In this document: piece by piece, positions 1 through 64,000 of the stretch
Position numbering within the stretch: the stretch's first letter is position 1
Layout: each line of letters starts with the position of its first letter
NCBI RefSeq assembly: GCF_038446525.1
Contig: NZ_CP151792.1
Span: 2,976,001 to 3,040,000, forward strand
Length of the DNA: 64,000 nucleotides
Direction: 5' to 3'
Source: Methanolobus sp. ZRKC5
GTDB taxonomy: Archaea > Halobacteriota > Methanosarcinia > Methanosarcinales > Methanosarcinaceae
The notes under the pieces: generated by a model
Told to the model about the DNA's origin: nothing
The model's database searches: none
Seen by the model: the letters and a program-made list of their open reading frames with translations, nothing else
Position numbers and translations under genes: made by a program

Positions 1-919
1 GAAATTCGTACAGGCTGAATCAGAAGAGGCTGCCATTAATATGGTCTATGGTGCAGCATCCACCGGTCACAGGGTCATGACCGCATCTTCAGGTCCAGGT
101 ATAAGTCTGAAGCAGGAAGGAGTTTCCTATCTTGCTGGTGCTGAACTTCCCTGTGTCATAGTTGATATTATGAGAGCAGGTCCAGGGCTTGGTAATATAG
201 GTCCTGAACAGGGTGATTACAGTCAGGTTGTAAAGGGCGGCGGACACGGTAATTACAAGAGTATAGTATTGGCTCCCAACTCCGTACAGGAAATGTGCGA
301 CATGGTCATCAAAGGCTTTGAACTTGCTTTCAAGTACCGTACCCCTGTCTATGTGCTGGCTGACGGAGTACTTGGCCAGATGGTTGAGTCCCTGCAGTTC
401 CCGGAGGTTTCTGTCAGATCGGAAATTGACACATCATGGGCTGTAAGCGGAACAGCTGATACCAAAGAGAATCTTGTTACATCTATATTCCTTGATTTCA
501 ACCAGTTGGAAGAGTTCAACTATGAGATCCAGGAGAAATACGACACCATAAAAGAACAAGAGGCCGATTTCGAAGATTACATGGCAACGGATGCATCCAT
601 AATCCTTGTTTCCTATGGAATCAGCAGTCGTATATGCAGGTCAGCAGTCGACCTGGCAAGAAAGGAAGGTATCAAAGTCGGTCTTTTCAGACCAAAGACA
701 CTCTTCCCGTTCCCTGAAAAAGAATTAAAGGAAATTGCAGATTCAAGGGAATGCACATTTGTCTCCGTTGAAATGAGTAACGGACAAATGCTTGAGGATA
801 TCAAACTTGCTATTGAGTGCAGCAGACCCACAGAACTTGTATATCGCATGGGTGGAAACCTGATAACAATGGACCAGGTGCTGGAAAGTATCAGGAAAAT
901 AGCTGCAAAGGAGGAATAA
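1..919 (+). CDS. vorB: 2-oxoacid:ferredoxin oxidoreductase, alpha subunit (5' partial)
   Basis: The frame is open from base 2 to the TAA at 917-919, so the N-terminus lies outside the window. The visible part has the pyrimidine-domain signature of 2-oxoacid:ferredoxin oxidoreductases: an [13 protein letters not shown] segment, then [29 protein letters not shown], and a C-terminal domain beginning near [10 protein letters not shown]. The enzyme oxidatively decarboxylates a branched-chain or other 2-oxoacid to the acyl-CoA and reduces ferredoxin in the cytoplasm. The next gene starts 3 bases downstream and encodes a fused beta/gamma subunit, an arrangement I associate with the archaeal 2-oxoisovalerate (VOR) enzyme. 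2-Oxoglutarate oxidoreductase (KorA) is the main alternative; substrate cannot be decided from sequence. Confidence 0.85.
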
Positions 920-921
920 AG

Positions 922-2343
922 ATGGCAGAAAAAGTTATCAAAAGCGCAGGTTTGTATCCTGAATTCTCCCGTAAGGGTGGTGCAGCACCGACTGCAACTC
1001 ACTATTGTCCAGGATGTGGTCACGGTATTATTCACAAGCTCATTGGTGAAGCAATGTTCGATCTGGAGATACAGGACCGCAGTGTCATGATAAGTCCTGT
1101 AGGCTGTGCTGTTTTCGCTTATTATTACTTTGATTGTGGAAATCTCCAGGTAGCTCATGGTCGTGCACCAGCTGTTGGAACCGGTGTTTCAAGAGCGCAG
1201 GATAATGCGGTGGTTGTCGCTTACCAGGGTGATGGTGACCTTGCATCTATAGGTTTGAATGAGACTCTGCAGGCAGCTAACCGTGGTGAGAAGATAGCAG
1301 TATTCTTTGTCAATAACACGGTTTATGGTATGACGGGAGGTCAGATGGCACCAACCACTCTTATTGGGGAGAAGACCGTTACCTGTCCTGATGGAAGAGA
1401 CCCACGGTTTGCAGGTTATCCTCTGCACATGTGTGAGCTTCTCGACAATCTGAAAGCCCCTGTATTTATTGAAAGGGTCTCGATCTCAGATATATCCCAT
1501 ATCCGCAAGGCACGCAAGGCTATCCGCAAAGCTCTTGAGATACAGCGTGATGGCAAAGGATATGCATTTGTTGAGATACTTTCAAATTGTCCTACAAATC
1601 TGAGGCAGAACTCTGAACAGAGCACTAAGTTTGTGAACGAGCAAATGGAACAGGAGTTCCCATTGGGCAATTTAAGGGACCTGTCAGCTGAGACGGAACC
1701 ACTTCTCAGGGAAAATAGTGTTTTTGATAAAGAGGCAATTGATGCCCTCTTCAATCTTGAGACTGAGTCATCTGCTGATGCAATCCTGAATCCTTCGCTC
1801 CCGGAAGTCCAGATAAAGGCAGCAGGATTTGGAGGTCAGGGTGTACTTAGTATGGGATTGACCCTTGCACACGCAGGTTGTGATGGGCAGCGTTTCGTTT
1901 CATGGTATCCGTCATACGGTCCTGAACAAAGAGGTGGCACATCCAACTGTTCAGTGGTTGTTTCAGGTGAATCTATTGGTTCTCCTGTGGTCTACACTCC
2001 TGATGTTCTTGTTGCAATGAACCGTCCTTCGCTGGAAAAATTCGCTGTTGATGTCAAAGAAGGTGGTTACATACTCTACGACTCGACCATAGGCGAATGT
2101 GATATCCCCGAAGGTGTCACTGGTGTGGCTGTACCGGCAATTAAGATCGCAGGTGATGCCGGTTCAGAGAAAGCTGCAAATACGGTCATGCTCGGAGTTA
2201 TCATGGCTCTTGGAATAACAGGTCTTGGTGAGGACAATTTCAAAGCTGCTCTGGCTGAAACTTTCTCCAAGAAACCAAAACTCATTCCGCTCAATCATGC
2301 TGTTCTGGATGCAGCAGCAGCCTGGACAAAAGAGAATATCTGA
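922..2343 (+). CDS. vorA: 2-oxoacid:ferredoxin oxidoreductase, fused beta/gamma subunit
   Basis: 473 residues from the ATG at 922, which follows AAGGAGG (908-914); longer in-frame extensions overlap the alpha gene and are unlikely. Residues 28-33 (YCPGCG) and GDGD at 103-106 followed by [11 protein letters not shown] at 131-141 form the thiamine-diphosphate/Mg site of the beta subunit. From about residue 297 a second domain begins with AGFGGQGV (301-308) and [12 protein letters not shown], the signature of the gamma subunit. Beta and gamma are separate proteins in many archaea, so this is a natural fusion. It is co-transcribed with the alpha gene; a ferredoxin-like delta subunit is presumably encoded upstream of the window. 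Confidence 0.88.
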
Positions 2344-2455
2344 TACAGATATTTACCAAAATTAATCGATGCAGGCTTTTATGCCTGTTACATTTCTTTT
2401 TTTGAAGATACATTTTAATATTTGTACGTTTTTATTTAATATGGGAGCGGTAAAA

Positions 2456-2848
2456 ATGACTGAAAATAATGTGATCGAAGTTAATGATTCTAACTGGGAT
2501 GAATTAATTGGAAATCAGGAGAAGCCCATGGTAGTTATGTTCTATCTTCCTACCTGTGTTCATTGCAAGGAAATAGAACCTTATTTCAGGGAATATTCAA
2601 GTGAATTCCATGATTCATGTACTTTTGTCAGGATGAACGGACTTGAGAGCCCTATGACTGCAAGGAAATATGGTATAAGAGGAACTCCAACTTTTAAGTT
2701 CTTCTGCAAGGGACGTGCTATTAAAGAAGAAGTTGGTCTGGTCTATCCTTCCATACTAAGAAAATCCATTGAAGAACTTGTAAATCATGGCGATGAATGT
2801 GTCTTGCACACCTCTCCCCTGGCAGATGAAATTTCACCATATGAGTGA
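2456..2848 (+). CDS. Thioredoxin-like protein
   Basis: 130 residues from the ATG at 2456, preceded by GGGAG (2443-2447); the longer open frame from 2369 lacks a ribosome site. It has the thioredoxin fold layout: a WDELI start, the redox motif C34-V-H-C37 within FYLPTCVHCKEIEP, and the cis-proline motif GTPTF at about 76-80. The C-V-H-C active site differs from the classical CGPC, so its redox potential and partner may differ. It stands alone, about 100 bases after the oxidoreductase operon, and the IS66 array begins 32 bases beyond its stop. Role as a general cytoplasmic disulfide reductase is inferred from family only. Confidence 0.8.
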   Translation: MTENNVIEVNDSNWDELIGNQEKPMVVMFYLPTCVHCKEIEPYFREYSSEFHDSCTFVRMNGLESPMTARKYGIRGTPTFKFFCKGRAIKEEVGLVYPSILRKSIEELVNHGDECVLHTSPLADEISPYE

Positions 2849-2922
2849 ACTTCATCTTTTTTGCTATTTTTTATTCTTTCGTAACTATTCAGCCTGACTG
2901 TTTTAATGATGCAAAAAACAAT

Positions 2923-4544
2923 GTAACTATTCAGCCTGACTGTTTTAATGATGCAAAAAACAATATACTATGGCTTCATTCTATGTGTTAAAAAATATTC
3001 AGTAAAATATCATAAAAAACGTCTATCAATCTGAGGGGATTTGTATAGACCGCGAAGAAATACTTGCAGTTTATGAAGCTGGTCCAGAAGCAGTAGTAGA
3101 ACTTGTAACTCGATTACTTGGGATAATTGAACATCAATCTCTCCAAATTGCACAACTTGAAGAGCGTGTCAGGCATTTGGAAGAAATGCTTGAAAAGAAT
3201 AGTCGCAACAGTAGCAAACCACCTTCTACTGATTCTTATGCACGGAATAAACCAACCGTTAAAAGTCAAAGAAAAAAGACCAATAAGCATGTAGGTGGTC
3301 AAAACGGTCATCCTGGTACTACATTAAGAATAAATGATGATCCGGATGAAGTTATTGTTCATCCTGTTAATCAATGCGTCAATTGTGGGAGATCGTTAGC
3401 TTCTGTTCCCTCTAACTATGAAAGAAGACAGGTCTTTGACATTCCTCCTATAACTATCAATTGCATTGAACATCGTTGCGAGATTAAAACATGTCCCAAA
3501 TGTTCTCATGTAAACAAAGCTCTTTTTCCAGATGGTGTAACTCAGCCGACTCAATACGGTCATCGAGTTAAGTCATTTGCAGTTTATTTGCACACTTACC
3601 AATTACTTCCTTATCAGCGTGTTACCAAGTTGTTCTCTGATATTTTGGGATGCAAGATAAGTCCTGCTACTTTGGTGAACACGGAACGTAGTTGTTTTGA
3701 GAAGCTTGGAGCTTTTGAAAATACAGTGAAACATCTCCTGAAAGAATCTCCTGTCATCAATCTGGATGAAACAGGAATGAGAATAAATGCAGTTCGTAAT
3801 TGGCTTCATGTGGCAGGTACAGACAAACTGACCTATTATTTTGCACATCGCAAAAGGGGCTCAGAAGCAATGGATGCTATGGGCATATTACCAGGTTACA
3901 CTGGTGTTGCAACACATGATTTTTGGAAACCGTACAACAAATATGAATGTCAACATTCATTATGTAATGCACATTTATTACGAGAGTTAACTGGAGCTTC
4001 CGAAAACAGGGATCAACAGTGGCCAAAGATAATGAGTGATCTCTTGATATGCATTAAACATCATGTTGATAATGATCTTTTAGATACTGAGCTAATTCAA
4101 AGGTTCAGTGAGGATTATGATCACATAACTTGTTTAGGAGTGAATGAAAATCCTCCTGATCCGGAATCAAATGTGCGGTCTAAAAAACGAGGACGTAAGA
4201 AGCAGACCACGGTAAAGAATTTGCTGGATAGGTTTATTGGCCATAAAGAGGATATCTTACGATTTATGTACGACCAAAACGTTCCGTTTGATAACAATCA
4301 GGCTGAAAGAGATATCAGAATGACGAAAGTACAGCAGAAGATATCAGGTACTTTCCGCAGTGAACAGGGTGCAAAAAATTTCTGCCGTATAAGAGGATAC
4401 GTGTCTACTGTTAATAAGAATTCTGAATCTGTTATCGATGCAATTAGTGCAATATTTTATGGCAATTCATTTGTTCCAAAGTTGCAGAATTGATCGTGGA
4501 TGAAGAAATCAGCTTGGTGGAAGTGAGCTAGGCTGAATAGTTAC
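2923..4544 (+). mobile_element. Inner IS66-type element (nested insertion)
   Basis: 1,622 bases with the same 15-base inverted repeats as the outer copy. The 8-base duplication AAAACAAT occurs at 2915-2922 and 4545-4552 and belongs to the left end of the outer element. This proves the inner copy inserted into the outer one rather than arising by tandem amplification. The transposase frame is intact. Confidence 0.92.
3039..4493 (+). CDS. IS66-type transposase (inner copy)
   Basis: DDE transposase of the IS66 TnpC type. The frame begins with DREEILAVYEAGPEAVV and a leucine-rich coiled coil, followed by NSRNSSKPPSTDS, a zinc-finger region with four CxxC-type cysteines (CVNCG and CPKC), and the catalytic domain with NLDETGMR and the C-terminal NNQAERDIRM glutamate motif. 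These are the standard IS66 landmarks. The start is unclear: in-frame coding continues upstream of the TTG at 3177 to about 3039, where only ATT or ATA codons follow the GAGGGG ribosome site at 3033. I place it at 3039 and regard it as a possible non-standard initiation. Confidence 0.85.
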   Translation: MCIDREEILAVYEAGPEAVVELVTRLLGIIEHQSLQIAQLEERVRHLEEMLEKNSRNSSKPPSTDSYARNKPTVKSQRKKTNKHVGGQNGHPGTTLRINDDPDEVIVHPVNQCVNCGRSLASVPSNYERRQVFDIPPITINCIEHRCEIKTCPKCSHVNKALFPDGVTQPTQYGHRVKSFAVYLHTYQLLPYQRVTKLFSDILGCKISPATLVNTERSCFEKLGAFENTVKHLLKESPVINLDETGMRINAVRNWLHVAGTDKLTYYFAHRKRGSEAMDAMGILPGYTGVATHDFWKPYNKYECQHSLCNAHLLRELTGASENRDQQWPKIMSDLLICIKHHVDNDLLDTELIQRFSEDYDHITCLGVNENPPDPESNVRSKKRGRKKQTTVKNLLDRFIGHKEDILRFMYDQNVPFDNNQAERDIRMTKVQQKISGTFRSEQGAKNFCRIRGYVSTVNKNSESVIDAISAIFYGNSFVPKLQN

Positions 4545-4626
4545 AAAACAATATACTATGGCTTCATTCTATGTGTTAAAAAATATTCAGTAAAATATCA
4601 TAAAAAACGTCTATCAATCTGAGGGG

Positions 4627-6081
4627 ATTTGTATAGACCGCGAAGAAATACTTGCAGTTTATGAAGCTGGTCCAGAAGCAGTAGTAGAACTTGTAACTCG
4701 ATTACTTGGGATAATTGAACATCAATCTCTCCAAATTGCACAACTTGAAGAGCGTGTCAGGCATTTGGAAGAAATGCTTGAAAAGAATAGTCGCAACAGT
4801 AGCAAACCACCTTCTACTGATTCTTATGCACGGAATAAACCAACCGTTAAAAGTCAAAGAAAAAAGACCAATAAGCATGTAGGTGGTCAAAACGGTCATC
4901 CTGGTACTACATTAAGAATAAATGATGATCCGGATGAAGTTATTGTTCATCCTGTTAATCAATGCGTCAATTGTGGGAGATCGTTAGCTTCTGTTCCCTC
5001 TGACTATGAAAGAAGACAGGTCTTTGACATTCCTCCTATAACTATCAATTGCATTGAACATCGTTGCGAGATTAAAACATGTCCCAAATGTTCTCATGTA
5101 AACAAAGCTCTTTTTCCAGATGGTGTAACTCAGCCGACTCAATACGGTCATCGAGTTAAGTCATTTGCAGTTTATTTGCACACTTACCAATTACTTCCTT
5201 ATCAGCGTGTTACCAAGTTGTTCTCTGATATTTTGGGATGCAAGATAAGTCCTGCTACTTTGGTGAACACGGAACGTAGTTGTTTTGAGAAGCTTGGAGC
5301 TTTTGAAAATACAGTGAAACATCTCCTGAAAGAATCTCCTGTCATCAATCTGGATGAAACAGGAATGAGAATAAATGCAGTTCGTAATTGGCTTCATGTG
5401 GCAGGTACAGACAAACTGACCTATTATTTTGCACATCGCAAAAGGGGCTCAGAAGCAATGGATGCTATGGGCATATTACCAGGTTACACTGGTGTTGCAA
5501 CACATGATTTTTGGAAACCGTACAACAAATATGAATGTCAACATTCATTATGTAATGCACATTTATTACGAGAGTTAACTGGAGCTTCCGAAAACAGGGA
5601 TCAACAGTGGCCAAAGATAATGAGTGATCTCTTGATATGCATTAAACATCATGTTGATAATGATCTTTTAGATACTGAGCTAATTCAAAGGTTCAGTGAG
5701 GATTATGATCACATAACTTGTTTAGGAGTGAATGAAAATCCTCCTGATCCGGAATCAAATGTGCGGTCTAAAAAACGAGGACGTAAGAAGCAGACCACGG
5801 TAAAGAATTTGCTGGATAGGTTTATTGGCCATAAAGAGGATATCTTACGATTTATGTACGACCAAAACGTTCCGTTTGATAACAATCAGGCTGAAAGAGA
5901 TATCAGAATGACGAAAGTACAGCAGAAGATATCAGGTACTTTCCGCAGTGAACAGGGTGCAAAAAATTTCTGCCGTATAAGAGGATACGTGTCTACTGTT
6001 AATAAGAATTCTGAATCTGTTATCGATGCAATTAGTGCAATATTTTATGGCAATTCATTTGTTTCAAAGTTGCAGAATTGA
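4627..6081 (+). CDS. IS66-type transposase (outer copy)
   Basis: Nearly identical to the inner copy, with an N-to-D change early on and P-to-S four residues before the C-terminus. The same non-ATG start problem applies, with the canonical TTG at 4765 as alternative. All catalytic landmarks are present, so it may still be active. Its own left inverted repeat is 1.6 kb away because of the nested insertion. Confidence 0.85.
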   Translation: MCIDREEILAVYEAGPEAVVELVTRLLGIIEHQSLQIAQLEERVRHLEEMLEKNSRNSSKPPSTDSYARNKPTVKSQRKKTNKHVGGQNGHPGTTLRINDDPDEVIVHPVNQCVNCGRSLASVPSDYERRQVFDIPPITINCIEHRCEIKTCPKCSHVNKALFPDGVTQPTQYGHRVKSFAVYLHTYQLLPYQRVTKLFSDILGCKISPATLVNTERSCFEKLGAFENTVKHLLKESPVINLDETGMRINAVRNWLHVAGTDKLTYYFAHRKRGSEAMDAMGILPGYTGVATHDFWKPYNKYECQHSLCNAHLLRELTGASENRDQQWPKIMSDLLICIKHHVDNDLLDTELIQRFSEDYDHITCLGVNENPPDPESNVRSKKRGRKKQTTVKNLLDRFIGHKEDILRFMYDQNVPFDNNQAERDIRMTKVQQKISGTFRSEQGAKNFCRIRGYVSTVNKNSESVIDAISAIFYGNSFVSKLQN

Positions 6082-6115
6082 TCGTGGATGAAGAAATCAG
6101 CTTGGTGGAAGTGAG

Positions 6116-6796
6116 CTAGGCTGAATAGTTACATTCTTTCTTTATTAATTTGCCTTTCACGAACTGGTAATATAATGGCTTTCCAGTTGCGATCTCCAAT
6201 TTGGTTATGTCCCCATCACTGATATTCTCAATGTACTTGACCACGGAGCGCAGGCTGTTTCCGTGTGCAGCAACAATGACATTTTTCCCCTCTTCAAGCT
6301 GAGGGAGAATATGTTCCTTAAAATAAGGGATCGTGCGCTCATAAGTATCCTTGAGACTTTCACCACCCGGAGGCTGTATGTCATAGCTTCTTCTCCAGAT
6401 GAAAACTTGTTCTTCCCCATAAACTTCTTTTGCTTCCTGTTTGTTCTGGCCTTGCAGGTTTCCGTAGAATCTTTCGTTAAGGGAATCGCTTGAATATATC
6501 GGTATCTCAGAATTATCGAATCTTGAAGGATGATGTGACCATTTGTCCCTTTTTTTGTTCTCATGCAGAAAAACGCCCGTTTTCTTCTGTTTTGCAAGTA
6601 TCAGAAACAGTGTCTCCTGTGCTCTGGATAATTTAGATGTAAAGGCAACACCCAGTTCTACGTTTGCAAGTTCTTCGGCACAATCCATTGCTTCACGAAT
6701 GCCTTTTTCACTCAGGGGTACATCGACCCACCCTGCAAACCTGTTCTCAAGATTCCATCTTGATTGCCCGTGTCTTACCAGTATCAGATAGTTCAT
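6116..6796 (-). CDS. gpmA: 2,3-bisphosphoglycerate-dependent phosphoglycerate mutase
   Basis: Histidine-phosphatase family protein of 226 residues that interconverts 2- and 3-phosphoglycerate in glycolysis and gluconeogenesis. Seen: the phospho-histidine loop LVRHGQSRWNLENRF (H9 is the nucleophile), SKLSRAQET, the NERFYGNLQGQNK segment typical of the cofactor-dependent mutases, PPGGESL, and the second catalytic histidine in AAHGNSLRS. The ATG at 6796 is preferred to the adjacent TTG at 6799. The last five residues, CNYSA, and the TAG stop come from the terminal repeat of the IS66 element. Without the insertion the frame would end after IKKE with TAA, so the enzyme is extended, not truncated. 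Confidence 0.88.
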   Translation of the reverse strand: MNYLILVRHGQSRWNLENRFAGWVDVPLSEKGIREAMDCAEELANVELGVAFTSKLSRAQETLFLILAKQKKTGVFLHENKKRDKWSHHPSRFDNSEIPIYSSDSLNERFYGNLQGQNKQEAKEVYGEEQVFIWRRSYDIQPPGGESLKDTYERTIPYFKEHILPQLEEGKNVIVAAHGNSLRSVVKYIENISDGDITKLEIATGKPLYYQFVKGKLIKKECNYSA

Positions 6797-6867
6797 CAAT
6801 TATCCCCACTAAACCGAATACTAGTTTGATTGCAGATTATTAAAACTTAAGGTTTTCTAAGGTAACT

Positions 6868-7755
6868 TTGATAAACGTACCCAGACATTGTTCTTCAGCT
6901 ATGAACACAGAAGACAGATTATGGGAATCGGATTTCCTGCCGTTGATTCATCCCCCGCAAAAAAAAGACAGTAATCAAACTTATTGTTTTGCATTTAAGA
7001 ACCGTGAGTTATTGCTGCTGAATGAGAATGACAGTTTAAGGCTGCCTTCTTTTGAAGAGATCGAGAATATGGGTCTCGATGTTCTGGGGACCCAGTATCT
7101 GGGTGAACTCAGGGATATTTCCTGCTTTTCAGCGGAGCTTGATAGTTCAAATGCTGCTGGGCCGATCGGTGAGAATGGCAGCTTTGTAGGTATTAGGGAG
7201 CTGACCGGAATTCTGGAAGAAAGTCTTGCTTATCTTGCGGGAAAAGCTGTTCATATCATGGAGTGGGACAAAAATACTTTATTCTGCGGCAGGTGTGGTT
7301 CCGGGACATCGCTTAGAGAGAATGAACGAGCAAAAGAATGTCCTGAATGTGGATTTCTTGCATTTCCCAAGATTTCCCCCGCTATCATTGTGCTTATAGA
7401 AAAGGATGACAGGGTACTGCTTGCTCGCTCTCCACATTTTAAGCCAGGACTTTATAGTATCTTAGCAGGTTTTGTGGAACCCGGTGAGTCAATAGAAGAG
7501 GCAGTTGTGAGAGAGGTCAGGGAGGAAGTAGGAATCTCAATAAAGAACGTCAGATATTTTGGCAGTCAGCCATGGCCTTATCCGGATTCGCTTATGATCG
7601 GATTTACCGCAGAGTTTGCAGAAGGGGAAATAGAAGTTGACGGTGTTGAAATAGAGGAAGCCGGATGGTTTAGAAAAGATGAGATTCCTGTTATTCCGAG
7701 GAATACTAGTATATCGGGATGGTTGATAGAACATTTCATTAGCAAGCATTCATAA
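6868..7755 (+). CDS. nudC: NADH pyrophosphatase / NAD-capped RNA hydrolase, Nudix family
   Basis: 295 residues from a TTG at 6868 with AAGGT just upstream; an ATG at 6901 would remove 11 residues. The protein has the NudC plan: an N-terminal domain, a zinc ribbon with C140, C143, C158 and C161 (CGRC and CPEC), the full Nudix box at 201-223 (GFVEPGES, then REVREEVG), and the NudC hallmark SQPWPYPDS at 233-241. The family hydrolyses NAD(H) to NMN(H) and AMP and removes NAD caps from RNA, in the cytoplasm. It is divergent from gpmA and appears monocistronic. Confidence 0.9.
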   Translation: MINVPRHCSSAMNTEDRLWESDFLPLIHPPQKKDSNQTYCFAFKNRELLLLNENDSLRLPSFEEIENMGLDVLGTQYLGELRDISCFSAELDSSNAAGPIGENGSFVGIRELTGILEESLAYLAGKAVHIMEWDKNTLFCGRCGSGTSLRENERAKECPECGFLAFPKISPAIIVLIEKDDRVLLARSPHFKPGLYSILAGFVEPGESIEEAVVREVREEVGISIKNVRYFGSQPWPYPDSLMIGFTAEFAEGEIEVDGVEIEEAGWFRKDEIPVIPRNTSISGWLIEHFISKHS

Positions 7756-7959
7756 TTTACAAATCCTTTTTTTTTTTTTTTGTATTTTGATAGAAAGGCA
7801 CTATATTTTGTTTATCTTATTAATATATTATTCTCAATATGTATTATTCTTAATAAACAGAAAGAATAATATGCACAACACTTATACTCTCTGATTACAA
7901 ATTATTAGTAAGAAATACGGCGTAAATAAAGTTCAGATTATTTTAAAGAGGTGTGAGGA

Positions 7960-9900
7960 TTGCTATTAAAAAGAATTATTTATGCAACATTATTACTGCT
8001 TATCTGTATCGTACTTGTGCAAACATGTGCTGCGTTAACATATTCAGGTGGAGGAGTATGGAATTTTTCAGAAGAGATAACTATTAAAGAAAACTCCGGG
8101 AATAACCTGATAAATTACCAGATACCCATTGTTCTTGATAGTTCCAACTTTGATTTTTCAATTGCACGTTCAGAAGGGGAAGACATTCGTTTTTCCTCCG
8201 GTGATAAGCAGCTTCAGCACTGGATAGAAGAATGGGATGTTTCAATGGAAGAAGCGGTCGTATGGGTTAAAGTTCCATCCATTGCGGCTAATGGCAGTGC
8301 TAAAATAACAATGCAGTATGGGAATCCTGATGCAGTCGATGTAAGCAGCGGTTCTTCTACTTTTGAGTTATATGATGATTTCAGTGGCTCCAGCTTATTT
8401 GGCAATTGGGAATCGTACACGACAGGTGGCAGTGAGCTAAAAGTTTCTAATGGTGTATCCAATCTCATAGTTCCAAAATTCCATCCGGAGGATGTTGTAA
8501 GTATCAAATCCAAGGATGAGTTCCCGATAAATTCCATGTTCGTGGTCAAAAGGAAAAAAGTGACCACAGGTACCGACAGTCGCGGTCCTATCATAGCACA
8601 GGGATTTGTAGACCCCCAAAGGGAAACAAAAAATCAGGTATTAACATCCACCGAACTTGAGAATGAGACCAAGGTGACCTGGATTCTTAAAAATTCCAAA
8701 AGTGATGCCCGTTATTTCCCCGCAGATATTACAAGTGTTAATGTAGCCGAAGGTGACTGGTACACAGTAGGCGTTGCATGGTATATGGGGGATGAATTTG
8801 GAAAGATAGCCTGGTTCAAGAATGGTGTCAGGGACAGCAGAATGGACCTTACGGCAACAGAAGAGAACAATTATATTCCTCTTACGGACATGAAGGTCTA
8901 TCTGTTTGCAAGCACCTATTCCGATGTTTCAGATAACACCGGATATGCATCTTTTGATTATGCCTACGTGCGCAATTTTGTTTCTGAAGAGCCAACTGTA
9001 ATGTTCGCAGGTAACATAGCACAAGAAGAGACAATTACAGAAGTTGAACCTGCAAGGATAAATATAACTCCTGCAAGTGGTCTTATGAGTGCGATCCGAA
9101 TCTTTGGCACAGAAGGTTATGATGATGCCACTATAGTAGATCTCAAAGATAGCGGGATCAATACTGTAATGTTGCTTACAGATGGTGATGACGTCTGGAA
9201 CCTGGAAAGATTCGTAAAACAGGCTCGTGACAACGACATGCAGGTATATGCAATGATATTCAATGATCCGAAGAGTGATTCTGATGAAGACAATTCTGTG
9301 TACGTCAAAAATGTACTGGAAAAAGTCATTGATTATAACAACAAGTCACTTTCAGCTTTTGATGGTGTTGATATTGCACTTGATCCATGCAGTGATGACC
9401 CTGAGGAAGCCTGCACTCTGAATCTGCTTCTTCTTGAGGATGTCCGTGAGATAGTAGGAGACGAACTTGCTGTGGCTATTGATATTCCGGCATCATATGC
9501 TCTGGCAGATATTCCTGAGGTTTCAGCAAGTGCTGACCTTATAGTCCTTCAGACATATTCTCTGGATGATAATTATCCCCAAACCAAAGATGCGATCATA
9601 GATTCTATAGCACCAAAGATGGGTGAAATAAGGATATCCGAATCAAAAGCTATCATTGGAATCGCAGTAAATGAAGGCTTCATGACCGATACTGGTGTCC
9701 AGAGCTTACTGGAAGAGCTTCAGGATTACTATGCCAACGATACTGCATTCATGGGTACTTCAATAGTCGTCTACGAAGATTATGATGAGTACAGTATGAT
9801 ACCTGAAACAACAGAAGAAAGTAGGGGAATACCAGGATTTACTGTATTGTTCGCTGCTGCCGGGTTGCTGGCAGTCTCATACAGACAAAAAAGAAGATGA
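7960..9900 (+). CDS. Secreted DUF2341-type protein with PGF-CTERM anchor
   Basis: 646 residues from a TTG at 7960 with AGAGGTG upstream (7947-7953). It starts with a signal peptide (KRIIYATLLLLICIVLVQ), followed by a DUF2341-type beta domain (ITIKENSGNNLINYQIPIVL, QHWIEEW) and a lectin-like region with DDFSG. The second half, from about residue 370, looks like a TIM-barrel glycoside-hydrolase-like domain (GINTVMLLTDGDD, DIALDP, ADLIVLQTYS). The C-terminus, GIPGFTVLFAAAGLLAVSY plus basic residues, is a PGF-CTERM signal recognised by archaeosortase A. It is therefore likely a lipid-anchored cell-surface protein. Substrate unknown. Confidence 0.75.
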   Translation: MLLKRIIYATLLLLICIVLVQTCAALTYSGGGVWNFSEEITIKENSGNNLINYQIPIVLDSSNFDFSIARSEGEDIRFSSGDKQLQHWIEEWDVSMEEAVVWVKVPSIAANGSAKITMQYGNPDAVDVSSGSSTFELYDDFSGSSLFGNWESYTTGGSELKVSNGVSNLIVPKFHPEDVVSIKSKDEFPINSMFVVKRKKVTTGTDSRGPIIAQGFVDPQRETKNQVLTSTELENETKVTWILKNSKSDARYFPADITSVNVAEGDWYTVGVAWYMGDEFGKIAWFKNGVRDSRMDLTATEENNYIPLTDMKVYLFASTYSDVSDNTGYASFDYAYVRNFVSEEPTVMFAGNIAQEETITEVEPARINITPASGLMSAIRIFGTEGYDDATIVDLKDSGINTVMLLTDGDDVWNLERFVKQARDNDMQVYAMIFNDPKSDSDEDNSVYVKNVLEKVIDYNNKSLSAFDGVDIALDPCSDDPEEACTLNLLLLEDVREIVGDELAVAIDIPASYALADIPEVSASADLIVLQTYSLDDNYPQTKDAIIDSIAPKMGEIRISESKAIIGIAVNEGFMTDTGVQSLLEELQDYYANDTAFMGTSIVVYEDYDEYSMIPETTEESRGIPGFTVLFAAAGLLAVSYRQKRR

Positions 9901-9918
9901 TGTGATAATCACATCATC
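9896..9918. terminator. Bidirectional hairpin terminator
   Basis: GATGATGTGA, loop TAA, TCACATCATC forms a perfect 10-base stem that overlaps the stop of the surface protein and is followed by T-rich sequence. It lies between convergent genes and could serve both. Confidence 0.6.
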
Positions 9919-9949
9919 TGATTCTATTTTTCAAATTTTGTTCTTTATT

Positions 9950-11584
9950 TTATTTTTTCAAAAGCTCAACTGCCAGGTCCCTGAGTTTGAACTTCTGCAC
10001 TTTTCCACTTGCAGTAAGTGGATAATCATCCACGAAGAAAACATGTTTCGGAACTTTGTAGCGTGCTATTTTTGAGCGACTATAATCCCTTACATCCTCT
10101 TCGGTGAGTTCATTTCCGTCCTTGGGGACCACAAAGGCTCCTACTATCTCACCGTATTTCTCATCAGGTATACCAACGACCTGTGCACTCTTGACACCTG
10201 GTACTGTGAACAGGAATTCTTCGATCTCCCTTGGATAGATATTCTCACCGCCACGGATTATCATATCCTTTATACGACCAGTGATGCGGTAATATCCGGC
10301 TTCATCAACTGTTGCAAGGTCTCCGCTGTGCAGCCATCCTTCCTTGTCAATTGCTATCTCTGTCATTTCAGGCATCTTGTAGTATCCTTTCATGACATTG
10401 TAACCACGGCAGCATATCTCACCCTGAACATCCGGTCCCACATTTTCTCCTGTTTCCGGATCGACTATCTTCACCTCTATCTCAGGCAAGGAAGTTCCAA
10501 CTGTACTGACACGGCGCTCGATAGGATCATCTGTGCTGGTCTGGGTAAATACAGGTGATGCTTCTGTAAGTCCGTAGGCAATGGTAATGTCCTTGCAGTT
10601 CATTTCATTGATAACCTTTTTCATAGCTTCAATAGGACATGGAGAACCTGCCATGATACCTGTTCTAAGTGAGGAAAGGTCGAACATTTTGAACATCGGG
10701 TGGCTGAACTCTGCAATGAACATTGTTGGCACACCGTAGAGGGCTGTACATTTTTCTTTCTGGACTGCAGCCAGCACCATGAGCGGGTCGAATAACTCGA
10801 TTATCACAAGTGTACCACCATGGGTTAGAGTTGCAAGTACACCGAGCACAATTCCAAAACAGTGGAAGAGCGGTACGGGCAGGCAGACTATATCTTTTTC
10901 AGTGAATTTCTGCCTTTCTCCGATATAGTATCCGTTGTTTAGGATATTGTAATGGGTCAGCATGACACCTTTCGGGAAACCCGTTGTTCCTGATGTATAC
11001 TGCATATTGATGACATCATGTGTGTCGAGTGTTTTCATGATCTTGTGAATCTCTTCATCATTGCCATGATTTCCCAAAAGGAATAACTCACGGGTGCTGT
11101 ACATTCCCCTGTGTTTTTCCTGACCGATGAAAATAACACTTTTCAGACAAGGGAACTTCTCGCTCTTAAGATTTCCACGGCTCTGTGTCTTCAGTTCAGG
11201 AACCAGTTCATTGATCGTGTCAATATAACTTACGTCCCTGAAACCGTCGATAATGGCAATGGCTTTCAGGTCAGCCTGTTTCATTACATACTCGACTTCA
11301 TGGATCTTGTATGCGGTATTGACTGTAACTAGAACAGCACCGATCTTTGATGTTGCGAACATGAAGGTCAGCCAGTCAGGCACGTTCGTTGCCCATATAC
11401 CAACTTTGTCACCTTTGCCTATACCAAGCTCTATTAGTCCCTTGGCCAGCATATTGACACGCTCGTCGAATTCTTTATAGGTGAATCTCAGATCCCTGTC
11501 GGGATAGATCATAAATTCCCTGTCCGGGTCATTCATGACCTGTTTCTCGAAAAAACCACCAATTGTATCATTTGTAAAAGGCAT
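9950..11584 (-). CDS. AMP-forming acyl-CoA synthetase
   Basis: 544 residues from the ATG at 11584, preceded by AAGGAGA; the frame is open 41 codons further but overlaps the upstream thioesterase gene. ANL-family landmarks: the P-loop [11 protein letters not shown] at about 196-206, YGLTEASPV, the GWLHSGDLA and [20 protein letters not shown] hinge motifs, and the catalytic lysine in [12 protein letters not shown]. It activates a carboxylic acid (probably medium- or branched-chain) to the CoA thioester using ATP. The three genes regulator, thioesterase and synthetase run in one direction with short gaps, so this looks like an acyl-CoA turnover operon under the first gene's control. Confidence 0.88.
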
Positions 11585-11603
11585 GATTAATTTCTCCTTG
11601 ATA

Positions 11604-12020
11604 TCATTTACAACTATCACTTTCTTCCTGCAGGTGCTCTTCAAGGTCTTTCCTTCTGTCATCAGGTATAGGAACCGATTTCTTATTGATGAAATCGTAG
11701 TGAACAATTGTAGATCTGCCTATTGCACCAATTTTCCCGTTTTGCCATGCTTCCTGGGTTACTGTGAATGATGAGTTACCTATCCTTGAGATGTAGGTGA
11801 GTATATCGACGTCTGCTCCATAGAACATTTCACCTACGTAATTGTACTCTGTCCTTGCCATGATAAGTTTCCAGTTCTCATAGCTCAGGTCAAGGTCAGG
11901 AGTAAACAGTCTGAATACAGGATTACGAGCCTGTTCGAACCATATGGCAATGGCAATATTATTGGCGTGTTTTAATCCGTCAATATCACCGAATCTGGGA
12001 GTAACAGTTGTTTTGAACAT
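11604..12020 (-). CDS. Acyl-CoA thioesterase, hot-dog fold
   Basis: 138 residues resembling the 4-hydroxybenzoyl-CoA/YbgC-type thioesterases. The N-terminus has [13 protein letters not shown], where the aspartate-x-aspartate and following HANN correspond to the family's catalytic region. The FEQAR helix and the [15 protein letters not shown] strand follow the usual order, and the length is normal. It hydrolyses acyl-CoA thioesters in the cytoplasm. It sits 14 bases after the regulator gene and 19 bases before the acyl-CoA synthetase start, opposing the synthetase reaction. Confidence 0.8.
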
Positions 12021-12034
12021 ATTGATCTTCTTTA

Positions 12035-12613
12035 TTAGTAAGGAGCGTATACGACTGCCAGTATCTTTGCATCTTCATTACCCATTGCATGGACATAGTG
12101 AGGAACTATAGAATCGTAATAGATACTGTCACCGCTTGAGAGCTTGAAGCTGTCCTTTCCGTAAAGGATCTCTATCTGGCCATTGAGTACGTAAATGAAC
12201 TCTTCTCCTTCATGTGAAGATTGTTTTGCCTCACCTGATCCAGGAGGATGAACATCAATTATGAATGGTTCCATATGCCTGTCAGCCTTGTCACTAGCAA
12301 GTGAAAAGAAGTCTAGTGTGCTTTTTTCACATGTGTCGCAGTTACCGGAGAACTTTACGATATTTTTTGAAGCGCCGCTTTTAGTAACCACAGGTTCGTT
12401 GTGAGGAGCATCATCAAGGAAAGTGCCCAAACGAACTCCAAGAGCCCTTGCGATTTGCATCAGGGGAGTCAATGAAGGAACAAGTGCACCATTTTCAAGT
12501 TGTTCGATGAGTTCACTGTTTGTATTGCTACTTTTTGCCAGTTCTTCCACAGACATTTTCTGCATTTCACGTATCTGGCGTATTTTATCGCCCAATTGGT
12601 TCTTTTCAGCCAT
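12035..12613 (-). CDS. XRE-family transcriptional regulator with cupin domain
   Basis: 192 residues. Residues 7-62 form a helix-turn-helix of the XRE type ([20 protein letters not shown], then [20 protein letters not shown]). Residues about 120-190 are a cupin_2 sensor domain ([37 protein letters not shown]). A linker with two cysteines (CDTC) lies between. This architecture is known from regulators that bind a small ligand in the cupin barrel. As the first gene of the regulator-thioesterase-synthetase operon it probably controls acyl-CoA metabolism, including its own transcription; the ligand is not known. Confidence 0.85.
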
Positions 12614-12722
12614 TGTGTATTCCTCTTATTGTTTTTGTCAAAATCGTGTTCTAATGCTTATGATATTTTGAGTTATAACATTTACCTTATTGTAGTATTT
12701 CAGCATATTATAGTGGAATTTT

Positions 12723-12881
12723 ATGAACGTTAGTGAAACAAAAAACGACACGGCTATTATTAAATTGTTCGCTTTGATTAATACATCCGATAGCACTAAA
12801 TTGGATTTTTTGATGGCATTTAAACATTGTAGCGAGTTTGCAGGAATATCACCAAGTGAACTAATTGTAGTTCTGGAATAG
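12723..12881 (+). CDS. Small protein of unknown function, 52 residues
   Basis: ATG at 12723 to TAG at 12879-12881, reading MNVSETKNDTAIIKLFALI and ending GISPSELIVVLE. The codon pattern and helical composition look like a real protein, but I do not recognise it. Its stop lies in the target duplication of the inverted-repeat element that starts at 12883. If that element and one target copy are removed, the frame could instead read WEQLK before stopping. So the present C-terminus may be an artefact of insertion. Confidence 0.4.
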   Translation: MNVSETKNDTAIIKLFALINTSDSTKLDFLMAFKHCSEFAGISPSELIVVLE

Positions 12882-12936
12882 GGGCTCTGTATAAATCCTT
12901 ATTTGAAAAATAAAAACAATCTTGAAATACTCATAA

Positions 12937-14082
12937 GAGGATTTCGATAAACTACCATCAATACTCATACAATTTAATAAAATTTAAATAATAGCAAAGC
13001 AAATTTACTATTATGGATTCTTTTACTGATTTTGCCTTAAATGAAGAATATAAGCGTCTCCAATCTGTCGGAGATAAGCTTGCTGAAATTGAATATTTAG
13101 TAGATTGGAAGCCTTTTCGCCCTATTCTGGAGTCAATGTACATAAACAGAACAGCTTCAGGCGGACGGCCTGAAGCTGATGTTATTGTAATGTTCAAGAT
13201 GCTTGTTCTGCAACAATGGCATGGTCTTTCTGATGCTGAGCTTGAAAAGCAGTGTATTGACAGGATATCCTTTAGGAAATTCCTGGGATTTCCTGAATAT
13301 GTACCAGACAGTACAACTGTCTGGTCATTCAGGAAGAGAATTATCGACAATGGTAAAGAAAAAGCGGTGTGGGATGAAATGCAGAATCAGCTTGATGCTC
13401 TTGGTTTGAAGATTAAAAAAGGAATGATCCAGGATGCAACTTTTATTCACTCAGATCCAGGACATGCAAAAGCAGATGTACTCAGAGGAAAAGATGCGAA
13501 AACAAGAAGAAGCAAAGATGGAACCTGGACTAAGAAAAATGGTAAATCTCACTTTGGATACAAACTTCATACAATTATTGATAAGGATTATGAACTAATC
13601 AGAAGATTTGAGACAACAACTGCATCACTTCACGATTCACAGGTTGATCTGTCTGAAAAGGGTGAAGTGGTGTATAGAGATAAAGGATATTTTGGAGCAA
13701 TAGCAAAAGGTTTTGCAGCAACAATGCAACGAGCTGTAAGAGGACATCCTTTAGGAATAATGGATATCCTCAGAAATGAAAGAATAAGTGTGAAAAGAGT
13801 CCCTTGCGAAAGAGTGTATGCAGTGACAAAAGAAATATTTAAAACCAGAAAGGTTCTTGTTACAACTGTAGAAAGAGTGAATGCAAAAATGTTGATGACA
13901 GCTTTTTGTTTTAATCTGCATCAATTGAGGACACTAAAAACCAAAGGAGTAATTTAGGATAGCGGAAGCTATACTAAAAATAAGGATTAATGAAGAGAAA
14001 TAAACAAAATGATAAAAAATGAGAGGATATAATTGAGTTTGAATACTTTAATGATCTAAAATGAGGGAATATCGAAATCCTC
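12937..14082 (+). mobile_element. IS5-type element, copy 1
   Basis: 1,146 bases with 13-base terminal repeats GAGGATTTCGATA and TATCGAAATCCTC. The 4-base target duplication ATAA is at 12933-12936 and 14083-14086. It contains one intact transposase gene. Inserted within the MITE-like element. Confidence 0.93.
13013..13957 (+). CDS. IS5-family transposase, copy 1
   Basis: 314 residues, DDE transposase of the IS5 family: N-terminal SGGRPEADVIVMFKMLVLQQ, PDSTTVWSFRKRI, first catalytic aspartate in IQDATFIHSDPGHAKAD, second in HDSQVDL/YRDKGYFG, and the C-terminal glutamate in RVPCERVYAV. Copies 1, 2 and 3 encode identical proteins, which implies recent transposition. Confidence 0.92.
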   Translation: MDSFTDFALNEEYKRLQSVGDKLAEIEYLVDWKPFRPILESMYINRTASGGRPEADVIVMFKMLVLQQWHGLSDAELEKQCIDRISFRKFLGFPEYVPDSTTVWSFRKRIIDNGKEKAVWDEMQNQLDALGLKIKKGMIQDATFIHSDPGHAKADVLRGKDAKTRRSKDGTWTKKNGKSHFGYKLHTIIDKDYELIRRFETTTASLHDSQVDLSEKGEVVYRDKGYFGAIAKGFAATMQRAVRGHPLGIMDILRNERISVKRVPCERVYAVTKEIFKTRKVLVTTVERVNAKMLMTAFCFNLHQLRTLKTKGVI

Positions 14083-14326
14083 ATAAGTTTTTCCCCTCTC
14101 CCCCAAACTCCCTCACCCCTTTTTTTTATAAACAGGAGTCCTTATAGTAGGCGTTTTATCATCCTTATTCCATGTAATACAAAATTACACTTAGAGAATC
14201 CATCATCTTTCAATCAGAATATAATCAATCAGGAAAAATTGAAAAATATCTTTAATATCGGATAGTATATTTTCAATGATCATTAGCTTTCATTCTCGCC
14301 TGAATACCGAGGATTTCTACAGAGTC

Positions 14327-14583
14327 GGAATGGGAGCAACTGAAATAGCGAGTTTAACAGTAAGCCAATTTAAATGACAAATTATAGTTTCACATTCATA
14401 AATAATAAATATATACTGTGGTGTGGATGTTGCTATATACTTTAACATCCAAACTAATATGGGGTTAATTATACATGCACAGTTTATTATAATTAATGGG
14501 GTGGGCTATGACAACTCTTTTTAATGATTGTTAACTGTGTTAATTTTTCATGTAATAAATTTATTTTATGGGGAAATTAATTT
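14327..14583 (+). promoter_or_regulatory. Upstream region of the foreign cassette
   Basis: No gene seen. AT-rich stretch with an AAATATATAC box near 14406-14416 and a short hairpin, GGATGTT then AACATCC, about 14424-14452. GGGGAAATT immediately precedes the ATG at 14584 and acts as ribosome site. Promoter position is inference. Confidence 0.35.
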
Positions 14584-17500
14584 ATGACAGATGAAAGGTT
14601 CCAAGGCACGGGAGAAAAGGAGACCAGTGTTTCCAGAGATGAAGCTTTTAATGTAGTTGATTTAATTGAAACCGAAATTAACAAACGCGTTGAGCAGCTC
14701 GAAAATCACTATGAAAGCCGGGTAGGTAAAACAGGAATAGATGAAGAAACAATATTATCATCAATCGATAAGAACCTATCAATCAGTGATTCAATTCAAA
14801 CCAAAATAAATGAACGTATTTCAATGCATGTGGCTAAGTCCAGGGTGTATGAAGAAAAAGCAGAAGTTGCCTTTAAAAATTTCATTCCATCAAAAGTATC
14901 GGAGGAATTGCGTAAAGATACGACTTACATTTCCTCGGACGATAACCAACAGACAGCTCAGGAAACGATTATCAAAGCCGACCTCGCCCAAACGGCGGAA
15001 GTGAAATGGAAAAAAGGTATTACTCTAAGCCTATCAGATAAGGATTTGAGTGAACTTGGAATTCAAAAAGTTGATGACGGGTCTACCGGGAATGTCCAAC
15101 CAGACAAACTGATGGCCTATATTGAAAAACGAACATTGCAGACTGAATTGTTTGCCAGAACAGATTTGCTTACCAATTGTAAAGTAAGCAAAGTTGCTGA
15201 ACAGGTCCTTGAAGATATGATCTTTTCTGAACCTGTTGAATCCACAGATACAACTCAATCGGATATCTTTGAGCAAAATACTGACAGTGAAGGAAGTGAA
15301 TTAACAGTAGATTCTTTGGTGAAAGACCAAGTTGCCTTGCAAATGAAGCATACCACTTCCCCGGAGGCTAAGTTGAAATTTGGAATTTCGGATCGCGCAA
15401 GTCAAAAGGATATTGAGCTGGATACGAAAGGATTCAACATAAGCGGTGGTCCGGCAGATGTGGCTGCTTATCATGATTTTTATGATCTTCAGATTGCTTT
15501 CCGTCATATATGGACTGAATTGTTCGATCAAGAGTTGGCTAAAAAAGGAAAAGAGCTTTATGAGGAAGCTCTCAAAGAAAAAGAGTATAAAGGTATAAAA
15601 ATACCGAAAGACACGGTCACCTCAGTTGAGGAGCTTAAACAGTTTAAGGACTACTTGCGTCACACCAAAGAAAAAATCGCTGGTGATGATCCAAGATTTA
15701 AAGAAGTAAAAACCTATCTTTTGCCGGAAATAACGGCTTTTCAATGGAGTTGTTTGGACGAGCCAACACAAGATGCAATATATGGTCTAATGCTTAGTTT
15801 GAAGGCAAGTTCCTCTACATCTGGTTATGCTCCAGGTGCCGCCGAAAAGGTGGTATTTCAGGAACAAACAGATGCTCGTAAAATACTTGTTACTGCCCTT
15901 AATAAAAAAAGCAGAATTGAAAATCTATTTGAAGATCTGGAAGAACGTTTGAAGGGAAAATACTCATTCGATGTTTTTGCAAAAAACGCCATCAACTTTG
16001 GTATCCTTGTTAACTATAGGCAAAAGTGGAACCCGCTGAATTATCAAGTCGGTGAACTTGTATCTACTATACCAATGGCTCCAAAGGAAGTACGCCGATA
16101 TACAAAGAAAAAAGTCGTAAAAAAGAGTAGGGCCATCAAAGAAATAGAGAATGCACTACAAATCAAAAAAATGGATTCTTCTGATACCTATCGTTCACAT
16201 GCCGAGATTATTCGCCGTGCCACGAACAAAACAAATTTCAATCATACGGCTGAAGGAGGGGTTAATTTTGCTGTTTGGAACGCAAAAGGAAACCACAGTA
16301 TGACAATTGATGCTGCCAAACACTCCTCTCAAACAAAAAAGGAATTTCGCGAAGCCGTATTAAAGGCAGCACAAGAATACAAAAATGAATATAAGCTGGA
16401 GATAAATACGACTACTAGTGAAGAATATGAAGAGGCAACATCAGGCGAAATCAGTAACCCAAATGACGAAATTTCGGTTACGTACTTATTTTATGAACTT
16501 CAGCGTCGTTATGAAGTGAGCGAAAAAATCCATAAACTGACTCCGGTGGTATTAGTAGCCAATGAAGTACCTCGTCCAGATGAAATTGATGAAGATTGGC
16601 TGCTGGCCCATGATTGGATTTTAAGACGAGTAATCCTCGATGATTCTTTTGTTACCGGTTTAGATTACTTATCTGATAAGTTTGTTGGGGATGAGCTGTC
16701 AGTGGATGTACTTCAAAATAATCTAGATATACAGCTGAAAATTGTTGATAAGGTAACACAACAAGTAACTATGACCTCCAAAGCCCTTGAGAAAACCCAA
16801 GAGGCTCTTGATATAGCCATGGACAAATATGCTCAGAGTTTAACCAGCAAGAATGAAGGGTTCTTGTCCGATGTTAATACCTTTTTATTTGGCGGAGCAT
16901 CAGATACGTCAGAAACGATCTAGGCCCGGGCAGAAGCAGCCAAGGAAACATTCCAACGTGCCGAGCGGAAAGAAAAAGAGATGCGCACACGCCTTCAACA
17001 CGAAGTAACGGCACTGGAGTCTGCGACCAGTAAATACTCTCAAGCTCTTGAAGAACAATTTAATCGCAGAACTGAGATTCTGAGACTTCGAGTGCATGTG
17101 AAAGATAATATCCTTTATTATATACAGGCTATTTGGGACCAGGAACCACCAGACCAGCGCTTTTTTAGACTCTACCAACTTAAAGTCCCAGACATTAAGT
17201 ATACTCCTGGAATTAAATCCGCACCTAGTGAAATAGATGTTTGGGTGGGCGGTAAAAAAAAGCAATTCATAATCGATTTAAGTATTCCTGCACAAATTGA
17301 CGTTAATTATAAGAGCTTAATAGAAGTCGCAGACCTTGACAACTTGCTTGGTTACAAAGGAAATTACATGATCTTTCCACTTAAACGAAATAATCCCGTG
17401 ACCCTCTATATGATGCAGGACTATATGGACCTGCAAGAAACAGCACAGCTATGGGATCCAGATGAAGCAGGCAATTACACTATAGATGAATTAAAACAAT

Positions 17501-17859
17501 TAATTCGATGTTATTTTGAGATAAATCCAGGTGCTTTTACAGAGGACGTAAGGAACAAATATAGGGATTTGCTAATTAAGCGCCTCATGGACCCCCATCG
17601 TGACAAAGAAATCGTTATCGCACCGACAGATTCCCTATATATCGAGGCGTTACCAGGCAAGCATCCAATTCTCGAGGATTTCAAGCTTATCCATCGGGTC
17701 GTTGATGTTAAAAAGGCACAATCTGAAGTGCGTCACGAAGAACTGGAGAATATTCGTCTGGCAGCCAGGGTAGTTAAAGGTGAATTTGATGACCCGGACG
17801 TGGAGAAGAAGATTGTTATTGAAAAGGATACAGACGTTAGTGTCTCGACGGAGTCCTAA
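14584..17859 (+). CDS. Very large unrecognised protein with in-frame TAG (codon 780)
   Basis: The frame runs 1,091 codons from the ATG at 14584 and is interrupted once, by TAG at 16921-16923; coding resumes at once with ARAEAAKETFQRAERKEKEM and continues to TAA at 17859. The TAG sits in a long coiled coil (LEKTQEALDIAMDKYAQSL before it, charged heptads after it). Other visible parts: an N-terminal acidic helical region, a basic strip RRYTKKKVVKKSRAIKEIE near residue 510-530, and a globular C-terminal domain with GGKKKQFIIDLSIPAQIDVN. No domain recognised. In pyrrolysine-using methanogens UAG can be read as pyrrolysine; a simple amber mutation (for example from CAG) is equally possible. If translation stops, a 292-residue C-terminal piece could start at the ATG 16981, but no good ribosome site is seen there. 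Confidence 0.6.
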
Positions 17860-17880
17860 GTTGAATATGGATGGTTTTCC

Positions 17881-19470
17881 ATGGCAAATCCTCCAAACTA
17901 TTCACAGTTGAGTTCTCGTGGTACTGCAACCACGAGTACGACTCCGAATTCACGATTAAATGTACGTCCTCATACAGTATTTCGTTATCGGGGTATGAAA
18001 AGGGAGTCGGTACAGCGACTTGACAGTTATGCAGCCTCCCTGCGGCAAGGGATGCAAGCCAGCGTAAGAACAATGTCCAATAGCCAACTTTTGGACGAAG
18101 CTAAGCTGCTGAACACTCGTCTTTTTGAATCAAAAGAAGAAATTGGTCCACAGGAAAAAGAAGCTATTGCAGAAACCTTGATATTAATGCGACAAGAGCT
18201 TGCGTATCGTATTCAAAAGGCTGCAGAACACCAAAAAACGACTCAACCGGTCCTTGAGCATATTAAATGGGAGGGTAAAGGCGGGCATGTCAATGATATC
18301 TACCCATTTTTCATGGTTGATTATTGGTCGACCTTTGTAAAAACAAAGTCGCAGTCCAAGTTCATCCTTCCGAAGTCTGCTGAAATCGCCAAATGGACGA
18401 ATACAAAACTAATAGAAGAAGCAGAAGGACTCAATAATATTTTTCTGAAGTATCTAACGGCGAAAGAAAAAACGAAAAAGGATATAGGGCCGATTGCGGA
18501 TACATTAATCGTCATGCACAATGATATGGATCGGCGGATTGGGGAGGCAACGAGAAAGCAAATGAAGTTCCTCCCCATTCTCAGAGGAGTTACCTGGCTT
18601 AGCGAAAATCTTGCAGGAATTGCAGAAGGGGTTTCCCCGTTTTCAATGATCGATATCTGGAGCTTGTACAAAAGTCCCAAGCAACGACCGAAAAGTCTTG
18701 TGAAACGATATGCTTTTGGAGATGAAGTAATAGAGGGGGATGTCCCTCCAAAACCAAAGAAATGTATAGTCCCTACAAGAATTACAGAGAAGAAGGCGGC
18801 AGATAGAGCGCGAAAAGCAATTGATATTGCTACTCTCCCGGTGAACTTCAAGGGTGAACTGTGGTATTATTGCATACTATATCGGATGAATAAACGCAAT
18901 GCTGATATGTGGTGGATGGACCAAAATGCGTTTTTTGCAGCAGGCATTTTTGAAAAAAATTTGTTGATAGACTTGAAGTTAAGGATTGAAAAAGATGCAA
19001 CAGTTAAGATTACTAAGATAGGGAGTTATACACTTTCAAATAAGCAGATAACAAAACTGAACAAAATTGATAAAGATTGGGCACGAAAAATTGTATACCC
19101 TGAAGAATTCGGCATGACTAAGCATAAAGCCGATTTGGAGTGTATAAAGCTTGCAAAAGTGTTAGCTAAACCTGAACTGGACAAATATTGGGTCCGGCAT
19201 TTGAAAAATAGAAACGCCACTAGAGAATTACTAAAAATAATAAGAGACTCATGGTGCGATGACAGGATTATCTTGACTAAATTAAGTGAACTTCGCAAGA
19301 AAATAGATGATGCATTTTCACAGATGAAGACAATTGAAAATAGTGTGCCTAATTGTGATACTTCATCTACGGCGCCCTATCTTACAAGGAAAATTTGTAG
19401 TAGATGGAAAAAAGCGGTAGATGATAATAATTCCTTTCTCAACTGTAAAAAAAAATATGGGGATAAATGA
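17881..19470 (+). CDS. Unrecognised protein with an internal duplication
   Basis: 529 residues, starting 21 bases after the preceding stop, so probably co-transcribed with the 1,091-codon gene. Two copies of a roughly 90-residue unit are visible: residues about 64-150 (SNSQLLDEAKLLN, IGPQEKEAIAETLILM, YPFFMVDYWS) and about 171-261 (TNTKLIEEAEGLN, IGPIADTLIVM, SPFSMIDIWS). The remainder is lysine-rich, with a tryptophan-rich patch NADMWWMDQNAFFAAG. No signal peptide or membrane segment. I do not recognise the family. Pairing with the upstream giant protein suggests that they act together. Confidence 0.7.
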   Translation: MANPPNYSQLSSRGTATTSTTPNSRLNVRPHTVFRYRGMKRESVQRLDSYAASLRQGMQASVRTMSNSQLLDEAKLLNTRLFESKEEIGPQEKEAIAETLILMRQELAYRIQKAAEHQKTTQPVLEHIKWEGKGGHVNDIYPFFMVDYWSTFVKTKSQSKFILPKSAEIAKWTNTKLIEEAEGLNNIFLKYLTAKEKTKKDIGPIADTLIVMHNDMDRRIGEATRKQMKFLPILRGVTWLSENLAGIAEGVSPFSMIDIWSLYKSPKQRPKSLVKRYAFGDEVIEGDVPPKPKKCIVPTRITEKKAADRARKAIDIATLPVNFKGELWYYCILYRMNKRNADMWWMDQNAFFAAGIFEKNLLIDLKLRIEKDATVKITKIGSYTLSNKQITKLNKIDKDWARKIVYPEEFGMTKHKADLECIKLAKVLAKPELDKYWVRHLKNRNATRELLKIIRDSWCDDRIILTKLSELRKKIDDAFSQMKTIENSVPNCDTSSTAPYLTRKICSRWKKAVDDNNSFLNCKKKYGDK

Positions 19471-19494
19471 TAAGGAGCATATGTCGTGGCTAAT

Positions 19495-19519
19495 CGGGTA
19501 GTGGGAGTATTTCTACCCG
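19495..19519 (+). terminator. Hairpin terminator after the foreign cassette
   Basis: CGGGTAG, 11-base loop, CTACCCG, followed by ACTACTTTTAA. It lies about 25 bases after the stop of the 529-residue gene. Confidence 0.5.
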
Positions 19520-19967
19520 ACTACTTTTAACCCGAATTTGAGTTGCGAAAGCTGGTGTGAAGGATCAGAGATTTAAGCGAAAGTATCTTTTACTGATTTC
19601 GTAGCTGAGAAAAAGATTCAGGGTGAAACATGGGAAAGGCCTGAAATGTCTATTGTCTGGCAAATTCAGTCGATGATAATTGGATTAGCAAAGGCCATAT
19701 TGCATCTTGTCTGAATATTGATGATTTGCACAAAGCCGGAAATTTTATTCTTCAATGGCATTGCCATGTCAATAAATTTCCTATTCATTCTCTTGGTTAT
19801 ACTATGCGAAATACCCCTTGCCGGTATCAGTCCAATTTCATGCACATACGGGAAAATATAAACAATATTCATCCCGCATGTACAATTCAGAGTGCTGTGC
19901 ATATACGCCATATTCAGCACGAACACACCGAACATCAGTCACTTAGAATCAGCCAATTGTTTTATGT
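19520..19967. other. Gene-free stretch
   Basis: No convincing gene on either strand; the open frames present are short and lack ribosome sites. It ends at the target site of the first MITE. Confidence 0.4.
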
Positions 19968-19976
19968 CTTTTATTG

Positions 19977-20170
19977 GTAACTATTCAGCCTGATAAAAAC
20001 GCTATCAATAACAATCTTGACAAAAAGTTGAAACGTAAATTTCATTAGAATCATTTATTTTGATTGTTGCTATTGATTGCTTTTTTGATTGTTAGATTGT
20101 TAGTGAGCAGACATCTCTATTTCGATGAAATCAGTACCAATAGGCAAATCGTGCCAGGCTGAATAGTTAC
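19977..20170 (+). mobile_element. 194-bp MITE with IS66-type ends, copy 1
   Basis: Begins GTAACTATTCAGCCTG and ends CAGGCTGAATAGTTAC, the same termini as the IS66 copies here. CTTTTATT occurs at 19968-19975 and 20171-20178, with one extra G before the left end, giving an imperfect 8-base duplication. No coding capacity of its own. Confidence 0.88.
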
Positions 20171-20193
20171 CTTTTATTTAAAATTTCTCACAA

Positions 20194-20844
20194 TCATTCG
20201 CAATTCCTCACAATCATTCGCAATTCCTCAAAATCAGTTTCAGAAAGAGGATCCTTGTTCAATTTTTGTTCATTCCAAAGTCCACTCAGTTTTATTTTTT
20301 CCTTGGGAGAATGATTGCCTAACCAGTTCACAGAGGGTTTGCATTCAGTACAGAGTGAGAGCGTAGAGATTAACTTTGACTCTAACTCCATTCGTTTGTC
20401 TTTATCTGTAACTTCAAATACCACAAAGGAGAAGTTATCCCGGATATATTGGGCAACTTTTTTTTCGGTACTGGCTAGTTTAGCGAAATCGATGCGGTCA
20501 GAATGTTTAGCCTTATCCTTTTTTGTTTTGAGCTTGATGTACCATTGTTCAAGAAATGGATCATTATCCTTATTCAAGAGTGCTCTACCGATATGCCCCT
20601 GAAATATACTATCATCTTTATTCTCTTTAATAAAATGCTGTCTGAGCCTTATTCTTAGTCTATCATCACCGTTATGTGTGCCTACACGAACTATCCTGTC
20701 TGTATTATGTCCAAGCTCACCTTTTTCAAACAGTATATAAATCCCGTTATTCGGAATCCTGTTTATATCAAAGGGGTAACTAATTCTTTCAAGCTCACCA
20801 AATAACTGGTGTAGCCTGCCACATTCATCGTTTATTGTTGACAT
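20194..20844 (-). CDS. GIY-YIG-like nuclease-domain protein
   Basis: 216 residues. The N-terminal half shows a GIY-YIG-like pattern: NNGIYILFEKGE, then RIVRVGTHNGDDRLRIRLRQHF, then a helical region with EKKVAQYIRDNFSF. Such domains cut DNA in repair, restriction or mobile-element contexts. The start ATG at 20844 overlaps the end of a decayed DUF6884 gene, a partner often adjacent in accessory regions. At the 3' end a 20-base sequence is tandemly repeated, changing the last residues to CE before a TGA; without it the protein would end IVRNF. Probably functional, but the specific target is unknown. Confidence 0.65.
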   Translation of the reverse strand: MSTINDECGRLHQLFGELERISYPFDINRIPNNGIYILFEKGELGHNTDRIVRVGTHNGDDRLRIRLRQHFIKENKDDSIFQGHIGRALLNKDNDPFLEQWYIKLKTKKDKAKHSDRIDFAKLASTEKKVAQYIRDNFSFVVFEVTDKDKRMELESKLISTLSLCTECKPSVNWLGNHSPKEKIKLSGLWNEQKLNKDPLSETDFEELRMIVRNCE

Positions 20845-21090
20845 GTTCTTTTAGATATTGTAACTGTTCGCTTATTCTCATCCCTTCTAAGGGAATCTCA
20901 TACTTTGATATTTGAGGCAACTGGTATTTCCTGTATTTGTCACCTGTAAGAAGCACAAAATCATCATTCTTGATTGCAGTAGTCTTTTTCAATTGAGATA
21001 AAACACTTTTGCCCAGTTTTTGATTTCACCCGTACCCATGTTGTTCAAGTTATGATTATAAGACCCTATCTCATCTTCAAGATTCAACAG
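20825..21090 (-). pseudogene. DUF6884-like protein, 5'-truncated and frameshifted
   Basis: Reading on the minus strand, one frame gives LNNMGTGEIKNWAK and then, after a shift of one base, VLSQLKKTTAIKNDDFVLL, TGDKYRKYQLPQISKYEIPL and EGMRISEQLQYLKEH. The order resembles the C-terminal half of DUF6884 proteins. The N-terminus is missing and the frame is broken near 21010, so the gene is dead. It overlaps the start of the GIY-YIG gene by 20 bases. Confidence 0.55.
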
Positions 21091-21346
21091 GCAATGCCTG
21101 GCAGACTAAATGAATATCTGGTCTGCATTCATGGACACGGCATACTACAGATTGTATTTGAAAAGGTGTTTACACACAAATCTTCAGGCCTTGCCTATGT
21201 TCCAGCTTTTTGCTGACGCATGATATGAGTATATTCTTTGCCATTTTCAACAGTCCATATAATGATCCAATCCAAAAATATTTTTTAAATATTATTGTAA
21301 CAATTGGTGATATTTGAATAAATACTACTAAAACAGTACTGTAGAA
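21091..21346. other. Degenerate intergenic region
   Basis: No gene supported. AT-rich near 21265-21340, just downstream of the VWA gene stop. Confidence 0.35.
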
Positions 21347-23686
21347 TCAGGTAGTTATTCTCTTATACAGCACCGGAAGAGTTTCTGGAAGCGAGCTGGC
21401 ATCGTCTATTATTGTGTATCCTGCACCTGAGAAAATATTGTCAAGATATTTGCCTGGATTCGAATCCACGGTTATGCAGAAGAAATTTATTCCCATGGCA
21501 TTGCCTTCTCCAATCGCTATCCTTGTATCTTCTTCAGCAACGCTTTCTTTGTATGCGTTTTCTCCCCGGGAGGTATCGAAGGGTTCACCATCAGACAACA
21601 AAATCATGATCTTTGTTTTTGCATCTACCTTCTCAAGTTTCCTGATGGAATGGCGGATGGCAGGTCCAAGTCTTGTGTTGGATACCGGTTCCAGCAGACT
21701 GATCCTGCGTGCAACTTTTTCTGATAGTTCCTCATCGAACTCTTTTATGACAAAGTACTCAACATCATCCCTTGTCTGACCGGAGAATGCGTAGATCGCA
21801 TACTTGTCACCTATGCTTTCAAGGGCCTGTATCATGATAATAAGCGAGTCTTTTTCAACATCTAATATGCTCTTTTCTTCATAGTTCACCATTTTATGTG
21901 TGGAATAGCTGATATCTATAAGGAAAAGAGTTGCAACATCCCTTTCATGCTTATCCCATCTGAGGTAGAGCCCGTCATCAGGATTTATCCCACATCTCTT
22001 CTGTATTAGGGCATCCATGAAGGCATCGATATCAATCTCAGTTCCATCGGTCTGTTCTTTCATCCTGCGGAATGTTTCCGGTCTCATCCGGTTGAATACT
22101 TGTTTGATCTGGGCTATCTCGTTCCTGTACTGTTTTGACGCATCCTTGTAGTAATCACTGGACATGCCAAAAGGCTCAACCTCATTGACAGTACACCAGT
22201 TCGCTTTGTAGTCATTGATCATGGAATCCCATTCTTCATACCTGTAACTGCCAAGTATCTTCCAGTTCTTGTTTGTAGCATAGGTGGACTGGTGCTTGAT
22301 CTCTTCTTCTTTCGGACTTTCCTCCTCTGCTACCAGTTCCACTTCAGTTTCGGGAATGAAATTCCTGATAACATTCTCATGTGGTCTGGAAGAAAGAGGC
22401 TCCTTCCTTCCATACACTTCGATACTCACTCCACGGTAATCAAGATTCTTTAGTACTTCATATTCCATTTGGCTCAATGGACCCAGTTTGTCATCAAGCA
22501 TGGTATATATCCTGAAGGTCGTATCAAGGGAATCAAGGATAGATGACTCTTTCTGGAATATCCTGTCCTTCAGAAGAGTCTTTGCCTGGTCCAGAAGATC
22601 CCTTGTTCCATTTCTGATATTGTGAACAGGTTCATGTCCTGTCGAGATCCACAGTAGTGATTCCATGAACTCCTCAAGTTTACCTTTTAGGGCAGACCTT
22701 GTTAGAAGCATCTGGTGTCTTATCCTCTCAAGGTCCGAGCGAACACCCTTGTAGAGTTCCATTATCCTGTACTCGACCCTGGCATCTTCAAGAATACCGA
22801 GTATTGTTCCTGCCAGTGCTTTGTTGGGAAACAGAGCTATGACATCAGCGATATCAATGATACCCTCGGGTTGCATTCCTGACAGAGAAGTTCTTTTCTT
22901 TATGGTCGTGTATCTCCGTCTGATATCTGCCATCAGTTCCGCTGCTTCTTCTAGTTCTATCTTATGAGAACTGAACTGTACATGACCGACCTCATGTATT
23001 ATGCTCAGCTTGTATATCTTGAAGTTATTTTCAAAATCTCCATATTTCCTGATACTGGGTGCGAGGTAAATTGTCTTGCCTGCAATCACAGGATTTATAA
23101 AATCGTTTTCTTCCCCCATCTGCAACATCCTTCGGGAAAGGATGTTGAAATTGACACCTGACAATCCAAGGGCATAGTACCTGAGGACGTTTACGATCTC
23201 ACTGAGTGCTGCAGACCCGATAAGTCCTTCAATGAATTCCTTTGAGTCCTTAGATCTCATGGAAAAATAGGGTCTTCCAAGAAGTGGATTCTCTTCAAAG
23301 ACACAGATTCCGTTCAGGGCCCACTCTTTCAGTTCACTGACATCCAGATTCTTTAAGAGTGGAGCTGAATAGGTAAAATAATCAATTGCCAGATCCTTAT
23401 CCTGATCAAATATTTTTATTCCGGTACCAGCCCATTTCCTGATCCCTTCGGGTCCTGTATTCTCTGATGCATCGGGAAGGTTCTCAAAGAAAACTTCTGC
23501 AAGCATCCGGTCTTTATCAAGCAGCATGTGGACAGTTCTAAGAAGTTCACCATGATATGATGAGCTGCTTTTTTTCAGAAAACTGAGAAAATTATTGTGA
23601 TAATTTCTTTCAAAGAACCTGGATTCTATAAGTTCAAGCAGCTCTTCTTCTGTGGGATCGGTCTGTTCTGCTATATCCTTTGACAA
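21347..23686 (-). CDS. NorD/CobT-like VWA protein with HExxH motif
   Basis: 779 residues from a TTG at 23686. The C-terminal ~190 residues are a von Willebrand A domain with an intact metal site: D591-x-S-x-S (DISYS), the threonine in NTRLGP (about 671) and the aspartate in SDGEP (about 699). The N-terminal part has HEVGH (231-235) and ILEDARVEYR about 70 residues later, resembling a zinc-peptidase-like region known in NorD-type proteins. Such proteins usually work with a MoxR/NorQ-type AAA ATPase to load or remodel metalloenzymes. No such ATPase is adjacent; an IS66 copy lies 175 bases upstream, so the partner gene may have been displaced or is elsewhere. Confidence 0.75.
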   Translation of the reverse strand: MSKDIAEQTDPTEEELLELIESRFFERNYHNNFLSFLKKSSSSYHGELLRTVHMLLDKDRMLAEVFFENLPDASENTGPEGIRKWAGTGIKIFDQDKDLAIDYFTYSAPLLKNLDVSELKEWALNGICVFEENPLLGRPYFSMRSKDSKEFIEGLIGSAALSEIVNVLRYYALGLSGVNFNILSRRMLQMGEENDFINPVIAGKTIYLAPSIRKYGDFENNFKIYKLSIIHEVGHVQFSSHKIELEEAAELMADIRRRYTTIKKRTSLSGMQPEGIIDIADVIALFPNKALAGTILGILEDARVEYRIMELYKGVRSDLERIRHQMLLTRSALKGKLEEFMESLLWISTGHEPVHNIRNGTRDLLDQAKTLLKDRIFQKESSILDSLDTTFRIYTMLDDKLGPLSQMEYEVLKNLDYRGVSIEVYGRKEPLSSRPHENVIRNFIPETEVELVAEEESPKEEEIKHQSTYATNKNWKILGSYRYEEWDSMINDYKANWCTVNEVEPFGMSSDYYKDASKQYRNEIAQIKQVFNRMRPETFRRMKEQTDGTEIDIDAFMDALIQKRCGINPDDGLYLRWDKHERDVATLFLIDISYSTHKMVNYEEKSILDVEKDSLIIMIQALESIGDKYAIYAFSGQTRDDVEYFVIKEFDEELSEKVARRISLLEPVSNTRLGPAIRHSIRKLEKVDAKTKIMILLSDGEPFDTSRGENAYKESVAEEDTRIAIGEGNAMGINFFCITVDSNPGKYLDNIFSGAGYTIIDDASSLPETLPVLYKRITT

Positions 23687-23695
23687 GATGTTTCT

Positions 23696-23815
23696 TCACT
23701 CCACGATGGCATTGATTATTTCTTCGATACTTTTCTGCAAGTCAAGATTATCCGTAATCGCCCTTGTAATGGCTATCCAGCAGGCTTCTCTTAATAAAGA
23801 ACATTTAGCTATCAT
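23696..23815 (-). CDS. Small ORF upstream of the VWA gene, 39 residues
   Basis: ATG at 23815 preceded by AGGGGGAT with good spacing; it ends TGA nine bases before the VWA start. Sequence MIAKCSLLREACWIAITRAI continues to a helical acidic end. The frame stays open upstream (RTNFISISRGING) across the IS66 target site, so the original gene may have been slightly longer. Function unknown; co-transcribed with the VWA gene. Confidence 0.4.
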   Translation of the reverse strand: MIAKCSLLREACWIAITRAITDNLDLQKSIEEIINAIVE

Positions 23816-23861
23816 GCCGTTGATCCCCCTGCTTATACTGATAAAATTTGTTCTTACTTCG

Positions 23862-25482
23862 TAACTATTCAGCCTAGCTCACTTCCACCAAGCTGATTTC
23901 TTCATCCACGATCAATTCTGCAACTTTGGAACAAATGAATTGCCATAAAATATTGCACTAATTGCATCGATAACAGATTCAGAATTCTTATTAACAGTAG
24001 ACACGTATCCTCTTATACGGCAGAAATTTTTTGCACCCTGTTTACTGCGGAAAGTACCTGATATCTTCTGCTGTACTTTCGTCATTCTGATATCTCTTTC
24101 AGCCTGATTGTTATCAAACGGAACGTTTTGGTCGTACATAAATCGCAAGATATCCTCTTTATGGCCAATAAACCTATCCAGCAAATTCTTTACCGTGGTC
24201 TGCTTCTTACGTCCTCGTTTTTTAGACCGCACATTTGATTCCGGATCAGGAGGATTTTCATTCACTCCTAAACAAGTTATGTGATCATAATCCTCACTGA
24301 ACCTTTGAATTAGCTCAGTATCTAAAAGATCATTATCAACATGATGTTTAATGCATATCAAGAGATCACTCATTATCTTTGGCCACTGTTGATCACTGTT
24401 TTCGGAAGCTCCAGTTAACTCTCGTAATAAATGTGCATTACATAATGAATGTTGACATTCATATTTGTTGTACGGTTTCCAAAAATCATGTGTTGCAACA
24501 CCAGTGTAACCTGGTAATATGCCCATAGCATCCATTGCTTCTGAGCCCCTTTTGCGATGTGCAAAATAATAGGTCAGTTTGTCTGTACCTGCCACATGAA
24601 GCCAATTACGAACTGCATTTATTCTCATTCCTGTTTCATCCAGATTGATGACAGGAGATTCTTTCAGGAGATGTTTCACTGTATTTTCAAAAGCTCCAAG
24701 CTTCTCAAAACAACTACGTTCCGTGTTCACCAAAGTAGCAGGACTTATCTTGCATCCCAAAATATCAGAGAACAACTTGGTAACACGCTGATAAGGAAGT
24801 AATTGGTAAGTGTGCAAATAAACTGCAAATGACTTAACTCGATGACCGTATTGAGTCGGCTGAGTTACACCATCTGGAAAAAGAGCTTTGTTTACATGAG
24901 AACATTTGGGACATGTTTTAATCTCGCAACGATGTTCAATGCAATTGATAGTTATAGGAGGAATGTCAAAGACCTGTCTTCTTTCATAGTCAGAGGGAAC
25001 AGAAGCTAACGATCTCCCACAATTGACGCATTGATTAACAGGATGAACAATAACTTCATCCGGATCATCATTTATTCTTAATGTAGTACCAGGATGACCG
25101 TTTTGACCACCTACATGCTTATTGGTCTTTTTTCTTTGACTTTTAAGGGTTGGTTTATTCCGTGCATAAGAATCAGTAGAAGGTGGTTTGCTACTGTTGC
25201 GACTATTCTTTTCAAGCATTTCTTCCAAATGCCTGACACGCTCTTCAAGTTGTGCAATTTGGAGAGATTGATGTTCAATTATCCCAAGTAATCGAGTTAC
25301 AAGTTCTACTACTGCTTCTGGACCAGCTTCATAAACTGCAAGTATTTCTTCGCGGTCTATACAAATCCCCTCAGATTGATAGACGTTTTTTATGATATTT
25401 TACTGAATATTTTTTAACACATAGAATGAAGCCATAGTATATTGTTTTTTGCATCATTAAAACAGTTAGGCTGAATAGTTAC
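23862..25482 (-). mobile_element. IS66-type element, third copy
   Basis: 1,621 bases with ends GTAACTATTCAGCCT and AGGCTGAATAGTTAC, orientation reversed relative to the first two. The 8-base duplication CTTACTTC is at 23854-23861 and 25483-25490. One transposase gene, intact. It inserted just upstream of the small ORF/VWA pair and probably separates them from their promoter. Confidence 0.92.
23912..25366 (-). CDS. IS66-type transposase (third copy)
   Basis: Same protein as the other two copies with a few substitutions (V to L in KPTLKS, R to S in NSDQQ, E to K near the C-terminus). Start again not at ATG: TTG at 25228 or an upstream ATT at 25366. The catalytic NLDETGMR and NNQAERDIRM motifs are intact. 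Confidence 0.85.
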   Translation of the reverse strand: MCIDREEILAVYEAGPEAVVELVTRLLGIIEHQSLQIAQLEERVRHLEEMLEKNSRNSSKPPSTDSYARNKPTLKSQRKKTNKHVGGQNGHPGTTLRINDDPDEVIVHPVNQCVNCGRSLASVPSDYERRQVFDIPPITINCIEHRCEIKTCPKCSHVNKALFPDGVTQPTQYGHRVKSFAVYLHTYQLLPYQRVTKLFSDILGCKISPATLVNTERSCFEKLGAFENTVKHLLKESPVINLDETGMRINAVRNWLHVAGTDKLTYYFAHRKRGSEAMDAMGILPGYTGVATHDFWKPYNKYECQHSLCNAHLLRELTGASENSDQQWPKIMSDLLICIKHHVDNDLLDTELIQRFSEDYDHITCLGVNENPPDPESNVRSKKRGRKKQTTVKNLLDRFIGHKEDILRFMYDQNVPFDNNQAERDIRMTKVQQKISGTFRSKQGAKNFCRIRGYVSTVNKNSESVIDAISAIFYGNSFVPKLQN

Positions 25483-25582
25483 CTTACTTCTTTATATAAC
25501 TGTGCAGGGAGAAAAACAAAAAAGAATGGAAGAGTAGGTTCTAACTTAATTTGTTCGACATGTTATTTGGAATGAAATTTGT

Positions 25583-25879
25583 CTAGAAGTCCCCTGAGAT
25601 TATTGCTTTGTGATAAGCCATTGCCAGATTCCTATTAACAAAATCAATAGCTTCCTGTTCAGAATCAACCATTCTCACCGTGACCTGTCCATTTTGGAAA
25701 AAATTCATTTCTCTGAGTCCGATCTTTACCACTACCAGTCCAAGATTCTCTGAATATTTTCCATCAAGATATTTTGCTATCAAAGGAAGGTCCGGTTTTT
25801 CATCAAGATGTGCGATGATTCTCAATTTCCATGAATCTGCTATGCATGGAAGAACTTTCTCGATATGTTCGACTCTCAT
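25583..25879 (-). CDS. Conserved hypothetical protein, 98 residues
   Basis: Begins MRVEHIEKVLPCIADSWKLR and ends AMAYHKAIISGDF. It has one cysteine and alternating hydrophobic strands (LGLVVVKIGLREMNFF, QVTVRMVDSEQEAIDFVNRN), suggesting a compact alpha/beta fold of about 100 residues. I do not recognise the family. It is transcribed divergently from the hydantoinase-type gene, with about 120 bases between them. Confidence 0.6.
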   Translation of the reverse strand: MRVEHIEKVLPCIADSWKLRIIAHLDEKPDLPLIAKYLDGKYSENLGLVVVKIGLREMNFFQNGQVTVRMVDSEQEAIDFVNRNLAMAYHKAIISGDF

Positions 25880-25938
25880 TTTTTGTCCTTCTTCCTGTCA
25901 ATGACAAGGTATTTTAAAATTTATTGAAACGATTATAC

Positions 25939-25946
25939 TTAAATAT
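25939..25946 (+). promoter_or_regulatory. Possible TATA box for the hydantoinase-type gene
   Basis: CTTAAATA, about 60 bases before the ATG at 26002; GGTGAT (25991-25996) is the ribosome site. Position fits an archaeal promoter with a short leader, but no experimental support. Confidence 0.35.
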
Positions 25947-26001
25947 CTCGCAACCATTGTAGAAAAGGCAGTTCAGTTTATTATAAAAAAGGTGATAGGA
26001 A

Positions 26002-27936
26002 ATGCACTTTGGTCTTGGTATCGATGCCGGTGGAACATATACAGATGCAGTACTTCTTAGAGGCTCAGACGGGACTATTGTGGATTCAAAAAAGGCTTTT
26101 ACAACGTATCCTGATCTGCAGAAAGGTATAAAGAACGTTCTTGATTCACTTGACCAGGAACTTCTGAAGGATGTGAATCTGGTGTCCGTTTCGACCACTC
26201 TTTCAACCAATTCCCTTCTTGAAGGTACGGGAAAGGCTGTTGGTCTTATAATTGTAGGAGAGGAACCGGCACAAACAGAATTTCCATCGCAGTATATTCT
26301 ATGTGCTTCCGGGGGACATGATACCAGAGGCGATGAAGTCTGTGAACTCGATCTTTCTTCAATAGAGGAATTTATTCTCAGTACAAAGACAAAGGTTTCA
26401 GCATATGCTGTTTCAGCTTATTTCGGTGTTCGTAATCCTGATCATGAGATTAAAGTTAAAGAACTCATCACGAAAATGACCGGAATGCCGGTTGTCTGTG
26501 GGTATGAACTCTCTCAGGAACTGGGTGCTTATGAGCGAGCTGTGACTGCTGTACTGAATGCACAGTTGATACCTATCACATACCAGTTCGTTAACTCGGT
26601 TATCAGGGATATCCGTGCAAGAGGTATCGATGCCCGCCTTCTGATGCTCAAGTGTGACGGTTCTGTCTATAATATCGAAGATGCTCTTGAACGACCGATT
26701 GAGACTATTTTTTCCGGACCTGCTGCAAGTCTTTTAGGTGCTTCTTATCTCTCAAAGATGGACACATGTGCGGTAATTGATATCGGAGGAACCAGTACCG
26801 ATGTTTCCATGCTGTATAATGGTGTACCTGAAATAAGTACATCGGGAGCTGTTGTTGGTGGCTGGAAGACCCGTGTAAGAGCTATGAAGATGGAAACATC
26901 TGCAACCGGAGGAGACAGTCATATCTGGGTTACGGACGGACGGGTAAGAATAGGTCCCAGAAGAGTGATTCCACTTTGTGTTGCATCAAAGACATATCCT
27001 GATCTTATTAGCAAACTTAAAAGGAGCAGGATTATTTCAAGAGGTATCATGGATGAGAATTTCCAGCCGACCAAATTCTTTGTCAGGACTGGTTACGAAG
27101 CTTTGGATATTGATAATGATGAAAGAGCAGTGCTTGATCTTATGAGATCAGAGCCTGTTTCAGCACTTGAGATGTCAGATGTACTGAACAGGAACACATC
27201 CACAAAAGTGCTCGACTCACTTGTAAAAAAGCGTCTTATACAGGGAATTGGTTTCACTCCGACTGATGCACTGCATGTTCTTGGTGTATACACAAAATGG
27301 GGTGTGAATGCTGCGGAGATCGGAGCACTTAATCTCTCAAGATATGTTCAGAAGGGTAAATATGATTTCTGTGCCTATGTAAGGGAACTCATAGCGAAGA
27401 ACATAGCAGCTGATCTTATGTCCTATATACTGCCACACCATCCGGATGAAGTGATAGCAGACCTGCTGAGTCATGAATATCCTGCAAAATTCAAGGTAGA
27501 GTTGCCAGTGGTATTGCTGGGGGGTCCTGCACAGGCATACGACAGTGAACTCAGATCCCTTATCGAAGCAGATGTGGCGGTTCCTGAGTTTGCAGATGTT
27601 GGAAATGCAGTTGGTGCTCTTGCAGGTAAAGGCGTGAAGAGAATCGAAATTTCGATTATGCCGGCTTCCATTGAGAATCCGGATGAGGATTTCCTGCTTT
27701 TCTCTCCGGTTGGCAGGGAACGTTTCCAGAGATATGCTGATGCAGTGGAATTCGCAACGAAGCTTGGAACCGAACTTGTGCTGGATTATGAGATGCGGTG
27801 TGGTATACTAAAAGAAGATACAAAGATCACTGTTTCTAAAAAGACTGTCTCACCCGAAAACTGGTCCCATCCTCCTCTGGAGACAAGGGTAATAGTTGTG
27901 GGCATAGGAAATCCTATGATGATTCTGAAAGACTAG
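26002..27936 (+). CDS. Hydantoinase/oxoprolinase-family protein
   Basis: 644 residues. The N-terminal motif LGIDAGGTYTDAVLLRG and the later VIDIGGTSTDVSMLYNG are the phosphate-binding loops of the actin-like ATPase fold used by hydantoinase A/oxoprolinase proteins; SVSTTLSTNSLLEGTG and IFSGPAASLLGAS are also family hallmarks. Members open cyclic amides at the cost of ATP, but the archaeal orthologues have no proven substrate. After residue ~350 the protein carries a winged-helix-like insertion (MSDVLNRNTSTKVLDSLVKK), which is not part of the classic HyuA plan. It overlaps the convergent histidine kinase gene by 23 bases. Confidence 0.78.
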   Translation: MHFGLGIDAGGTYTDAVLLRGSDGTIVDSKKAFTTYPDLQKGIKNVLDSLDQELLKDVNLVSVSTTLSTNSLLEGTGKAVGLIIVGEEPAQTEFPSQYILCASGGHDTRGDEVCELDLSSIEEFILSTKTKVSAYAVSAYFGVRNPDHEIKVKELITKMTGMPVVCGYELSQELGAYERAVTAVLNAQLIPITYQFVNSVIRDIRARGIDARLLMLKCDGSVYNIEDALERPIETIFSGPAASLLGASYLSKMDTCAVIDIGGTSTDVSMLYNGVPEISTSGAVVGGWKTRVRAMKMETSATGGDSHIWVTDGRVRIGPRRVIPLCVASKTYPDLISKLKRSRIISRGIMDENFQPTKFFVRTGYEALDIDNDERAVLDLMRSEPVSALEMSDVLNRNTSTKVLDSLVKKRLIQGIGFTPTDALHVLGVYTKWGVNAAEIGALNLSRYVQKGKYDFCAYVRELIAKNIAADLMSYILPHHPDEVIADLLSHEYPAKFKVELPVVLLGGPAQAYDSELRSLIEADVAVPEFADVGNAVGALAGKGVKRIEISIMPASIENPDEDFLLFSPVGRERFQRYADAVEFATKLGTELVLDYEMRCGILKEDTKITVSKKTVSPENWSHPPLETRVIVVGIGNPMMILKD

Positions 27937-30709
27937 GCGATAGTGCACTTTTTACTACGGGAAGTGTGATGTGCACTTTTGTTCCCACGTTTTCCATACT
28001 CTCTATCCACAGTTTTCCACCATGATCCTCGACTATTCTTTTACATATGTTCAATCCAATACCTGCTCCACCATATCTACGGGACAGGGAGCCATCAAGC
28101 TGATAAAAACTATCAAAGGTTTTCATTACCTTGGTTTGTGGTATTCCTATTCCGGTGTCTTCTATAACAATGTGGATGTCGCTTTTCTTCTTTGAGCCAT
28201 AAATGGATATTCTTCCTTCAGATGGTGTGAATTTGAAAGCATTATCTATCAGGTGGATGAACAATTCGCTAAGGTAGTTCGAATCACCATTTACGAGATA
28301 CAGTTCATCAGGTAACTTGTTCTCTATAATGAGGTTCTTATCCGTATTTTCTACAGAAATAACTGACAGGGCCTTCTCTATAATTGGTTTAATAGAAATA
28401 TTACTGAAATCGTAAATATAATTTTTAGGCTCCAGTGCACTCATGAAAAGTAATGATTCTATCAAACGTTTCAATTGTCCGGAATTACTGCTAACTACAT
28501 TCATTGCTTTCTTTTGTTCTTTATTAAGTGAACCCAGGCTTTCATCTCCAACCAGCTCACTGAATCCCATTATGGAAATGAGTGGTGTCTTAAGTTCATG
28601 GCTTATAGTCGAAAGGAAATTGCTCTTTAGTTCATCGAGGGAATGTAGTTCATCATTTGCCTTGCTAAGTTTAGAATTTATATCCCTTAGCTTCTGATTG
28701 TATGTTTTAAGTTCATCTTCTGATCTTTTGAGTAATATCATTCTGCCCATCATCTGAGTAATAAGGACAAACTGCCTGAGATCTGAAGCGGTGTATTCTC
28801 CTTCCTTGTTTGCAACAGCTGCAAATCCCACAACTTCATTTTCATTAAGTATTGGCACGGTAAGGTAAGACTCAATTGAAAGCTTTCTGCATAATGTAAA
28901 TTCCGGTGAATTAATGTCATGTGAGGACCGGTTTAGTATCACTGGTTTTTTCACTTCAAGCAACATTGGCAAGAAACCCGTACTTTCAAGTAAAGAAACG
29001 AATATTTCCTTGTTGATATTATTCAGGAACAATATATCTTCAGGGTATGTATCTGTAGTATATTTTTCATTCTCTCCATCAAAAAGTACAACCATACCCA
29101 TCTTGCTTTGTGTTAGTTTAATTCCTTCCTCAAGTGCAAAAGATTTTATCTCGTCAATCGAGGAGATGTTCATCAGGCTTAGTTCATGTAAAGTTTCAAG
29201 GCACGATTCGTCGAGCAATAAGGCTTCTTCAGTTCTTTTCAAGTTGGTCAGGTCATTGAGGATAAAAATAGCATTATTATTTGTTTTTGTAAAATAGAAT
29301 GCAATCTGTCTTTCTGTTCCATCTTTGCAAGATACAATCCATTCGCCACTCATGCCTGTTTCCTGCTTTTTGGAAATCATCTCCCAATTATTACGAACAG
29401 TTTTCCGGTATTCACTATCTGGATAAACAGTTTCCCACCACTTATTCATGGTAGGTATGTCTTCTATTGTGTATCCCAGTATTTCTGTCAGTCTTTTATT
29501 TGCGTATTCAAAATATTCATTTGAATCCATTATAGCTATTGGCAAAGGAGAATTATCAATTATTTTCTTAAAATTATCTTCATTTTCTTTTAGAGCTCTT
29601 TCAGCATCCTTTATTTTTGTGATGTCGTGAGTTAATTCCAAGCGGACATCACGTCCATCCGGCCATTTAATGATTCTGTCAGAAATTATGTAATCTCTGC
29701 ACGTAATGGGGTTATAATATTCCCATTGATGTGACTTGTTCTTATTTTCGAGTATTATCGGGTTTGTGCAGAAATTACATGGCTCTTCAAGTCTCTGGAG
29801 TTCTTTATAGCATTTCTTTCCAATAGGATTCTTATCCAATATTTCATTCAGGTATTTATTGACATAAAGTATTTCGTGAGTGTATGGGTCAGAAACATAG
29901 ATTGGATTTTCGATACTATCAAAAACCGAAAGCAATTGTTTTCTTTCCATATCAAGATCTTTGGATATGGCTCTTTTTCGGAAGGCCATTCCCAGTATAT
30001 TTGTGAAAGTTTTAAGGGTTTCAATATCTTTTTCGTCCCATTCTCCGGTTTCTTTTACATTATCAAAACCAATAAAACCTGCAAGTTCACCTTCTATTTT
30101 GAAAGGTAAAACAATAAGTGATTTAATGTCCTGTTCTTCGAGAAGTGCTTTTTCAGCTTTTGCTTCAGGAGGAAGTTCATTCAAGTCCCTGATGTGGATC
30201 GCTTCACCATTGCTGAGCTTAGCCATCCACCATGAGTATATTGATATTGGAAGTTCCTGAAGTATATCTTTCTGAGGCTTTACTCCGCTGGCGCACCATT
30301 CGTGTGTGTTACTAATTAGTTCAGAGTTTAGCTGTTGTTTAAATATGTAGGCACGGTCTGCATTACATAATTCTCCAAGCATTGACAGTGATTCTTCTAT
30401 CTTCTCATCGAGTTTCTCTGAAAAAGTAAGCATGGAAGTAATTTGCAATAACGTGTTTTCAATTCCGTATTTGGTTAGAAGTATTCCATAAGAGTCTTTA
30501 TTTTTTTTTATCTCAATTTCAAGCTTCCGTTCTAGCCCTGTTACTTTCATGCTGTGAACTATCATAGAACTAATCAGTAGTGAAAGGAAGGCGAACCATG
30601 CAATTTTGTCTTCTGATTCAAGTGTGTTTATATGAAACAACACTATGCCAATTAATATTAATATAAAAAAAGACACTAACAATATTTTCTTTTGAACTTT
30701 GTTGTTCAT
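27914..30709 (-). CDS. Membrane-bound PAS/GAF sensor histidine kinase
   Basis: 931 residues. Two membrane helices (about 9-26 and 36-52), then a GAF domain (about 100-240), PAS domains (about 265-365 and 375-495) with cysteines in EEPCNFCTNP, a second GAF domain (about 520-650), and the kinase core. H704 in TISHELKTP is the phosphorylated histidine; N823 in HLIDNAFKF, DTGIGIP at 850-856 and GGAGIGLNI form the ATP site. It should sense a redox or small-molecule cue and pass phosphate to a response regulator. No regulator is encoded nearby, so the partner must be elsewhere. Methanosarcinales have many such orphan kinases. Confidence 0.88.
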   Translation of the reverse strand: MNNKVQKKILLVSFFILILIGIVLFHINTLESEDKIAWFAFLSLLISSMIVHSMKVTGLERKLEIEIKKNKDSYGILLTKYGIENTLLQITSMLTFSEKLDEKIEESLSMLGELCNADRAYIFKQQLNSELISNTHEWCASGVKPQKDILQELPISIYSWWMAKLSNGEAIHIRDLNELPPEAKAEKALLEEQDIKSLIVLPFKIEGELAGFIGFDNVKETGEWDEKDIETLKTFTNILGMAFRKRAISKDLDMERKQLLSVFDSIENPIYVSDPYTHEILYVNKYLNEILDKNPIGKKCYKELQRLEEPCNFCTNPIILENKNKSHQWEYYNPITCRDYIISDRIIKWPDGRDVRLELTHDITKIKDAERALKENEDNFKKIIDNSPLPIAIMDSNEYFEYANKRLTEILGYTIEDIPTMNKWWETVYPDSEYRKTVRNNWEMISKKQETGMSGEWIVSCKDGTERQIAFYFTKTNNNAIFILNDLTNLKRTEEALLLDESCLETLHELSLMNISSIDEIKSFALEEGIKLTQSKMGMVVLFDGENEKYTTDTYPEDILFLNNINKEIFVSLLESTGFLPMLLEVKKPVILNRSSHDINSPEFTLCRKLSIESYLTVPILNENEVVGFAAVANKEGEYTASDLRQFVLITQMMGRMILLKRSEDELKTYNQKLRDINSKLSKANDELHSLDELKSNFLSTISHELKTPLISIMGFSELVGDESLGSLNKEQKKAMNVVSSNSGQLKRLIESLLFMSALEPKNYIYDFSNISIKPIIEKALSVISVENTDKNLIIENKLPDELYLVNGDSNYLSELFIHLIDNAFKFTPSEGRISIYGSKKKSDIHIVIEDTGIGIPQTKVMKTFDSFYQLDGSLSRRYGGAGIGLNICKRIVEDHGGKLWIESMENVGTKVHITLPVVKSALSPSLSESS

Positions 30710-30877
30710 TTTATCACAATCATCAAATACTTAAATACAAATGCAGCTCCGACATTCTAATTATTTTATAAAATTCTTTTTCTTCTAGTATATAAGATTA
30801 CTCAATTGGGAATCATATAATTTTGTTCTCATTTAATCATTATAAATTATTTGTATTCAACAAAGTCAATTTTTATA

Positions 30878-32023
30878 GAGGATTTCGATATTCCCTCATT
30901 TTAGATCATTAAAGTATTCAAACTCAATTATATCCTCTCATTTTTTATCATTTTGTTTATTTCTCTTCATTAATCCTTATTTTTAGTATAGCTCCCGCTA
31001 TCCTAAATTACTCCTTTGGTTTTTAGTGTCCTCAATTGATGCAGATTAAAACAAAAAGCTGTCATCAACATTTTTGCATTCACTCTTTCTACAGTTGTAA
31101 CAAGAACCTTTCTGGTTTTAAATATTTCTTTTGTCACTGCATACACTCTTTCGCAAGGGACTCTTTTCACACTTATTCTTTCATTTCTGAGGATATCCAT
31201 TATTCCTAAAGGATGTCCTCTTACAGCTCGTTGCATTGTTGCTGCAAAACCTTTTGCTATTGCTCCAAAATATCCTTTATCTCTATACACCACTTCACCC
31301 TTTTCAGACAGATCAACCTGTGAATCGTGAAGTGATGCAGTTGTTGTCTCAAATCTTCTGATTAGTTCATAATCCTTATCAATAATTGTATGAAGTTTGT
31401 ATCCAAAGTGAGATTTACCATTTTTCTTAGTCCAGGTTCCATCTTTGCTTCTTCTTGTTTTCGCATCTTTTCCTCTGAGTACATCTGCTTTTGCATGTCC
31501 TGGATCTGAGTGAATAAAAGTTGCATCCTGGATCATTCCTTTTTTAATCTTCAAACCAAGAGCATCAAGCTGATTCTGCATTTCATCCCACACCGCTTTT
31601 TCTTTACCATTGTCGATAATTCTCTTCCTGAATGACCAGACAGTTGTACTGTCTGGTACATATTCAGGAAATCCCAGGAATTTCCTAAAGGATATCCTGT
31701 CAATACACTGCTTTTCAAGCTCAGCATCAGAAAGACCATGCCATTGTTGCAGAACAAGCATCTTGAACATTACAATAACATCAGCTTCAGGCCGTCCGCC
31801 TGAAGCTGTTCTGTTTATGTACATTGACTCCAGAATAGGGCGAAAAGGCTTCCAATCTACTAAATATTCAATTTCAGCAAGCTTATCTCCGACAGATTGG
31901 AGACGCTTATATTCTTCATTTAAGGCAAAATCAGTAAAAGAATCCATAATAGTAAATTTGCTTTGCTATTATTTATATTTTATTAAATTGTATGGGTATT
32001 GATGGTAGTTTATCGAAATCCTC
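30878..32023 (-). mobile_element. IS5-type element, copy 2
   Basis: 1,146 bases, ends GAGGATTTCGATA and TATCGAAATCCTC. Target duplication TATA at 30874-30877 and 32024-32027. Inserted between the histidine kinase and sirtuin genes without breaking a recognisable gene. Confidence 0.93.
31003..31947 (-). CDS. IS5-family transposase, copy 2
   Basis: 314 residues, identical to copies 1 and 3, with all DDE landmarks (IQDATFIHSDPGHAKAD, YRDKGYFG, RVPCERVYAV). Intact. Confidence 0.92.
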   Translation of the reverse strand: MDSFTDFALNEEYKRLQSVGDKLAEIEYLVDWKPFRPILESMYINRTASGGRPEADVIVMFKMLVLQQWHGLSDAELEKQCIDRISFRKFLGFPEYVPDSTTVWSFRKRIIDNGKEKAVWDEMQNQLDALGLKIKKGMIQDATFIHSDPGHAKADVLRGKDAKTRRSKDGTWTKKNGKSHFGYKLHTIIDKDYELIRRFETTTASLHDSQVDLSEKGEVVYRDKGYFGAIAKGFAATMQRAVRGHPLGIMDILRNERISVKRVPCERVYAVTKEIFKTRKVLVTTVERVNAKMLMTAFCFNLHQLRTLKTKGVI

Positions 32024-32132
32024 TATATTTTACTGAACTTCTACCGTTATCTTTTTATTCTGAATTGTGCAACATCGCGCCTTTTCACTTAAAAGAAAAA
32101 GGATATATAATCCTGAAGTGTAAAATATAATC

Positions 32133-32867
32133 ATGCATAGATTGGCTGAACTTCTGGAAACCTCAAAGAACTGTGTTTTTTTGAGTGGAGCTGGTATTTC
32201 AACCTTTTCAGGGATTCCAGACTTCAGGGGTAGTAATGGTCTGTACGCAAAATATGATGCAAATAAGGTATTCGACCTTGAATATTTCCGGGATGACCCT
32301 GTTTATTTTTACACACATGCAAAGGATTTTATCTACAATCTTGATACTAAAGAGCCAAACATAATTCATGATACTTTGGCTTCTCTGGAAAAAGAAGGAC
32401 ACGTTCAGGCTGTTATTACTCAGAATATTGATCTGCTTCACCAGAAAGCAGGTTCCATTAATGTTTTAGAAGTTCATGGTTCACCTGCAAATCACAGGTG
32501 TCTTGCATGCAACAGGAATTATTCTTATGATGAAGTCTGTGAGCAATTAAAAAACAATGAAGTTCCATATTGTAGTGAATGTGCGGGTCTGATCAAGCCG
32601 GATATCACATTTTTCGGGGAAATGCTTGACCAGGATATATTTACAAGAGCTATTGATGCAAGTTCCAATGCCGACCTTTTTGTGGTCATTGGTTCATCAC
32701 TTGTAGTCCAGCCAGCGGCCAGTCTTCCATTGTGTTCATTGAAAGCCGGGGGCAAACTTGTGATCGTCAATAATATGGAAACGCCTCTGGATGGATATGC
32801 ATATCTTAAGTACGATGAGCTTGGAGATGTTTTCAATTATCTCTCTGATCATTTCAAGGAAAGGTAA
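32133..32867 (+). CDS. cobB: NAD-dependent protein deacylase, sirtuin family
   Basis: 244 residues with the full Sir2 signature: FLSGAGISTFSGIPDFRG (NAD site), TQNIDLLHQKAG, the catalytic histidine in EVHGSPANHRC, a zinc site formed by CLAC and CSEC, IKPDITFFGEML, and VIGSSLVVQPA. It removes acetyl or other acyl groups from lysines, forming O-acyl-ADP-ribose. In archaea, targets include chromatin protein Alba and acyl-CoA synthetases; an acyl-CoA synthetase is encoded 20 kb away, which is only a suggestion. A TATA-like AGGATATATAATCC lies about 30-45 bases before the ATG, implying a short leader. It ends overlapping the TfoX-C gene. Confidence 0.92.
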   Translation: MHRLAELLETSKNCVFLSGAGISTFSGIPDFRGSNGLYAKYDANKVFDLEYFRDDPVYFYTHAKDFIYNLDTKEPNIIHDTLASLEKEGHVQAVITQNIDLLHQKAGSINVLEVHGSPANHRCLACNRNYSYDEVCEQLKNNEVPYCSECAGLIKPDITFFGEMLDQDIFTRAIDASSNADLFVVIGSSLVVQPAASLPLCSLKAGGKLVIVNNMETPLDGYAYLKYDELGDVFNYLSDHFKER

Positions 32868-33103
32868 TGCTCTTTCAGGGCTTTTTTCTCATCTTCTGGC
32901 AGATGATGGTTGCATACTCCCCGAATAGCTCCTTCAAGTGCGTAGAGCTTGTTTTTGCATGAATTCTCATCGACTATCATTATTCTCTCAAATGCTTTCC
33001 TGCTTCCAAGTTCTTTGAGTTTGGCCGGAGTTTTCACTCCAACCTGTTCAAGCTGTTCTTCGAGCTTTTTGCCGATATTCGGAAGTTTGGCAAGATCACC
33101 CAT
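32849..33103 (-). CDS. TfoX C-terminal domain protein
   Basis: 84 residues: LAKLPNIGKKLEEQLEQVGV is a helix-hairpin-helix-like start, followed by KTPAKLKELGSRKAFERI and CKNKLYALEGAIRGVCNHHL. This matches the stand-alone TfoX_C domain (DNA/protein-binding, no known enzymatic role). It overlaps the convergent sirtuin gene by 19 bases and lies 14 bases after the pirin gene in the same direction, so the two may be co-transcribed. Confidence 0.75.
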   Translation of the reverse strand: MGDLAKLPNIGKKLEEQLEQVGVKTPAKLKELGSRKAFERIMIVDENSCKNKLYALEGAIRGVCNHHLPEDEKKALKEHYLSLK

Positions 33104-33117
33104 ATATTTTCCTTTTT

Positions 33118-33819
33118 TCAGTACTTGCCAGTTGCATCCACAAGAATGAAAAAGGCATCTTCTTCCGCTTTGATAACTAATGGCTCATTCTGGTTGATAC
33201 GAGCCTGATCATGAGTTTCAAGTTTTTCCCCGCAGACATCAAGCTTTCCTTCAATTACATAAATAAAAACATATCTGGCAATATCAGTCAGAAGATCGAA
33301 CATTTCTCCTTTTTCCAGCTTTGTAATGGATACAGTTACATTGGCACGTATTTTGAGAGCACCAGAGTACCCCTGTCCAGCGACATGAATGAGCTCGTTC
33401 TTCCGTGCGACCACATCAAAGTTCTTTTTATTCGTTGCAGGTGCCATGTTCTGTCTTAATGGATTTATCCACATCCTGCAAAGGCGTGTGTCTCCGTCTG
33501 TGAGATTCATTCCTGAAAAAGATATGCCTTCGCCAGCAGACATTACCTGCACATCACCTGCTTTCAAGACATCTTTTGCTCCTGTGCTGTCCTCATGGGT
33601 CAATTCTCCTTTAAGAACTATCGTGATTATTTCCTTGTTGTTAACGGATTCTGGCTTGAATGTTTTTCCTGCAAGCAAAATGTCATCGTTAAAAACCTTA
33701 AGGTCGCCAAAATGTGTATTTTTCATATCCAGATAATCTGAATAGGAAAATAGCCAGTAACTTCGTGATGATTCTGTATCCACTAGATGTCTTTCGTTTG
33801 ATCTTACAATCTTTATCAT
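33118..33819 (-). CDS. Pirin-like cupin protein lacking usual metal ligands
   Basis: 233 residues with the bicupin layout of pirin/YhhW proteins: WLFSYSDYLDMKNTHFGDLK, EIITIVLKGELTHEDSTGAK, DVQVMSAGEGISFSGMNL, LCRMWINP and a second cupin barrel. Active pirins have HPHRG before the EIIT strand; here that segment reads KPESVNNKEIIT, so two iron-binding histidines are missing. The histidine in LTHED and glutamate in AGEGI remain. It may have lost quercetinase-type activity or bind metal differently. Likely co-transcribed with the TfoX-C gene. Confidence 0.75.
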   Translation of the reverse strand: MIKIVRSNERHLVDTESSRSYWLFSYSDYLDMKNTHFGDLKVFNDDILLAGKTFKPESVNNKEIITIVLKGELTHEDSTGAKDVLKAGDVQVMSAGEGISFSGMNLTDGDTRLCRMWINPLRQNMAPATNKKNFDVVARKNELIHVAGQGYSGALKIRANVTVSITKLEKGEMFDLLTDIARYVFIYVIEGKLDVCGEKLETHDQARINQNEPLVIKAEEDAFFILVDATGKY

Positions 33820-34014
33820 GATGATTATTCCTGATTTTCTGTCTAATCTGACATTAGTGTTTAAGTATTTGACTGTCAGGTATGTTTCAGTATGTCTTCG
33901 GAAGTGTTCAACGCCGAAGCTAAGTGAAAAATAATCGGGAATAGAATAGAAGCATTCAAAATGGTAGGATCGAATTAAAAAAGAATTAAAAGACCAGAAT
34001 ATAAAAAATGCCGC

Positions 34015-34524
34015 TTATTCTGTAGCAGCAGCATTTTCAAACGCAAGTTCGAGTACACCGTTCTTGTAGCATACTGCCATGCTTGCCGGATCTACATTGC
34101 AGGGAAGGTCTATGACTCTGGAATAACCTGTACCGCTGGTAATTACAGTTATTTCCACATGCGATTCATAAGCGTGATATTCCACACAATCTTCTTCAAC
34201 CCCGAGGTCTGCCAGCAGGAATACTTTATTTTCTGCTTCAAAGATATCTATGAAAGGTTCCTGGTTGAATATGTAGAAATCCCCTTCGCTCTCATCTTCA
34301 TCTTCGTAGTCGAAAGGTTCAGCCCCGGTTTGACCCTTAAAGCCAAATATTGTTGGTTTTTTCCCTGGCTGGTTGATTATTGTAAAACCATGTATCACAG
34401 GCTTAGTATTATTTTCATTGAGACTGGCGGAGAACAATTTCATTATGTGCTCTATCAGTTCATCAATACTTGTGATCTTATCATGCGAGTCGTCATCACT
34501 GGCGTAATGATCCTTGTCATTCAT
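34015..34524 (-). CDS. Hsp20/alpha-crystallin-type small heat-shock protein
   Basis: 169 residues. The N-terminal third is acidic and asparagine-rich; the last ~90 residues look like an Hsp20 domain: EPFIDIFEAENKVFLLADLG, HVEITVITSGTGYSRVIDL, and the edge-strand NGVLELAFE. These proteins hold unfolded proteins in the cytoplasm. The divergence of the N-terminus (an acidic DYEDEDESEGD stretch) is typical of methanogen-specific subgroups. Monocistronic, divergent from lysA. Confidence 0.7.
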   Translation of the reverse strand: MNDKDHYASDDDSHDKITSIDELIEHIMKLFSASLNENNTKPVIHGFTIINQPGKKPTIFGFKGQTGAEPFDYEDEDESEGDFYIFNQEPFIDIFEAENKVFLLADLGVEEDCVEYHAYESHVEITVITSGTGYSRVIDLPCNVDPASMAVCYKNGVLELAFENAAATE

Positions 34525-34747
34525 TCCTATATCCTCTTTTCTACAATCTCAGGTATTCGTAAACTGTCCTTTTCGAATCGGTCCGAAACCATATAACCCC
34601 TAATTGTTTTATTATATGCGAACAAGTCATATAAATATTCTGCGTTCTAAAAAAGACAGGAATGTAATACCATTTTGATACTTTTCCAATCAACTATTTA
34701 TTTGTGGACCGAGTTTTAAGGAACCAGACAATTAAAGAGGGAGACCA

Positions 34748-36010
34748 ATGGTGTCAAAACAAGTTCCATTCACAAAGGAAAAGATTACAGAGGTAATTGA
34801 AAAGTATCCTACTCCTTTCCATATATATGATGAGAAGGGAATAATTGAGAATGCAAGAAAGATCAAGGAAGCATTCAGCATTGTCAATGGATTCAAGGAA
34901 TACTTTGCTGTAAAGGCCCTTCCAAATCCGTATATCATGAAACTGCTCAAGGCTGAGGGCTTCGGAGCTGACTGCAGTTCCCTTCCCGAGCTCATGCTTG
35001 CGGAAAATACAGGTATAGTTGGTGAAGATATCATGTTCAGTTCCAATGATACTCCTGAAGAGGAATTCATCAAGGCAAAGGAGCTTGGAGCTATCATCAA
35101 CCTTGATGATATCAATCACATTGAGTATCTTGAAGAGACTGCCGGACTACCTGAGATCGTCTGTTGCCGTTACAACCCCGGTCCACTTAAGGAAGGAAAT
35201 GCCATTATCGGTAATCCCGAGGAAGCAAAATACGGTTTTACAAGGGAGCAGCTTTTTGAAGGCTACCAGATGATGAAAGAAAAAGGTGTCAAAAGGTTTG
35301 GGCTGCATACAATGGTGGCTTCAAACGAATTGGACCCTGAGTATTTCATTGAAACTGCAAAAATACTCTTCGAGCTGATAGCTGAACTTTCAAGGGACCT
35401 GGGTATCAAATTCGAGTTCGTGAACCTTGGCGGTGGAATAGGGATACCATACAGGCCTGAACAGGAACCAGTGCCTTATGATGTTATTGCAAAAGGTGTC
35501 AGCAAGGCTTATGACGAGATCATCAGGGCAAATGATTTGCATCCGCTGCAGATATTCCTGGAATGCGGAAGGGTAATCACCGGACCATACGGATATCTTG
35601 TAACCAGTGTGCGTCACATGAAACATATCTACAAGGACTACGTGGGTACCGATGCATGCATGACAAATCTCATGCGTCCGGCTTTGTATGGTGCTTACCA
35701 CCATATTACCGTTCTTGGAAAGGAAAACATAGAAGCTTCACAGCTTTACGATGTCACAGGTTCTCTCTGTGAGAACAACGACAAGTTTGCCATTGACAGA
35801 ATGCTGCCTGAAGTCACCAGAGGTGATATCCTTGTGATCCACGATGCAGGGGCTCATGGTCATGCAATGGGTTTTAACTATAATGGAAAACTGAGGTCAG
35901 CAGAGATACTCCTTAGACCCGATGGAAGTTTTGTGCAGATAAGACGGGCTGAAACACTGGATGATTATTTTGCTACGCTGGATGTTTCAGGACTTTATGA
36001 CTTTGAATGA
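34748..36010 (+). CDS. lysA: Diaminopimelate decarboxylase
   Basis: 420 residues with GAGGGAG directly upstream of the ATG. Fold-III PLP enzyme: FAVKALPNP carries the cofactor lysine, GFGADCSSLPEL, the RYNPGPL and GLHTMVAS strands, GGGIGIPY (phosphate-binding glycines), LECGR (usually EPGR), GSLCENND with the catalytic cysteine, and DAGAHGHAM. It makes lysine from meso-diaminopimelate. The LECGR and LHTM variants differ from the classic bacterial EPGR and HxHIGS motifs, so a related decarboxylase is possible. A hairpin terminator follows. Confidence 0.82.
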   Translation: MVSKQVPFTKEKITEVIEKYPTPFHIYDEKGIIENARKIKEAFSIVNGFKEYFAVKALPNPYIMKLLKAEGFGADCSSLPELMLAENTGIVGEDIMFSSNDTPEEEFIKAKELGAIINLDDINHIEYLEETAGLPEIVCCRYNPGPLKEGNAIIGNPEEAKYGFTREQLFEGYQMMKEKGVKRFGLHTMVASNELDPEYFIETAKILFELIAELSRDLGIKFEFVNLGGGIGIPYRPEQEPVPYDVIAKGVSKAYDEIIRANDLHPLQIFLECGRVITGPYGYLVTSVRHMKHIYKDYVGTDACMTNLMRPALYGAYHHITVLGKENIEASQLYDVTGSLCENNDKFAIDRMLPEVTRGDILVIHDAGAHGHAMGFNYNGKLRSAEILLRPDGSFVQIRRAETLDDYFATLDVSGLYDFE

Positions 36011-36027
36011 ATACTCCGGTATTCATT
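36006..36027 (+). terminator. Hairpin terminator after lysA
   Basis: AATGAATAC, loop TCCG, GTATTCATT, followed by a T-rich run (TGTTCTCTATTTTTT). It overlaps the lysA stop. Confidence 0.6.
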
Positions 36028-36174
36028 TGTTCTCTATTTTTTAACTTTGTGTTTTTCTCAGATCTTTTCTGATCATATGATAGGTATGCAAATTGAGACT
36101 TCCTGGGCTTCAAGGACACTTCGGCAACGACATGATTTATTTACCAGTAGCTGTTCAATTTATTACGAGGTCAA

Positions 36175-37003
36175 ATGACGATAAAAAGTAAAAAAATGTT
36201 CCCAGCAAAAAGAAACGATTGTGAAATGGGAAAATGCTCTAGTTCTAATGATAAAAGAAATATTAAGATCATTGGGTCAATTATCCTATTCGTAGTCTTA
36301 TGGTCGATTCTTCTTTTGTAACTATTCAGCCTGGCACGATTTGCCTATTGGTACTGATTTCATCGAAATAGAGATGTCTGCTCACTAACAATCTAACAAT
36401 CAAAAAAGCAATCAATAGCAACAATCAAAATAAATGATCCTAATGAAATTTACGTTTCAACTTTTTGTCAAGATTGTTATTGATAGCGTTTTTATCAGGC
36501 TGAATAGTTACCTTCTTTTTTATTATCCTCCCGTGGAAATCGTTGAAAGACTGGGAGTTCGTAATGTTTACATTTTTATCTTCCTAATGTCTCTGATAGG
36601 TGGTGTTTCCACATTTACCTCTACCACATTTTACACGGCACTTATCGCGATTTCTTTTGGTGGAGTTAATTCTTTGTGGTTCTCTTTAGTTGCAAGTGCA
36701 GGTCTTACTTTTGGAGATATGTTGTTCTATTATCTGGGTATAAAGTGTAAAAAATGCATTAAGGGTAAGTCTGAGGTTTACGTTTCCCACCTGACAAAGC
36801 GCATGAAAAAGTTAGATGACAGGATAATCATGCTGCTCATATTCTTTTACTCATTATCTCCTCTTCCAAGTGATATAATTGCAATAGCACTTGCAATAGT
36901 GGGGTTTCCATTCAAAAAAATGATAATTCCATTGTTTATGGGAAATTTTGCACTTATTCTTATGATTCTGGAAATTTCAAAATTGGGATATAGTCTCATC
37001 TGA
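36175..37003 (+). pseudogene. SNARE-associated/DedA-like membrane protein, split by a MITE
   Basis: ATG at 36175 follows GAGG; the frame runs through a lysine-rich start and one helix (IIGSIILFVVLWSILL) to a TAA created by the MITE end. Removing the MITE and one target copy joins it in frame as WSILLFYYPPVEIVERLGV. The remaining part has several membrane helices with SFGGVNSLWFSLVASAGL, TFGDMLFYYLG and PSDIIAIALAIVGFPFKKM, reminiscent of the VTT/DedA fold. A fragment could be translated from an ATG inside the MITE (36434), missing the first helix. Function of the intact protein is unknown. Confidence 0.7.
36318..36511 (-). mobile_element. 194-bp MITE with IS66-type ends, copy 2
   Basis: Termini GTAACTATTCAGCCTG. 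Perfect 8-base duplication CTTCTTTT at 36310-36317 and 36512-36519. It interrupts the membrane-protein gene and supplies an ATG and 26 in-frame codons to the downstream part. Confidence 0.92.
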
Positions 37004-37172
37004 TGCTATTGAAATATTATCTTCATTTTTCACTCCGAAATTGTATTAGCAATCTGAAAATATTTTCAGAACACATTGCTGATCCATATATTCATTGTCC
37101 CACTGGCAAAGAGCACTTGAATCAAAGTTTTTGAGTGAAACTTTAAGTAGTTTTACATCAAATTCTTTTTTG

Positions 37173-37912
37173 GGCATTGTTAATTAAACATAGCTAGTTC
37201 TTTATTCCTATATTTCATCAAGAGCAAAACGGAGATTTTTAGCATTTCAAGACTTTTAGTATAACACTTTGACTTTCTCCTTAGTCTTGCCAGGAAATGC
37301 CTAAATATGCTGTTGTATCCTTCAACAGTATATGTTTCTGCTTTTGATCGAGTATGGATGTTTCTGGGGACTAACTTGGCATATGCCCTCCAATAATCCG
37401 TCATTACTTCCCCAACCTCTTTTGTCTTTAACTTTTTCCAGAGTTTTTGTCCTGTTTTTGTTCCTCTGCTGCCAAAAGAGCAATCGATGAATTTCTTCCC
37501 ATATCTATCAACAGCAATCCATATCCAGCAGTAGTTTTTTTATTCCCAATATAAGTATGCATCTCGTCCAATTCCACAACAGAAATCTCATTTTCACTTT
37601 TTAGATCCTCTAATTCACTACCAAATTTTCGAATCCATTTTTGAACAGAAACATGACTAACGCCCAAAAAACGTCCAATTGAACGAAATCCCAACCCCTC
37701 CAGATAGAGTTGTAAAGCCTGTCGCTTAACAGATACGGGGCTAGCGGTGGATTTTATATCTACTGAATAGTTGTATCCACAATCATGGCATTTGTAGCGT
37801 TGTCGACCATCAATCCTACCGTTCTTCTTATGACTGGAACTCTTACACTTTGGACAATTCATATATAAAAAGAGGCCATCATATTATATAACGATGTTTA
37901 ATTACCAAAGCC
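37173..37912 (-). mobile_element. IS1-family element
   Basis: 740 bases. The ends GGCATTGTTAATTAAACAT and the complement of ATGTTTAATTACCAAAGCC are inverted repeats with two mismatches. The 8-base duplication CTTTTTTG is at 37165-37172 and 37913-37920. It inserted about 24 bases before the nitroreductase start, between that gene and its presumed promoter. Confidence 0.88.
37180..37862 (-). CDS. IS1-family transposase, two frames joined by -1 frameshift
   Basis: The first frame (37862 to 37428, 144 residues) has an InsA-type zinc finger (CPKC and CHDC) and helix-turn-helix (GFRSIGRFLGVSHVSVQKW). The second frame has the InsB catalytic part (YCWIWIAVDRYGKKFID, GEVMTDYWRAYAKLVP, and HTRSKAETYTVEGYNS). 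The two frames meet at a run of seven A's (about 37538-37544), where reading -1 joins IGNK to NYCWIW. IS1 elements use programmed -1 frameshifting at an A-rich slippery site, so this is likely normal expression and not a mutation. Confidence 0.8.
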
Positions 37913-37936
37913 CTTTTTTGTTATATTTTAATTGGA

Positions 37937-38461
37937 ATGGGATTTAACATGGAAGTTTTAGAAGCTATTCACACACGTAGAAGTATCAGGAAGTACACAG
38001 AAGAACCTGTATCTGATGAAATGGTAAAGAAATTGCTGTCTGCCGCTATGAATGCGCCTTCAGCAATTAACGAACAGGCCTGGGCATTTGTGGTGATAGA
38101 TGACAGAAAACTGCTCGATGAGATCCCTGAATATAGTCCCTACGCAGCTATGTGCCGTGGGGCTCCCCTTGCAATCCTTGTATGTGGGGACACGAGTCAG
38201 GAAAAGGCTCCTGGATTCTGGGTACAGGATTGTTCGGCAGCCATACAGAACATTTTGCTTGCTGCTCATGCACTGGGACTTGGTGCTGTCTGGACAGGTT
38301 CCTATCCAATGGAAGATCGTGTAGAAGGTTTCAGAAAAGCTTTCGCACTACCAGAAAAAGTAATTCCTCTGGGACTGGTTGTTATTGGTCATCCAGCTCA
38401 GGAAGTAGCTCCTGCGGACAGGTACATTGAGAGTAAAGTTTACTATAACAGGTATGGGTAA
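37937..38461 (+). CDS. Nitroreductase-family FMN oxidoreductase
   Basis: 174 residues (162 or more from the ATG at 37949, which fits the family better). Landmarks: EAIHTRRSIRKYTEEPV (FMN phosphate site), LLSAAMNAPSAINEQAWAFV, WVQDCSAAIQNILLAAHALG, GAVWTGSYP and PLGLVVIGHP. The enzyme reduces nitro groups, quinones or flavins with NAD(P)H; exact substrate unknown. The IS1 copy ends only 24 bases upstream, so it may now be transcribed from within the element or be silenced. A MITE lies 36 bases downstream. Confidence 0.85.
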   Translation: MGFNMEVLEAIHTRRSIRKYTEEPVSDEMVKKLLSAAMNAPSAINEQAWAFVVIDDRKLLDEIPEYSPYAAMCRGAPLAILVCGDTSQEKAPGFWVQDCSAAIQNILLAAHALGLGAVWTGSYPMEDRVEGFRKAFALPEKVIPLGLVVIGHPAQEVAPADRYIESKVYYNRYG

Positions 38462-38497
38462 ACCTAAACATAAAGTTATAAATATGGAATAATAAAT

Positions 38498-38691
38498 GTA
38501 ACTATTCAGCCTGATAAAAACACTATCAATAGCAATCTTGACAAAAAGTTGAGACCTACATTTTATTAGGATCATTAATTTTGATTGTTGCCATTGATTG
38601 CTTTTTTGATTCTTAGGTTGTTAGTGAGCAAACATCTCCGTTTTGATTAAATCAGTATCAATAGGCTAATTGTGGTAGGCTGAATAGTTAC
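38498..38691 (+). mobile_element. 194-bp MITE, subfamily B, copy 3
   Basis: Same GTAACTATTCAGCCTG termini but internal sequence differs at several bases from copies 1 and 2 (for example CACTATCAATAGC and GAGACCTACATTTT). Duplication TAATAAAT at 38490-38497 and 38692-38699. Identical to copy 5 at 47920. Confidence 0.92.
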
Positions 38692-38712
38692 TAATAAATT
38701 TCCATTTTTTCT

Positions 38713-38895
38713 TTACATCATTTTTAATTGTTTGAAACTTACATTTTCATGAGTATCATGGAACTCCGGGCTGATTATTAGATAAGAGTTCAGCATTTCA
38801 TAGGCTGACTCAAATGCAGACGTTGAATTATTATTGAGCAGTAGTCTTCCATAAATGTTCCTGAATATATCAAATTCTTTTTTAGTAAGTATCAA
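38713..38895 (-). CDS. Small hypothetical protein, 60 residues
   Basis: From a TTG at 38895: ILTKKEFDIFRNIYGRLLL, then NNNSTSAFESAYEMLNSYLI. Charged and helical; the frame is open a few codons further upstream to a TAA. No recognised family, weak start, low confidence. It may be coupled to the small membrane protein upstream. Confidence 0.3.
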   Translation of the reverse strand: MILTKKEFDIFRNIYGRLLLNNNSTSAFESAYEMLNSYLIISPEFHDTHENVSFKQLKMM

Positions 38896-38921
38896 ATCAA
38901 GTGAATCATCGTTTTACCTTT

Positions 38922-39110
38922 TCATACTGCAACATCCACGACCTCTGGCATAATGTTGTTGAATTGTAATTGAGCAGGAGGATGAATTATGACTTGTATA
39001 TCGTAATCATGTCCTGTAGTATATAGGTAAAAGCATACTACATGAATAATCATTATAAACAGCAGTAATGTTATATGCGATGACTGTTTGGTTATATATG
39101 AGGTCTTCAT
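38922..39110 (-). CDS. Small membrane protein, 62 residues
   Basis: MKTSYITKQSSHITLLLFIM with one hydrophobic segment (about 13-30), then a short outside part. Unrecognised. Divergent from the CdhA gene. Could be a real single-pass peptide or a chance frame. Confidence 0.3.
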   Translation of the reverse strand: MKTSYITKQSSHITLLLFIMIIHVVCFYLYTTGHDYDIQVIIHPPAQLQFNNIMPEVVDVAV

Positions 39111-39149
39111 AGTAGTGCAAATGACCTAGACATAAACAGCTATTGATAC

Positions 39150-39162
39150 GTTTTTAATATTT
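39150..39162 (+). promoter_or_regulatory. Possible TATA box for orphan cdhA
   Basis: TTTTTAATATTTC about 60-70 bases before the ATG at 39222, with AAGGGGT at 39207-39213 as ribosome site. Confidence 0.35.
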
Positions 39163-39221
39163 CATAACACTGATTTTTGGCCTAACCAATAAACCACTGG
39201 GAGAATAAGGGGTAAGGAATA

Positions 39222-41627
39222 ATGAGTAAGCTAACTTCAGGTAAGATTTCCATCGAAGACTTGGAAAACGTTCAGATCAATGTTAGTAACATTGTAGGAG
39301 CTATCGAAAAGGAGATTGAAGATAAAGGAGAGGGTGGACCAACACCAAAACCCGGAATAGCAGCATTGAGAGCCTGGGATTTTAAACTGCTTGATCGGTA
39401 CGAACCTGTGTATACACCGACCTCCGACCAATGCAGCTACTGTACATTCGGTACATGTGATCTGACTGGTAATAAAGAAGGAGCTTGTGGCATCAATCTG
39501 GAAGGTCAGACCGCGCGGGAGTTCCTGTTTAGTACGATAGTAGGAGCCGCGGCCCACTCTGCACACGGACGTCACCTTCTTCATTATTTGATTGAAAAAT
39601 TCGGCAGGGATTATCCCATTGATGTGGGGCTATCTAACATCAAAGCACCTAACACCCAGACTGTCACAGGATACAAACCAGAAACAATCGGTGATCTTGA
39701 AGCGGTGCTGGTGTATGTAGAAGAACAGCTAACTCAGCTTATAGCAACAATCCATATGGGCCAGGAAGGTGAAGCTATCGATTTCGAGTCAAAAGCCCTA
39801 CACGCCGGGATGCTCGACCATGTGGGAATGGAAGTATCTGATATCGCACAGATCTCATGTCTGGGATTCCCAAAGGGAGAGCCTGAAACACCTCTTGCAG
39901 AGATAGGGATGGGAACTATCGATTCCACAAAACCTGTCCTGATAGTTATAGGGCACAATATGGCGGGTGTTTCCAATATAATTGATTACATGGAAGATCA
40001 TGATATTCTTGATAAGATAGAACTTGGTGGACTGTGCTGTACCGCCCTTGACATGACCCGCTATAAGACAGAGGGCGGGAAAGCCCCAAAAGCAAAGATA
40101 GTCAGTACCCTTGCCAAACAGCTGAAGATGATACGTTCAGGTGTTCCGGATGTCGTTGTTGTTGATGAGCAGTGTGTGCGTGCCGATGTCCTCAGAGAGG
40201 CACAGAAGCTCATGATTCCTGTGATCACCACCAATGCAAAAATAATGTATGGCCTTCCGGACAGGTCAGATGACAGTGTAGATGAAGTCCTTAATGATCT
40301 GGCCAGTGGAAAGGAGCCGGGTGCGCTCATGCTTGACTTTGATAAGCTTGGAGAGCTGGCACCACGTCTTGTGCAAAAGATGGCGACCATACGCGACGAA
40401 AAGGGCATAAGGGGCCTCCCAACCGAAGACGAGTTCAAAGAACTTACGTCAAGATGTGTCCACTGCCTGGCATGTGAGCTTGCGTGTCCGACTAATCTGC
40501 CGATCAGCGATGCAATGACTGCTGCAGAAGGTGGAGATCTGGAACCATTTGAGCTACTCCGTGACAAATGTATAGGGTGTGGCAGATGCGACAATTCATG
40601 CCCAAAAGATATTCCTGTACTGAATGTGATCGAGAAGGCGGCACAGAAGATCATACGGGCAGAGATCGGAAAAGTAAGGGTTGGAAGAGGTCAGATCAGT
40701 GACCCTGAGATCCGAGAAGAGGGAGTAAACCTTGTACTTGGAACAACACCTGGCATCATTGCAATAGTGGGATGTTCGAACTATCCGGGTGGAACCAAGG
40801 ATGTGTATGATATAGCAGATGAGATGCTTAAGAGGAATTACATTGTTCTGGTTTCAGGATGTTCGGGAATGGATGTTGGAATGTACAAGGATGAAGAGGG
40901 GCAGACCCTCTATGAGAAGTATCCGGCAAAGTTCCTCAAAGGCAACTTGATCAATATGGGTTCCTGTGTATCCAACTCCCATATTACGGCAGTTGCGATA
41001 AAAGTTGCAGCAATATTTGCACAGAGGGACATCACCGGCAACTACGAAGAGATCGCTGACTATATCCTGAATCGTGTGGGTGCAGTTGGGGTTGCATGGG
41101 GTGCCTATTCGCAGAAAGCTCTGTCCATTGGAACAGGCTGTAACAGACTGGGAATACCTGTAGTGCTCGGACCCCACGGCTCGAAATTCCGCAGGGCAAT
41201 AATCGGTAAACCATATGATACGGACAAATGGAAAGTATACGATGCACGTAATGGTGAAGTGATGCCAATACCGCCTGCGCCTGAATACCTGCTGACAACG
41301 GTGGAGACTATTGAAGAGCTAATGCCAATGCTTGCCAAGAGCTGCATACGTCCGAGTGATAATAATATGGGTAGGATGATCAAACTCACTCATTATATTG
41401 AACTCAGCCAGAAGTATCTTGGAATAATGCCTGATGACTGGCATACTTTTGTCAGGACCGAAACAGACCTGCCTCTTGCAAAGCGTGGAGAACTTCTTAA
41501 GATGCTTGAAGAAGAACATGGATGGGAGATCGACTGGGACAAGAAGAAGATTCTCTCAGGTCCGTCTATGAAACTGGATGTTTCAGCCCAACCGACTAAT
41601 CTAAAAAGACTTTGTAAGGAAGCATAA
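39222..41627 (+). CDS. cdhA: CO dehydrogenase/acetyl-CoA synthase, alpha subunit (orphan)
   Basis: 801 residues, full length for CdhA of the ACDS complex, which oxidises CO and splits or makes acetyl-CoA in methanogens. Cluster ligands are visible: C71, C74, C79, C89 for the B/D-type clusters; two ferredoxin-type sets, C412/C415/C418/C422 and C450/C453/C456/C460; and C-cluster candidates in [46 protein letters not shown] and GSCVSNSH. No cdhB, C, D or E follows; the next 550 bases hold only an integrase remnant. Methanosarcina species are known to encode a stand-alone CdhA3 paralogue besides the operon copies, and this looks like an equivalent. All key cysteines appear intact. Confidence 0.92.
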
Positions 41628-41889
41628 TCTCCGGCTTACGGTACAATAAATATTCAGTATCCACAAAATATGGTGTAAAAAGCTTAGAGCCAACCTAGCT
41701 AAAGGTAGTTGCAAAACTGATGACCCAGAATTCCACATACACCGGATAATGGACTCAGTCGCTCCACTAAAAAACATTTGATAGACCTAAGAAGATGCCG
41801 ATATTTTGAAGAATTTACGCAAATTGTGGCTTCGGAAGGTGTTGAATGAGCCCTTCGTCGTACTCATGCCTGCATTTTCATAAATCCTA
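41628..41889. other. Gene-free stretch after cdhA
   Basis: No downstream cdh gene and no gene supported on either strand. AT-rich, possibly degenerate mobile DNA. Confidence 0.4.
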
Positions 41890-42090
41890 CTATAAGCTTT
41901 GAAATAGCGCCTGCTGAATATCTTCCATCTTAATCTTCTTCGTATTTTCTTTAAGGGGTATCACCTTATTTTTTGACCTTGGTAATTTTGGGATCTCAAT
42001 GTAAAACGATTTGTAGAATGTACCAATGGTACTGATATATTTATCAAGTGTTCCCGGTGTAAGAGTTTTTTCAACATTACTTGGCTATTG
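41890..42090 (-). pseudogene. Tyrosine recombinase (integrase) fragment
   Basis: Reading on the minus strand to a TAG at 41890-41892: VEKTLTPGTLDKYISTIGTF, then YKSFYIEIPKLPRSKNKVIP, then a lysine-rich linker and IQQALFQSL. This looks like the SAM-like N-terminal domain and linker of an archaeal tyrosine recombinase; the catalytic domain is absent. It marks the remains of an integrated element. Confidence 0.5.
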
Positions 42091-42179
42091 AAATAACCAT
42101 ATTAAGCCAGGGATGATGGTTGAAAAATAAAAGTGGAATAAATCAATGTAAAAAATAGAATAAAAAGAGTAAAAAGGTT

Positions 42180-42380
42180 TTATTCACTTGGTTTTTCGTA
42201 GTCAGCATGTGCATAGAAGCATCTTTTAGGAGTACAGACCGCATCTGTGCTCTTGAGTTTCTTGAGTATTTTGCTGACCTCTTTGCTTTCAAGACCGGTT
42301 GCTTCTGCAATGTCACCAGGTCTGAGTGGTTTTGCTGCATCTTTAAGTGCATCAAGTACTTTCTGTTCATCGTCTGCCAT
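42180..42380 (-). CDS. Small winged-helix transcriptional regulator
   Basis: 66 residues: EQKVLDALKDAAKPLRPGDI, then AEATGLESKEVSKILKKLKS, then DAVCTPKRCFYA. This is a compact winged helix of the MarR/IclR-like kind, without an effector domain. Methanogens encode several such mini-regulators. Two cysteines in the wing (V-C-T and R-C-F) might sense redox or metal. It stands alone; targets unknown. Confidence 0.75.
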   Translation of the reverse strand: MADDEQKVLDALKDAAKPLRPGDIAEATGLESKEVSKILKKLKSTDAVCTPKRCFYAHADYEKPSE

Positions 42381-42466
42381 ATTTTATACTCCTGTAGTTG
42401 ATCGTAATAAATGCAATAAATGTGATAGCTTTGATAGATACTAATGTAATAGGTAGAACGGTTATA

Positions 42467-42883
42467 TTAATCGAATGACCTGCTTATTGTTTCAGCCAGT
42501 TCTGCAATGTTATCTGTTGAAGGATGCAACTCTACAATGGTATGCATGTTTCCTTCGCTATCTCCTGCACGTCTGGGTATTATATGAACATGCACATGTG
42601 GTACAGTTTGTCCTGCAATCTCCCCGTTGTTGATGCCTATGTTCATTCCTTCCAGTCCAAGCGTTCTTTCTACGGTCTTTGCAACCTTGTTCACCGAAGT
42701 GAACAACGAAGCTGCATCTTTCTCCTCCATGTCCGTGAACCTATCAAAGTGCTGTTTCGGAAGAACAATTGTATGGCCTTCAGAACTGGGAAATATATCC
42801 AGGAAAGCATAAACAAATTCATCTTCATAAACCTTATTCGAAGGAATCTCGCCAGCAACGATCTTACAGAATAAACAATCCAT
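42467..42883 (-). CDS. HIT-family nucleotide hydrolase
   Basis: 138 residues from the ATG at 42883, after GGGTGAT; the longer open frame runs into a repeat element and is not coding. Zinc-type start CLFCKIVAGEIPSNKVYEDE, YAFLDIFPSSEGHTIVLPK, and the histidine triad HVHVHIIPR. HIT proteins hydrolyse AMP-lysine or AMP-linked phosphoramidates and dinucleotides. Monocistronic. Confidence 0.88.
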   Translation of the reverse strand: MDCLFCKIVAGEIPSNKVYEDEFVYAFLDIFPSSEGHTIVLPKQHFDRFTDMEEKDAASLFTSVNKVAKTVERTLGLEGMNIGINNGEIAGQTVPHVHVHIIPRRAGDSEGNMHTIVELHPSTDNIAELAETISRSFD

Positions 42884-42965
42884 ATGTATCACCCTCTTTC
42901 TTTGATTGTTAGAATATTTAATTATTGTTGTTGAGATGGTTGAATGAACCTCAAAATGTACTTTG

Positions 42966-43290
42966 GACTCTGTAGAATTCCTCATTTTAACAATAAACAC
43001 AATCTTGAAATAACCATAAGCTTTTCCCCTCTCCCCCAAACCCCCTCACCCTTTTTTTTTATTTACGGGAGCCTCCATGGTAACGACTTCCCCCTCCCTC
43101 ATCATTTTACTCTATGATGTAAATTAAAGTTAGAGAACCCGCCCTTTTTTAATCAGAATAAAAAACGGGGTATATTTTGTTTTTTTTAAAAATGTTATTG
43201 GACTTTGTGTAAATTTGCATTATATAGAAAATAATGCTAAGGCTGGTCAACCATTTTGACTATTCTCGTCGGTGAATAGTGGAAAATTAG
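42966..43290. repeat. Degenerate MITE-like element (GGCTCTGTA family)
   Basis: Left end GACTCTGTAGAATTCC at 42966; then AATCTTGAAATAACCATAAG and the CCCCTCTCCCCCAAAC stretch, matching the element at 12883-14326. The right end near 43270-43290 is only weakly similar and no target duplication is found, so the boundary is uncertain. Confidence 0.45.
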
Positions 43291-43379
43291 AGAAGTAGAG
43301 GCAAAACTTTATGCATAACAACTTAATATTAACATTCTAGCTTCACATAGTTCTAAAAACACACACATTTTGAACAGGA

Positions 43380-44376
43380 TTTAGTGCACATAAAAAAAGT
43401 TTACTTGATATCGTTTTTAAGTCCGATAAAAGAAAGAATGTGCTCCTATTGTTACAAAATGAGCCCCAGAAAATGGAGATACTTCTTAAGTCTTTAAAAA
43501 CAACCAGACAGGCTTTACTTCCGCAGACAAAAATTCTGGAAGAACAGCACCTCGTTTTTCATTACGATGATACTTATGAATTGACAAACATCGGAAAGCT
43601 GGTAGTTGACGAAATGGTTCCATTATTAGGGACAATTGAGGTTTTCGATAAAGACATTGTCTACTGGGGAAATCACAACGTTGACTTTATTCCGCCTCAT
43701 CTGCTCAAAAGGATAAGTAAGATGAGAAATCATGAGATAATTAATCCTTCCCTGGCAGACATGTATACTGTTCATGAAAAGTTTAATGACAATTCCAGTC
43801 CGACAAAGTCTGTCTATGTGGTTACCGCACTTCTATATCCAGATTATCATAAAATAATCTCTGGATCGATTGAAAAAAAGATAGATTTTTTGTAACTATT
43901 CAGCCTGGCACGATTTGCCTATTGGTACTGATTTCATCGAAATAGAGATGTCTGCTCACTAACAATCTAACAATCAAAAAAGCAATCAATAGCAACAATC
44001 AAAATAAATGATCCTAATGAAATTTACGTTTCAACTTTTTGTCAAGATTGTTATTGATAGCGTTTTTATCAGGCTGAATAGTTACGATTTTTTTATGATT
44101 GTCTCAAAAGAGTTACTCGAAAAGATAAAACTACATCACTCTGTAGATTTTAAGAAATTCATTGAAAATGAGTATTTCAATTTTTATGTTTACACCAAAA
44201 AAATGGAGTTCTCGTTCTTTACATTTGATAATCACCACATACTTGCAAGTTTACAGACGAAAAACGGTGAGTTTGACAACAAACATATTCTATGTTCTAC
44301 CAAAGATTCACTCAAATGGGGAAAAGAGCTCTTTGAGTACTGTTTGAAGGATTCTGTGTTGGTAAGTGAGCTGTGA
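43380..44376 (+). pseudogene. FilR1/DUF1724-type winged-helix regulator, split by a MITE
   Basis: In-frame coding from about 43380 reads KKSLLDIVFKSDKRKNVLLL, the typical helix-turn-helix start of methanogen FilR1-like regulators, then LEEQHLVFHYDDTYELTNIG and a sensor region (KSVYVVTALLYPDYHKIISG). A MITE breaks it after EKKIDF; removing it and one target copy continues with FMIVSKELLEKIKLHHSVDF to a stop at 44376. No ATG or TTG precedes KKSLLD; a GTG at 43440 would lose the first helix, so the start may also be damaged. The last part could be expressed from an ATG in the MITE (44008). Confidence 0.7.
43892..44085 (-). mobile_element. 194-bp MITE with IS66-type ends, copy 4
   Basis: Duplication GATTTTTT at 43884-43891 and 44086-44093. 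Same orientation relative to the host gene as copy 2, again fusing a 26-residue MITE-encoded start to the rest of the gene. Confidence 0.92.
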
Positions 44377-44444
44377 ATATTGTTTTAACGAATTTCATTT
44401 AAAAACTATATTAAAAAATACACTCTAAGTCTTGCTCACTATTG

Positions 44445-44753
44445 TTAACAAGGGAGAGTTTGTGTTATTGGCAAGAGTTTCACTTTATCTTCTGGAACGA
44501 ATTTTAGTACATCATCAATCACGTTTTTCATTTCAGAAGAATTCATCACGGTGTCGAAGTCTGTACCCGATTTGAATTCTACTATACTAAATTGATAAAA
44601 CACCCCGTCATCTAACTTTAAAATTTTACTATTATCCACAATATTTCCAAAATACTTATTAAACAAACTTAAATGTTCCTGATATCGCTTATCAAATTCT
44701 TCTGTATCCTCTGGCATTTGATACACTACGACAAAACCTATATTATCTGGCAT
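44445..44753 (-). CDS. EthD-family ferredoxin-like protein
   Basis: 102 residues from the ATG at 44753, preceded by GGGGGAG. MPDNIGFVVVYQMPEDTEEF followed by RYQEHLSLFNKYFGNI and FYQFSIVEFKSGTDFDTVMN has the order of EthD-type dimeric alpha-beta barrels (small monooxygenase or lyase-like). No substrate can be assigned. The VIT/VWA gene ends about 270 bases upstream. Confidence 0.65.
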   Translation of the reverse strand: MPDNIGFVVVYQMPEDTEEFDKRYQEHLSLFNKYFGNIVDNSKILKLDDGVFYQFSIVEFKSGTDFDTVMNSSEMKNVIDDVLKFVPEDKVKLLPITQTLPC

Positions 44754-44780
44754 TCCTACTCCCCCTTTACAATAACCCAT

Positions 44781-44983
44781 AAATAATGTGCAAAGATGCT
44801 ATGCATAGATAATATATATTTTAAGATACAATAAATTTTTGAATCTAAAATACTAAACATTATTACTGATATAGAATAAATACAAAGGTGTGTTAGGCAA
44901 CTATATAATATTAGTCTAGAATTAATGTTTTAATAAAACTAGCATACACTTTTTTCATGTCGTATATATCTCTTTATCATTTA
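44781..44983. other. AT-rich intergenic region with a shared motif
   Basis: Contains CACTTTTTTCATGTCGTATATATC near 44947-44970 (shown in part as GTCGTATATATC), a close match to the sequence upstream of sfsA at 49252-49276. It may be a promoter, but it is about 200 bases from the EthD start. Confidence 0.3.
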
Positions 44984-45006
44984 GAGAGGTTCAACCTGAA
45001 CCTCTC
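44984..45006 (-). terminator. Hairpin terminator of the VIT/VWA gene
   Basis: GAGAGGTTCA, loop ACC, TGAACCTCTC: a perfect 10-base stem 18 bases after the stop, followed on the minus strand by an AT-rich tail. Confidence 0.65.
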
Positions 45007-45023
45007 CATCTAACACAAAAATT

Positions 45024-46973
45024 TCACTCACGTCTTTTTAACAACAACATCACTCCCACAACTCCCACAACAGCATACAATGTCTCAAATCCGGGTGATT
45101 CTGCTTCAGCTTCTTCAATGGGCATATCTTGGTCTTCACCTATTTCTGCTTCAATCATCTCCTCTTCCACAGGCATTTCTTCCATTACTTCATCTCCACC
45201 CTCGGAATCATCCACAACCATTTCCTCGTCTGCATACATATCGCCGGGAGGTGGACTGTTTACAGAATCAGTTTCCTCGATTTCAGGTATCTCTACAAAG
45301 AGCGAGGTGTATGGAGTCACAAATTCGAATTCCAGTGAGAGGTCGGTGACTGATGCAACAAGTTCGTCTGTTTCGCCTTCCACCTTGATCCTGTCAAGCA
45401 GATCGTTGATAGTTTCGTAAGCCCATAATCTTGGAATGAAGGAATTTTCCGATTTTGAAATTACTGTGAACTGGTTGTTGAATTTCTGGGTTCCTGAGCG
45501 GCTGGTCGCCTGTATCTCTGAGTTTATAGTATTGGTTCCTGTATTGTATTTACCCAGTACAATTGCGTCTGATCCTGCAAACAGGCTGCTTTCTACAGTG
45601 TTCACAATATCCGACACCTTTGCGTTGTAACTAAATTCTATATCTGTTATTAACGGGGTGGATATGGTTGCGTAGAAATCGCTGATACTTTCTTCTGCAC
45701 TATTGGTGGAGGTGAAACGCTCTGCTTTGCCGTTGTTCTCCAAACTCAGCACCCTCAGGTACTCATAATACTCCTCACGTTCGATCCCAAAAGCAATGGT
45801 GAATGTGGAAACTTCTGCCTTGTTAGCTTCCATGACATTCTCACGGATAACATACGTGGAAGTAACACCGGAAGTTGGTTCGCCATCGGTGAGAAATACA
45901 ATGATCGGGACATTCTCGCTTTTAGTACTGAACATTCCAAGTGCAGTCACCAGTGCATCATTGATATTTGTGCCACCATCGGCTCTTAAGCTGTCCACGA
46001 ATTCGATGGAATCTTTTCTGGAACTTGCATTAGCCTCCATCAGTTGTTCCGAATAAGTGTGCACTTCACTGTCAAAGAAGATCACATTGTAGCGGTCGTT
46101 GGATGGCAGACCATAGATGATATCCGAAAACACACTCTTGACCTGGTTCATCTTTTCTCCTTCCATGGAGCCGGATTTGTCAATCACAAAGATGATGTCC
46201 TTGCTAAGTGCTGTTGTACCCAGGTCTTCTTCAGTTGGGGAGAATATGTGCATCATATAACCCTGACCGGCTGTCTCGTAAAATAGCATATCTCCGTTTA
46301 GTTCTGGGTCATTGGTAGTGAAAATGATATTAAGATCTGAATTAGGCATGGAGTCTGAATTATATGTTACTTGTCCGTTGGTGGATGAGATATATTCTAC
46401 ATTAGCTCCGTCAAATCCGGAAGTTTCCAGACTGAGTATTTTGTTCACAGAATTGATGTCCACATTTAAGGATAGGTTGTCCACATTGTGGTAACTTCGA
46501 AGCGGCTGAGTGTATTCATATTCCCCAAGGGTCTTTTTCAACGCCTGCTCGTAGGTCAGCCTGACGATAATACTCTGATGAGGTTCAAAGTTCAATGCGT
46601 AGCTGAACCTGTCCTTGCCTGCATCTGTCAGTAGTCCTGCTGATTTTCCTTCAGACACGGCTTCCTCGAATTCTTCTGCAGCCTGTCCTTTTGGAAGCAC
46701 CTCGGAGTTGTATTCCTCACCATCGATCATCAGGGTAAAACCTGATATGAATGCCTCTTCTGATTTGAATATACTGAAATCGTCATAGGCTGATTCATCT
46801 TCGTTGCTTGTGATTTTTTGCTCTACGGTAGTTACTGCGTATCCGTTGTTGATATCAACATCAATGTTCATGTAATCGATCGATGCAGTGGCAATTGCTG
46901 GTGAGGCTGCTAACAAGATTGCTAAAAGAATGGCTAATGGCAGACAAATTTGTTTACTTACTCCTGTTTTCAT
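45024..46973 (-). CDS. Secreted VIT-VWA protein with PGF-CTERM anchor
   Basis: 649 residues. Signal peptide (ICLPLAILLAILLAASPA), then a VIT domain (about 30-160: DVDINNGYAVTTVEQKITS, FALM-type strand FISGFTLMIDGEEY, PHQSIIVRLTYEQ), then a VWA domain (about 258-440) with an intact metal site DKSGSM, the threonine in DGGTNINDAL and the aspartate in LTDGEPTSGV. The end is rich in acidic residues and closes with SPGFETLYAVVGVVGVMLLL plus basic residues, a PGF-CTERM sorting signal. It resembles inter-alpha-trypsin-inhibitor heavy-chain-like surface proteins, so it is likely a surface-anchored adhesion protein binding divalent metal. Confidence 0.85.
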   Translation of the reverse strand: MKTGVSKQICLPLAILLAILLAASPAIATASIDYMNIDVDINNGYAVTTVEQKITSNEDESAYDDFSIFKSEEAFISGFTLMIDGEEYNSEVLPKGQAAEEFEEAVSEGKSAGLLTDAGKDRFSYALNFEPHQSIIVRLTYEQALKKTLGEYEYTQPLRSYHNVDNLSLNVDINSVNKILSLETSGFDGANVEYISSTNGQVTYNSDSMPNSDLNIIFTTNDPELNGDMLFYETAGQGYMMHIFSPTEEDLGTTALSKDIIFVIDKSGSMEGEKMNQVKSVFSDIIYGLPSNDRYNVIFFDSEVHTYSEQLMEANASSRKDSIEFVDSLRADGGTNINDALVTALGMFSTKSENVPIIVFLTDGEPTSGVTSTYVIRENVMEANKAEVSTFTIAFGIEREEYYEYLRVLSLENNGKAERFTSTNSAEESISDFYATISTPLITDIEFSYNAKVSDIVNTVESSLFAGSDAIVLGKYNTGTNTINSEIQATSRSGTQKFNNQFTVISKSENSFIPRLWAYETINDLLDRIKVEGETDELVASVTDLSLEFEFVTPYTSLFVEIPEIEETDSVNSPPPGDMYADEEMVVDDSEGGDEVMEEMPVEEEMIEAEIGEDQDMPIEEAEAESPGFETLYAVVGVVGVMLLLKRRE

Positions 46974-47214
46974 TTAGACTCCCCCTGATAACAATTCTGG
47001 CAACTTGCTGAAAGTCCTGTTTTTGAATTGCTATTCGGTCTGTTATGCCTCACAATATAGAATTTTTACTACATAAACCTAGTGAATTTAAACAGTAGTA
47101 CAGAATGAACACTTTTTTCACAGGTTTTGAATCCAGTTCTTCTTTATTTCAGGTACATACTTTCAAATTTCATGGACATAGTCCTTTTAAACCTGACATA
47201 ACTACTGCTTAATT

Positions 47215-47913
47215 ATGAGAGTGGATACTAAAAAGCGGGATGGAAAACAGATTCTCTTAGTTGCTGCAACGATCCTGATCGCTCTACTGCTTTCAAACCT
47301 GTCACTGGCAGGCGTTGTGGATGTCATAAAGGATGAATTGGATGAACATGATATCTTAAGCTCTCTGACAGACAAAAACACAGATGAGGGTAAATCAATA
47401 TCTGCAACATCACCACAAACCCACAAGTCTGGTTCAAGCTCAAGTTCAAACTCGAATTATGATTCCGGTTCATCTGCTTCTCAAACACAGACCGCAAATA
47501 CACAATCTATCGAAGGAGCTTATGCAAAACCTGTAAAACCCGATCTTTACAGCGAAATGCAGAGGTATGTCGGGTATTACAATAACGGCATTGATGAAGT
47601 CCCCGATGTGGTCAAAAAGGTTGCAGGAAATGATGTTATCCTTCTTGATATTGCACAGAATGATAACACCAACCTGAAGATAAAAGCCGTCACAAAAGAT
47701 GGTGTCATCACAGAGTTCCAAAAAGTTTCTTCAAGCAGCGGAATCGACCCCACAGTATCCGTTTTAACCGATGAGACTACTATAAAGGCAATACTTCACA
47801 GTGATGACCCCACGAGTCAGTTGTCATCTTCACTTAATAGTGGCACTCTTGATATTGAATGCAAGGGATTTTTGAAGAAAGCTGCAGTTTCAGCGCTGAA
47901 AGCTTTTGCTTGA
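47215..47913 (+). CDS. Membrane-anchored or exported protein of unknown function
   Basis: 232 residues. A basic start and one hydrophobic segment (ILLVAATILIALLLSNLSLAG, shown in part as ILLVAATILIALLLSNL) form a signal anchor. A serine/asparagine-rich linker (SGSSSSSNSNYDSGSSAS) leads to a domain with DLYSEMQRYVGYYNNGIDEV, DVVKKVAGNDVILLDI and a C-terminal GFLKKAAVSALKAFA helix, somewhat like an SCP2-type lipid-binding fold, but I would not assign that. The TGA stop is part of the target site of the following MITE. Confidence 0.6.
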   Translation: MRVDTKKRDGKQILLVAATILIALLLSNLSLAGVVDVIKDELDEHDILSSLTDKNTDEGKSISATSPQTHKSGSSSSSNSNYDSGSSASQTQTANTQSIEGAYAKPVKPDLYSEMQRYVGYYNNGIDEVPDVVKKVAGNDVILLDIAQNDNTNLKIKAVTKDGVITEFQKVSSSSGIDPTVSVLTDETTIKAILHSDDPTSQLSSSLNSGTLDIECKGFLKKAAVSALKAFA

Positions 47914-47919
47914 TTTTTT

Positions 47920-48113
47920 GTAACTATTCAGCCTGATAAAAACACTATCAATAGCAATCTTGACAAAAAGTTGAGACCTACATTTTATTAGGATCATTAA
48001 TTTTGATTGTTGCCATTGATTGCTTTTTTGATTCTTAGGTTGTTAGTGAGCAAACATCTCCGTTTTGATTAAATCAGTATCAATAGGCTAATTGTGGTAG
48101 GCTGAATAGTTAC
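47920..48113 (+). mobile_element. 194-bp MITE, subfamily B, copy 5
   Basis: Identical to copy 3. Duplication GATTTTTT at 47912-47919 and 48114-48121; the left copy begins with the last two bases of the preceding gene's TGA stop. Confidence 0.92.
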
Positions 48114-48290
48114 GATTTTTTTTGTTTTTTTGTGGGTCAGAATGGTATTCTCTAAGATACGTTCCATTATATGAAGACAAATATTAAGGATGATAAACCG
48201 TTTATTTTGAATAAACACATTCATTAGCGATTAAATCAATGAGATCAATTTGTTGAGAACGCTAAAGTTGATTTAAAAAATCAATGTTTT

Positions 48291-49064
48291 TTAATCAATT
48301 ACATTGCGAGGATATGTAAGTTTAGCGGCATATGTTGCGCTTAAATCAAGTTCGAGAGTTAAAAATGGATGTTTATGTGAGTTTGTCCCCAAAACAGTTC
48401 CATTCTCTGGTTCGATAATCCAACCGTTGCCTCCCCATTTAAAAGAATCTCCATCTCCATAACTGAAGTTTGAAGATAAGCAATAGGCTCCTGACACCAC
48501 CGCCGCAGTCCTGCCTCCTGCAATCCATTTGTCGACTGAACTAATATCTGTCGCTCGGGGACAAACAAGTAACTCGATATTTTGTTTGGCATATTCACGG
48601 GCATGAAAATTGAACCACAACTCTGTGCATATGAGAAATCCTATTCGTGCTCGTTCACTCTGAATTATGGTGAAATCCTTTTCTCCGCGCTCATACCAAG
48701 AAGCTTCCCAACACCATTCTTCATCTGGTAGATAGTATTTATGATGAACCGCCTTGTATCCTGCCACCTCATCCCAAACAAAAGCTTCATTCAAATGCTT
48801 CCTTTTGCTGATAACCGGTCGGGAACCCACAACTATTGCAGGTGCCAATTCTATTAAACGTGACATCCAAAGGTCATGAATTTCAACTGATTCTCGCCAT
48901 ACTTTTGCATCAATCTGGTTAGTTTGAGCAACCCAGCGATAAAATGGCATTTCAGGCAGTACCACCAACTCGCTCTCTTCAGATTTGACGTGGTCCACCA
49001 ATTTTTGCCATTCGTCTTCAAATATGTCCATTTCATTTTTGAGTTCGCATACCGTTATTTTCAT
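48291..49064 (-). CDS. Carbon-nitrogen hydrolase (nitrilase superfamily)
   Basis: 257 residues with the catalytic triad: E38 in VVLPEMPF, K109 in VHHKYYLPDE, C146 in GFLICTELWF. The order and spacing fit an amidase/nitrilase monomer that hydrolyses amide or nitrile bonds through a cysteine thioester. SNFSYGDGDSFKWGGNGWII near residue 200 replaces the common NRVG motif, so it is an atypical branch. Function cannot be specified further. Monocistronic. Confidence 0.82.
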   Translation of the reverse strand: MKITVCELKNEMDIFEDEWQKLVDHVKSEESELVVLPEMPFYRWVAQTNQIDAKVWRESVEIHDLWMSRLIELAPAIVVGSRPVISKRKHLNEAFVWDEVAGYKAVHHKYYLPDEEWCWEASWYERGEKDFTIIQSERARIGFLICTELWFNFHAREYAKQNIELLVCPRATDISSVDKWIAGGRTAAVVSGAYCLSSNFSYGDGDSFKWGGNGWIIEPENGTVLGTNSHKHPFLTLELDLSATYAAKLTYPRNVID

Positions 49065-49251
49065 TCATTTATCCCTTCCTTAGAGAAGTTCTGTGGGAAA
49101 TGATATTGTTTAGTACAAGACTAACAGGTATTATGAAACATTATAATCCCAGTATTGTCGAAAATCCAAGAATAGCCTCATATTTCTTATAAATCCTAAA
49201 ACTTTAAAATAGTATCTGGAAATTATTTCAAATCAAAAATTAAAAAGTGTA

Positions 49252-49276
49252 CACTTTTTACACGTCGTATATATCC
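49252..49276 (+). promoter_or_regulatory. Conserved TATATA-type motif upstream of sfsA
   Basis: ACTTTTTACACGTCGTATATATC: the GTCGTATATATC core recurs at about 44959-44970. About 90 bases before the sfsA start; TATA-like, possibly a promoter with a shared upstream element. Confidence 0.35.
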
Positions 49277-49364
49277 TCAACTGAACGCTATGGGATTCTG
49301 ATTTGCACTTATCAACTCTTTACATAATGTCTTTATTGAATACAAACACATCATAAACACAGGC

Positions 49365-50162
49365 ATGACGGCAAAAATTCCAGTATCTTCCCAAACTCGC
49401 ACAGAAGTCCTCCAAATCCAAACAGACACAGAAGCCATCCTCATAGAGCGACCAAACCGTTTCCTTGCAATCGTGGAAATAGATGACAGCGGTATCAAAA
49501 AACAGGAAAAAGCTCACGTACATGATCCCGGCAGGCTCATTGACATACTCTATCCGGGTAACAGGCTGCTTTTGAGGAAGGCTAGTAATCCTAACAGAAA
49601 GACCGGATGGGATGTAATTGCAGGCAGGATCGGGGATGAGTGGATACTTATCAACTCTGCATTTCACAGGCAGATTTCTCAGTGGGTGCTGGAGAATCAG
49701 GTTATTGATGAGTTGAAAGATATTGATAACATAATTCCTGAGCAGAAATTTGGTGACAGCAGGCTGGACTTTCTTCTTGAGACTAATGAAGTTGAGGGGG
49801 AGGAAAAGGGAAAGGAAAATGTAAAGCGTACGTGGGTTGAGGTTAAAGGCTGTACACTGGCGGAGAATAACATTGCTATGTTTCCGGATGCTCCAACGAC
49901 CCGTGGCAAACGTCATCTTGAGGAACTCATACGTGCTGTGGACGAGGGAAATGATGCAGCGATCATCATTCTGGTTCTCAGGTCTGATGCAGGGTGTTTT
50001 ACTCCTAACTGGAAGATCGATCCTGATTTCACAAAAACTATGATACAAGCGGTGGAAAAAGGTGTTATGATCTTCCCATTGCAGTTTATTTTTGAGAACA
50101 ACAGTATTTACTATCTGTCGGAGATCCCGCTTTGCTTTGAAAAAACAGGGCTGGTTGAATGA
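49365..50162 (+). CDS. sfsA: SfsA family DNA-binding/nuclease-like protein
   Basis: 265 residues: AILIERPNRFLAIVEIDDSG, KAHVHDPGRLIDILYPGNRL, LINSAFHRQ, a nuclease-like core FGDSRLDFLLE, RTWVEVKGCTLAENNIAMFP, DAPTTRGKRHLEEL. The protein is slightly longer than usual because of an acidic insertion (EVEGEEKGKENVK). SfsA proteins are conserved; a DNA-binding/maltose-metabolism regulatory role was suggested in E. coli but the biochemical activity is not settled. The stop overlaps the next ATG by 4 bases (ATGA), so it is translationally coupled to the symporter gene. Confidence 0.88.
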   Translation: MTAKIPVSSQTRTEVLQIQTDTEAILIERPNRFLAIVEIDDSGIKKQEKAHVHDPGRLIDILYPGNRLLLRKASNPNRKTGWDVIAGRIGDEWILINSAFHRQISQWVLENQVIDELKDIDNIIPEQKFGDSRLDFLLETNEVEGEEKGKENVKRTWVEVKGCTLAENNIAMFPDAPTTRGKRHLEELIRAVDEGNDAAIIILVLRSDAGCFTPNWKIDPDFTKTMIQAVEKGVMIFPLQFIFENNSIYYLSEIPLCFEKTGLVE

Positions 50163-51556
50163 GCTTTGTGGACTCCATATTGTCTACACTGAACTCAACT
50201 GAACTGCTCTCTTATCTCAAAGTAGTGGATGACTTCATTTGGGGTCCGCCTTTACTGCTATTGCTCGTTGGCACCGGTGTCTTTTTTACATTCAGTCTTG
50301 GTTTTATCCAGATAAAGCACCTGCCACTTGCTTTAAAATATGTATTTGGTCACCATAACGAAGAAAAAGGCTCAAAGGGGGATGTATCCAGTTTTGGTGC
50401 ACTCACACTTGCACTTGCTGCGACCATAGGTACTGGAAACATAGTGGGTGTCGCCACAGCCATAAAAGTAGGCGGACCCGGAGCACTGTTCTGGATGTGG
50501 ATGGCCGCATTCTTTGGAATGGCAACAAAGTATGCAGAATGTACTCTGGCTGTGAAGTACCGGACATTCGATGAGAACGGACAGGCAGCCGGCGGTCCCA
50601 TGCACTACATCAAAAACGGTCTTGCGGACAAATCGTATAGTGGTATACTCTCAAAAGCCTTTGCCGTCTTTGGGATATTCGTGGGATGCATGGGTATTGG
50701 AACCTTCACACAGGTCAATGCCATTGTGGATTCAGTAAAGATAACCTTTGGATTTCCTGCCCTGCAAACTGCCATAGTGATCTCGCTACTGGTATTCCTC
50801 GTTACCATAGGAGGTGTGAAAAGCATCACCAGAGTTGCAGAATTCATAGTTCCATTCATGGCGATCGCCTACGTGCTCAGCTCCATTTTAATAATAGCAC
50901 TGAACATCAGTTCCCTGCCTGCTGTTATCTCTCTTGTGATCCAGTCAGCTTTTAGCAGGACAGCAGCAACAGGTGGATTTCTGGGAGCTTCCATCATGAT
51001 GGCGGTGCAATTTGGCATTGCCAGAGGTGTATTTTCCAATGAATCAGGACTTGGTAGTGCACCAATAGCAGCAGCAGCGGCAAAAGTGAAAAGTCCGGCA
51101 AAACAGGGTCTCATCTCCATGACCGGCACATTCTTTGACACAATAATCGTGTGCACAATGACTGGCATAGTCCTAATAATGACAGGTTCATGGAAAGGCG
51201 AACTTGCCGGTGCATACATGACCAATCAGGCTTATTCCAGCGTTCTGGGCATCGGTGGTTATGTAGTTGGTATCGGTTTGATGTTCTTTGCCTTCACAAC
51301 CATCCTGGGATGGAACTATTATGCAGAAAGGTGTACGGAATTCCTTTTCGGAGTAAAAGCTATACTTCCCTTTAGGATGATCTATGTAGTTTTGGTCTTC
51401 ATCGGTGCTTTCCTGACACTGGATGCGATATGGATACTGGCAGATATTTTCAACGGGCTCATGGCAATTCCAAATCTCATAGCACTGGCAGCACTTAGAA
51501 AAGTAGTGATATCAGAAACAAAAGATTATTTCAAATCTCTTGAATCTGAAAACTGA
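50159..51556 (+). CDS. Sodium:alanine symporter, AGCS family
   Basis: 465 residues, about 11 membrane helices. Hallmarks: GVFFTFSLGFIQIKHLP, LALAATIGTGNIVGVATAI (substrate and sodium site), GGPGALFWMWMAAFFGMATK, and GVFSNESGLGSAPIAAAAAK. The family imports alanine or glycine with sodium, at the cytoplasmic membrane. Start ATG overlaps the sfsA stop. Confidence 0.9.
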   Translation: MSFVDSILSTLNSTELLSYLKVVDDFIWGPPLLLLLVGTGVFFTFSLGFIQIKHLPLALKYVFGHHNEEKGSKGDVSSFGALTLALAATIGTGNIVGVATAIKVGGPGALFWMWMAAFFGMATKYAECTLAVKYRTFDENGQAAGGPMHYIKNGLADKSYSGILSKAFAVFGIFVGCMGIGTFTQVNAIVDSVKITFGFPALQTAIVISLLVFLVTIGGVKSITRVAEFIVPFMAIAYVLSSILIIALNISSLPAVISLVIQSAFSRTAATGGFLGASIMMAVQFGIARGVFSNESGLGSAPIAAAAAKVKSPAKQGLISMTGTFFDTIIVCTMTGIVLIMTGSWKGELAGAYMTNQAYSSVLGIGGYVVGIGLMFFAFTTILGWNYYAERCTEFLFGVKAILPFRMIYVVLVFIGAFLTLDAIWILADIFNGLMAIPNLIALAALRKVVISETKDYFKSLESEN

Positions 51557-51590
51557 AATTTAACAGGCATTAAGCCTGCATGGTTCGAAG

Positions 51591-52943
51591 TCATTCACCG
51601 GAATTCACCAGCCAGCAATGACAATTGGACTGGAAGATATCCCCATGGGCAAAATTAGCTGCAATACAACTTCCCCTACACACGGGAAGCCAATCGCACT
51701 CCTGACAACTGCCTTTTACATCCGTGGCTTTCAGGCTCCTGAAATAATTCAGGAAACGGGAGTTATCCCATATCCACTGGAAATCGTGTTCTTTCACATT
51801 CTCAGTCTCTGCTCCTGAAAAGTAGTTGCATGGGAGGACTTCTCCGCTTGATGTGACAGTGCAGTATCCAATGGCACCATCGCATCCGATTCTTGTCTCA
51901 GCATCAATCCCCTGTTCTGGTGGAGGGCTGAAAGTGCACTCGAATTCCATTGGAGCTATATTGAGTTCGTTTGCCTCTTTCTTAGAATGAAGGAACTCCG
52001 TCAGTTCTCCCATTCTTGCAGGAGCGACTTCCAGTTCATCAGCATACTTGCCTCGTCCGAATGGAACAAAAGGCAGGATGCGGAATGTTTGAACTCCAAG
52101 ATTTTTTCCAAGTTCGTAGAGCTCAGGGATGTTGTCGATGTTCATTGTAGTAACTGTGGCTGCAAGTGTGACGGGAACGCCTGCTTCCACAAGAAGCTCG
52201 ATTCCCTCCCTTGTTTTCTGCCACGAGCCGGGATGCTGGCGAAACTCATCATGCACGGCAGACTCGGAGGAATCAAGGCTCACCTGTGCACAGGCACCTA
52301 TACTGGCAAGTTTATGTGCAGCTGTCTCATCTATCAGCGTTCCGTTGGTAGCAACCTGTATCATGATGTTCTTTCCTGCTGCATATTCGGCAATCTCGAA
52401 AAAGTCCTTCCTGAACATCGGCTCACCACCACTAAGGATCAATTGTCCGACCCCAAAATCTGCAAATTGGTCTATCAGTGTGCAACACTCGTCAAAACTT
52501 AACTCTTCTGTGCCCTCTTCACCTGCACTAACAACGCAGTGCTTGCATCTCAGGTTGCATTTTGCTGTCAGGTCCCATAATACGCCGGCAGGAGCCGGGA
52601 ATTTCCAGTAGTTAAGCCTATCTTTGCGCCACCAGAGAACTCCTTCATTTGTGAGTTTCTCAAGCAGGGGTATACTCATGTCAACAACGTCGTTCCTGTC
52701 AGTCTTATAGGACTTCGAGATCTCAGTGATGACCTCATCAAGTGTCCTGTATCCATCACACAGCTTCAACAGCCAGAAAGCAGGCTCATTCAGCTCATTT
52801 TCCTGCCCGGTAAAGGGGCTTTCTATCACCCATACATCCTCTTCCTGATTGATGCGGAAGGGGAAATATGGCACAAGCTCATCCCTATCTAAAATAGAAA
52901 AGGGTCCGGGAATAGTTCCCGGTTCGTTTTTCAGTAAGCTCAC
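51591..52943 (-). CDS. Radical SAM/SPASM protein with N-terminal PqqD-like domain
   Basis: 450 residues from a GTG at 52943 that overlaps the protease stop (GTGA), so it is made in step with the protease. Residues about 1-110 form a PqqD/RRE-like domain (AFWLLKLCDGYRTLDEVITE), the part that usually grips a peptide substrate. The radical SAM core has C129/C133/C136 (CNLRCKHC) and SGGEP at 171-175. The C-terminal SPASM region has many cysteines (C354, C361, C372, C413, C416, C422, C426, C441, C443) for extra iron-sulfur clusters. This architecture is typical of enzymes that modify ribosomal peptides (thioether, Cys-to-C bonds). Candidate substrates are the 64-residue peptide at 55715 or the protease's own Cys-rich tail. 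Confidence 0.85.
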   Translation of the reverse strand: MSLLKNEPGTIPGPFSILDRDELVPYFPFRINQEEDVWVIESPFTGQENELNEPAFWLLKLCDGYRTLDEVITEISKSYKTDRNDVVDMSIPLLEKLTNEGVLWWRKDRLNYWKFPAPAGVLWDLTAKCNLRCKHCVVSAGEEGTEELSFDECCTLIDQFADFGVGQLILSGGEPMFRKDFFEIAEYAAGKNIMIQVATNGTLIDETAAHKLASIGACAQVSLDSSESAVHDEFRQHPGSWQKTREGIELLVEAGVPVTLAATVTTMNIDNIPELYELGKNLGVQTFRILPFVPFGRGKYADELEVAPARMGELTEFLHSKKEANELNIAPMEFECTFSPPPEQGIDAETRIGCDGAIGYCTVTSSGEVLPCNYFSGAETENVKEHDFQWIWDNSRFLNYFRSLKATDVKGSCQECDWLPVCRGSCIAANFAHGDIFQSNCHCWLVNSGE

Positions 52944-55096
52944 CTAATTTCCCCAAGCATTACAAGGGTCTTCTTTCTCCAGTCATTCATCTTAGCTTCC
53001 GATATTCCCAGGACCTCTGAAAGTTCACTTATCTTCTTTGAGTTCTCAGTAGCCTTCAGGAACTCTCCCAGATTCTGGATGGATCTGGCTTTGAAAAGAG
53101 TCGCAGTTTCAGGACCGATTCCTATAATTTCCAGTATATCTGTTTTCACCGTTATATCCGGTCTTATGCGGATCTCCGGATTATAAGGCATTGGATCAGG
53201 CCCTGGCAGACATGACAGTCCAGGTGACGGTGGACATGCCGTATATGGCGAAGGCGGACATACTATCATTGGTGATGGTGGGCATATCAGGTCCGGTGAT
53301 GGTGGACATATTATATGTGGCGATGGCGGACATGTAAAACCTGGTGAAGGTGGGCATATATATGGTGCAGGAGGGCATGCGAAACCCGGTGCAGGTGGGC
53401 ATAGTATATGTGGCGATGGCGGACAGATGGATGGAGCTATCCAGCATATTAGCGGACAGATAACCGCGGTGCCAATACCCACAGCAGCAAAAGCATTGAT
53501 AATGCTTGCTCTCCAGCGTGAATAATGCGGGTTGGTTGAGTAGAGATCATCAAGTGAATCCAACACCGCATCTTTCATATCACTAAAATCGGAACTTGAA
53601 ACCAGATAGGTTGTAAGTGCCTGGTAGTAAATAAGACCAAGTACGTCGCGTCCAAGTCCTTCACATATCCTGATGCCTCGATGAGTGCCACCAGTTGCTA
53701 TCAGGTAAGCGGCTTTGTTCATAATACCGCTGTTTATGTGGACACCACCGAAGTCTGCGGTACCGGTATATTTGTCAGTCATGTGGTCAGGTTGATGACC
53801 TGCAATAACGCTGTCTATCGGATTTGCAGGGTCATACAGTCCGCCATTGGTTGGGTCTTCCATATTGCGTGAACCAGGTGCGGATGGAAGTAGCCATGCA
53901 TCTTCTCCAAAGAGCCAGTCACCGGTTATCAGAGCGGCAAAGACATCCGACATGGATTCATTCAAAGCACCGGATTCATTACTATATACCAGTCCTGCAG
54001 TGTACTCAGTAACAGCATGTGTCCATTCATGGGAGATTATATCCTGTGCACAAAGTGGATTATATCTTATTCCATCTCCGTTTCCTATCTTGACATAACT
54101 TCCATTCCATGATGCATTATTCCAATCTGTTCCGCAGTTGGCATAAATATGCATGTCAGCTCCGGCATTATCGTAGCTGTCACGTCCGTGTACAGTAAAG
54201 AAATAGTCAAACACCATCCTCGTGTAAAGATGACAATCAACATCAGGCCCCTGAGCTGCTGCAGACCAGTTGTTATTGTTGTCTTCAGAGACAGGGGCAG
54301 GAGGATAGCCACCATTGGCATCGTGAGTAATTACCCTTCCAGAACTGGGTATCGATTGATCTTCAAGTAGATATTTGGCTGAGCCATGATCGTGTAATGT
54401 GCTAATAGTTGATGCACCTGCATATGTTCCTATTCCTGAACCGGTGGTACTTGTATGTGTCTGCTCATTATTGTATTTCCAGACAATTTTCCCGGTCAGT
54501 GCATCAACAAAGTATTCCCATTTTGCAGGCGTTTTATCGCCATTTAGCATTTTATCCATACCATTGACAGTCACATGCCATACAAGATGGGGTGTTTCGA
54601 TGAACTGTGAAAGTATCATAAGAGTAGGCTCTGCATGCAGGCGTTCCTTAGAATTATTCCTATCATCGCCAAGTACTATTTTCAGAGCTTCTTCATCCTT
54701 GATTTTTGGTTTTTCCGGAAGTTTGATTCCAGGTGTTAGTTTCCCTGTTGTTCCTTTGATGCTATTATTTGCATCAATATGAACTATCACTTCACTGCCA
54801 AATACAGGTAAGTCCTTGTAGACCTGCTGCATACGAACATGTCTGGTGCCGATTCTGTCAGTATCTACTCTCTTAAGCAGCATTTCCTTTTGAACGGATT
54901 CCAGTAAAAAAAGTCCCTTGTTCCCATCAAGGAAATCCAATGCAGCATTTACCGGATCTTTCTGCTCATTCCGGGCCAGAACACCCTTCAATCGCAGTGG
55001 AGCGCCTGTTTTATCATCCCACTTTATCTCAACATTCGGATCGATGTTTTTAAGAATATTTAATGCATCTTTTTGTTTCTTTATGGGTTCATACAT
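52940..55096 (-). CDS. M4 (thermolysin-family) metalloprotease with CPPxP repeat tail
   Basis: 718 residues. An FTP/PepSY-type propeptide (about 10-205) precedes the catalytic domain: H356-E357-x-x-H360 (HEWTH), third ligand E380 (NESGALNESMSD), and H453 in GGVHINSG, all intact. No signal peptide is visible, which is unusual for this secreted family. After residue 545 a repeat tail begins: cysteines at 558, 566, 574, 581, 589, 597, 605, 613, 621 and 629, each starting CPPSP or CPPAP (the last CLPGP). After it comes a helix-hairpin-helix-like domain (about 652-718: ILEIIGIGPETATLFKARSI). The ATG at 55096 follows GGGGAGAT. Coupled to the radical SAM gene; possibly a maturation or leader protease, or itself the modified protein. 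Confidence 0.85.
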   Translation of the reverse strand: MYEPIKKQKDALNILKNIDPNVEIKWDDKTGAPLRLKGVLARNEQKDPVNAALDFLDGNKGLFLLESVQKEMLLKRVDTDRIGTRHVRMQQVYKDLPVFGSEVIVHIDANNSIKGTTGKLTPGIKLPEKPKIKDEEALKIVLGDDRNNSKERLHAEPTLMILSQFIETPHLVWHVTVNGMDKMLNGDKTPAKWEYFVDALTGKIVWKYNNEQTHTSTTGSGIGTYAGASTISTLHDHGSAKYLLEDQSIPSSGRVITHDANGGYPPAPVSEDNNNNWSAAAQGPDVDCHLYTRMVFDYFFTVHGRDSYDNAGADMHIYANCGTDWNNASWNGSYVKIGNGDGIRYNPLCAQDIISHEWTHAVTEYTAGLVYSNESGALNESMSDVFAALITGDWLFGEDAWLLPSAPGSRNMEDPTNGGLYDPANPIDSVIAGHQPDHMTDKYTGTADFGGVHINSGIMNKAAYLIATGGTHRGIRICEGLGRDVLGLIYYQALTTYLVSSSDFSDMKDAVLDSLDDLYSTNPHYSRWRASIINAFAAVGIGTAVICPLICWIAPSICPPSPHILCPPAPGFACPPAPYICPPSPGFTCPPSPHIICPPSPDLICPPSPMIVCPPSPYTACPPSPGLSCLPGPDPMPYNPEIRIRPDITVKTDILEIIGIGPETATLFKARSIQNLGEFLKATENSKKISELSEVLGISEAKMNDWRKKTLVMLGEIR
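53212..53425 (-). repeat. Codon repeats encoding the CPPxP tail
   Basis: Ten units of 24 bases (one of 21), each encoding Cys-Pro-(Pro or Leu-Gly)-(Ser/Ala)-Pro plus three variable residues. The unit sequence differs from copy to copy at the third bases, so the repeats have been kept by selection on the protein and not recently amplified. Confidence 0.8.
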
Positions 55097-55255
55097 ACCC
55101 TATCTCCCCTGAATATAGTTTGCACTATTAGTTTGTTTTAAATCCTGATCATTGAGAACACCGTTTAAACATTCAGACTTAGTTCTCCCCACTAAGTTCT
55201 AAATATGAACTCTCCCATTTATAAATCAGGGCTTATAAATTATAAAGTTTCCTCT

Positions 55256-55280
55256 CAAAGAGTATTGAAATTACTCTTTG
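55256..55280 (-). promoter_or_regulatory. Hairpin in the protease leader region
   Basis: CAAAGAGTA, loop TTGAAAT, TACTCTTTG: perfect 9-base stem between the peptide gene (55715) and the protease (55096). Either a terminator for the peptide transcript that leaves partial read-through, or an RNA regulatory element. A TTTATAAAT box on the minus strand near 55217-55225 may provide a separate promoter. Confidence 0.45.
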
Positions 55281-55299
55281 GGGTAAAATAAAAAATCGG

Positions 55300-55493
55300 G
55301 TAACTATTCAGCCTGATAAAAACGCTATCAATAACAATCTTGACAAAAAGTTGAAACGTAAATTTCATTAGAATCATTTATTTTGATTGTTGCTATTGAT
55401 TGCTTTTTTGATTGTTAGATTGTTAGTGAGCAGACATCTCTATTTCGATGAAATCAGTACCAATAGGCAAATCGTGCCAGGCTGAATAGTTAC
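55300..55493 (+). mobile_element. 194-bp MITE with IS66-type ends, copy 6
   Basis: Inserted into the left edge of copy 7: its 8-base duplication AAAATCGG is at 55292-55299 and 55494-55501, and the last G is the first base of copy 7. Confidence 0.9.
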
Positions 55494-55500
55494 AAAATCG

Positions 55501-55694
55501 GTAACTATTCAGCCTGATAAAAACGCTATCAATAACAATCTTGACAAAAAGTTGAAACGTAAATTTCATTAGGATCATTTATTTTGATTGTTGCTATTGA
55601 TTGATTTTTTGATTGTTAGATTGTTAGTGAGCAGACATCTCTATTTCGATGAAATCAGTACCAATAGGCAAATCGTGCCAGGCTGAATAGTTAC
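55501..55694 (+). mobile_element. 194-bp MITE with IS66-type ends, copy 7
   Basis: Older insertion; duplication AAAAATCG at 55291-55298 and 55695-55702. Lies 20 bases downstream of the Trp-Cys peptide gene stop. Confidence 0.9.
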
Positions 55695-55714
55695 AAAAAT
55701 CGATATAAAGGCAA

Positions 55715-55909
55715 TTATTTCTTTTCTTTTTCCTTCTCTTTCTGTTCTACTGTAGTGTTATCACACCAGGCATCAACTTCGAGGTCTCCTGCACTCTTTG
55801 TCTCGTCATTTTGTTCTGGAACCGTACACCAGGTATCTATTTGTTCATCCAGAGGTGGAATCTCTATGTCCTCTAGTTTTTTCCCTTTTATTTCTTTCTT
55901 TTTATCCAT
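55715..55909 (-). CDS. Small peptide with two D-x-W-C motifs (possible RiPP precursor)
   Basis: 64 residues, ATG at 55909 preceded by AAGGAGG (55916-55922) with 6-base spacing, a strong ribosome site. Lysine-rich start (MDKKKEIKGKKLEDIEIPP), then a repeat-like pair IDTWCTVPEQ (24-33) and VDAWCDNTTVEQ (45-56) with W27-C28 and W48-C49 exactly 21 residues apart, ending in KEKEKK. It has no signal peptide. A leader-like charged N-terminus and a short Cys-containing core make it look like a ribosomal peptide precursor. The radical SAM and protease genes lie downstream in the same direction, separated by about 620 bases of which about 400 are MITE. No known family recognised. Confidence 0.6.
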   Translation of the reverse strand: MDKKKEIKGKKLEDIEIPPLDEQIDTWCTVPEQNDETKSAGDLEVDAWCDNTTVEQKEKEKEKK

Positions 55910-55958
55910 CAGATGCCTCCTTAAATTCTTATCGTTTCTGTTTGTTCAAAAATGTTTT

Positions 55959-56152
55959 GTAACTATTCAGCCTGATAAAAACGCTATCAATAACAATCTT
56001 GACAAAAAGTTGAAACGTAAATTTCATTAGAATCATTTATTTTGATTGTTGCTATTGATTGCTTTTTTGATTGTTAGATTGTTAGTGAGCAGACATCTCT
56101 ATTTCGATGAAATCAGTACCAATAGGCAAATCGTGCCAGGCTGAATAGTTAC
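55959..56152 (+). mobile_element. 194-bp MITE with IS66-type ends, copy 8
   Basis: Duplication AATGTTTT at 55951-55958 and 56153-56160. It lies about 50 bases upstream of the peptide start and may separate it from its promoter. Confidence 0.92.
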
Positions 56153-56322
56153 AATGTTTTTACACTCCTGGAAGATGCAACCCAAACAATATTAATCATG
56201 AAGAATGAATATTGATTCGGGAAAAACATTGTCATAATCAAAAACTTTGGTAGTTTCATCTATAATATATCTGAAGGAAAAATGACTGCTAAAGTTGAAA
56301 TAGAGTTAGTTGAAATTATTTT

Positions 56323-57573
56323 ATGGAGATTGGTATGAAACGAATTGTTTTAGGATTCCAGCACGTTCTGGCTATGTTCGGTGCAACTGTTACTGTTCCG
56401 CTTGTAGTCGGTTCTGCTATAGGACTTCCTCTTTCGGATATTGCAGTGATGATGCAGGCTGTTCTTCTTGCAATGGGAATTGCAACCCTGTTACAGACAT
56501 TTATAGGTTCTAAGTTCCCAATTGTTCAGGGTTCGAGTTTTGCCTTCATTCCAGGCCTTATTGCTATTGGTTCCGGTATCGGACTTGCTGCGGTGGAAGG
56601 TGCTTTGATCGTTGGTGGTGTAATTGAAGGACTGACCGGAGCTTTAGGACTCATCGGAAAACTGAAAAAGCTTTTCTCACCTCTTGTAACGGGTATAACA
56701 ATTATGCTTGTGGGTTTCTCTCTTGCCAATGTGGCAGTCCAGTATTCTTTTAATTATTTTGCAGATGCTTCCGGTTCTAGCATTCTGCCTTCTTCAATAA
56801 TAGCTCTTGTAACATTCATCACTACAATTCTTGTTGCGTTGAAAGCAAAAGGCACCTTCAAGACCATGCCGGTCATTGCAGGTGCTTTGGTAGGATACGT
56901 CCTGAGTATTGCATTTGGAATTGTTGATTTCGGGCTTGTGAAAAGTCTTCCGTTTTTCAGCTTGCCCAAATTGCTTCCATGGGGGACTCCGGTATTTGAC
57001 ATCAGTGCCATTATTATAATCCTTTTTGCATTCATGGTTAGCATAATTGAAAGTGTGGGTGACTATCATGCAATATCAACTATTGCTGACCTGCCGATTG
57101 ACAACAAGAAAATAAATCGTGGTATTGGTTCGGAAGGTCTATCCTGTTCTATTGCCGGTGTATTTGGTGCATGTGGTACTACCAGTTATTCAGAGAACAT
57201 CGGGCTTGTGGCTCTTACAAAAGTATCAAGTGTTCAGGTTGTTCAAATCGGTGCAGGTATTCTTATACTGTTCTCACTTATACCTAAGTTCTCCGGCCTC
57301 CTGGCCTCTATTCCTGCGCCTGTATTGGGTGGTCTGACAACGGCACTCTACGGAATGATCGGAGTCACGGGTCTTAAACTTATAAAAGACAAGGTAGAAT
57401 TGAATGACAGAAACACGCTCATTCTGGCAAGTTCACTGGTATTGGGTCTTGGTGCTCCACAACTGCCGGCAGAATTCCTGGCAAATTTCCCGGACATAAT
57501 TGCAAGTATCCTTGCATCAGGAATGGCGGTGGGTGCCATATCAGCAATAATAATGGACCAATTGCTCAAATAA
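56323..57573 (+). CDS. uraA: Uracil permease, NCS2 family
   Basis: 416 residues, about 14 membrane spans (including half-helices). Landmarks: GFQHVLAMFGATVTVPLVVG, QTFIGSKFPIVQGSSFAFIP, ESVGDYHAISTIADLP with the substrate-binding glutamate, and SCSIAGVFGACGTTSYSENI. It imports uracil (or xanthine) with protons. The next gene encodes uracil phosphoribosyltransferase, so uracil is the best guess. Start is the ATG at 56323; an internal ATG at 56335 is also possible. Confidence 0.9.
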   Translation: MEIGMKRIVLGFQHVLAMFGATVTVPLVVGSAIGLPLSDIAVMMQAVLLAMGIATLLQTFIGSKFPIVQGSSFAFIPGLIAIGSGIGLAAVEGALIVGGVIEGLTGALGLIGKLKKLFSPLVTGITIMLVGFSLANVAVQYSFNYFADASGSSILPSSIIALVTFITTILVALKAKGTFKTMPVIAGALVGYVLSIAFGIVDFGLVKSLPFFSLPKLLPWGTPVFDISAIIIILFAFMVSIIESVGDYHAISTIADLPIDNKKINRGIGSEGLSCSIAGVFGACGTTSYSENIGLVALTKVSSVQVVQIGAGILILFSLIPKFSGLLASIPAPVLGGLTTALYGMIGVTGLKLIKDKVELNDRNTLILASSLVLGLGAPQLPAEFLANFPDIIASILASGMAVGAISAIIMDQLLK

Positions 57574-57645
57574 CAAAATCGTTTGTGACAAGTAAACTTA
57601 ATCAGATTAACAAATTCAAATATAAATCTAAATTCAGGTGGAAAT

Positions 57646-58344
57646 ATGATAAAAGACGAAAGATGGGAGACTGTCTATTCATTTGAGGATTCTCCGTACC
57701 TTATGGAAATACTTACCGAGCTTCGGTCAAAGGAAACAGAGAATATCAGATTCAGGAAAGGTCTGGTGAAACTTGGAAGATACATGGGTTATGAGTTTAC
57801 CAAGACAATGGATTTTAAAAAGGTAAAGATCGAGACTCCTCTTGAGAGTATGGATGGCGTTGCTTCCGGTGACAGGGATCATGTATATATCATCACAGTG
57901 CTCAGGGTTGCCATACCACTCATGGAAGGCCTCATTAAGACACTGGAACATTCAAGAGTAGGTATTGTATCCGCTTCCAGGGGCAAAGCGCCTGATTTTG
58001 AGATTGAGATGAGTTATATCAAAGTTCCTTACATGAGGGAGGAAGACACAGTAATTATCTGTGACCCAATGATTGCAACAGGTTCCACTCTTCTGAAAAC
58101 TGTAACTGAGATCAAGAAATGTGGGAATCCCAAGAGAGTTGTTATCATAGGAATACTTGCAGCTCCGGAAGGCATAACAGCTCTTAAGGAGGAACTGCCT
58201 GATGTTGAGATTTACGTGACAAAGATCGACAGGGAACTCAACGACAAGGGTTACATCCTGCCCGGTCTTGGTGATGCAGGTGACAGGGCATTTGGTGAAC
58301 CTATAAATATCTCCATGCTCCCATTGATGCACAATCTTGAATAA
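57646..58344 (+). CDS. upp: Uracil phosphoribosyltransferase
   Basis: 232 residues. The PRPP-binding motif [13 protein letters not shown] (137-149) and the uracil-site region [15 protein letters not shown] are present, and [10 protein letters not shown] replaces the classical RAGL(P)ML segment. It salvages uracil to UMP using PRPP. It lies 72 bases after uraA in one apparent operon; together they form an uptake-and-salvage pair. A hairpin terminator follows. Confidence 0.9.
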
Positions 58345-58370
58345 ATAGAAAAGCGCAAAAAATATAATTT

Positions 58371-58394
58371 GATCTGTTACAGATACAACAGATC
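58371..58394. terminator. Bidirectional hairpin terminator
   Basis: GATCTGTT, loop ACAGATAC, AACAGATC: 8-base stem, followed on the plus strand by TTTTTCTTTATTT. Located between convergent genes. Confidence 0.55.
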
Positions 58395-58415
58395 ACCTGT
58401 TTTTCTTTATTTGGT

Positions 58416-59141
58416 TTATAGGACCTGATTTATGGTCCTTAATTCTATGATCTGTCCCCACATGTGGAAACTCATCATATCATCACGTGGATATGCTGTA
58501 AATCTAACTTCTGTGCCGTCAGTACTCAATTCTTCTGGTAAGTTTACAGGATCATACTTTACGTCAGAAGTTCCAATGATTCCATAGAAACCGCCTTCAA
58601 TGTCGTTGTATGTTACTTTTCCTTTGTCGGTTATAAGTTTATTCTCAGCAAGCACCCTTATGATCAGATCATAGTTGTTCTCGGTCCCTGTCCTTTCTTC
58701 CCATGGACGGATGTATACTGCGGATATGCTTTGCTCTTCTGTGTCAGTGACTTTAAAGATCCATTTGTGAGAACCACCTGCACCTACAAGGTTTACATTC
58801 ATGCTTTCTTGAAGGAACATATCCTCTCTAAGTTCAAGTCCACTGCTGTATGTCATATTCCATGAATAACCGGTTGTGGGATTCTCTTCAAGGTTGACAA
58901 CAATTGTATCACCAACGATGGCATAGACTGTGTTCTGGCTGTCATTCTCTGAATACTCATGGTGAAGAGGTGGTATTGCTTTTGTTGTCACGTTAGCATC
59001 GTCGGTATTTTCTGTATGCTCATCGGCATCTGGCGTTGTAGTAGCATTATTGTCTTCAGTGTTGTCTGACACACAACCTGAAGTCATACATATAAGAATG
59101 ACAACCGCTGAAACTGTAAGTAATCTGATGTTTAACCTCAA
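58416..59141 (-). CDS. Chagasin-like (I42) cysteine-protease inhibitor lipoprotein
   Basis: 241 residues. Lipobox-like TSGC at the end of a signal peptide, then a low-complexity acidic linker. The inhibitor domain (about 70-160) shows the three chagasin loops in order: NPTTGYSW, GAGGSHKWIF and RPWEE. Chagasins block papain-type (C1) proteases. After it comes about 70 residues of unrecognised sequence (GGFYGIIGTSDVKYDPV). Anchored outside the cell, it may protect surface proteins from external proteases. Paired with a serpin gene 0.7 kb away. Confidence 0.82.
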   Translation of the reverse strand: MRLNIRLLTVSAVVILICMTSGCVSDNTEDNNATTTPDADEHTENTDDANVTTKAIPPLHHEYSENDSQNTVYAIVGDTIVVNLEENPTTGYSWNMTYSSGLELREDMFLQESMNVNLVGAGGSHKWIFKVTDTEEQSISAVYIRPWEERTGTENNYDLIIRVLAENKLITDKGKVTYNDIEGGFYGIIGTSDVKYDPVNLPEELSTDGTEVRFTAYPRDDMMSFHMWGQIIELRTINQVL

Positions 59142-59308
59142 TAATTCATCTCCTTTAATTATTATTTATTCTGTTGATTGTTATTAATTTGGTTGTTCTT
59201 CATATAGATTTCATTAATTTTGCTTGCGTCCATAGCTATGGTTTACGGCAATATCTGTCGATTTTAAAGTGGAATTAGAATATCAATTTTCGTAAGCTTA
59301 AAAATTTA

Positions 59309-59439
59309 GGCTCCGTAGAAATCATCGATATTCAGGCGAGAATGAAAATTAATAATTATTTAAAACGACTGCTCGATATTGAATGAATTTTATAATTTTG
59401 CCCGATTGACATTGATTTTAATAGGTTTTCTACAGAGCC
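59309..59439. mobile_element. 131-bp MITE (GGCTCTGTA family)
   Basis: Ends GGCTCCGTAGAAA and TTTCTACAGAGCC; perfect 8-base duplication AAAATTTA at 59301-59308 and 59440-59447. Its left 40 bases match the inverted right end of the element at 14287-14326. It lies between the two inhibitor genes. Confidence 0.85.
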
Positions 59440-59447
59440 AAAATTTA

Positions 59448-59811
59448 TATTAGTTACATATAATACTCGATTTGTCCGAAAAATAGATTTACCCGAATAT
59501 TCATGATTTTGTCGGAAAATTCATGTTGTTATCCGATAAATAATCTGTTTTGACCTTATTTTAATGCGCTTGAATGGGAGCAGAGGTCTATAGGAAATAA
59601 TCACTTTTGACAGATTAAATCAATTTGTGGCTTTACATTGCTGATGGAAATCCCTTTCACGATTTTTATTATGTTCACTTCATGAAAATTTTTTAGTTCC
59701 ATGTAACCTGTTAAAATGGGTTGAAATTACTATCAATTTGACCATAGCGTCTGTACATTTAATAATTCTTATACGTTTCAGTGTAAATTTAACAGGTACC
59801 ACAAAAAGTTT
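59448..59811. other. Intergenic region upstream of the serpin
   Basis: No gene. Contains TGTCCGAA (59473-59480) and related CGGAAAAT/TCCGATAAAT strings, also found downstream of the serpin at 61187-61216. Presumably holds the serpin promoter. Confidence 0.35.
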
Positions 59812-61074
59812 ATGCATACCTCTAAATTAAAGATTATGAGATTTTTAAAAATAATAACATTAGTTTCATTATGCGTGTTTTCATCACTTTTCCTTGGTTG
59901 CGTTGAAGATTCAACTGTAAATACAAAGACTATTATCAGTGCAGAATCCGTTGAGGAATATGATATTGCAACAGCAAACAATGCTTTTGCTTTTGACATG
60001 TATTCAATGATAAAAAATAATGGTGAAAATGTCTTCTTTTCGCCATACAGTATATTTTCTGCAGTGGCTATTTGTTATGATGGAGCTGAAGGTACTACAA
60101 AAGAACAGATATCAAATGTATTTTACTATCCTCTTAGTAAACCTGTTCTTGAAGAAAGTTCGAAAGAGATGATAGGCACAATTAATTCTGGTAACGATGA
60201 ATACGAACTTAAATCCGCGAATGCACTATGGGTTCTTAAAGATTATACATTGAATGAACAGTATGTATCTAATGCAGAAAACTACTATAGCGGGAAGGTA
60301 ACACCACTTGATTTTGCAGGACAAACAGAAGAATCCAGACTTGTAATCAATGATTGGGTTGAGGATAAAACAAATGACAAAATAAAGGATCTGCTGGCTA
60401 AAGGAACCATTGATGGAAGTACAAGGTTAATAATTACCAATGCAGTCTATTTCAATGGTACATGGCTACAGGAATTTGAAGAAGCAGGTACAAGAAAAGG
60501 AGCATTCTATCTTTCCGATGGGCGGGAGAAGAAAGTTGACACGATGTATGTCGTAGGTACATTCAATTATGGGGAAGATGAGAATGCCAAAATCTTAGAA
60601 TTGCCGTATAAGGGTGATGATATTAGCATGTACATTATTCTTCCATCTGAAAATGACATTGAAGGCTTTGAAAACGATTTTACGCTTGCTTACTACAAAG
60701 AGCTAAAGGAAATTCTTAATTCGGACCAAGTAAAAATCTTGTTGCCAAAGTTCATGTTTGATACAAAAGCGGAATTAAATAAACCATTACAGAACATGGG
60801 AATCGTTGATGCCTTTGATTCAGACAAGGCTGATTTTACAGGAATCAGTGCCAATGGTGGATTATTCATATCTGAAGTAGTACATCAAGCACACATTGGG
60901 GTAAACGAGAAAGGAACTGAAGCTGCTGCTGCAACGGCTGCTATGATGCTAACATCAGGGATAGTATCAACCTGGCAGTTCGAAGCTGACCATCCATTCA
61001 TGTTCTTCATCGAGGACAAAAGAACGGGTTGTATACTCTTTATGGGAAAAGTTGAGAAACCTGAATCAGAGTAA
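59812..61074 (+). CDS. Serpin-family serine-protease inhibitor lipoprotein
   Basis: 420 residues. Signal peptide with lipobox LFLGC, then the serpin fold: NVFFSPYSIFSAVAICYDGA, ANALWVLKDYTLNEQY, TRLIITNAVYFNGTW, LELPYKGDDISMYIILPSEN, and the reactive loop hinge GTEAAAATAAMM (from about residue 368), with HPFMFFI and FMGKV after it. An alanine-rich hinge is typical of inhibitory serpins. The P1 residue and target protease cannot be set from sequence. Start either ATG 59812 or ATG 59836; neither has a good ribosome site, so a leaderless transcript is possible. Prokaryotic serpins are rare but known in Methanosarcinales. Confidence 0.88.
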   Translation: MHTSKLKIMRFLKIITLVSLCVFSSLFLGCVEDSTVNTKTIISAESVEEYDIATANNAFAFDMYSMIKNNGENVFFSPYSIFSAVAICYDGAEGTTKEQISNVFYYPLSKPVLEESSKEMIGTINSGNDEYELKSANALWVLKDYTLNEQYVSNAENYYSGKVTPLDFAGQTEESRLVINDWVEDKTNDKIKDLLAKGTIDGSTRLIITNAVYFNGTWLQEFEEAGTRKGAFYLSDGREKKVDTMYVVGTFNYGEDENAKILELPYKGDDISMYIILPSENDIEGFENDFTLAYYKELKEILNSDQVKILLPKFMFDTKAELNKPLQNMGIVDAFDSDKADFTGISANGGLFISEVVHQAHIGVNEKGTEAAAATAAMMLTSGIVSTWQFEADHPFMFFIEDKRTGCILFMGKVEKPESE

Positions 61075-61387
61075 GTATCATAATGGTATTTCCTCTACTT
61101 TTTTACTTTCTTTGTATTCAGTTCAAAGTGCCATCCTTTCACTCTTAAATCGATAATTCATAACTTTGACTGAATAATACTGCTTTTGTCCGAATAATAC
61201 CTTATTTTTCGGACAATAACCTTTAAGAATGACATTATTGCTTAAAAGTCGATAAGACATAAAGGAAGCAACTAAAATATCAAGTAACAGAAAACTATAT
61301 GCGACCATTACAGTGAGCTAATCAGTTTCTCTGAAATGAATTACGATGACTGGGAATTGATAATTTCTGTTCTCATGATTTTTACGT
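61075..61387. other. Intergenic region downstream of the serpin
   Basis: No gene. TGTCCGAATAATA at 61187-61199 and its inverted partner TTCGGACA at 61209-61216 can form a weak hairpin, possibly a terminator. Confidence 0.35.
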
Positions 61388-61769
61388 TCAAAGCTTCGTT
61401 TTGCCAAAAACAAGCAGTATAGCACCGGCAGCAACTGCCATATATGCGACATATTGAACTTTTACAATATCAGTAAATGATGTTTTCTCATTTTGTCCGT
61501 TAATAATTGGTTTTGCATTGAATGATGGACTAATACGCTCTATTTGACTAATATTGTAATGAAGGTGCTCAGTTGCGTTCTGTGAAATATTTTCTGCTGG
61601 GATATCTGCTTGTGGGGGTTCAACCATACCGCCAATTGTGCTTTCTATCTCTCTAAGAGGTTGAACCGTCGAGCTGATAATAAATCCTCCGCTTTGCGAT
61701 GCTGTCAAAGGCATGGAAGTACCGGAGATGCTGTAAGGTATTGTGTAAAATATTCGGGCAAAGAATACA

Positions 61770-62916
61770 GAGGATTTCGATATTCCCTCATTTTAGATCA
61801 TTAAAGTATTCAAACTCAATTATATCCTCTCATTTTTTATCATTTTGTTTAATTTCTCTTCATTAATCCTTATTTTTAGTATAGCTCCCGCTATCCTAAA
61901 TTACTCCTTTGGTTTTTAGTGTCCTCAATTGATGCAGATTAAAACAAAAAGCTGTCATCAACATTTTTGCATTCACTCTTTCTACAGTTGTAACAAGAAC
62001 CTTTCTGGTTTTAAATATTTCTTTTGTCACTGCATACACTCTTTCGCAAGGGACTCTTTTCACACTTATTCTTTCATTTCTGAGGATATCCATTATTCCT
62101 AAAGGATGTCCTCTTACAGCTCGTTGCATTGTTGCTGCAAAACCTTTTGCTATTGCTCCAAAATATCCTTTATCTCTATACACCACTTCACCCTTTTCAG
62201 ACAGATCAACCTGTGAATCGTGAAGTGATGCAGTTGTTGTCTCAAATCTTCTGATTAGTTCATAATCCTTATCAATAATTGTATGAAGTTTGTATCCAAA
62301 GTGAGATTTACCATTTTTCTTAGTCCAGGTTCCATCTTTGCTTCTTCTTGTTTTCGCATCTTTTCCTCTGAGTACATCTGCTTTTGCATGTCCTGGATCT
62401 GAGTGAATAAAAGTTGCATCCTGGATCATTCCTTTTTTAATCTTCAAACCAAGAGCATCAAGCTGATTCTGCATTTCATCCCACACCGCTTTTTCTTTAC
62501 CATTGTCGATAATTCTCTTCCTGAATGACCAGACAGTTGTACTGTCTGGTACATATTCAGGAAATCCCAGGAATTTCCTAAAGGATATCCTGTCAATACA
62601 CTGCTTTTCAAGCTCAGCATCAGAAAGACCATGCCATTGTTGCAGAACAAGCATCTTGAACATTACAATAACATCAGCTTCAGGCCGTCCGCCTGAAGCT
62701 GTTCTGTTTATGTACATTGACTCCAGAATAGGGCGAAAAGGCTTCCAATCTACTAAATATTCAATTTCAGCAAGCTTATCTCCGACAGATTGGAGACGCT
62801 TATATTCTTCATTTAAGGCAAAATCAGTAAAAGAATCCATAATAGTAAATTTGCTTTGCTATTATTTAAATTTTATTAAATTGTATGAGTATTGATGGTA
62901 GTTTCTCGAAATCCTC
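61770..62916 (-). mobile_element. IS5-type element, copy 3
   Basis: 1,147 bases. Ends GAGGATTTCGATA and CTCGAAATCCTC (one mismatch at the right end). Duplication TACA at 61766-61769 and 62917-62920. Confidence 0.93.
61896..62840 (-). CDS. IS5-family transposase, copy 3
   Basis: 314 residues, identical to copies 1 and 2. Intact. Only one base is inserted in the flanking element sequence (GTTTAATTTC versus GTTTATTTC). Confidence 0.92.
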   Translation of the reverse strand: MDSFTDFALNEEYKRLQSVGDKLAEIEYLVDWKPFRPILESMYINRTASGGRPEADVIVMFKMLVLQQWHGLSDAELEKQCIDRISFRKFLGFPEYVPDSTTVWSFRKRIIDNGKEKAVWDEMQNQLDALGLKIKKGMIQDATFIHSDPGHAKADVLRGKDAKTRRSKDGTWTKKNGKSHFGYKLHTIIDKDYELIRRFETTTASLHDSQVDLSEKGEVVYRDKGYFGAIAKGFAATMQRAVRGHPLGIMDILRNERISVKRVPCERVYAVTKEIFKTRKVLVTTVERVNAKMLMTAFCFNLHQLRTLKTKGVI

Positions 62917-63830
62917 TACAGGTATTCCTTCATATTCGTGGAAGAACCAGTTACTCCATGATTCACCGGGGTGTAAAGTGGTATTAAGATCATATTCCTT
63001 TATCAATGTCGTATTATTAAGCATTGTATCAGAAACGTATACTTCTACCCGATATAGTGAATAGTCAAAATCACTGGAATCTTCAACTATAACTCCAACC
63101 CGCCAGTTGTCACCATAGATGTTTTCCTTTTCAACTGTGAATGTAGTATCAGTAATTGCGGAAACCGATAGATTGCTTTCAACTGCATATACCGGACTTA
63201 TGAAAGATAGGTTAGAAGGGTTTATGTTGATATCAGAATTAGCCTGTGTGCTAAATGTGATGCTGAGCGTTTCTTCAGAACCCGGTGATAGCTCAAATTC
63301 ACTCCAAAGACAGGTATTATTTAAAAATGATGAATTTCCTCTGGAGGATTCTATTGTTCTATATACAAGTTCACTGGAAAAATCCTTCTCAAAATCAATT
63401 ATGGAAATATTCTCATTCCCGGAATTATTCATTGTTACTGTGAATACTACTTCCTGTTCTATTCCCTGTGTAATCTTCACTGGTGTAAAAGACTCCCTTA
63501 CAGACAAGGGTATGGCGACGTCAGAGCTAAGTATGCTGTAAGGTATCGACGTGCTTGAATTAGGTTCAAGGTGCTTTATATGTTTTGATCCAAGTGATAC
63601 CTGATCACTGAAGTTTATGCTTATATCCGAAACAGTATGGTTCAGTGATGGATTTGTCAGGTACAGTATGCCAGTAACATTGTCATAGACAGAGCTTCCA
63701 TCAGGATAAAAGACCACACCGGTTAAATATTCTGAACTTCTAAGCTGGAGATTCAAGGGCACAGCATCTGCGTTAAATGTAAAAATGGATCCCGAAATAA
63801 CTAATGCCAGCAGGACAATTGATGAATACT

Positions 63831-64000
63831 TCATGAGTGACCGGCTCCTGTATTGAAAAGATCGGTCACATGATACTCTCCGGTTCCGGTGAGCACATAG
63901 GTTATATTTTTGCTTTCTCCTGCTACAAGATCCAGGTTCCAGTAGTATTTGTTATTCTGGGATTCATTGTAACCGGGAGAAGAGCCTGCTATTGTAAAAT
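63831..64000 (-). CDS. C-terminal end of an upstream exported protein (partial)
   Basis: The minus-strand frame enters at the window edge and reads FTIAGSSPGYNESQNNKYYW, then NLDLVAGESKNITYVLTGTG, EYHVTDLFNTGAGHS, stop TGA. It overlaps the next ATG by 4 bases and has the same beta-rich, asparagine/threonine-rich surface-protein style as its neighbour, so they form an operon. Confidence 0.6.
   Translation of the reverse strand, partial: FTIAGSSPGYNESQNNKYYWNLDLVAGESKNITYVLTGTGEYHVTDLFNTGAGHS

Follow-up and report, generated by a model that had tools for sequence, protein, structure and literature searches.

A stand-alone CO dehydrogenase alpha-subunit gene (cdhA) in Methanolobus sp. ZRKC5, apparently shared with a second genus by lateral transfer and distinct in origin from CdhA3

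What does a complete cdhA gene do in a methanogen when the genes that normally accompany it are missing from its surroundings? The question is raised by the gene at 39222-41627 (+) of the window, which is the whole analysed stretch of 64,000 nucleotides and corresponds to positions 2,976,001-3,040,000 of a genome assembled as a single contig (3,053,834 bases, 99.99% complete). The literature describes the CO dehydrogenases of archaeal clade A as coupled in nearly all cases to genes for acetyl-CoA synthase (PMC13056359; PMC13240472); a marine survey labels approximately 24% of all Ni-CODHs as 'standalone' and finds clade A mostly in the neighbourhood of cdhC (PMC13240472), and lone genes of clade A are mentioned for M. 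acetivorans (PMC13056359). The original prediction for this locus described a full-length CdhA without cdhB-E nearby and suggested that, if orthologous to CdhA3 of M. acetivorans, it would extend that type to another genus and could act as an independent CO dehydrogenase or as a sensor.

The gene starts with ATG, encodes 801 aa, and contains no stop codons. The product passes the CdhA family test (TIGR00314, 1114.7 bits against a cut-off of 781.3, residues 6-794), carries the PF03063 Prismane/CODH domain together with Fer4 clusters, and aligns end to end with the solved chain 9c0q_A, while 31ox_C and 3cf4_A also match; in the CooS family test (TIGR01702) it reaches only 79.7 bits against a cut-off of 478. 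Among its 22 cysteines, 20 are Cys in all 130 aligned CdhAs, Cys798 is conserved in 129/130, and Cys213 in 84/130; in addition, His245 is His in 130/130. The cluster-motif cysteines are all intact, as predicted for the visible cluster ligands; the assignment of single ligand residues to clusters B-F and C, including that of His245 as the C-cluster histidine, is assumed here. The G+C content of the gene is 0.470, in comparison to 0.445 for the operon cdhA of the same genome and 0.396 for the window.

The isolation of the gene is confirmed by a tblastn search of the 64 kb window with CdhB, CdhC, CooC, CdhD, and CdhE of the same genome (E-value limit 10), in which neither genes nor remnants gave a significant hit and the best match scored 24.3 bits; the adjoining cdhB, C, D, and E that define membership in an ACDS operon are not there. 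The genome encodes two cdhA genes, and the second (C1:533641-536031(-), 73% identical to the window CdhA) sits in a complete operon, L005, consisting of cdhA (8629-11043), cdhB (8116-8628), cdhC (6670-8085), cooC (5905-6657), cdhD (4552-5883), and cdhE (3139-4548). The possibility that the window gene is the sole, translocated copy is rejected due to the presence of this operon, and the gene stands as a paralogue. There is one cdhB in this genome and one in G018, the other genome with a copy of the window type, encoding the candidate partner for an alpha2-epsilon2 assembly; the window's genome also has one cdhC and encodes RnfC, and no CooS above the family cut-off was found in it.

The rarity of this arrangement was evaluated by searching for cdhA in all 111 genomes of the family Methanosarcinaceae and comparing neighbourhoods at 110 places, namely 108 CdhA places with flanks, the window, and its own operon; other contig-end or fragmentary matches (e.g., G088, G094, G004, G002, G089, G093, G072, G070, G048) were left out. 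Immediate adjacency of cdhB was observed in 104/110 places; three others (L115, L139, L149) are cut by the contig end before cdhB could appear, and three stand alone although their flanks are complete: the window, L042 of G018, which belongs to another genus (g7), and L121 of genome G074. In the wider order, cdhB lies beside cdhA in 20/20 further places. The only full-length match above 80% identity to the window CdhA among the 185 genomes of the order is that of G018 (93%), also stand-alone, so that this lone lineage is present in 2/185 genomes; short contig-end pieces above the same limit were detected in G110 (83%, residues 649-801) and G005 (86%, residues 765-801), and the closest operon CdhA is only 78% identical.

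Some side observations emerged from the same survey. No full-length cdhA was found in the 8/8 genomes of genera g6 and g8, whose best E-values (~1e-9 to 1e-3) are due to short ferredoxin-type stretches. Genus g5 has a deep-branching CdhA (L112 8010-10992, G006; L148 2-2826, G009) with cdhB adjoining and no cdhC, cooC, cdhD, or cdhE within ~7 kb downstream; here the alpha and epsilon genes form a pair that lacks those for acetyl-CoA synthase. A Methanosarcinaceae-like cdhA-B-C with a long branch was also found on a 214.7-kb contig of family f4 (L155 7951-12286, G135); the rest of f4 has distant CdhAs, and this group of genes is possibly a transfer or a binning error.

The relation to CdhA3 can be addressed through genome G074, which we take to be M. 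acetivorans C2A. It has CdhA at three places, of which two belong to full operons, whereas the third (L121) is isolated. This set fits the M. acetivorans CdhAs as described in PMC4930933. The lone CdhA of L121 shares 98% identity with the CdhA that the Cdh1 operon of the same genome encodes, and is sister to it, inside the Methanosarcina clade, both in a quick first tree (LG+G4, two outgroup rows) and in a mixture-model tree built on 52 chosen rows out of 136; judged by its sequence, the CdhA3 locus is a recent copy of the organism's own Cdh1 alpha subunit. The window gene pairs instead with the L042 gene in a clade of its own (100/100 in the mixture-model tree), and a tree constrained to unite all three lone genes is worse by 458.5 log-likelihood units (p-AU 0.00102). 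Orthology to CdhA3 is rejected, and the trees indicate that the window-type lone cdhA and CdhA3 arose separately. The original prediction is contradicted on this point and retained in part on another: a stand-alone orthologue does span a second genus, that of G018, but its lineage differs from that of CdhA3.

Because of this separate origin, a CdhA3-like function is not transferable by descent. A role in sensing CO or redox state has been suggested for the lone CdhA3 in the available text of two studies (PMC4652020, PMC4930933); by analogy, binding of CO or CO2 to the C-cluster of the window protein would influence expression of the resident cdh operon, and the protein would sustain little flux. 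The stand-alone state, with no partner genes, would suit such a role, as would the suggestion made for CdhA3; nevertheless, the window gene is not an orthologue of CdhA3, no regulator gene is kept beside both lone copies (blastn, in which only the cdhA unit is shared), and the conservation of catalytic and cluster residues exceeds what sensing needs, although CdhA3 retains both. A sensor-regulator is considered unlikely here.

An origin within the genus is also contradicted. A grouping with g1, the genus of the window and presumably Methanolobus, is rejected both for the window gene (p 1.5e-27) and for the lone pair (p 8.9e-5); these results dismiss both a recent duplication of the organism's own operon cdhA and vertical descent within the genus. 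In the mixture-model tree the lone pair lies, weakly (84/74), beside a clade of g7, g10, and g3, and neither a grouping with g7 by itself nor one with g10 by itself is rejected (p 0.248 and 0.268, respectively); a position outside all other Methanosarcinaceae CdhAs, obtained in the quick tree, was dropped in favour of this placement in the fuller tree. As for the genus labels, g10 includes Methanohalophilus, g11 Methanomethylovorans, and g12 Methanosalsum, and g7 and g13 are presumably Methanococcoides and Methanosarcina.

The two lone copies are 93% identical, in contrast to approximately 72% for the operon copies of the same two genomes. A blastn comparison of the window with L042 aligns only 39004-41721, at 86%, and 41712-41754, in otherwise unrelated surroundings; the shared unit is composed of the gene, ~220 bp upstream (39004-39221, +), and ~130 bp downstream (41628-41754, +, in two pieces, 41628-41721 and then 41712-41754). 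The upstream region includes a TATA-like stretch at 39092-39099, recognised by eye and aligned between both copies, as a putative promoter. In G018, the match to 41712-41754 lies beyond an extra CMD-family gene. This gene is part of an inserted stretch, L042:7608-11170, which starts 8 nt past a tRNA-Ala gene and is missing from G020, a near-identical congener with flanks at 92-96%; its surroundings showed no recognisable direct-repeat attachment site. No electron-transfer or CO-related partner gene common to both lone loci was detected by neighbour comparison and blastn.

In the window, the gene occupies a slot (36032-42156) that varies within the genus and is bounded by lysA on one side and a small winged-helix gene on the other, as delimited by blastn of the flanks: alignments to three congeners (L183, L187, L185) end at ~36031 and restart at ~42157-42211. 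Congeners share the lysA and wHTH/HIT flanks, not the interior. Of 25 congeners with a HIT match, 16 were compared: the stretches of 15/16 contain both lysA and the HIT-family gene, and those of 0/16 contain cdhA. The length of the lysA-to-winged-helix interval varies widely among congeners, reaching ~7.8 kb in L186. Besides cdhA, the slot contains a nitroreductase gene, an IS1-family remnant, and MITE-like repeats. The IS1-family transposase (37180-37862, -) is broken into two ORFs, of which 37431-37862 matches NF033558 transpos_IS1 with 125 bits and 37180-37404 is assigned by position only. A MITE-like repeat with terminal inverted repeats GTAACTATTCAGCCT lies upstream of cdhA (38491-38711), a related one downstream (43870-44107), and a further copy at 36314-36520. 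Carriage of cdhA by these repeats was dropped as unsupported, since their 204-bp core is present at ~46 genome places, in some cases in tandem clusters, and is not cdhA-specific, and since the homology with G018 starts only within the interval that the repeats flank, at 39004. Relatives were not found in viral contigs, and the plasmid search gave one weak partial match (25% coverage, 29.9% identity).

The gene occupies unrelated sites in two genera and is missing from relatives of both, which favours gain over loss as the direction of movement, and the stand-alone cdhA has apparently been laterally transferred across Methanosarcinaceae genera. A recently arrived passenger gene, intact and functionally idle or already decaying, would agree with a variable slot littered with IS and MITE debris and with an occurrence in only two genomes of the order. 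The comparison of the two lone copies is difficult to reconcile with idleness: by NG86, dN is 0.035 and dS 0.526 (dN/dS about 0.07), differences at codon positions 1/2/3 are 32/21/216, and the reading frame is uninterrupted. This pattern indicates that the lone cdhA is under strong purifying selection, although some of this selection may have acted in the donor, and a mere passenger appears very improbable.

Constraint was also evaluated at 231 near-invariant columns, conserved at 98.5% or more in other CdhAs with L121 left out. The lone pair keeps 228/231 and departs at three (G295S, H447R, Y656F), in a range of 0-4 departures for 13 other groups or single rows; the lone cdhA is therefore kept about as tightly as the operon copies. 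H447R precedes Cys450, which belongs to a ferredoxin-type motif, by three residues, and due to these three departures the function may have shifted. The retention of 228 columns would be expected with selected subunit contacts, and would also fit an alternative alpha subunit that swaps into the resident ACDS complex as a spare or condition-specific isoform, raising or tuning its activity, in a genome with a single cdhB and a single cdhC. The gene comes, however, from outside the genus and differs by 27% from the resident alpha subunit, with which the resident partners have diverged together; exchange into the complex is rated as unlikely, to the same degree as a sensor-regulator.

The preferred reading is that the stand-alone cdhA moved between Methanosarcinaceae genera together with its own upstream region and entered the variable slot, and that its product is a functional CO dehydrogenase, which may rely on CdhB and CooC of the resident operon; judged on sequence, this is given about an even chance. 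The product is most likely catalytically competent. It would form the usual alpha dimer and might bind the epsilon subunit CdhB and receive its nickel from CooC, with the resident operon as the source of these two proteins. CO would be oxidised to CO2 with electrons passing to ferredoxin, which could be re-oxidised via Rnf, while acetyl-CoA would be neither made nor cleaved by the lone CdhA; the benefit to the cell would perhaps be the use or the removal of CO. The alpha-epsilon part of the M. acetivorans enzyme, isolated apart from the complex, reduces ferredoxin with CO (PMC3160891), and therefore the acetyl-CoA synthase subunits are unnecessary for CO oxidation. By analogy, a CdhA that is intact and under selection could oxidise CO likewise where the cell also has CdhB, CooC, and Rnf; Rnf itself is reported for 19/19 Methanolobus genomes (PMC12918732). 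The original proposal is supported to this extent: the gene is a stand-alone paralogue in a genome with a complete operon elsewhere, and a candidate for an independent CO dehydrogenase or sensor.

Lone CdhA itself is already known; the new element is an independent stand-alone CdhA lineage common to two genera by apparent lateral transfer, and no description of a window-type gene was found in the titles, abstract openings, and passages of the literature on lone CdhA outside Methanosarcina. A bolder extension, tentative and held with somewhat less than even confidence, is a mobile one-gene CO dehydrogenase lineage, spun off from an ACDS operon and spreading among methylotrophic Methanosarcinaceae as the archaeal clade A counterpart of CooS, using CdhB, CooC, and ferredoxin/Rnf of the host to exploit CO or to clear it. 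A conserved CdhA that stands alone and moves laterally, in a CooS-less genome, would be a natural test of an archaeal alpha subunit serving alone, and would show that lone CdhAs arise repeatedly and not by descent from CdhA3.

Among comparable systems, the lone CdhA of G018 is 93% identical, stand-alone, and flanked by the shared upstream and downstream stretches, but it was inserted elsewhere, next to tRNA-Ala, and its insert also carries a CMD-family gene. CdhA3 of M. acetivorans is likewise a cdhA without cdhB-E in a genome with complete cdh operons elsewhere; in contrast, it is a recent copy of Cdh1 alpha within Methanosarcina, and a single clade with the window gene is rejected. The operon CdhAs of ACDS (e.g., M. 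barkeri 3cf4, M. thermophila 9c0q) have the same full length, clusters, and TIGR00314 membership, whereas the window cdhA has no adjoining cdhB, C, D, E, or cooC. Finally, monofunctional CooS would share with the window CdhA the oxidation of CO apart from acetyl-CoA synthase, if the preferred reading is right, although the TIGR01702 score places the window CdhA in another sequence class.

Follow-up and report, generated by a model that had tools for sequence, protein, structure and literature searches.

Radical SAM thioether chemistry is known mostly from small peptides, QhpC being an exception. In streptosactin, two unnested sactionines join Cys25 to Ser28 and Cys31 to Gly34 (PMC8172795), and the radical SAM enzyme QhpD places thioethers in a whole protein subunit (PMC8172795, PMC7876137). 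PapB joins Cys to Asp/Glu (PMC9413430), and TvgB makes cyclopropylglycine on TVGG repeats (PMC9062424). The locus described here resembles each of these systems in part. It lies in a 64,000-nucleotide stretch of Methanolobus sp. ZRKC5 (contig NZ_CP151792.1, positions 2,976,001 to 3,040,000), called the window below. We found no description of its pairing of a protease-borne Cys-Pro ladder with a radical SAM gene in the open-access literature.

The locus and the streptosactin/GggB system both have a radical SAM/SPASM maturase, and their spacing is alike: streptosactin has Cys joined to Ser/Gly at i+3 in unnested rings six residues apart, and the ladder repeats C-x-x-[ASGV] every 6-9 residues. 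However, streptosactin is a secreted peptide of 14 residues, excised from a small precursor, whereas the ladder holds 10-16 Cys inside a protease of 470-718 aa, without a separate precursor. Nor is there the small sactipeptide precursor with an N-terminal leader and a C-terminal Cys core; here the Cys core is inside a full-length protease, and more sequence comes after it. The QhpC/QhpD/QhpE system (QhpC is the gamma subunit of quinohemoprotein amine dehydrogenase) is similar in having thioethers in a functional protein and a subtilisin involved (PMC7876137). It differs in that QhpD joins Cys to Asp/Glu of QhpC and QhpE is a separate processing protease, whereas the ladder protease itself carries the Cys segment, without conserved Asp/Glu acceptors. 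Ranthipeptides (PapB; CteB-type) also have repeated Cys units, but again the ladder units have no conserved Asp/Glu. TvgB, finally, is likewise a radical SAM enzyme working on a tandem short motif, but its motif has no cysteine, its chemistry is carbon-carbon and its substrate is a small precursor peptide.

The ladder protease and its radical SAM/SPASM partner

The protease (Table 1) has the features by which MEROPS describes family M4. The motifs HEWTH...NESGALNE...HINSG are all intact, so the zinc site HExxH...E is present, together with the N- and C-terminal M4 catalytic domains and an FTP propeptide, which is followed by a weak PepSY match (aa 134-204). An N-terminal secretion signal, usual though not universal in MEROPS M4, was not evident in a simple hydrophobicity heuristic: the N-terminus, which reads MYEPIKKQKDAL, had a maximum of 0.64, against 2.98 for a lipoprotein control. 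The M4 relatives of other Methanosarcinales that were examined (L016, L017, L018, L023) have no ladder. Their N-termini are likewise without an obvious signal peptide. The sequences suggest that methanogens may hold a wider group of signal-less M4 proteases.

Table 1. Features of the ladder locus, in window positions
Feature	Position	Strand	Basis
M4 (thermolysin-family) protease, 718 aa	52940..55096	minus	Pfam PF01447 97.6 bits, PF02868 128.4 bits
FTP propeptide motif, aa 74-119 of the protease	54740..54877	minus	PF07504, 52.4 bits
M4 catalytic and alpha-helical domains, aa 218-541	53474..54445	minus	PF01447, PF02868
Cys-Pro ladder, aa 547-633: CPLI CWIAPSI, nine CPP[SA]P units, terminal CLPGP; proposed radical SAM substrate	53198..53458	minus	grammar common to S8 and M12A tails
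C-terminal helical domain, helix-hairpin-helix-like, aa 654-715	52952..53137	minus	AF2 helices, pLDDT 68-87
Radical SAM/SPASM maturase, 450 aa, GTG start overlapping the protease stop (GTGA)	51591..52943	minus	domain matches, motifs
RRE/PqqD-like N-terminal domain of the maturase, aa 24-106	52626..52874	minus	PF05402 E 8e-5, 23.3 bits (cut-off 23.4)
SPASM domain of the maturase, aa 354-443, CX12GX4C / CX2CX5CX3C / C	51615..51884	minus	PF13186 1.9e-7
WC peptide, 64 aa, two D[TA]WC motifs, acidic middle, lysine-rich ends	55715-55909	minus	by sequence

The initial annotation of this stretch had described ten regularly spaced CPP[SA]P repeats between the catalytic domain and a helix-hairpin-helix-like end, next to a radical SAM gene. 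Most of this picture was confirmed. The end is present: besides its modelled helices, it has weak profile matches to HHH_5/DUF4332 and weak fold matches (E about 1) to the N-domain of RadA/RAD51 paralogues and to Hel308. The cysteines at 558, 566, 574, 581, 589, 597, 605, 613, 621 and 629 are exactly placed in the translated protease. Nine of these ten open a CPP[SA]P unit, but the tenth, Cys629, opens CLPGP, and the supposed period of 8 is mostly kept, with a spacing of 7 occasionally. Two further cysteines precede the series, at 547 (CPLI) and 551 (CWIAP), and the CWIAP unit fits the C-x-x-A-P rule too. Spacing within the ladder is 6-9, without CxC or CxxC in the ladder itself. In the AF2 model the ladder is unstructured (pLDDT about 30), and this model carries no information on cross-links.

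When the CPP.P codons were compared between ladder units, 87 of 87 mismatches fell at codon position 3. Because the Cys/Pro codon differences between units are all silent, we ruled out that the ladder is a product of chance or a DNA repeat artefact. Compared with 13 orthologues, none of 247 Cys/Pro positions is replaced, with 134 silent third-position changes, and the other ladder residues are replaced at 66 of 234 positions. The ladder is under strong purifying selection at the protein level. The number of CPPxP/CLPGP units after CWIAP differs among species, from 8 to 10.

The radical SAM gene is the next gene after that of the protease, with an overlap of 4 nt. SPASM maturases carry the signature CX3CX2C plus seven Cys in the arrangement CX9-15GX4C-CX2CX5CX3C-C. 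In an alignment of eight diverse members of the family, the CX3CX2C cysteines (C129/C133/C136) and the seven SPASM cysteines (C354-x12-G-x4-C372, C413x2C416x5C422x3C426, C443) are all invariant, and the PF04055 and PF13186 matches of the maturase are both above cut-off. The N-terminal PqqD/RRE domain can be recognised, rather weakly by sequence alone; PF05402 scores 23.5 bits (cut-off 23.4) in the radical SAM enzyme of the S8 system described below. In the maturase model this region has strands followed by three helices, with a conserved P[YF]FPF motif.

The solved structures nearest to the maturase by sequence are SkfB, PqqE and CteB. By fold they are SkfB, SuiB and CteB, all RRE-bearing, in comparisons made with a modest model (mean pLDDT 64.6); the radical SAM enzyme TigE (8vpo) was also among the fold matches. 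Note that the maturase reached no NCBIfam cut-off of any named maturase family, the known sactisynthases included (StsB 140.8/625, AlbA 94.8/850 and SkfB 82.3/300 bits), and that its best partial matches are radical SAM enzymes of the heme pathway.

The cassette in Methanolobus and its counterparts in bacteria

Protease and radical SAM genes are both present and adjacent in 14 of 27 Methanolobus genomes and both absent from the other 13. The 4-nt overlap recurs in 13 of the 14; in the remaining one the called ORF starts further upstream. The cassette is flanked on one side by sfsA, sometimes with an alanine symporter, and on the other by a group comprising the WC peptide, a xanthine permease, UPRT and a chagasin-like inhibitor; in a few species the alanine symporter is on the opposite side. 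In several of the 13 cassette-free genomes sfsA directly abuts the WC peptide. Since the two genes occur both or neither, and since sfsA can abut the WC peptide where they are missing, we conclude that the pair is gained or lost as a unit. In the neighbourhoods compared no transporter or immunity gene is conserved near the cassette, and among the genus genomes compared no separate conserved precursor peptide is linked to it.

The WC peptide is conserved, usually just upstream of the protease and on the same strand, and could for these reasons be proposed as the real radical SAM substrate, with the protease as its leader peptidase. We regard this as very improbable. The peptide occurs in 27 of 27 genus genomes (42-83% identity), including those 13 that have neither protease nor radical SAM gene; therefore it was rejected as a RiPP precursor or partner of the enzyme. 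Moreover, another gene separates it from the cassette in some genomes, and it was not seen in the bacterial cassettes. It has no Pfam or NCBIfam match.

Several other elements were observed around these genes. A MITE-like element of 199 bp (ends GTAACTATTCAGCCTG / CAGGCTGAATAGTTAC) is present in three copies, 98-99% identical: a tandem pair (55299-55497 and 55500-55698) lies between protease and WC peptide, and one copy upstream of the WC peptide (55958-56156). A lipoprotein of the chagasin inhibitor family (I42; 58416-59141, minus) keeps its synteny with the cassette site throughout the genus, and beside it lies a gene judged serpin-like by eye (59812-61074, plus). These two protease inhibitors, less than 7 kb from the protease, belong to classes normally acting on cysteine and serine peptidases. 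A transposase-like gene, IS5-type by eye, lies near the right end of the window (61896-62840, minus).

When 84,980 species genomes were scanned for stretches with two CPP[SA]P units, at least 119 such stretches were returned. Most were rejected as chance matches (cyanobacterial DNA repeats open in several frames, GC-rich frames and non-coding repeats), and among the matches listed none of these was a ladder of at least 5 units in a long single-frame ORF. The true ladders among the matches listed were the Methanolobus orthologues and four proteins from bacterial metagenome-assembled genomes (MAGs). Two of the four are subtilisins (S8; G060, G309) from Deltaproteobacteria MAGs, with a PF00082 score of 89.8 bits for the one scanned, whose tails have CYRAP/CRRAP units followed by three CPPxP units and CLAGP. 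The other two are astacins (M12A; G207, G774; PF01400 156-161 bits) from one Deltaproteobacteria and one Chlorobiaceae MAG, with tails of 12-15 units. Like M4, S8 and M12A peptidases in general, the ladder proteases have intact catalytic domains and active-site motifs, those of the S8 and M12A members included; they differ from the usual members of these families in the extra Cys-Pro tail and in the apparent absence of a signal peptide.

Immediately downstream of all four bacterial proteases is a radical SAM gene of the same family, whose product has 38-41% identity to the enzyme of the archaea and shares its N-terminal P[YF]FPF region. Members of this family score at least 700 bits; the next best protein in 345 Halobacteriota genomes scored 296 bits, over the core only. 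The initial annotation had proposed that its idea be judged by whether other tailed proteases have a radical SAM neighbour, and no tailed protease without one was found: among the matches listed, the enzyme is directly downstream of 18 of 18 ladder-tailed proteases across the three unrelated families (M4, S8, M12A). Conversely, when more than 1,600 further genomes (some of them sampled twice) were searched for the radical SAM enzyme, no member of the family turned up that lacked a ladder protease. Phylum-level samples of 400 genomes (phylum of G777) and 379 genomes (phylum of G781) contained no family member, which indicates rarity only, and the plasmids, phages and viral contigs searched gave distant radical SAM enzymes or nothing.

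Masking the ladder leaves the M4 protein without a significant match among the S8 and M12A proteins. The ladder therefore appears to travel with the radical SAM enzyme and not with the protease fold, a transfer that rests on some three independent lineages of bacteria, each represented by metagenome assemblies. Past the ladder, archaeal and bacterial proteins have different C-terminal domains, and the S8 and M12A proteins share just an acidic end with an F[DN]P[ES]C motif, the similarity being marginal (E about 0.05). F[DN]P[ES]C[DES][EG] follows an acidic stretch at the C-terminal ends of L219:9179-11149, L218:4728-6248 and L182:2190-3602. Judged by its sequence, this end may serve for recognition or export. 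In the M4, S8 and M12A tails we identified no recognition site specific to the ladder. Convergent with both S8 cassettes is a Cys-rich protein of about 780 aa and of no known family (L219:5004-7358, plus, and L217:1964-4303, plus; 784 aa in one), 86% identical between the MAGs. This neighbour and a large protein upstream of the G017 protease were considered as a third component and rejected, as they are unrelated to each other and to the other loci.

All tails reduce to one grammar, C-x-x-small-Pro (small being A/S/G, rarely V), with a spacing of 6-9 and a last unit of the form C[LWA]xGP. If the incomplete Cys that opens the M4 and M12A tails is left out of the count, every one of the 130 full M4 units has S/A/G at +3; at that position all 29 S8 units have A/G/V and all 27 M12A units A/G/S/V. 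Pro stands at +4 in 130/130, 29/29 and 24/27 of them, respectively. Positions +1 and +2 are free in S8 units, where CYR/CRR mostly takes the place of CPP. No acidic residue is conserved in the units, so there is no Asp/Glu acceptor at a fixed distance, of the ranthipeptide or QhpC type.

The candidate modification and the fate of the tail

The period-8 cysteines had been read as metal-binding, disulfide-stapled or a thioether substrate of the coupled enzyme. The 18 of 18 coupling favours a substrate; the thioether chemistry itself is suggested by the spacing and the closest maturases. Because the same kind of radical SAM enzyme adjoins ladders on three unrelated protease folds, it probably modifies, and most likely staples, the ladder, and the sequences make a strong case that the ladder is its substrate. 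Free thiolates binding Zn, Cu or Fe-S, or a redox or disulfide rod, beside a radical SAM gene that just shares the operon or has another target, appear improbable to us. Twelve Cys in about 85 residues could bind metal, and methanogens are rich in Fe-S and metals. However, this would explain neither why, in distant bacteria, S8 and astacin proteases with the ladder have the same radical SAM family beside them nor the rule of a small residue at +3, and CxxC or CxC metal sites look different from a ladder with rigid prolines and one Cys in every 6-9 residues.

Given the C-x-x-small spacing, which agrees with streptosactin's unnested bonds in distance and in acceptor types, and given the closest maturases, we propose by analogy, and with moderate confidence, that the modification is a thioether from Cys to the i+3 residue. 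The protease would be translated with the ladder between its catalytic and C-terminal domains; the radical SAM/SPASM enzyme would dock through its RRE-like domain and modify the ladder in the cytoplasm. Each ladder Cys would be joined to the small residue three positions on (Ala, Ser or Gly in C-x-x-[ASG]-P), so that unnested four-residue thioether rings would follow one another along the tail, and the product would be an active protease with a stiff tail, neither reducible nor easily cut. Against this reading, C-x-x-small-Pro could be needed for some other purpose, as a turn or polyproline motif, and the maturase, as scored by its sequence, is below every NCBIfam cut-off for known thioether maturases.

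The ladder might also be the substrate of a different reaction, one that, for instance, epimerises the small residue, forms a C-C bond at the hydrophobic linker residues or alters proline. SPASM radical SAM enzymes perform many reactions on repeats, that of TvgB being one (PMC9062424), and the fold match to TigE (8vpo) points the same way. We nevertheless consider these reactions unlikely, since Cys is the sole invariant residue of all units over the three folds and the linker residues vary freely, the +3 residue can be Gly, where epimerisation is impossible, and most S8 units have lost the proline at +1/+2. On balance we lean slightly towards a two-gene modification cassette in which the radical SAM enzyme installs a row of unnested Cys-to-i+3 thioethers on the tail of a predicted active, apparently signal-less protease.

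As for the fate of the thioether-modified tail, we would suggest, weakly, that it stays on the protease as a spacer or anchor. Speculatively, a protease that has to spare its own tail would be well served by a spacer or anchor that is stiff, non-reducible and uncleavable, and the variation in unit number among species fits a spacer. The main alternative fate is self-release: the protease would carry its own RiPP precursor, the ladder core being modified and then excised by the protease itself to release the modified peptide or peptides. Protease activity is what the three carriers share; a RiPP cluster commonly requires a precursor, a maturase and a protease, a set that two genes would supply here, and no separate conserved precursor is linked to the cassette. 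This fate seems to us rather unlikely, as there is no conserved transporter or immunity gene nearby, the number of units drifts among closely related species, a pattern more in keeping with a spacer than with a defined product, and further conserved sequence follows the ladder in all carriers.

A broader reading, which we offer as tentative and hold at clearly less than even confidence, is that of a portable polysactionine domain, in which one radical SAM family would cross-link at least 10 consecutive C-x-x-[ASG]-P units into unnested four-residue thioether rings on the tails of active archaeal and bacterial proteases with three unrelated folds (M4, S8, M12A). If this is true, radical SAM chemistry builds here a structural protein module, not a peptide natural product. 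C-x-x-[ASG]-P offers a testable substrate grammar, and a tail that follows one radical SAM family over three unrelated proteases suggests a general route to rigid, non-reducible protein segments. It would also mean a RiPP-like modification in archaea, here in methanogens, and might yield a portable cross-linking tag.
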